Source: an uncultured Eubacterium sp. (GTDB taxonomy: Bacteria; Bacillota_A; Clostridia; Lachnospirales; Lachnospiraceae). From it: 24,517 nucleotides of DNA. Shown here piece after piece: positions 1 through 24,517 of the stretch. Both the position numbers and the translations under genes were made by a program. Each line of letters opens with the position of its first letter. The stretch's first letter is position 1. The stretch is from NCBI GenBank assembly GCA_948759685.1, contig CAQBGY010000017.1, positions 1 through 24,517 on the forward strand, read 5' to 3'. The notes below the pieces were generated by a model. It did no database searches. It saw only the letters and a program-made list of their open reading frames with translations, and was not told the DNA's origin.

Positions 1-50
1 CTCTGTCTGTATTTCTTCAGCAGGAAAGTCACTCCTCGACAAACCGGAAT

Positions 51-314
51 TTATTCCTCAATGACATAAAAATCTAAATAGTCAAAATCAATAGATTCAA
101 CAAAGCTGTCCGCATAAAATCTTGTGCGGGCAATTTTTTTAAACTCATTAATATTCGTATCAAGCCATATTGGATTGCTGAGATCAAATTCTTCGCAGAT
201 CATTTCAAGAGCCTGAAATATTTTGTGTGTTCGTGTATCATTTACATCCAGTTCTATTGTGGTGCTTTGTAACATTTTATTGTTCTTAAAGGTTCTGCCC
301 CATACTCGAAACAT
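51..314 (-). CDS. Small conserved protein of unknown function
   Basis: 87-residue soluble acidic protein with no signal peptide or membrane helix. I recognise it only as resembling a small conserved hypothetical protein of Clostridia; no biochemical role is known to me. Start choice: an ATG at 332 extends the frame by six residues, but the clear ribosome site AGGAGA (322-327 on the complementary strand) sits 7 nt before the ATG at 314, so 314 is preferred. The protein begins MFRVWGRTFKNNKML and ends in an acidic, aromatic-rich tail (FDYLDFYVIEE). It diverges from the gdpP operon, with about 150 bp between the two starts. It is probably a single-gene transcript; no terminator is visible in the 50 bp left of it. 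Confidence 0.75.
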   Translation of the reverse strand: MFRVWGRTFKNNKMLQSTTIELDVNDTRTHKIFQALEMICEEFDLSNPIWLDTNINEFKKIARTRFYADSFVESIDFDYLDFYVIEE

Positions 315-390
315 ATTATAATCTCCTAACATATAAACTGTATAAATTTTAAAATAAAAACTTGAAACTGTAAAGAAAAAAATACTTACT

Positions 391-418
391 TTGTTTCGCT
401 ACAAAAATGTGGTATACT
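391..418 (+). promoter_or_regulatory. Sigma-A-type promoter of the gdpP-rplI-dnaB operon
   Basis: TTGTTT (391-396), a 16-bp spacer and TATACT (413-418), about 44 bp upstream of the gdpP start. The match to TTGACA/TATAAT is good at -10 and fair at -35. No operator is visible. Confidence 0.55.
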
Positions 419-461
419 AAACAATACTAGGCATATTGTGCCTGTTAGAGAGGTAAAAGAA

Positions 462-2513
462 ATGGGGAATAATAAAGTAAAAGTGCGGGGCAATTTATTA
501 CATTATATTAAATGGCCATTGTATTTAAACATTATTTGGATTGTGTTTGTGGGGCTTGGGTATGTAGTCAATATCAAAGCCGGTGCAATCATGACCTTTG
601 CAGAAATAGTTTATTTTATAATTACTATTTCCGTTTATTTTGTGTTTAAGCAGAATATTATGAAAAACTTAGTTGATTTTGGAGCAGAGTATAGTCATAT
701 TCAACATCAGATGCTGCATGATATGGAGATACCATACAGTTTGCTGGACGAACATGGAAGGATTTTATGGACAAATACACAGATGGATGTAATTTGCGGA
801 GAAAAGTCCTTAAAAAATAAATTAGTGACAACTGTGTTTACAGATTTGAAAAAAGAAGATCTGACTTTTGATGAGAAAAGCAGAAATGAGATTGAAATTA
901 GATATGAAGAGCATGTATATAAAATCATTTTGAAGAGATTTTCTATGAATGATTTACAGGAAAATGATTTGGCGGAGGCACTAACAAATACAGAGAATAG
1001 TTTAATATCTATGTATATGTTTGATGAGACTTTAGTACATCAGTTAACAAAGGAAAATAAGGGAGAGAAATCTGTAACAGGACATATTTATATTGATAAT
1101 TATGATGAGGTTCTTCAAAGTGTAGAGGCAACCAGAAGAACACTGCTTGTTGCACTTATTGATAGAAAAATAAATAAGTATTTTGCGCAGTATGATGGAA
1201 TTGTCAGAAAACTGGAGAATGACAAATATTTTGTTGTTTTTAAAACGAAATATATTAACAAAATGCAGACGAATAAATTTTCTATTCTGGATGAAGTAAA
1301 GACAGTAAATATCGGAAATGGACTGCCGGTAACACTCAGCATTGGTATTGGAATGGGAGGAAATGGACTGGTAGACAATTATGATCTGGCAACGGCTGCG
1401 ATTGACATGGCATTAGGCCGTGGTGGAGACCAGGCAGTTTTGAAAGATGGAAGCAAGCTGTATTTTTATGGTGGAAAATCAAAATCTGTAGAAAAAAATA
1501 CGAAGGTCAAGTCCAGAGTTATGGCAACAGCCTTTAGGGATTTGATTGAGACAAAAGAGACAATTTATATTATGGGGCATCATATAGGAGATAATGATTC
1601 ATTTGGTGCTTCCGTTGGTTTTTATAGAATTGCAAAAACTATTGGAAAGGAAGTACATATTGTACTGGGAGAAGTGAGCAGCAGCGTAGTTCCGTTGGTT
1701 GATACTTTCAGAGAGTCAGAGTTTTATGAAGAAGATATGTTTATATCAGGAAGTGATGCGGCAGCAAATATTGGGAAAAATGATGCCTTAATTATTGTTG
1801 ACTGCAGCAGGGCAGGCTACACAGAGTATCCGGAATTGGTTCGAAGAACACAATGTCTGCTGGTATTTGACCATCACAGACAGGCAGAGGATGTAATAGA
1901 TAATGCACAGTTATCTTATATTGAATTGGCATCATCGTCTACCTGTGAAATGGTTGTCGAAATTATGCAGTATATTCCTGAGACAGTTAAGATTAATAAG
2001 TTAGAGGCAGAGGCGGTATATGGTGGAATTATGATTGATACGAATAATTTCACAAATAGAACCGGGGTCAGAACTTTTGAAGCGGCGGCATTTTTGAAAA
2101 GAAATGGTGCAGATATTACAAAGGTTCGCAGGATGTTCCGGGATGATATTGGAGAGTATAAGGCGAAAGCCACAGCAATTCAGAATACAGAAATATACAA
2201 AGATGAGTATGCAATATCAGTATGCACAGCAAAAGAAGTGTCCTCTCCGACGGTAATAGGAGCACAGGCGGCAAACGAACTGCTTAATGTTAAAGGCGTT
2301 AAAGCGTCATTTGTATGTACTGCATATAATGATCAGATATATATTAGTGCAAGGTCGCTTGATAAAATAAATGTGCAGTTAATTATGGAGGAGTTTGGTG
2401 GCGGCGGTCACATGAATCTGGCAGGAGCACAGGTGAAGGATCAGCCATTGGGAGAAGTTATACAGCAGTTGAAAAATATAATTAGTAAAAGAATAGAGGA
2501 AGGAGATTTTTAA
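462..2513 (+). CDS. gdpP: Cyclic-di-AMP phosphodiesterase GdpP (YybT), DHH-DHHA1 type
   Basis: Membrane enzyme that hydrolyses the second messenger c-di-AMP to pApA, affecting potassium and cell-wall homeostasis. 683 residues. Two membrane helices (~18-37, ~45-63) are followed by a PAS-like domain (~75-160), a degenerate GGDEF domain (~165-290, no GGDEF signature), and a DHH domain. The DHH domain has a GHHIGDNDSFGA metal motif (~372), the DHH triad in VFDHHRQ (470-472) and GIMIDTNNF. The C-terminal DHHA1 domain has GGGGHMNLAGAQ (~646). Start: a GTG at 438 is in frame, but AGAGAGG at 447-453 sits 8 nt before the ATG at 462. The stop overlaps the rplI start (TAATG), so the two are translationally coupled. 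Gene order gdpP-rplI-dnaB is widely conserved in Firmicutes. Identification is firm. Confidence 0.95.
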   Translation: MGNNKVKVRGNLLHYIKWPLYLNIIWIVFVGLGYVVNIKAGAIMTFAEIVYFIITISVYFVFKQNIMKNLVDFGAEYSHIQHQMLHDMEIPYSLLDEHGRILWTNTQMDVICGEKSLKNKLVTTVFTDLKKEDLTFDEKSRNEIEIRYEEHVYKIILKRFSMNDLQENDLAEALTNTENSLISMYMFDETLVHQLTKENKGEKSVTGHIYIDNYDEVLQSVEATRRTLLVALIDRKINKYFAQYDGIVRKLENDKYFVVFKTKYINKMQTNKFSILDEVKTVNIGNGLPVTLSIGIGMGGNGLVDNYDLATAAIDMALGRGGDQAVLKDGSKLYFYGGKSKSVEKNTKVKSRVMATAFRDLIETKETIYIMGHHIGDNDSFGASVGFYRIAKTIGKEVHIVLGEVSSSVVPLVDTFRESEFYEEDMFISGSDAAANIGKNDALIIVDCSRAGYTEYPELVRRTQCLLVFDHHRQAEDVIDNAQLSYIELASSSTCEMVVEIMQYIPETVKINKLEAEAVYGGIMIDTNNFTNRTGVRTFEAAAFLKRNGADITKVRRMFRDDIGEYKAKATAIQNTEIYKDEYAISVCTAKEVSSPTVIGAQAANELLNVKGVKASFVCTAYNDQIYISARSLDKINVQLIMEEFGGGGHMNLAGAQVKDQPLGEVIQQLKNIISKRIEEGDF

Positions 2514-2959
2514 TGAAAGTTATTTTATTGGAAGATGTTAAGACATTAGGGAAAAAGGGACAAGTTGTAGAAGTTAATGATGGATATGCCAGAAATTTTA
2601 TTTTAAAGAAAAACTTAGGTCTGGAGGCAACAGGAAAGAATCTTAATGACTTAAAGTTACAGCAGAAAAATGCTGAAAAAGTTGCAAAAGAAAAACTTGA
2701 AGCAGCTCAGGCTGTTGCAAAAGATTTAGAAGATAAATCTATAACAGTTAAGATTCAGGCAGGTGTAGAGGGAAAAGTATTCGGATCTATTTCCAGCAAG
2801 GAGATTGCGTTAGAGGCAAAGAAGCAGTTAAATATGGAAATTGATAAAAAGAAAATTGTAATTCCGGATGCAATTAAATCACTTGGAACATATAATGTGA
2901 ATATCAAGTTACATAAAGATGTAGTAGGAACACTGGCAGTAAAAGTAGTTGCAAAATAA
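2513..2959 (+). CDS. rplI: 50S ribosomal protein L9
   Basis: 148 residues, the usual length for bL9. The N-terminal RNA-binding lobe carries the family signature: MKVILLEDVKTLGKKGQ, then GYARNFILKK. A long charged helix (~40-75) joins it to the C-terminal lobe, which contains GVEGKVFGSIS. L9 binds domain V of 23S rRNA and helps keep the reading frame. The ATG shares its A with the gdpP stop codon, and AGGAGA lies 6-7 nt upstream. dnaB starts 26 nt after the stop, so all three genes are likely one transcript. Confidence 0.98.
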   Translation: MKVILLEDVKTLGKKGQVVEVNDGYARNFILKKNLGLEATGKNLNDLKLQQKNAEKVAKEKLEAAQAVAKDLEDKSITVKIQAGVEGKVFGSISSKEIALEAKKQLNMEIDKKKIVIPDAIKSLGTYNVNIKLHKDVVGTLAVKVVAK

Positions 2960-2985
2960 CGAACTGATGAAACGGAGAAAAGTTT

Positions 2986-4329
2986 ATGGATGAGGCAGTT
3001 GTAAAAAGAATTATGCCCCATAGTAATGAGGCAGAGCAGGCAGTAATCGGTTCTATGATTATGGATGCTGAGGCTATTACGGTTGCGATGGAAAAACTAT
3101 CAGATAGTGATTTTTATAATAAGCAATATGGTTCCTTATATAAGGCTATGGTGGAGCTGTATAATGAAGGACGCGAATGCGATCTTGTTACAATTAAAAC
3201 GAAGTTAGAAGAGATGGAAGTGCCATCAGAAGTAATTAGTATCGATTTTATTCGAAATATCTTAGATATGGTACCAACATCGGCTAACATTAAACAGTAT
3301 GCCGAGATTGTATATGAAAAGTCGGTCATGCGCAATTTAATCCGGGCAAATGAAAATATTGCAAATACATGTTATGCCGGAAATAAACCATTAGATGCTA
3401 TATTGGAAGAAACAGAGAAGAACATTTTTGATTTAATTCAGACTGGGAATACCGGAGATTATGTTCCGGTAAGACAGATTGTATTGAATGTTTTTGATAA
3501 AATTGAACAGGCGGCACAGACGAAAGGAACGATTACAGGGCTTGAAACCGGATTTAGAAAGTTAGATACGCAGTTGTCGGGACTTCAGCCATCAGACCTT
3601 ATTTTGCTTGCGGCAAGACCATCGGTTGGTAAAACAGCATTTGTATTAAATATAACAGAGACAATTGCGGTAAGACATAATATTCCGGTAGCGATATTTA
3701 GTTTGGAGATGTCAAGTGAACAGTTGATAAACCGTATTCTCTCGCAGCATTCGATGGTTAGTTCCCAGAAAATCCGTATTGGTGATTTGAGTGACAGTGA
3801 ATGGGAGAATATTGTAGAGTCAGCAAATATTATTGGAAATTCTAACATTATTATAGATGATACTCCGGGTATCAGTATTGGAGAAATGCGTTCAAAGTGT
3901 AGAAAATTTAAACTGGAGAAAGATATACAGTTAGTTATTGTGGATTATCTTCAGTTAATGACTACGAATACTCCACATGGAAGCCGTGAGCAGGAAATTT
4001 CAGAGATTTCCAGAACGTTGAAAGGTATTGCGAGGGAGTTAAACGTGCCGGTAATTGCGTTGTCGCAGCTTAACAGGGCATCTGAAACAAGAGAAGACAG
4101 GAAGCCGATTATGGCAGACTTGCGTGAATCCGGTTCTATTGAGCAGGATGCCGATGTGGTTATGCTGCTGTCCAGATTCTATGATAGAGAAAAGAAGGAA
4201 GAGGATAGAAATAGAATTATTTTAAATGTTGCAAAGCAGAGAAATGGTCCGGTTGGAGAAGTAGAACTGGTTTGGCTGCCACAGTATACGAAATTTAAGG
4301 ATGCTGAATTACCGGGAGACCAGATTTAA
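2986..4329 (+). CDS. dnaB: Replicative DNA helicase DnaB
   Basis: 447 residues, full length for the hexameric replication-fork helicase (DnaC in B. subtilis naming). The N-terminal helical domain (~12-115, NEAEQAVIGSMI) mediates hexamer and primase contacts. After a linker, the RecA-like domain (~180-440) carries Walker A ARPSVGKT (210-217), the SLEMSSEQL segment, Walker B QLVIVDYLQLM (~311-321) and the arginine-rich region around DLRESGSIEQDADVV. The ribosome site GGAG lies 7-8 nt before the ATG. It is the last gene of the gdpP operon. No intein or frameshift was seen. Confidence 0.97.
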   Translation: MDEAVVKRIMPHSNEAEQAVIGSMIMDAEAITVAMEKLSDSDFYNKQYGSLYKAMVELYNEGRECDLVTIKTKLEEMEVPSEVISIDFIRNILDMVPTSANIKQYAEIVYEKSVMRNLIRANENIANTCYAGNKPLDAILEETEKNIFDLIQTGNTGDYVPVRQIVLNVFDKIEQAAQTKGTITGLETGFRKLDTQLSGLQPSDLILLAARPSVGKTAFVLNITETIAVRHNIPVAIFSLEMSSEQLINRILSQHSMVSSQKIRIGDLSDSEWENIVESANIIGNSNIIIDDTPGISIGEMRSKCRKFKLEKDIQLVIVDYLQLMTTNTPHGSREQEISEISRTLKGIARELNVPVIALSQLNRASETREDRKPIMADLRESGSIEQDADVVMLLSRFYDREKKEEDRNRIILNVAKQRNGPVGEVELVWLPQYTKFKDAELPGDQI

Positions 4330-4434
4330 TATCAAGCGTGTGGCAGGAAATTTATTTGTTCGACATATACGCAAAAGGTTACAAAATTTGCAGTGATATA
4401 AGTGTTGAATGGCACATATAATTAGATTTATAAT

Positions 4435-4466
4435 AGAGTTGTTCTTAGGGGGACAACTCTTTTTTC
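4435..4466 (+). terminator. Intrinsic terminator of the gdpP-rplI-dnaB operon
   Basis: Arms AGAGTTGTTC (4435-4444) and GGACAACTCT (4451-4460) form a 10-bp stem with one G-U pair and loop TTAGGG, followed by a run of T. It lies 105 bp after the dnaB stop. Confidence 0.9.
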
Positions 4467-4531
4467 GCATATTGGGAGCATAATAAATTGTTTGAAAAGA
4501 GAGAGTTTCACGGTAAAGTAAGGAGGTCAAA

Positions 4532-5293
4532 ATGGGGGAAAAACGATATATTATATCAGATGCTTCGAAAATGTTGGGAGTGGAGTCGCATGTTTTAAGA
4601 TATTGGGAAGAGGAGTTAAACGTGGTGATTCCGAGAAATGAAATGGGACATCGATATTACACAGACAATCATATTAATCTGCTAAAAAATGTAAGGGATT
4701 TAAAAAACCAGGGGTATAGTCTTAGAACAATCAAAATGATGTTGACAGATCCTGATACCAGAGAGGGAGAGGCGCATAATGCCAGAGCAGGTATGTCGAT
4801 GCCGCTTACTGCCAGAGAGGTTAGTGCACCGGTAATGCAGCAGTCTGTGAGAGTGGAAAACACAGGCATGGTAAGTGGATATAATGATATGGCAGGAAAA
4901 GGAGTAGCAGAGCAGGGAGCGTCAGGGAGCAAGATGGAGCAGTTTCAGGCGATTATGAATAAAGTGGTATGTAAAGCATTAAAAGAAAGTGCCTCGGAAT
5001 TAGGGAAAGAGGTCAGCGGCAACGTTAGTGAAACAGTTCTAAAGGAAATGAATTATCTGATTCGTACTCAGGATGAGCGGGAAGAAGAACGATTTAAAAA
5101 ACTGGATGAAGCAATGCGTTCTAAACAGAAAATGAGCAGAAAAGATAAAAAGAAACAGGTAAAAGCAGAAAAACTGCTCTTAAAGAAAACAAAGAAACAG
5201 GAACAAAAAGAAAAACAGGAAAAACAAAAAAAGGCAGCTGCAGAAAAGAAAAAGCAGGATTTACATATTGGTAAAAAAGTTGTAACAGAATAA
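4532..5293 (+). CDS. MerR-type helix-turn-helix protein with basic coiled C-terminal tail
   Basis: 253 residues. The N-terminal ~75 form a MerR winged helix-turn-helix: ISDASKMLGVESHVLRYWE, then GHRYYTDNHINLLKNVRDL and SLRTIKMMLTD. The middle (~80-130) is low in complexity and probably flexible. Residues ~135-185 are amphipathic helix, and ~190-253 are an extremely lysine-rich coil. There is no cysteine-based metal or drug-binding core as in classical MerR regulators. The layout recalls RacA of B. subtilis (MerR-like DNA-binding head plus coiled coil, anchoring chromosome origins), but similarity beyond the head is not evident. The ribosome site AAGGAGG is strong. It is transcribed alone, between the dnaB terminator and its own. 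The HTH call is firm; the function is open. Confidence 0.85.
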   Translation: MGEKRYIISDASKMLGVESHVLRYWEEELNVVIPRNEMGHRYYTDNHINLLKNVRDLKNQGYSLRTIKMMLTDPDTREGEAHNARAGMSMPLTAREVSAPVMQQSVRVENTGMVSGYNDMAGKGVAEQGASGSKMEQFQAIMNKVVCKALKESASELGKEVSGNVSETVLKEMNYLIRTQDEREEERFKKLDEAMRSKQKMSRKDKKKQVKAEKLLLKKTKKQEQKEKQEKQKKAAAEKKKQDLHIGKKVVTE

Positions 5294-5298
5294 ATAAG

Positions 5299-5330
5299 AA
5301 AAGAGACCACCAATTTGGCAGGTCTCTTTT
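5299..5330. terminator. Bidirectional intrinsic terminator between the MerR-type gene and ferredoxin
   Basis: Perfect 10-bp arms AAAAGAGACC (5299-5308) and GGTCTCTTTT (5321-5330) around a 12-nt loop. The A tract and T tract give a U-run on either strand, so it can serve the MerR-type gene (+, ending 5293) and the ferredoxin (-, ending 5338). Confidence 0.9.
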
Positions 5331-5337
5331 AATTTAA

Positions 5338-5511
5338 TTAAGCATCTAATTCAATAGAACCTGTAGGGCAAGCGCCTGTACAAGCTCCACATTCGATACA
5401 TGCAGCTTCATCGATAACGAAAACTCCGTCACCTTCTGAAATAGCACCAACTGGGCAGGCACCTGCGCATGCACCACAACCGATGCATCCATCGTTAATT
5501 TTGTAAGCCAT
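5338..5511 (-). CDS. Small 2[4Fe-4S] ferredoxin
   Basis: 57 residues, a clostridial 8Fe ferredoxin, translated by hand. It begins MAYKINDGC. Each half has one cluster motif: C9-x2-C12-x2-C15-x3-C19-P and C38-x2-C41-x2-C44-x3-C48-P. The second cysteine run (C9-C12-C15) donates to one cluster with C48, and the reverse for the other, as usual in this fold. It is a soluble low-potential electron carrier for enzymes such as pyruvate:ferredoxin oxidoreductase and hydrogenases; no partner gene lies here. A strong ribosome site, AAGGAGG (5520-5526 complement), precedes the ATG. It is a single-gene unit with its own promoter and terminator. Confidence 0.95.
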   Translation of the reverse strand: MAYKINDGCIGCGACAGACPVGAISEGDGVFVIDEAACIECGACTGACPTGSIELDA

Positions 5512-5545
5512 TGTATAAGCCTCCTTTAAGTTTTATAGAAATATA

Positions 5546-5574
5546 ATAATACAATTGCCGACATAATGCAACAA
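5546..5574 (-). promoter_or_regulatory. Promoter of the ferredoxin gene
   Basis: Read on the minus strand: TTGTTG (5569-5574), exactly 17 bp, then TATTAT (5546-5551), ending 34 bp before the ATG. Confidence 0.6.
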
Positions 5575-5921
5575 TATAATATTTTACATTAATAGAAATA
5601 TGTACTATCAAGTAAGTATATTGTAAAAGAAATTTGTTTGTCCACACATAATTATATTATAGGGTTTAACAATATATGCAGATATATTAGATTCCAAAGC
5701 CGGCACTATAAAATATATTGTAAAATAATGCTTTATTAAATGGTATTGTGTCGAAATAGTAAAAAATAAATGTATTTTTTAGAAGAACACTGTCATTTAA
5801 AGTCAGATAAAATCACATTTTATAGAAAAATAAAACTAATAGTAATGCCATTCGGCGTTAATCATAAACTATAGTTACTTTTTTTTGAAAACATATATAT
5901 TTATAATTATTCAATAAAAAA
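5575..5921. other. AT-rich intergenic stretch without a recognisable gene
   Basis: About 350 bp between the ferredoxin promoter and the structured leader of the Spo0A gene. Very AT-rich, with no ORF that has a ribosome site. It contains one perfect 0A-box heptamer (5749-5755), listed separately. Several T-rich and TATAAT-like strings occur, but none pairs with a convincing -35 at proper spacing, so the start point of spo0A transcription is not assigned. Confidence 0.5.
5749..5755 (+). promoter_or_regulatory. Candidate 0A box (Spo0A-binding site)
   Basis: TGTCGAA, an exact match to the core Spo0A recognition sequence, within TTGTGTCGAAATA. It lies 273 bp upstream of a gene whose product keeps the Spo0A recognition helix. 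The same heptamer also occurs inside coding sequence in this window (1953, 8763), so chance occurrence is real. Confidence 0.35.
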
Positions 5922-5999
5922 TAAATAAGTGTTATAAATAAAGGTGGAAGAGATTTTTTACAGAACAGAAAATAATCTTTTTTAAACGGCACTTATTTA
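5922..5999 (+). promoter_or_regulatory. Structured leader upstream of the Spo0A gene
   Basis: Nested dyads. The outer arms TAAATAAGTG (5922-5931) and CACTTATTTA (5990-5999) are perfect over 10 bp and extend by two T-G pairs. Inside, AGATT+TTTT (5951-5959) pairs with AAAA+AATCT (5969-5978, one bulged T) around the loop ACAGAACAG, followed by six T. The inner hairpin looks like a weak intrinsic terminator. The outer right arm ends 14 nt before the ribosome site AAGGAG (6014-6019). Confidence 0.45.
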
Positions 6000-6027
6000 A
6001 GTTTAATAATATTAAGGAGTAAAAAGT

Positions 6028-6879
6028 ATGAAAAAACTAAAAGTATTGGTTGCAGATAATCAGGTGGTTGTAAGGCAGCAATTATTACAAGAGTTAAGAA
6101 AAGATGAGTACATTGAGATTGTGGGGGCAGTCGATAATGGTAAAGATGCTTATGAAATATTTGAAAGGGAAGAGCCTAATATTGTAATATTTGATTTGTT
6201 GTTGCCGATTTATGATGGGTATGTATTGTTGGATAAAATGAATGAGCATGGTATTCACAATAATCAGAAACTTGTGATGACTACACCTCTTACGAATAAT
6301 ATGCTGGTAAGTGAGGCATTTAATCAGGGAGTAGATTATGTGTTAACAAAACCTTATGATGCAAGGGCTATATCTGTTCAGCTGCGAATGATACATGACA
6401 AAATGAATCAGGCTGCGGTTTATGAGAATGTAATGGCAGGAAACAGCGCCAGAAAAATTAGAAATACAAATATAGATAGAATATATAACAGCAGCGAATT
6501 TGATAGAATTTATCAAAAATTGGATGAAATTATATCAAACCGCTTAAATGAAATAGGAATTCCGGTACGTCTAAAAGGTTATAATTTTATAATAACAGCA
6601 GTAAAAGAGGTATTAGGAAATGATGGAAAGTTAGAGGCGGTTACAAAAGTTCTTTATCCTGATGTAGCCAGAAAACATGGTTCTACACCACAAAGAGTAG
6701 AAAAAGCCATCCGTCATGCGATAGAAGTTGCATGGATGATTGATGAGAATAATCCGATACATAAAGAATTTAAATATATTATGGGGGCAGGTAAAGACAG
6801 ACCGACAAATTCTGAGTTTATTGCAAAACTTACTCAAGATGTAAGGCTTAAATACTATAAGCAGACAATAGCATGCTGA
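6028..6879 (+). CDS. spo0A: Spo0A-family response regulator, divergent
   Basis: 283 residues. Receiver domain 1-125: D10, phospho-acceptor D56 (VIFDLLLP), T85/T86 and K108 (LTKPYD) match the switch residues, but D11 of Spo0A is N11 here. After a linker (~130-160) comes the Spo0A effector domain (~162-280): EIGIPVRLKGYNFI, TKVLYPDVARKHGST, the recognition helix TPQRVEKAIRHAIEVAW and KDRPTNSEFIAKL, all very close to B. subtilis Spo0A. The family is the master transcription factor for sporulation entry and stationary-phase genes, binding 0A boxes when phosphorylated by a phosphorelay. The usual upstream neighbour spoIVB is absent. It may be a second copy or the only one; that cannot be judged here. 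The ribosome site AAGGAG is 8 nt upstream. Confidence 0.9.
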   Translation: MKKLKVLVADNQVVVRQQLLQELRKDEYIEIVGAVDNGKDAYEIFEREEPNIVIFDLLLPIYDGYVLLDKMNEHGIHNNQKLVMTTPLTNNMLVSEAFNQGVDYVLTKPYDARAISVQLRMIHDKMNQAAVYENVMAGNSARKIRNTNIDRIYNSSEFDRIYQKLDEIISNRLNEIGIPVRLKGYNFIITAVKEVLGNDGKLEAVTKVLYPDVARKHGSTPQRVEKAIRHAIEVAWMIDENNPIHKEFKYIMGAGKDRPTNSEFIAKLTQDVRLKYYKQTIAC

Positions 6880-6890
6880 TAGTATTTAAG
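6847..6890. terminator. Long stem-loop at the convergent 3' ends of spo0A and the kinase gene
   Basis: Perfect 12-bp arms CTTAAATACTAT (6847-6858) and ATAGTATTTAAG (6879-6890), with extra CAG/CTG pairing inside. The left arm lies in the last codons of spo0A and the right arm begins at its stop codon. A T-run follows at 6900-6908, about 10 nt away, so it is an untypical intrinsic terminator or a 3'-end stabiliser. Confidence 0.5.
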
Positions 6891-6899
6891 CTGTAAAAG

Positions 6900-8324
6900 T
6901 TATTTTTTTGCCCGTTTTAATGAAAAGACAAATTCCGTGCCGACACCCTCAGTGCTGATGACATCAATATGTTCATTGTGGGCCATTATAATTTCTTTAA
7001 CAATGGCAAGACCGATACCGGAACCGGTCTTGTCACGGCCACGGGATAAGTCTGTCTTATAGAAACGCTGCCAAATTTTATCAAGACTGCCAGCCGGTAT
7101 TCCCATGCCAAAGTCTTTTACTGAGCAGTAAATTTTATCTCCTCTATTGTAGATTTTAATAATTATTTTAGAACCTGCATTACTGAATTTAATCGCATTA
7201 TCCAATAGATTATATAAAACCTGTTCAATTTTTCCCTTATCTGCATAGGCATTATAATGCTTTGGAGGAAATTGAATAATCAGTTCAATATGTTTCTTTT
7301 CACAGCTTCCCTGAAATGTTTCTACAGTAGATGCTACTACATTTTCCATATTAAACTCTTCAAAAATAAGTTCAGGTCCCGTGCTGCTCCAACTATTCAA
7401 GTCTCGAAGACCGGTAGTTAATTTTTCTAGTCGATTTGCTTCTGATAAAACAATAGACAAATATTTGTTATGTTCCTCAGGTGGAATTGTTCCATCCATC
7501 ATTGCTTCGATATAACCTTTAATAGAAGTTAAAGGTGAACGAAAATCATGAGATATATTAGAAATAAAGTTTTTCTGATATTCTCTGGAGTTGTTTAACT
7601 GTTTAGACATATATTTCAATGAACTGGCAACATCCCCGATTTCATCATCATTATTTACTTTAAGACCTTCGTATTTAAAATTTCCTTTTGCATATTCCAT
7701 AGCCGCCAGACGAATCTGCTTCAGAGGCAGATAGATAAACCACATAAAGTTAAAGAAAATAATTAAAGATAATATCAGTATAATTACATAGGTCACAAAG
7801 AAAATAAATGTCACATCATAACTGCTTTTCTTGATAAAGGAAGTTGGCATATGTGCCACGACATAGCCATAAATCGTATTATTCTTCTCTATGTTATGAA
7901 CAACACTTAATGTATTTGTTTTGTATATGTTATATAGTTTATTTATTCTGTATTTTCCCTTAGTATAGTCATTTGGATTAAAATCTTCTATTACAATGTT
8001 GTTTGCATCTGTACTAAGAGCCTGTGTTTTATCCGTTGTATAAATTAGTTTTTTCTCACTGTCTAAAATAAGGATATTGCAGTCAAGCACTTCATTAAAA
8101 TCACTAAAGAACTCATCAGGATTTTCAATATCATCTAAGGAAGATTCCGTCACATGGGCAATGTTTTCGGCAACAATTGCAGAATAGTTATTCAATTCTT
8201 TTGCATCTTCCTGTAATAAATGATTGTATATCAGATTGGTAGACCAATAAGTAATTAATAAAAATCCCAAAACTGCAAAAGAAAAATATCCAATAAAAAA
8301 TTTAGTCAAAATTGAATTTTTCAT
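6900..8324 (-). CDS. Membrane sensor histidine kinase
   Basis: 474 residues. One membrane helix (~8-30), an extracytoplasmic sensing segment (~31-170), a second helix (~172-195), HAMP linker (~196-250), HisKA domain with phospho-accepting histidine in SHDFRSPLTSIKGY (~258), and HATPase_c with N box LLDNAIKFS, G1 DFGMGIP and G2 GSGIGLAIV. It phosphorylates the regulator encoded just upstream: its ATG overlaps that stop by one base. The architecture resembles PhoR/ResE-type kinases; the signal is not predictable from sequence. The gene ends facing spo0A, 20 bp apart. Nothing shows that it acts on the Spo0A protein, although its position invites the question. Confidence 0.93.
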   Translation of the reverse strand: MKNSILTKFFIGYFSFAVLGFLLITYWSTNLIYNHLLQEDAKELNNYSAIVAENIAHVTESSLDDIENPDEFFSDFNEVLDCNILILDSEKKLIYTTDKTQALSTDANNIVIEDFNPNDYTKGKYRINKLYNIYKTNTLSVVHNIEKNNTIYGYVVAHMPTSFIKKSSYDVTFIFFVTYVIILILSLIIFFNFMWFIYLPLKQIRLAAMEYAKGNFKYEGLKVNNDDEIGDVASSLKYMSKQLNNSREYQKNFISNISHDFRSPLTSIKGYIEAMMDGTIPPEEHNKYLSIVLSEANRLEKLTTGLRDLNSWSSTGPELIFEEFNMENVVASTVETFQGSCEKKHIELIIQFPPKHYNAYADKGKIEQVLYNLLDNAIKFSNAGSKIIIKIYNRGDKIYCSVKDFGMGIPAGSLDKIWQRFYKTDLSRGRDKTGSGIGLAIVKEIIMAHNEHIDVISTEGVGTEFVFSLKRAKK

Positions 8325-9031
8325 TATTTACTATGTACCTCGAATCTATAACCTACACTCCATACCGTTCCGATAGACCATTCATCAGTATCGGAAATTT
8401 TCTCACGGATTCTTTTAATATGAACATCCACAGTTCTCGTATCGCCGGCATATTCATATCCCCAGATGTGATCCAGTAACTGTTCACGGGTAAATACCTG
8501 ATTTGGAGATGATGCAAGGAAAAACAGTAATTCAATCTCCCTTGGAGTCATTTCTACAGGAGCACCTTTATATAAAACCTCATAATTGGATAAGTTTATA
8601 ATTAAATCCTTATATTCGACGCATTTGTCTGATACAGGTTTTGAAGCTTCTTTTGCCGGAGCAGTGTATCGTCTTAAAACAGCCTTTACTCTGGCGACTA
8701 ACTCCTTGGAGTCGAAAGGTTTTATGATGTAATCGTCTGCCCCCAGTTCTAACCCCAATACTTTGTCGAAAACTTCTGTTTTGGCAGAAAGCATAATGAT
8801 AGGAACTTTGGAATCTTTTCGTATCTCACGACATACTTCGTATCCGTCTATACCGGGAAGCATAATGTCGAGCAGGACAAGGTCCGGATTATAATCTTTG
8901 AAAGTATCAAGAGCCGACTGTCCGTCATGTTCTGTTTTGGTTTCAAAGCATTCTTTTGTTAAATAAAGTGATATGAGATTTGCAATATTCTCATCATCAT
9001 CGACGATTAATATTTTCTGTTTTATAGCCAT
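8324..9031 (-). CDS. OmpR/PhoB-family response regulator
   Basis: 235 residues. Receiver domain 1-120 with acidic pocket D11-D12, phospho-acceptor D55 (LVLLDIMLPG), S82 and K104 (YIIKPFD), all intact. Winged-helix effector domain ~135-232 with MTPREIELLFFLA, FTREQLLDHIWGYEY and the recognition segment DTRTVDVHIKRIREKI. It is a transcription factor paired with the kinase that follows with a one-base overlap. The ribosome site GGGAGG lies upstream of the ATG. It lies 112 bp after mutS2 on the same strand, with a weak terminator-like hairpin between them, so the pair probably has its own promoter. Confidence 0.95.
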   Translation of the reverse strand: MAIKQKILIVDDDENIANLISLYLTKECFETKTEHDGQSALDTFKDYNPDLVLLDIMLPGIDGYEVCREIRKDSKVPIIMLSAKTEVFDKVLGLELGADDYIIKPFDSKELVARVKAVLRRYTAPAKEASKPVSDKCVEYKDLIINLSNYEVLYKGAPVEMTPREIELLFFLASSPNQVFTREQLLDHIWGYEYAGDTRTVDVHIKRIREKISDTDEWSIGTVWSVGYRFEVHSK

Positions 9032-9080
9032 ATGATTTTCCTCCCATTTTCATATAATTGTATCATAAATTGTTTTTGTT

Positions 9081-9112
9081 AAAAAAGTTAGAAGAAATTG
9101 TAAAAACTTCTA
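9081..9112 (-). terminator. Weak terminator-like hairpin after mutS2
   Basis: On the minus strand TAGAAG (9107-9112) and CTTCTA (9089-9094) enclose a 12-nt loop, followed two bases later by six T (9081-9086). The stem is only 6 bp and AT-rich. Confidence 0.35.
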
Positions 9113-9143
9113 TTTGTTTGATGCTGTGTTGTGTATATTCAGC

Positions 9144-11513
9144 TTATTGAAATATGACGACTGTTGCACCAGCGCCTCCTTCGCCGTGTTCTCCGTTTCT
9201 GAAAGATTTCACATACTTACATTTCTTTAAATGGTTTTGAACAGCATTGCGAAGGATTCCCGTTCCTTTACCATGGATGATATATACTTGTGGCAGGTGT
9301 GCAAGGTAAGCATCATCTAAATATTTATCCAGTTCGCTTAAGGCATCGTCTACATTCTTTCCAATTAAATTTAATTCCATTTTTATATTCATGGATTTGC
9401 TCATTTTAATTTTGCCACTGCTGTTTCGTGTAAGTCCAGGTGCCTTAATATCAGGTTCATCAATAATTTCTAAGTCTTTAATATTAACTTTAGAATTCAA
9501 AATTCCCATCTTTACTGTAAGGTTTCCATCAGCATTCGGAAGAGATGCGACAGTTCCATTTAAATTCATACTTAAAACTTTTACCCCGGTACCTAATTTA
9601 AAATCTGAAGGTTTGTAAACTTTGCTTGGAGCAGCAGTTTTCATGACTGACTGACTCTGGCTTTTCTTTATCTTGGAGCCAACGTCACTTCTAGATTTTT
9701 CTAATTCTCTGGTATTGCCGGATTTCCCATATTTATTGATGTTTTTAATCGCGGTATCTGCTGTTTCTTTTGCTTCTTTTAGAATGTCTAGAGCTTCTTC
9801 TCTGGCTTTTCCTAAGATTTTATCTTTCTTTTCGTTAAGCTCTTTGGTTTTATATTCATAATCTTTCTTCAACGATGCAATCTGTGATTTGTAAACAGAA
9901 ATGGTTTCCTTGTCTTTTTCGATTTGCTTTTTCTGACGTTCCAGTTCTGCCAGAACATCTTCAAATTGTTCATCTTCTGCATCAATACGGGATTTAGCAT
10001 CGTCTATAATATATTTTGGAAGTCCGAGTTTCTCAGATATGGCAAAGGCATTACTTTTACCGGGAATACCAAGCAGGAGCCGATAAGTCGGTCTGAGGGT
10101 TTCCACGTCAAACTCACAGCTGGCATTTTGAACACCATCTGTAGAGAGTGCAAATAACTTTAATTCGCTGTAATGGGTAGTTGCCATCGTGCGTGTTCCC
10201 ATATTTTTTAAGAAGGTCAAAATGGCGATACCGAGTGCAGCTCCTTCGACAGGGTCTGTACCGGCGCCCAGCTCATCAAACAGCACGAGAGAATCCTGGT
10301 CTGCGTTTTCTAAGATATTCACAGTGTTTACCATGTGGGCAGAAAAGGTACTTAAACTTTGTTCAATACTTTGTTCATCACCAATATCGGCAAAAATCTC
10401 TTGGAATACAGCAAGTTTACTGCCATCAAGAGCAGGAATATGGAGTCCTGCCTGCCCCATAAGGGATAAAAGCCCGACTGTTTTTAAGGAAACAGTTTTA
10501 CCTCCGGTATTTGGACCGGTAACAATCAGCAGGGTAAAGTCTGAACCTAAATGAACATCAATAGGAACTACTTTCTGCTGGTCTAAAAATGGATGACGGC
10601 CTTTTTTTATGTGAATATATCTCTGGTCGTTAAAATCCGGCATGGTTGCTTTCATTTTCTTTGCCAGACTTGCTTTGGCGAAAATAAAATCAAGTTTTGG
10701 TAAAATTTCTAAGTCAAGCTTTAACTGTTCCATATATTCACTGCATAAAATGCTTAAGTTTGCTAAGATAATCTGAATCTCATCAGCCTCTTTGGCAGAG
10801 AGTTCACGAAGTTTGTTATTCAGTTCCACAACGGCAGCAGGTTCGATAAAAAGAGTAGAACCGCTGGAAGACTGGTCATGAATAATTCCGGACACGTTTC
10901 CACGGTGTTCTTGTTTGACCGGTACGCAATATCTTCCGTCTCTCATTGTAATTAAAGAGTCCTGAAGATAGGTTTTGCCACTCTGTGAGTTCACAAGAGT
11001 ATTTAACTGACTGTGGATGCGGTCATTTGCAATTTTCATTTGACGTCTGATGTTCTTGAGATTATATGAAGCATCGTCAGCCATTTCTTCTTCGGAAATG
11101 ATACATTTCTCAATCTCTTTATTTAAATTAGTAAGAGGTTCAATTGCTTCAAATAATTCATCAAGGCTGTCTTTCGTGTCAGCATCCTCCCGTCTGGAAA
11201 AAGTTTTGATTCTGTTAGCAACTTTCAGTAGGGAACTGATTCGAAGCAGTTCGCCCATGCCGAGAGTGCTGCCGATTTCCAAGCGTTTCAAAGATTCTCC
11301 GATATCATGTAATCCGGAGAATGACACACTGCCTTTTTGCCAGATACGTGTAAGGGCATCACTGGTCTGTTGCTGTATGTGCTTAATTTCATGTAAGTCT
11401 GTGGAAGGAGTCAGTTCATCACATAAATTTTTCCCGAGGTCTGATGCGGCTTCTTCTTTTAATTGCTCGATTATTTTATGAAATTCTAAGGTCTTTAGAA
11501 CTTTTGTATTCAT
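9144..11513 (-). CDS. mutS2: MutS2 family ATPase (endonuclease/ribosome-collision factor)
   Basis: 789 residues. Lever and core helices ~1-290, ABC-type ATPase with Walker A GPNTGGKT (~333-340) and Walker B LVLFDELGAGTDP, a long charged coiled coil (~510-620), a KOW-like segment (GTGVKVLSMNLNGTV), and a C-terminal Smr domain (~712-789) with IHGKGTGILR. MutS2 does not do mismatch repair. It is linked to suppression of homologous recombination and, in B. subtilis, to splitting collided ribosomes. Start: an upstream ATG at 11558 is in frame, but AGGAGG at 11518-11523 (complement) sits 4 nt before the ATG at 11513 and the protein MNTKVLKTLEF fits the family. Odd point: the usual Smr LDLRG/LDLHG is LNLIG here. 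Confidence 0.95.
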   Translation of the reverse strand: MNTKVLKTLEFHKIIEQLKEEAASDLGKNLCDELTPSTDLHEIKHIQQQTSDALTRIWQKGSVSFSGLHDIGESLKRLEIGSTLGMGELLRISSLLKVANRIKTFSRREDADTKDSLDELFEAIEPLTNLNKEIEKCIISEEEMADDASYNLKNIRRQMKIANDRIHSQLNTLVNSQSGKTYLQDSLITMRDGRYCVPVKQEHRGNVSGIIHDQSSSGSTLFIEPAAVVELNNKLRELSAKEADEIQIILANLSILCSEYMEQLKLDLEILPKLDFIFAKASLAKKMKATMPDFNDQRYIHIKKGRHPFLDQQKVVPIDVHLGSDFTLLIVTGPNTGGKTVSLKTVGLLSLMGQAGLHIPALDGSKLAVFQEIFADIGDEQSIEQSLSTFSAHMVNTVNILENADQDSLVLFDELGAGTDPVEGAALGIAILTFLKNMGTRTMATTHYSELKLFALSTDGVQNASCEFDVETLRPTYRLLLGIPGKSNAFAISEKLGLPKYIIDDAKSRIDAEDEQFEDVLAELERQKKQIEKDKETISVYKSQIASLKKDYEYKTKELNEKKDKILGKAREEALDILKEAKETADTAIKNINKYGKSGNTRELEKSRSDVGSKIKKSQSQSVMKTAAPSKVYKPSDFKLGTGVKVLSMNLNGTVASLPNADGNLTVKMGILNSKVNIKDLEIIDEPDIKAPGLTRNSSGKIKMSKSMNIKMELNLIGKNVDDALSELDKYLDDAYLAHLPQVYIIHGKGTGILRNAVQNHLKKCKYVKSFRNGEHGEGGAGATVVIFQ

Positions 11514-11683
11514 AGTGCCTCCTAGTGTTCTAATTCTTGTATTTAATATCATTATCAATTATAATAAAGTTTAGCTGAAATATCCCTAAAAGTAAATTGT
11601 TAATAGGGAATTTGTTTGTGGTTCGGCGGTATATAGGAAAAATATTGATTAGAATTGTTTTAAGATGATATCAGGAGGACATT

Positions 11684-12634
11684 ATGAAATACATAGAGAC
11701 ACTGCGTGAAGGTGAGAGAATTCAGGAAATATATTTGTGCAAGCAGAAAACCAGCGCTATGACAAAGACGGGTAAGGAATATGAGAATGTTATTCTGCAG
11801 GATAAAACAGGACAGTTAGATGCAAAAATCTGGGACCCGGGTTCGATGGGCATAGAGGATTTTGAAGCACTGGATTATGTGGAAGTTCATGGCGATGTGA
11901 CGGTTTTTAATGGACAGACACAGTTAAGTATCAAGAGAGCAAGAAAGATTAGTGAGGACAATGTGGACCCGGCGAATTATCTGCCATGTACGGACAAGGA
12001 TATGGATGAGATGATGACGGAACTGTTGAAATTTATCGCAAGTGTTAATAACCCGTATTACAAGCAGGTTTTAAGTGTTTTATTTATTGATGATTCAAAG
12101 TTCGCAGAAGCATTCAAAAAACACTCTGCGGCAAAGAGTGTTCATCATGGATTTATTGGAGGGCTGTTGGAACATACACTGGCAGTAACGAAGTTGTGTG
12201 ATTTTTATACGAAACAATATCCGATTTTAAATAGAGATTTATTGCTGACGGCGGCTATCTGCCATGATATTGGAAAGGTGTATGAGTTGTCGGACTTTCC
12301 GGCGAATGATTATACAGATGCAGGTCAGCTGTTAGGACATATTGTTATGGGTTCTGAAATGGTGTCAAAGATTATTGCAACGATTCCGGATTTTCCGGTA
12401 AAGCAAGCGAACGAGTTGAAGCATTGTATTCTGGCACATCATGGGGAATTGGAATACGGTTCTCCAAAGAAACCTGCATTGATTGAGGCGTTAGCACTGA
12501 ATTTTGCAGATAATACAGATGCGAAGATGGAAACGATGAAAGAAATCTTTGAAAGCAATAGTATGGCAGGTGCGGGTGAATGGCTTGGATATAACCGGTT
12601 ACTTGAGAGCAATGTAAGAAGAACAACGGAGTAA
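11684..12634 (+). CDS. yhaM: 3'-5' exoribonuclease YhaM family (OB fold + HD domain)
   Basis: 316 residues, typical for YhaM. The N-terminal OB-fold nucleic-acid-binding domain (~12-90, VILQDKTGQLDAKIWD) is followed by an HD metal-dependent domain (~150-290). The HD domain has HHGFIGGLLEHTL (~154-165), the HD pair H194-D195 in AICHDIGKVYE, and ILAHHGELEYGSPKKP near the end. The family trims RNA (and single-stranded DNA) from the 3' end in a Mn-dependent way. A strong ribosome site CAGGAGG lies 7 nt before the ATG. Its start diverges from mutS2, with ~170 bp between; no convincing promoter for either was fixed, though TATAAT lies on the minus strand at 11558-11563 for mutS2. Confidence 0.93.
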   Translation: MKYIETLREGERIQEIYLCKQKTSAMTKTGKEYENVILQDKTGQLDAKIWDPGSMGIEDFEALDYVEVHGDVTVFNGQTQLSIKRARKISEDNVDPANYLPCTDKDMDEMMTELLKFIASVNNPYYKQVLSVLFIDDSKFAEAFKKHSAAKSVHHGFIGGLLEHTLAVTKLCDFYTKQYPILNRDLLLTAAICHDIGKVYELSDFPANDYTDAGQLLGHIVMGSEMVSKIIATIPDFPVKQANELKHCILAHHGELEYGSPKKPALIEALALNFADNTDAKMETMKEIFESNSMAGAGEWLGYNRLLESNVRRTTE

Positions 12635-12701
12635 AATCAGAGGATTATGAAAATGTGGTAAATGTGTTTTAAGCAAAAGAGATAATAATATTTCGGTTGT
12701 A

Positions 12702-14255
12702 ATGAAAAGTATGGGAAGGAAAGAACAAGGCGGTTTACATAAAGTGTTTAACAAGAATGATATTTTAGAAGTTGAAATTATAGATCAGGGAACAACAGGA
12801 GAGGGCATAGGTAAGATAGAGGGCTATGCCCTCTTTGTGAAAGATACGGTAATAGGTGATGTGGCACGTGTAAAGATTATGAAGGCAAAGAAAAATTATG
12901 CTTTTGCAAAGTTGGAAGAGGTTATGAAACCATCACCCTATCGTGTTGAACCGATATGTCCAAAAGCCAGTAGTTGCGGAGGCTGTCAGTTACAGGCAAT
13001 GAATTATCAGCAGCAGCTAAAGTTTAAAGAGGATAAGGTATATAACAATATTAAACGAATTGGTGGTATTGCAGAGTTTGAGATGAAGCCTATTATGGGT
13101 ATGGAAGAACTATGCCTGAAAGGAAAAGAAGAGAATGGCCCGTTTCATTACAGAAATAAAGCACAGTTTCCGGTAGGATGTAACCGGGATGGTGAGATAG
13201 TGAGCGGTTTTTATGCAGGGAGAACCCATTCTATTGTGGAGATAGATTCCTGTGCATTGGGAATGCAGAGGGGTGTAAATGTGGAGTCAGATTATTTTGC
13301 TGGTGCAGGCGTTGAGGCGGACGAAGATATTGTGTCGGACGGAGCAGGGCAGAAAGAAGTGATGTTGGATGTGAATGCATGTGTAATGAAATTGGTAAAA
13401 GCATTTATGGAAGATAGAGGAATTGAGCCTTATGATGAGAATAGTCATAAAGGGTTGATTCGGCATGTGTTAATCCGTATGGGCGCAAAGACCGGGCAGA
13501 TCATGGTGTGTGTGGTTATTAATGGAGAGAAACTACCATATGCTCAGGAGTTGGTGGAGCGTTTATTAACAATTTCGGGAATGAGCGATATTTCTATTAA
13601 CATTAATAAAGAAAAAAATAATGTGATTCTGGGAAAGAAGGTTGTAAGTTTATATGGTCCGGGATATATTGAGGATTATATCGGTGATGTGAAGTTTCGG
13701 ATTTCTCCACTGTCATTCTTTCAGGTAAATCCGACACAGACGGAAAAGCTGTATGGAAAGGCTTTGGAGTATGCAGGGCTGGCAGGCAGTGAGACGGTAT
13801 GGGATTTGTACTGTGGAATCGGAAGTATTTCCTTGTTTCTTGCAAGGTCGGCGAAGAAGGTCATTGGTGTGGAGATTGTGCCGGAGGCGATACGGGATGC
13901 GAGAATCAATGCAGAAATTAATGGGATGGAGAATGCAGAGTTTCTGGTAGGGGCAGCGGAAGAGGTTGTACCGAAGTATTTTGAAGAACATCCGGGAGAG
14001 GCAGAGTGCAGACCGGATGTGATTGTGGTCGACCCGCCAAGAAAGGGTTGCGATGAAACACTGCTGAAAACTATGGTGGAGATGGCACCGGAACGTATTG
14101 TATATGTGAGCTGTGATAGTGCTACGCTGGCGAGGGATTTGAAGTGGCTAGAAGGCAATGGATATAAGGTGAAGGAAGTGACACCGTGTGATATGTTTGG
14201 GCAGACAGTGCATACAGAGGTCGTGTGTTTGCTAAATAGATGCAATATGAATTAG
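12702..14255 (+). CDS. rlmD: 23S rRNA (uracil-5-)-methyltransferase, RlmD/RlmCD (RumA) family
   Basis: 517 residues, somewhat longer than RumA. TRAM RNA-binding domain ~15-75. Iron-sulphur cysteines C86, C92, C95 (CPKASSCGGCQ) and C184 (IDSCALG). SAM-binding motif VWDLYCGIGSISLFLA, motif VVDPPRKGCDE, and the catalytic cysteine in VYVSCDSATLARDL. It makes 5-methyluridine in 23S rRNA; the Gram-positive RlmCD type modifies two sites. Two acidic stretches (~131-147 and ~195-222) look inserted relative to the compact enzymes. The start is uncertain: no good ribosome site precedes the ATGs at 12702 or 12711, and a GTG at 12744 is also possible because the TRAM domain begins just after it. It lies 67 bp after yhaM, possibly co-transcribed. 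Confidence 0.92.
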   Translation: MKSMGRKEQGGLHKVFNKNDILEVEIIDQGTTGEGIGKIEGYALFVKDTVIGDVARVKIMKAKKNYAFAKLEEVMKPSPYRVEPICPKASSCGGCQLQAMNYQQQLKFKEDKVYNNIKRIGGIAEFEMKPIMGMEELCLKGKEENGPFHYRNKAQFPVGCNRDGEIVSGFYAGRTHSIVEIDSCALGMQRGVNVESDYFAGAGVEADEDIVSDGAGQKEVMLDVNACVMKLVKAFMEDRGIEPYDENSHKGLIRHVLIRMGAKTGQIMVCVVINGEKLPYAQELVERLLTISGMSDISININKEKNNVILGKKVVSLYGPGYIEDYIGDVKFRISPLSFFQVNPTQTEKLYGKALEYAGLAGSETVWDLYCGIGSISLFLARSAKKVIGVEIVPEAIRDARINAEINGMENAEFLVGAAEEVVPKYFEEHPGEAECRPDVIVVDPPRKGCDETLLKTMVEMAPERIVYVSCDSATLARDLKWLEGNGYKVKEVTPCDMFGQTVHTEVVCLLNRCNMN

Positions 14256-14305
14256 AAGGATACAATTATTTTTTATCACAAAGCCACAAAGAGTTTAAGT
14301 ATTAT

Positions 14306-14334
14306 TTGTTTTTAAAGTTAAGGAATTTTAGATA
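14306..14334 (+). promoter_or_regulatory. Possible promoter of the RhuM-family gene
   Basis: TTGTTT (14306-14311), 17 bp, TAGATA (14329-14334), 38 bp before the preferred TTG start. A moderate match at both boxes in very AT-rich sequence. Confidence 0.35.
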
Positions 14335-14372
14335 AAAATGGTTTAATATTTATGAAAGGAGAAGTGTTCATC

Positions 14373-15419
14373 TTGGCAAAAAAGAAAAATGAAATAACAA
14401 TTCGTTCAAGTGCAGCAGAGTATCTTACCTATGTTGCTTCTGTGGGAGAACAAGAAGATAGCATCGAGATGCGTTATGAAGATGAGAATATATGGCTGAC
14501 ACAAAAAATGATGGCAGTACTTTATGATGTAAGTGTTGCGGCAATTAGCCAGCATATTAAAAAAGTTTATGACGATTCGGAATTAGAGCCGGAAGCAACT
14601 ATTAAGAAATACTTAACAGTTCAAACTGAGGGTTCGCGCCAAGTTAGTAGGGAAACAAATCATTACAACTTGCAGATGATTATAGCGGTTGGCTTTAAGG
14701 TAAACAATGAGCGGGCAGTCCAATTTCGTAAATGGGCAAATGGTATTGTGAAAGACTACACAATTAAAGGTTGGGTTCTTGATGACGAGCGACTGAAGAA
14801 TGGTGGTTCAGTACTGACTGTTGAATATTTTGACCGCTTGCTGGAACAAATTCGAGAAATCCGTTTGTCGGAAAGGAGATTTTATCAGAAAATTACTGAT
14901 ATTTATGCTACGGCATTGGATTATGACAGAACTGCAAAGACAACAAAACAATTTTTTGCAAAGGTTCAGAATAAAATGCATTATGCGGTGCACGGACATA
15001 CGGCGGCCGAATTGATATATGAGAGAGCTGATGCGGAAAAACCACATATGGGTCTTACCACCTGGGAAAATGCTCCAGAAGGTAAGATTATAAAAAGTGA
15101 TGTAAGTATTGCAAAAAATTATCTGAGTGAACAGGAGTTACGTTCTCTTGAAAGAATTGTGTCTGCTTATCTCGATTTGGCAGAAGACCGAGCCGAAAGA
15201 CATATACCAATGACTATGGAAGATTGGAGCAAACGTCTTGACTTATTTTTAATGGCTGACGAACGAGAAGTGTTGCAGGATGCCGGAAAGATAACTGCTG
15301 AAATAGCCAAAGCTAAAGCAGAAACGGAATTTGAAAAATATCGTATTGTTCAGGATAAAATTTTTATGTCCGATTATGATAAGTTTTTATTAGAATTAGA
15401 GGAAAGTGCTAAGAAGTAA
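14373..15419 (+). CDS. RhuM family protein (COG3943 type)
   Basis: 348 residues from a TTG start. The frame also has an ATG at 14352, but no ribosome site precedes it, whereas AAAGGAG falls 11 nt before the TTG, giving (M)AKKKNEITIRSS. Residues ~30-130 hold the RhuM domain with a DNA-binding-like helix pair (IWLTQKMMAVLYDVSVAAISQHIKK split over two turns) and NLQMIIAVGFKVNNERA followed by FRKWANGIVKDY. The C-terminal half (~170-340) is helical. RhuM was named from Salmonella pathogenicity island 3. Homologues sit in genomic islands, prophages and beside restriction systems, but the molecular function is not established. A hairpin with 6-bp arms follows the stop. Context suggests acquired DNA. 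Confidence 0.85.
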   Translation: MAKKKNEITIRSSAAEYLTYVASVGEQEDSIEMRYEDENIWLTQKMMAVLYDVSVAAISQHIKKVYDDSELEPEATIKKYLTVQTEGSRQVSRETNHYNLQMIIAVGFKVNNERAVQFRKWANGIVKDYTIKGWVLDDERLKNGGSVLTVEYFDRLLEQIREIRLSERRFYQKITDIYATALDYDRTAKTTKQFFAKVQNKMHYAVHGHTAAELIYERADAEKPHMGLTTWENAPEGKIIKSDVSIAKNYLSEQELRSLERIVSAYLDLAEDRAERHIPMTMEDWSKRLDLFLMADEREVLQDAGKITAEIAKAKAETEFEKYRIVQDKIFMSDYDKFLLELEESAKK

Positions 15420-15437
15420 TTGCGTTATATGACGCAA
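15420..15437. terminator. Short hairpin immediately after the RhuM-family gene
   Basis: Perfect 6-bp arms TTGCGT (15420-15425) and ACGCAA (15432-15437) with loop TATATG, starting at the base after the stop codon. There is no T-run, so termination is only a possibility. Confidence 0.3.
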
Positions 15438-15495
15438 AATATTGTAGTACATCAGAATCGAGTTGAACTCATTATTGTGAACTTTTATTTATTTT

Positions 15496-15555
15496 GGATA
15501 AGGATAAACGAAGTTTTTATAAAACGAAGTGATTAATCTGTGGGATAAGGATAAA
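15496..15555 (+). repeat. Short direct repeat pair
   Basis: GGATAAGGATAAA occurs at 15496-15508 and 15543-15555, 47 bp apart. Each copy itself contains two GGATAA units, and each is followed by an AT-rich stretch with TTTTATA. This 220-bp gap between the RhuM gene and the next gene otherwise holds only the hairpin at 15420-15437 and a 36-codon frame without a ribosome site. Confidence 0.5.
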
Positions 15556-15638
15556 GAAAATAATTTTATAGACGGAAATATGTAAAATAATGTAAGAAGA
15601 TTATTGACAGGTTCGTGAGATACTTAGGAGATAAGGTG

Positions 15639-16211
15639 ATGGAGATTAGTGATTATATAGCAATTGTTTCTATAGCTATAACTACTATTATTTCAATTGT
15701 TGGAGGTGTTTATGCTGTAGCAAGCAATACTAAAAAATTTGAATTAGCAGAATCATATAAAAAAGAGATTTTAGACTGGTATAGTAATACGGTTATTATA
15801 ATGACTTCTATAATATCTAAAATAGAAAGTGAAAATGCAGATTATAAAGAAGAACTTTCTTTGCTATCTGCACAAATTGAAATTGGTAGATTTTATTTTC
15901 CAAACATAAATAATAATGATAGTTTCGGAATAAATAAATCATCAGCATATCAGGGATATAGAAATATTGTGTTAGATTTTTTAGTGTATTTTTATGATAC
16001 AGCACAGAGAGAAGATGTAAAAAATCATACAAACGCCCTATGGGAATTTTTGAGACTATATACATCTTCAGTTTTTGATATTATATCTCCTAAAGATAGA
16101 ATTCAAAAAATTGAGAAATATTCTGATTTTATAATGGATGGAGATATAGCGTTAAATGATTTTTTACAGGATGAGAATAATTTTCGGCGTTTTTATGGAA
16201 GTAAATGCTGA
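15639..16211 (+). CDS. Uncharacterised protein with one N-terminal membrane helix
   Basis: 190 residues. Residues ~6-28 form a membrane helix (DYIAIVSIAITTIISIVGG). The remainder is a mainly helical cytoplasmic domain starting with a charged segment (KKFELAESYKKEILDWY) and containing LLSAQIEIGRFYFPN, a motif that looks conserved in a family I have no function for. Start: a GTG at 15615 is in frame, but AGGAG (15626-15630) lies 8 nt before the ATG at 15639. AT-richer than the housekeeping genes, consistent with acquired DNA. The topology (short anchor plus cytoplasmic helical body) is the same as in the next gene, though the sequences are not alike. A role in defence or stress is speculation. 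Confidence 0.75.
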   Translation: MEISDYIAIVSIAITTIISIVGGVYAVASNTKKFELAESYKKEILDWYSNTVIIMTSIISKIESENADYKEELSLLSAQIEIGRFYFPNINNNDSFGINKSSAYQGYRNIVLDFLVYFYDTAQREDVKNHTNALWEFLRLYTSSVFDIISPKDRIQKIEKYSDFIMDGDIALNDFLQDENNFRRFYGSKC

Positions 16212-16324
16212 AAATGACGAAGATTGCATTAGGTACTTAAGCGTTATATTTGTTAGTAGTATAAATTAAAATTTTAATGTAGAGTTGTGATATGTAGTTA
16301 AATAAAGAAAGTTGAGATAATTTT

Positions 16325-16759
16325 ATGGATGAAAATATTGTAAAACTGATTATTACACTTATAGGAATAGTTACCGCTATAATTACAGCTTCTTTGTCGT
16401 ATTATTTTGCAAAAAAACAGCGTTTAGAAGCTGACGAAAGACGATTAAAAGAAAAATATTATTTGGCATATATTCAAGCTGTCAATGATATTGTTGTTGT
16501 AAAAAATAAAGAGCGTGCCCGTAATAGTTTGGCAGATGCACAAAATCAACTTTTACTTATTGGTAGTGCAGATGTAGTGACTGCAGTGTTGAAATTTCAT
16601 GATTATGTTAAACCTAGTGGTCAAGAAGAACAAGGTTTTAATGCTTATAAGCATGATTTCTTATTTACTGAAATTATGAAAGCGATGAGAAAAGATTTAT
16701 ATAAAAAGAAAAGAATTAATAAAAATTATCCTATTATTCATCTTACAGGTGATAACTAA
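16325..16759 (+). CDS. Uncharacterised small protein with one N-terminal membrane helix
   Basis: 144 residues. A membrane helix at ~5-27 (VKLIITLIGIVTAIITAS) is followed by KKQRLEADERRLKEKYY, a strongly charged helix, and a helical cytoplasmic body ending FTEIMKAMRKDLYKK and YPIIHLTGDN. The ribosome site is weak (GTTGAGAT about 8 nt upstream). It lies 113 bp after the preceding gene, in the same orientation. I do not recognise a characterised family; similar short anchored proteins occur in accessory regions of gut Firmicutes. No catalytic motif is visible. Confidence 0.7.
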   Translation: MDENIVKLIITLIGIVTAIITASLSYYFAKKQRLEADERRLKEKYYLAYIQAVNDIVVVKNKERARNSLADAQNQLLLIGSADVVTAVLKFHDYVKPSGQEEQGFNAYKHDFLFTEIMKAMRKDLYKKKRINKNYPIIHLTGDN

Positions 16760-16822
16760 ATGAGTAGGTTATATTATGGAGATTTTTAAATGTAATGTAT
16801 CTAAATTCTCCACTTATCGCAT

Positions 16823-17017
16823 GTGGAGACGGTTGTACTTTTGTCTCGCAAATTACTAGATAGCCATATCAATGTGAAGATTGAATTTAGAGCTTCATTA
16901 AGAGTATACATCGAAGCAATTCGAAAAGGAGATATGGATGTTGAAAAGATTAATGATTTAATGAATCACTTAGAGGTTTTAAAGGCACAAAAGCGTATTT
17001 TTGAAGAATCAGCATAA
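16823..17017 (+). pseudogene. Probable remnant of a helical protein gene
   Basis: A 64-codon frame opening with GTG and no ribosome site. The C-terminal part (from SHINVKIEFRASLRVYIEA to the stop) has the composition of a real helical protein, including DVEKINDLMNHLEVLKAQKR, while the first ~12 residues do not look like a natural N-terminus. A second frame just upstream (ATG at 16776 with GGAG-poor context) stops at 16858. This fits a truncated or frameshifted gene end left in the accessory segment, or a short gene with an unusual start. Confidence 0.35.
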
Positions 17018-17079
17018 TAAAACAGTTCCTCATGACCAGATTAAGTTGTCATTTCTAAAATATGGGGATATACTATTAT

Positions 17080-17153
17080 TAAAAGATGTTATAGAGGCAT
17101 TGGACTTTTGAAAGTTTTTAACTGATCCAAATTCCCCTCTGTAACATCTTTTA
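17080..17153. terminator. Large inverted repeat, possible bidirectional terminator
   Basis: 18-bp arms, 17080-17097 (beginning TAAAAGATGTTATAGAGG) and 17136-17153, fully paired except for one T-G pair, with a 38-nt loop that contains a further TTGGA/TCCAA stem (17100-17104, 17126-17130). The A tract on the left and T tract on the right give a U-run on either strand. It separates the accessory segment from the sensor-repressor operon. Confidence 0.6.
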
Positions 17154-17179
17154 TATATTGTCTTAATTTAAAAATTGTA

Positions 17180-17208
17180 TTGACAAACATATTCTACAAA
17201 TGTAGAAT
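17180..17208 (+). promoter_or_regulatory. Strong promoter of the sensor-protease/repressor operon
   Basis: TTGACA (17180-17185), exactly 17 bp, TAGAAT (17203-17208): a perfect -35 and a five-of-six -10. A BlaI-like palindrome covers the spacer's second half and the whole -10 box, so a bound repressor would block polymerase. Confidence 0.85.
17191..17208. promoter_or_regulatory. BlaI/MecI-type operator 1
   Basis: Perfect palindrome: ATTCTACA, two central bases AA, TGTAGAAT. The TACA-N2-TGTA core is the recognition pattern of the BlaI/MecI family. It overlaps the -10 element of the promoter upstream of the M56 gene. Confidence 0.8.
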
Positions 17209-17216
17209 AAAGTTAA

Positions 17217-17234
17217 GTTTTACATTTGTAGAAT
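17217..17234. promoter_or_regulatory. BlaI/MecI-type operator 2
   Basis: Core TACA-TT-TGTA (17221-17230) is perfect. The right flank GAAT matches operator 1, the left flank GTTT does not. It is centred 26 bp after operator 1, in the probable early transcribed region, as in bla and mec promoters that carry paired operators. Confidence 0.7.
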
Positions 17235-17290
17235 ATCGTTGTCAACAATTATCAGATTTATTGAAAATCTTAAAGAAAGGGGAGTATAAG

Positions 17291-20200
17291 ATGAATGAAT
17301 TTGTAGGAAATGTATTGCTGACAAGCGTTATATGTGCGGTTTTAATTATTCTGATATTATGCATATCACCATTTTTAAAACGATATACAAAGAAATGGAG
17401 ATATATTGCGTTTATTTTAATTGCAATAAGATTGATGATTCCTATACCGATTTTTTCTTTTGCCAATGGCTTGATGATACCGGTATATGATGGAGAGATG
17501 CAAAAGGAATTCCCAATTAGTAATGTTAAGAATGAGAATATAGATGTTGCGCATCCGGAAATAAATGCGATTAATGGCACGAATGAAATAAATGGGATAA
17601 GTAGTAATAATGTCCAAAATTCAGTAAATAACGTATCAAATGTGAGAGAAAATACTGATACAAATATGCACAATAATGTAAATTTTCGAAATGAAAATAA
17701 CAAAAGTAGAACGAATAGCCATGAGAAAAATGTAAAAGGACAAGATGCAGAAGGACTATTAGAAAAAAGTATAAACTGGGATATTATGTATAATACTGCT
17801 TTCGTGATATGGTTGGCTGGAATCTTATTTTTGTCAACATATTATATAGTTCTATATCTTTATTATTGTAAGAATCTTAAGAGATGGAGTAGTGAAATTA
17901 CAGAGGAAAGAACATTAAATATTTTTGATAAAGTACAAAAAGAACTAAATATTAAAACAAAAATTAAGCTGAGGAAGTGTAAGAAAATAAGTACTCCGAT
18001 GATTCTGGGAATTGTAAGACCAACAGTTCTGCTGCCGGAAGAAAGTTTTACAGATGACAGTTTGAAATATATATTCACACATGAGTTGATACATCAAAAG
18101 AATCATCATATGGTATTTAAATTATTATTTGCAGTAGCCAGATGTATACATTGGTTTAATCCGTTTGTACATATCATGGAAAAGAAAGCATATAAAGACA
18201 TGGAATTGTTATGCGATGATCAGGTTGTGGAAGAGCTGGAGTTTTGTAAACGAATACAGTATAACGAAACACTTCTGGAAATCGCGAAAAAAGAATCTGA
18301 ACAAAAAACAAACAGTGGATTATTTACTTTTGGATTTGTACAAAAGACAAGTAGTTTGAAAGAGAGAATGAAGAATATTATGATTATGGATAAAAGGAAA
18401 AAAGGATATTTGATTATTGCAGTTGTACTCATTGCAGTAATAATGAGCAGTTGCTTAATCAGTTGTGATAATAATAGTAAAGTAAAAATAAAAAATTATG
18501 ATGCTGAGGAAAGTAATGCGGCAGTACAATGGAGAGATGCTTATGCAGAATTTTTGAAATCTTTATATGTGAAAAGTGAAGATACAGATAAGAGTTTTGA
18601 ATATGTAGTAAGGGATATGGATAACAATGGTGTTCCGGAATTAGTTTTATTGAATAACGAAATGAAAGTTACAGTCTATACATATATTACAGAGGTGAAA
18701 AAAATTGGAAGTATTGATTTTGGAACAGCGACAACACAGTTTTTCTATACAACAGAGCCGGTTTATTCAGGAATAATATACTGTCATGAAGGAGGAGGCT
18801 TGGAGCATTATGGATATTTGAGATTTGAAAATGAAAAGATAACCAGAGAGGAATTGTGGAATGAAGATTATTCGGGAATATCAAAAGAGCTAGGGAAAAA
18901 TAGGGATAAGATAGAAGAAGTATCAGATGATTCAACATTAATAGAAGTGGTAAAGGAGTCATGTAAGCAAGAACTTGATTTGCACTTTATACTTTTAAAT
19001 ACCACGGATATCAGTGAACTAAAAACAATATTAAGTGGAGGAAATGTCTATTGGTCATCAAAAGGCAATGTATATAATGGAATCTTTTCAGGCGAGGAAA
19101 TGGGGAATGAAGATTTTATAGAATGTACAGCGCAATCGGAGATTCGAGGTTTAAAAACAAAAGATAATGAAACTTTTTATAAAATTTCTTTGAGTACAAC
19201 AAAAGAAGTTGGAAAAGAAAAGGAGTTAATAGGATACTTTTTAGTTGATAAGGAAAATATTTATCAATTATATCAGGGAAAAGGCGAGGGATTAAGTAAA
19301 AAGGAATTTATTGAAAATAGTAATTGTGTATGTTCTGATACAGGGTGGTCAACGAAATCAGCAGATGTTATTCATAAACTAGAAATCAAAGGAAAGATCG
19401 CAAAATACACATATCATAATAGAAAGGTTGAAACAGGATTTTATGAAACAATTGTATGGCAGAAGGGTAGAGGCATTATAAGTTATAGAAGGGGGGATGG
19501 TGCAGAAAGAGATTCAATAGGGTTAGAATATTCTACGACGGAAAATGGAGGCATAGAAAAATACAAAGATGTTATAGCAAAGCATACAGATAAAGAAATT
19601 CATAAAATTTTTGTGGAAGATTTTGAAGGAAATGGTGAGGAGTCAGCCTTTGCTTTAACAAGGAAAAAACTCAATGAAGAGGAAGGAGACTATGAACTTT
19701 GGTTTGTAAATGGAGAAGAGTGTACAAATTTAGTACCATCAATTATTGCAACATCTAATAGTGACATAGAGCTTTTACGACAAGATAATCATATTCATAT
19801 TTTGTTTAATTCTGTTAAAGTGAGATTAAATAATGATTCAAAAGCAAGGATATATTGTGTTAAAAACGGAAAGGCAGTAAAGTTATTTTCTTTAAAAGGC
19901 ATGAATCTTGAGGCAATAGATGACATTTTGCTTGGTGATACAATACAATATACGCAATATGATCCTGATGTGAAAGGATGGATGGGTGCTTCTTATTTGC
20001 ATTATCAATTTTATTGGAATAATAACACAAAAAAATATGAGGAATATGCAGCAAAAAAAATGACGCAAGAGGAGTTTCATCAGTTGTCCGGGTCGAAAAA
20101 AATTTTAAAAGCAATAAAAAATGGATTGAAAGAGGATTATAGCGAGAAGTATATTGAATCAAAAATACAATGGAGTTATATCAATAGAGATAATGGAACG

Positions 20201-20365
20201 ATAGATATCAATTTGATTGTGCCATTTAAAAATGGTGAGAAAAGAAAGCTCCATATGACTGCAACAAGAAAAGACAATAAGATTGTAGATGGAGACTATT
20301 TGTATTTGGCAGAAGGAAACAAAGAAACCTCAATTTTAAAATCTTGGGAATATTTGGAACAATAA
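17291..20365 (+). CDS. BlaR1-like M56 membrane metalloprotease with a large non-PBP outer sensor domain
   Basis: 1024 residues from the ATG at 17291, which follows AAAGGGGAG; an earlier in-frame start at 17180 would lie inside the promoter. Membrane helices at ~4-26 and ~37-56, an Asn-rich loop (~78-148), helix ~167-192, then the M56 zinc protease: H264-E265-x2-H268 and E305 (zinc ligands), WFNPFVH (~289), SLKERMKNI (~355). A fourth helix (~372-391) leads to ~630 outer residues. These carry calcium-site-like D442-x-D444-x-N446-G and D777-x-E779-x-N781-G motifs. No penicilloyl-serine domain (SxxK/SxN/KTG set) was found. By family knowledge, ligand binding outside would trigger the protease and inactivate the repressor encoded next. 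The ligand is unknown. Gene order (sensor first) is reversed from bla/mec. Confidence 0.88.
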   Translation: MNEFVGNVLLTSVICAVLIILILCISPFLKRYTKKWRYIAFILIAIRLMIPIPIFSFANGLMIPVYDGEMQKEFPISNVKNENIDVAHPEINAINGTNEINGISSNNVQNSVNNVSNVRENTDTNMHNNVNFRNENNKSRTNSHEKNVKGQDAEGLLEKSINWDIMYNTAFVIWLAGILFLSTYYIVLYLYYCKNLKRWSSEITEERTLNIFDKVQKELNIKTKIKLRKCKKISTPMILGIVRPTVLLPEESFTDDSLKYIFTHELIHQKNHHMVFKLLFAVARCIHWFNPFVHIMEKKAYKDMELLCDDQVVEELEFCKRIQYNETLLEIAKKESEQKTNSGLFTFGFVQKTSSLKERMKNIMIMDKRKKGYLIIAVVLIAVIMSSCLISCDNNSKVKIKNYDAEESNAAVQWRDAYAEFLKSLYVKSEDTDKSFEYVVRDMDNNGVPELVLLNNEMKVTVYTYITEVKKIGSIDFGTATTQFFYTTEPVYSGIIYCHEGGGLEHYGYLRFENEKITREELWNEDYSGISKELGKNRDKIEEVSDDSTLIEVVKESCKQELDLHFILLNTTDISELKTILSGGNVYWSSKGNVYNGIFSGEEMGNEDFIECTAQSEIRGLKTKDNETFYKISLSTTKEVGKEKELIGYFLVDKENIYQLYQGKGEGLSKKEFIENSNCVCSDTGWSTKSADVIHKLEIKGKIAKYTYHNRKVETGFYETIVWQKGRGIISYRRGDGAERDSIGLEYSTTENGGIEKYKDVIAKHTDKEIHKIFVEDFEGNGEESAFALTRKKLNEEEGDYELWFVNGEECTNLVPSIIATSNSDIELLRQDNHIHILFNSVKVRLNNDSKARIYCVKNGKAVKLFSLKGMNLEAIDDILLGDTIQYTQYDPDVKGWMGASYLHYQFYWNNNTKKYEEYAAKKMTQEEFHQLSGSKKILKAIKNGLKEDYSEKYIESKIQWSYINRDNGTIDINLIVPFKNGEKRKLHMTATRKDNKIVDGDYLYLAEGNKETSILKSWEYLEQ

Positions 20366-20386
20366 ATACAAAGAAAGGAAAGAAAA

Positions 20387-20764
20387 ATGAAAAGATTACC
20401 AGACTCAGAATTAGAAATTATGATTGCAATATGGGAATTAAATAAAGAAGTAACGAGAACAGAAATAGAAGAAAAGCTGGATAGGGACAAAAAACTTTCT
20501 CCAACGACAATATTATCGCTATTATCAAGGTTGGAAAAAAAGGAGTTTGTGAGTATTCGCAAAGAGGGAAAGAATAATGTTTATAAGGCGCTGGTAAATG
20601 AAGAAGATTATATGAATGCAGAAAGTAAAACAGTATTAGAAAAGCTTTATAAAAATTCACTTACAAATTTTATGATGGCGTTGTATGCAGATAAAAAGCC
20701 GACGAAAAAGCAGATTGATGAACTTCAGGAATTTTTAGATGATTTAAAAGAGCAGCAACATTAA
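20387..20764 (+). CDS. BlaI/MecI-family transcriptional repressor
   Basis: 125 residues, normal for the family. Winged helix-turn-helix ~4-72: LPDSELEIMIAIWEL, TRTEIEEKL, SPTTILSLLSRLEKKEFV and the wing around RKEGKNNVYKAL. C-terminal dimerisation helices ~75-125. The dipeptide N94-F95 (SLTNFMMAL) sits where S. aureus BlaI and MecI are cut (N101-F102). It lies 21 bp after the protease gene with ribosome site AAAGGA, so the two are co-transcribed. It probably represses its own operon at the two palindromes at 17191-17234 and is released when the protease is activated. Confidence 0.93.
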   Translation: MKRLPDSELEIMIAIWELNKEVTRTEIEEKLDRDKKLSPTTILSLLSRLEKKEFVSIRKEGKNNVYKALVNEEDYMNAESKTVLEKLYKNSLTNFMMALYADKKPTKKQIDELQEFLDDLKEQQH

Positions 20765-20793
20765 TATTTCATAAGATAGTTTTACATTTCCCA

Positions 20794-20822
20794 TTGTCAA
20801 TCCCTCTAAAAAGCGTTAATAT
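20794..20822 (+). promoter_or_regulatory. Promoter of the PurF-like gene
   Basis: TTGTCA (20794-20799), exactly 17 bp, TAATAT (20817-20822), 73 bp before the ATG. The -10 lies inside an imperfect palindrome with CGTTA (20814-20818) and TAACG (20826-20830). No purine riboswitch or PurBox was recognised in the 130-bp gap. Confidence 0.6.
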
Positions 20823-20895
20823 ATATAACGGAAAAGATTTTACATTCAACAAGAAAATAGCAAGAAGAAACATACAGAAGCAATAGGAGGCAATT

Positions 20896-22302
20896 ATGGG
20901 TGGATTTTTCGGCGTAGCATCAAAGGAAGACTGTGTATTTGATTTGTTTTTCGGAATAGATTATCATTCACACTTGGGAACAAGACGTGGCGGAATGGCA
21001 GTTTTAGGAGAGAAGGGATTTGACAGAGCAATTCATAATATAGAAAATTCTCCATTTCGAACAAAGTTTGATAAAGACTTTCAGGAGATGGAAGGAAATC
21101 TGGGAATCGGATGTATTTCTGATTATGAATCCCAGCCATTGATTATCCGTTCTATTCATGGTACATACGCCATTACAACGGTTAGTAAGATTAACAACAT
21201 GGACGAGCTGACACAGGATTTATATAAGCATGGGCATACTCATTTTCAGGAAATGAGTGGTGGAGATATTAATGCTACCGAGTTAGTTGCCACATTAATT
21301 GACCAGAAGGATAATCTGATAGATGGTATTAATTATGCATTGGATAAAGTTGATGGTTCACTGTCCTTATTGCTTATGAATGAAAATGGAATCTATGCAG
21401 CACGTGATAAGCAAGGAAGAACTCCGATTACGATAGGAAGAAAAGAGGGTTCGTTCTGTGCAAGTTTTGAGAATTTTGCCTATAAAAATCTGGGATATAC
21501 AGATTACAAAGAGTTAGGACCGGGAGAGATTGTCGTAATGACACCAAAGAATTGTATTACATTGTCTGATGCTAACAGTGATATGAAGATTTGTACATTC
21601 CTTTGGGTTTATTATGGATATACAGCCAGCTCTTATGAGGGAGTTAACGTTGAGCAGATGAGATATAACTGTGGAGCAAAGATGGCACAGCGTGATAACG
21701 TTCAGCCGGATATCGTTGCGGGCGTTCCGGATTCGGGAATCGCACATGCAGTGGGTTATGCAAATGAGTCAGGAATACCATTCTCCAGACCATTCATCAA
21801 ATATACTCCGACATGGCCTCGTTCATTTATGCCTACTGTACAGAGCAAGAGAGATTTGATTGCAAAGATGAAACTGCTGGCAGTCGAAGAGTTAATCAGA
21901 GATAAAAGTCTGTTATTAATTGACGATTCTATCGTACGTGGAACACAGTTAAGAGAAACAACAGAGTTTTTATATAAGAGCGGTGCAAAAGAGGTTCATA
22001 TCAGACCGGCATGTCCACCATTGTTATACGGATGTAAATATTTAAACTTCTCCCGTTCCACTTCAGAGATGGATTTAATTACCCGACGTGTAATCGCTAG
22101 ATTGGAAAATGGTAATGTAACAGACGAAGTATTGCAGGAATATGTGGATCCGGAATCAGAGAAGTATGAGAAAATGGTTGAAGAGATTCGAAAAGAATTA
22201 AACTTTACATCTCTTAGATTTAACAGACTAGATGATATGTTAGATGCAGTAGGCATTGATAAGTGTAAACTTTGCACATACTGCTGGGATGGAAAAGAAT
22301 AA
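20896..22302 (+). CDS. PurF-like amidophosphoribosyltransferase paralogue lacking the glutaminase nucleophile
   Basis: 468 residues, aligned by eye end to end with PurF. N-terminal Ntn-hydrolase-like domain ~1-225, C-terminal phosphoribosyltransferase domain ~230-450. The PRPP motif is intact (LLLIDDSIVRGT, 339-350), and VPDSGIAHAVGYA and the likely Fe-S cysteines C233, C380, C457/C460 are present. In the glutaminase half, PurF's MCGIFG start is MGGFFG here (Gly in place of the nucleophilic Cys), the RYST region is SDYES (~75-79), and the NG of HNGNL is replaced (TTVSKINN, ~94-101). PurF makes phosphoribosylamine from PRPP and glutamine; this protein should be unable to use glutamine. It stands alone, with its own promoter and terminator, no other pur gene nearby, and a strong ribosome site AGGAGG. 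An ammonia-dependent enzyme, PRPP sensor or regulator are all possible. Confidence 0.88.
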   Translation: MGGFFGVASKEDCVFDLFFGIDYHSHLGTRRGGMAVLGEKGFDRAIHNIENSPFRTKFDKDFQEMEGNLGIGCISDYESQPLIIRSIHGTYAITTVSKINNMDELTQDLYKHGHTHFQEMSGGDINATELVATLIDQKDNLIDGINYALDKVDGSLSLLLMNENGIYAARDKQGRTPITIGRKEGSFCASFENFAYKNLGYTDYKELGPGEIVVMTPKNCITLSDANSDMKICTFLWVYYGYTASSYEGVNVEQMRYNCGAKMAQRDNVQPDIVAGVPDSGIAHAVGYANESGIPFSRPFIKYTPTWPRSFMPTVQSKRDLIAKMKLLAVEELIRDKSLLLIDDSIVRGTQLRETTEFLYKSGAKEVHIRPACPPLLYGCKYLNFSRSTSEMDLITRRVIARLENGNVTDEVLQEYVDPESEKYEKMVEEIRKELNFTSLRFNRLDDMLDAVGIDKCKLCTYCWDGKE

Positions 22303-22346
22303 GATATATTTATATCAATTTTCTACAATATAATACAAAAATATGA

Positions 22347-22379
22347 AAGGTTGGAAGTTTCTTTCAACCTTATATTTTT
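22347..22379 (+). terminator. Intrinsic terminator of the PurF-like gene
   Basis: An 11-bp stem, AAGGTTGGAAG (22347-22357) with CTTTCAACCTT (22361-22371), one G-T pair, TTT loop, followed by ATATTTTT. It lies 44 bp after the stop. Confidence 0.9.
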
Positions 22380-22400
22380 AACTGAAACAGGAGATGAAGA

Positions 22401-24338
22401 ATGAAAAACACATGGATTAGAAAGATATCTATAATATTGGCAATCGCTTTGATCATACAGTCAGCGATGGGATTAAAACTATTTTCTATAACTGTAAAGG
22501 CGGGAGATAAAAGTGTGGAGGAACAGACGGCAGGAGTAGAATTTATCGCTGATGACGGAGTACCGGGCGAAGAAGAAACCTCTGAAACAGAGACAACAGG
22601 GGAAGGAGATACAGAAGAATCTACCACGGAAGAACCTACTACTGAGCCTCCAACAGAACCACCGACCACAGAAGAGCCTACCACACCAGATTATGAGATT
22701 ATTGATGAGGTATATAAAGTAAAAAATGATGTATTGATAGAGTATTTGGGAAACAAGAAAGATAAAACGATTACCAGTCTTGTAATTCCGGCAAAAATAA
22801 CAACAATAAAGGCAAATGTATTTGAAAAGTGCCAATACATAAAAAAAGTAACATTCGAAGATGGAAGCAAGCTATCTAAGATAGAAAAATATGCGTTCAA
22901 AGATTGCGGCGCTTTAAAAACTGTATCTTTACCGAAGGGAATAAAAACAATTGGATATAAAGCGTTTGGATTGTGTACATCTTTAGAAAAGTTTACAATT
23001 CCCGGTTCTGTAACTTATGGAAATCAGGTTTTTGGAAGCAGTGGAACTGTTAAGACAGTGACTTTTGGAAGTGGAATAAAAACCATTCCGGAAAATATCT
23101 TGAAAAATGCAGGGAGTGTGGAAAGTGTAACAATTCCAAGCAAAGTAACCAGCATAGGAAAAAATGCATTTTATAACTGTATGTCATTAAAAAAAGTATC
23201 GTTGCCAAGTACAGTAACAGTATTAAATGCATCAGCATTTTATAATTGTAAAGCGATGACGAAATTTACAATGTCAAAAAATGTAATAACGATTGGAAAA
23301 AATGTATTTAAAAATTGTACAAATTTAAAATCAATTACATTATATAAAAACATTAAAAGTATTGGTTCGGGTGCCTTTTCGGGGGATAAGAATATTGTGT
23401 TGAAAGTTTATGCAAATTCAAAAGGAAAGGCATATGCCAGAGCCAATAAAATAAAGTGGGACTATACGGATTCAGAGAAAAAAAGAAGAGCTGCAAATCA
23501 GGTGGTTTATGATGAGTATATAAAGAAGATAAAAGAAAAAGATAAAACAAAATATAAACTGAAATATTTGTCAGACTATGTTCCGCAAGGGAATTGTTTA
23601 ATAGGAAAATACCTGGTGGTATCTATGTACCATAAGTCATTATCAAAACGTTCAGTATTAGTTTTGTATAATAAAAGTACAGGAAAATTTGCCAAGACCA
23701 TTGTATTGCCATATCGGGATCATGTGGGAGCTGTTACAAATGTTAAGGGAAGATTGGTAGTAAGTCTTAATAATATTTCAGTTTATGATTATTTGGCGGT
23801 GTATAATTATAGTAAAATAAAAAAGGTAAAACATGGAAAGGTTTTAAAACCTGCTTACAGGGTTCAGGTGTCAGGCAGTGCCGATTTTGCAGCGTTTGAT
23901 GGAACTTACTTCTGGGCAGGACGGAGTGCAAATACATCATATGCAACAATGCAGGGATATAAAGTAAAGGTAAAAAAGAAAAAATTGGTATTTACCAGAA
24001 AATACAGTTATTATATTCCGGCGAACACGCAAGGGCTTGTTGTGAAGAAAATAAGTAAGACAAATCGCAGGTTTATATTTTCCCAGTCGTATGGGAGATT
24101 GAATAATTCTGCATTGATTACATATACAAAGAAAATCAGTAAGTCCGGTGGACTGGGAACACCAAAGAAAACATTGACGATGCCGTCTATGCTGGAAGGA
24201 ATTGTACTTAGCAGTGGCAAGTATTTGTATATGGTTTATGAGTCCGCAGCAGGATTGTATTGTGGGAATCCGGACAATACCAGTGAGATACAGATAAAAT
24301 ATGTGTGCAGGATAAAAGCGAATAAATTAGGAATATAG
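22401..24338 (+). CDS. Secreted leucine-rich-repeat (LRR_5, BspA-type) surface protein
   Basis: 645 residues. N-terminal signal peptide: NTWIRK, then a hydrophobic stretch (~9-30), cleavage probably near VKA (~33). Residues ~55-95 are a Thr/Glu/Pro-rich linker (TTEEPTTEPPTEPPTT). About ten LRR_5 repeats follow (~105-345) on the pattern SIGKNAFYNCMSLKKVSLP, typical of BspA-like proteins of gut and oral bacteria, where the family often mediates adhesion. The C-terminal ~275 residues (after KKRRAANQVVYDEY) are rich in Tyr, Lys and beta-strand patterns (LVVSMYHKSL, YFWAGRSANTSY) and may be a beta-propeller-like domain; I do not know this part. No LPXTG anchor is seen, so it is released or held non-covalently. 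Ribosome site CAGGAG lies upstream of the ATG. Confidence 0.88.
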   Translation: MKNTWIRKISIILAIALIIQSAMGLKLFSITVKAGDKSVEEQTAGVEFIADDGVPGEEETSETETTGEGDTEESTTEEPTTEPPTEPPTTEEPTTPDYEIIDEVYKVKNDVLIEYLGNKKDKTITSLVIPAKITTIKANVFEKCQYIKKVTFEDGSKLSKIEKYAFKDCGALKTVSLPKGIKTIGYKAFGLCTSLEKFTIPGSVTYGNQVFGSSGTVKTVTFGSGIKTIPENILKNAGSVESVTIPSKVTSIGKNAFYNCMSLKKVSLPSTVTVLNASAFYNCKAMTKFTMSKNVITIGKNVFKNCTNLKSITLYKNIKSIGSGAFSGDKNIVLKVYANSKGKAYARANKIKWDYTDSEKKRRAANQVVYDEYIKKIKEKDKTKYKLKYLSDYVPQGNCLIGKYLVVSMYHKSLSKRSVLVLYNKSTGKFAKTIVLPYRDHVGAVTNVKGRLVVSLNNISVYDYLAVYNYSKIKKVKHGKVLKPAYRVQVSGSADFAAFDGTYFWAGRSANTSYATMQGYKVKVKKKKLVFTRKYSYYIPANTQGLVVKKISKTNRRFIFSQSYGRLNNSALITYTKKISKSGGLGTPKKTLTMPSMLEGIVLSSGKYLYMVYESAAGLYCGNPDNTSEIQIKYVCRIKANKLGI

Positions 24339-24349
24339 AGAAGATAAAT

Positions 24350-24480
24350 AATGCACAGAGATATCACTTCGAGACATCTCTGTCGTGCTAAACGGAAATA
24401 TAATAAAAGGAAAAAAATAAGCAATGCACAGTGATATCTCTTCGAGACATCACTGTCGTGCTAAACGCACTATATAATAA
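24350..24480. repeat. Two tandem copies of a palindromic ~73-bp element
   Basis: The 36-bp cores at 24353-24388 and 24426-24461 are 73 bp apart and differ at three positions, all A/T swaps. Each folds into CAGWGAT / ATCWCTG (7 bp) plus outer GCA/TGC pairs, with TCG bulged on the right side. The stem swap (A-T in copy 1, T-A in copy 2) keeps pairing. Similarity runs on through CTAAACG to an ATATAATAA string after each core. The first copy begins 12 bp after the LRR gene stop. There is no T-run, so this is not an ordinary terminator. The array may continue beyond the window. Confidence 0.85.
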
Positions 24481-24494
24481 GAGAAAGGCAGCCC

Positions 24495-24517
24495 CAGAAT
24501 TTATTAAACTAATTCTG
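24495..24517. other. Inverted repeat truncated by the window edge
   Basis: CAGAATT (24495-24501) and AATTCTG (24511-24517) form a 7-bp stem around a 9-base loop. The preceding GGCAGCCC could pair with bases beyond the edge, so this may be the upper part of a larger hairpin. Confidence 0.4.

Follow-up and report, generated by a model that had tools for sequence, protein, structure and literature searches.

What can a PurF-like protein do once the half that should take nitrogen from glutamine has lost its catalytic residues? An ORF in the window (the whole 24,517-nucleotide stretch of DNA analyzed here) encodes such a protein, which a preliminary description had read as a PurF paralogue with a dead glutaminase half, an intact PRPP site, and a different job. 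Our analysis points to a probable function as an ammonia-using PRPP aminotransferase that makes phosphoribosylamine, either beside PurF or instead of it. The phrase "different job" is therefore misleading, the step probably being the same one with a different nitrogen donor. Assignment of the paralogue to the PurF step of the pathway is well supported; that it is catalytically active, with ammonia as the direct donor, we infer from the evidence that follows.

Residues lost and kept in the paralogue

The ORF encodes a full-length PurF-fold protein with the Pfam domains GATase_7 and Pribosyltran, which scores 189 bits on TIGR01134, below the curated cut-off of 350. Its features are as follows.

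20885..20890, + strand: AGGAGG ribosome-binding site, 5 nt ahead of the ATG (sequence reading)
20896..22302, + strand: PurF paralogue, putative ammonia-type PRPP aminotransferase, 468 aa (Pfam, TIGR01134, AF2, Foldseek)
20899..20901, + strand: Gly2 at the position of the catalytic Cys1 (alignments)
21115..21120, + strand: Ile74-Ser75 junction, at the site of the deleted RYST/RYAT glutamine-binding segment (alignments)
21181..21186, + strand: Val96-Ser97 at the position of the Asn-Gly pair (alignments)
21259..21279, + strand: GGDINAT at the position of the glutamine-binding Asp127 segment (alignment gapped here)
21592..21594, + strand: Cys233, Fe-S ligand position (alignments)
21721..21738, + strand: GVPDSG pyrophosphate loop (alignments)
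21799..21873, + strand: flexible loop, Lys302-Lys326 (alignments)
21922..21945, + strand: DDSIVRGT PRPP loop (alignments)
22033..22035, + strand: Cys380, Fe-S ligand position (alignments)
22273..22284, + strand: Cys460-x-x-Cys463, Fe-S ligand pair (CxxC near the C terminus in 49/49 paralogues)
22347..22371, + strand: terminator-like stem-loop with a T run after it (weak; one found versus 0.7 expected by shuffling)

The full-length frame and strong ribosome site of the preliminary description were thus borne out. Its terminator corresponds to the single weak stem, of a kind nearly as frequent by chance, and its promoter did not survive: consensus promoter-like sites at the gene were at chance level (7 found versus 7.0 expected). 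An in-frame TAG at 20884-20886, four codons 5′ of the ATG, excludes an upstream start that would supply a Cys. Sequencing error is equally untenable as the source of the unusual traits, which are shared by well over 100 relatives and by a 99.6% identical copy in the nearest surveyed genome.

Residues were compared in two alignments, with canonical residues given in B. subtilis mature numbering and with roles that we take to be those of canonical PurF at the aligned positions. The first holds 131 distinct paralogues (the window's among them), 31 canonical PurFs from the family of the nearest genome, and B. subtilis PurF; the second and wider one (A1) holds 49 diverse paralogues and four canonical PurFs. 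The Cys nucleophile is lost, as first described: its column is 93% Gly, 5% Ser, and 2% gap in the first alignment, and 45 Gly, 4 Ser, and 0 Cys in the second. The RYST segment is lost as well, not through a change to SDYES as had been proposed but by outright deletion, which leaves a gap at the glutamine-binding Arg72 in 49/49 paralogues. Arg26 is replaced by Leu in all 49. Within the Asn-Gly pair, Asn102 has become Val, Ile, Ala, or Thr in 49/49, in agreement with the earlier reading, whereas the loss of Gly103 is not a family trait: the window protein has Ser, and 39/49 paralogues keep Gly. Asp is found in 0/49 paralogues at the Asp127 column, which is approximate because the stretch is gapped. 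At the level of sequence, these alignments confirm the predicted loss of the glutamine site in the window protein.

The described retention of DDSIVRGT and of the iron-sulfur cysteines holds for all 49 paralogues. Invariant in 49/49 are also the pyrophosphate-loop Ser, Lys305, Arg311, and Lys328, and the four B. subtilis-type ligand positions (Cys233, 380, 460, and 463 in the window protein) are Cys throughout. A family-specific insert of ~20 to 30 residues follows Cys380. The flexible loop, which in PurF closes over PRPP, keeps two Lys and one Arg and gains one residue (Trp307), so that it reads K-Y-T-P-T-W-P-R-S-F-M versus the canonical K-N-x-Y-V-G-R-T-F-I; the columns of the canonical loop Asn and Tyr are mostly Thr. 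Directly after the PRPP loop, Gln replaces Thr in 49/49. As far as sequence can tell, the rewritten flexible loop and this Gln leave room for altered chemistry.

An AF2 model of the window protein (pLDDT 89.6) has the PurF fold, with B. subtilis PurF (1ao0) as its best Foldseek match. PurF entries stand out in structure searches by matching the model over its whole length, and GlmS-type and other amidotransferases match mainly its N-terminal half. An identity as GlmS or AsnB was ruled out, because the C-terminal half is a phosphoribosyltransferase by both Pfam (Pribosyltran) and structure matches.

Occurrence with and without PurF

At least 7998 candidates were scored in the protein search, and the best 80 of 584 candidate relatives in a scan of species genomes were taken as loci. 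By the titles of these 80 listed loci, many of which name gut or rumen samples, the window's family is Lachnospiraceae and its class Clostridia. The surveyed genomes are mostly draft assemblies. The paralogue occurs in more than 200 of them, nearly always in single copy: in 108/150 genomes of the nearest genome's family (one copy each), in 115/393 genomes of the class (52-79% identity, the nearest genome itself excepted), and in 18/299 genomes of the phylum, five of these 18 being class members already counted. One genome of the phylum survey (G726) has two copies. Identity among paralogues of the fetched loci is 51 to 99.6%; canonical PurFs that adjoin a paralogue in these loci are only 26 to 32% identical to it, and E. 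coli PurF 25%. A tree of 58 rows, whose root is only drawn and whose bootstrap is not fully settled, sets 34 paralogues apart, on a long stem, by a branch supported at 100/100. The Cys-less forms thus make a clade of their own, a point that the preliminary description had proposed to check; the conserved neighbors to be looked for with it are not shared in the window's family (see below).

The nearest surveyed genome (G001) encodes a canonical PurF (511 bits on TIGR01134), the second purF that the preliminary description had proposed to look for, and the window's organism probably has both proteins. In 16 genomes with both, paralogue and PurF average 73% and 72% identity, respectively, to their counterparts in the nearest genome, so the paralogue is conserved about as tightly as PurF. 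Its presence in 93/134 PurF-bearing genomes of the family calls for some role alongside PurF. Some family genomes have two PurF matches that pass the cut-off: G019, G058, G081, G109, G115, G121, G826, G827, and G834.

PurF over the cut-off is absent from 17/150 family genomes; because G049 among these carries it in two pieces, 16 remain. Of the 16, 15 encode the paralogue, and all 15 carriers have both purD and purM; the other, G085, lacks PurF and paralogue alike and has no purD over the cut-off and no purM match at all. Paralogue retention within the family (15/16 PurF-less versus 93/134 PurF-bearing genomes; Fisher p = 0.04) is too weak a sign that PurF-less genomes keep the paralogue preferentially, and we gave it no weight.

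Across the class, 309/393 genomes have PurF over the cut-off. We took 85 as PurF-less (ten by elimination); the purD search covered 80 of these and left out G198, G326, G370, G429, and G492, in which PurF is partial or under the cut-off. Two candidates were dropped from the PurF-less set: G289, whose PurF is split into pieces of a single frame, and G221, with PurF fragments on two contigs. Where the paralogue occurs without PurF, purD is present in 32/34 genomes, versus 2/44 (G398 and G502) over the cut-off where neither protein occurs (Fisher p = 4e-17, uncorrected for shared ancestry; the 34 genomes carry 18 family labels). A partial purD match was found in G186, which has neither protein.

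Family and class together give 49 PurF-less carriers (15 and 34; completeness 90-100%), all searched for purD and 15 of them for purM. The paralogue is the sole PurF-like protein beside purD in 47/49; the two without purD are G265 (250 contigs) and G442. A recheck in which every candidate was scored (E <= 1e-12) found no PurF or PurF fragment in the 49 carriers, returning only the paralogue and matches in frames of 606 to 764 aa, which mostly span the N-terminal half and are GlmS-like by length alone. In G456 the paralogue is split in two. Gaps in the assemblies are no explanation for the pattern, given that G360 is a single contig (99%), G531 two contigs, and G059 five contigs (100%). Among 23 further genomes reached via the listed loci, two (those of L045 and L079) are without PurF over the cut-off. 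In one genus (g163), both proteins occur in seven genomes, the paralogue alone in G321, and PurF alone in G285 (one contig); such reciprocal loss is to be expected of two proteins able to perform the same task.

Gene neighborhoods and riboswitches

The window gene stands alone, outside any pur operon, as had been described; the description does not extend to relatives in other families. Upstream of it lie a gene for a BlaR1-type M56 peptidase protein (17180-20365, 1061 aa) and, between the two, one for a penicillinase-repressor (BlaI) type regulator (20387-20764). Directly 3′ on the same strand is a BspA-type leucine-rich-repeat protein gene (22401-24338), and a RhuM-family protein (Pfam Virulence_RhuM, 383 bits) is encoded at 14352-15419. 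An Rfam search of the window returned zero riboswitch matches. The same was true of 20 short loci of the window's family and of six longer loci from PurF-less genomes, in which only tRNA and DUF3800-XI RNA were matched. Among 121 loci of the window's family, 118 gave an anchor, and no neighbor is widely shared: the commonest cluster at one fixed position occurs in 8/118, and one cluster falls within seven genes of the paralogue in 31/118, at scattered positions and on both strands. With a lone gene and no riboswitch in this family, the operon argument rests on relatives in other families.

We fetched 40 loci from the class, 11 chosen for purD or PurF nearby and 29 not; 38 gave an anchor. In one (L213), from a genome with no PurF found, the operon runs purE, paralogue, purM, purN, an IMP-cyclohydrolase-like gene, AICAR formyltransferase, purD, and purL, with intergenic gaps of -7 to 27 bases. 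The whole or a large part of this arrangement is common to L214-L217, L219, L230, and L249; the L249 genome encodes PurF separately. Genes clustering with purE, purC, or purM adjoin the paralogue or lie two genes off in 9/29 unchosen loci (L226, L228-L230, L243, L244, L248, L249, and L252), the clusters being named from family scans of L213 and L214 members only and the purC-like one being under the cut-off. The order is paralogue, PurF, purM in L248 and L252; PurF lies just upstream of the paralogue in L220 and L221; and L223 reads PurF, purB, paralogue. Among seven loci scanned, a ZMP/ZTP riboswitch precedes the operon in four (L213, L214, L216, and L217) and is absent in L215, L248, and L249. 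Thus, in several other families the paralogue takes the place of purF within a pur operon.

Two side observations concern these loci. Two genes of L213 (11932-12657 and 12664-13848) stand where a bifunctional PurH would be expected, one for a separate AICAR formyltransferase (677 bits) and the other for a PurO-like IMP cyclohydrolase (65 bits, short of that family's 150-bit cut-off), an archaeal-like arrangement; genes of the same two clusters occur in its sister loci. The second is carB, for the carbamoyl-phosphate synthase large subunit, which adjoins the paralogue in several distant lineages. It follows the paralogue in L001 (9432-12653, +), L153 (10906-14124, +), L161 (10689-13913, +), and L180 (5612-8836, -) and precedes it in L237 (6091-9333, +) and L246 (7150-10377, +), at a distance of 24 to 28 bases in L001, L237, and L246. 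The family was confirmed in L237, L001, and L153, and no carA was recognized by eye beside these genes. Paired with the paralogue, this carB could represent another ammonia/glutamine enzyme, conceivably a carbamoyl-phosphate synthase fed by ammonia.

Proposed function and known systems

Together, these data support the ammonia-dependent synthesis that was one of the preliminary suggestions, through the co-occurrence of paralogue and purD without PurF and through the purF slot in operons. In the mechanism we propose, PRPP-Mg would bind in the intact phosphoribosyltransferase half, free NH3 would displace pyrophosphate to give 5-phosphoribosylamine, and PurD, the next enzyme, would take this product on. 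The dead N-terminal domain would be retained as a structural, possibly regulatory, half. Where PurF is also present, the two would form an ammonia/glutamine pair analogous to AsnA/AsnB; where PurF has been lost, the paralogue would be the only entry to the purine pathway. Free ammonia is the likely donor because glutamine hydrolysis by the known mechanism is precluded and no glutaminase gene was seen traveling along; guts, home to many such bacteria, are ammonia-rich.

The same step could still be glutamine-fed in the cell if a separate, docking glutaminase delivered the ammonia. Many amidotransferases have separate glutaminase subunits, and the glutaminase-type domain is kept here as a whole, well-conserved fold, as a docking surface might be. 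We nevertheless consider this unlikely, in that the eight genes scanned in the L213 operon include no extra glutaminase (PurL carries its own) and no neighbor is widely shared in the 118 family loci; this look covered operon genes and locus neighbors only. The preliminary description had also offered roles as a sensor (of PRPP or nucleotides) or as partner to the true PurF. The paralogue would then be a pseudoenzyme with a regulatory or structural function and no catalysis. Such a role is disfavored as the main job, and we rate it as quite improbable: 49 genomes keep the paralogue with no PurF found, 47 of them with purD, and the paralogue fills the purF slot elsewhere. What speaks for it is the dead glutaminase half, the allosteric nature of PurF, the paralogue's presence in most PurF-bearing family genomes (93/134), and its adjacency to PurF in four loci, with PurF first in L220 and L221 and the paralogue first in L248 and L252. 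The 49/49 invariance of the PRPP loop, the pyrophosphate-loop Ser, two Lys, and one Arg exceeds the needs of a mere partner, although a PRPP sensor might need those very residues.

A phosphoribosyltransferase acting on another amine or in another pathway (e.g., for a cofactor or a salvage base), with phosphoribosylamine otherwise sourced in PurF-less genomes, would suit the changed flexible loop and PRPP-loop neighbor, the separate clade on its long stem, and the lone gene of the window's family. It accords poorly with the purF slot of pur operons, four of them under a ZMP/ZTP riboswitch, and with the way purD follows the paralogue when PurF is absent (32/34 versus 2/44), and we regard it as slightly more doubtful still than a partner or sensor. 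That the gene is a decaying pseudogene or an annotation error is scarcely credible: several catalytic residues are lost, but no listed copy has an internal stop, identity in the 16 genomes with both proteins matches that of PurF (73% versus 72%), 108/150 family genomes carry the gene, and the PRPP loop is invariant in 49/49.

Beyond an ammonia-using enzyme for the PurF step, we lean toward a broader reading, in which a Clostridia-wide, ammonia-only PurF family has repeatedly displaced glutamine-dependent PurF. The committed purine step would thereby be uncoupled from glutamine in ammonia-rich guts, with the dead glutaminase as a fixed scaffold, in parallel to the crenarchaeal PurF′ described below. 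Glutamine is usually assumed to feed the first purine step, and the few paralogues bearing a source name are called "amidophosphoribosyltransferase". If the family is ammonia-only, the nitrogen donor is wrong in metabolic models of common gut bacteria, glutamine-analogue PurF inhibitors would fail to hit the paralogues, and the PurF′ proposal becomes testable in species free of a confounding PurF.

Canonical PurF (B. subtilis 1ao0, E. coli 1ecf; TIGR01134) and the paralogue share the two-domain fold, the PRPP and pyrophosphate loops, the B. subtilis-type Fe-S cysteines, and, in several families, a place in the pur operon. The paralogue differs in lacking Cys1, Arg26, the Arg72 segment, Asn102, and Asp127, in its identity of 25 to 32% and score below the family cut-off, and in its rewritten flexible loop and the insert after Cys380. 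AsnA and AsnB, which are unrelated, likewise provide an ammonia-only and a glutamine-using enzyme for one reaction; unlike AsnA, the ammonia form proposed here retains a dead glutaminase domain.

No report of a clostridial Cys-less PurF family was found in the literature searched, a scope with most subscription papers outside it; the purine and auxotroph passages of a Roseburia paper (PMC7478625) contain none on PurF. Brown et al. 2011 (PMC3261824) describe a crenarchaeal PurF′ that is Cys-less, adjoins purF and pur genes, and was proposed to be an ammonia-dependent PRPP aminotransferase. They also relate that E. coli PurF with its Cys replaced (Cys-to-Ala/Ser) no longer uses glutamine and still uses ammonia; those are laboratory point mutants, whereas the paralogue is a natural family. 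The clostridial proteins resemble PurF′ in being Cys-less and, for some relatives though not the window, in lying in pur operons. Every crenarchaeon examined in that work has both PurF and PurF′ (PMC3261824); to this both-gene pattern the clostridial survey adds 49 genomes with the Cys-less form alone.
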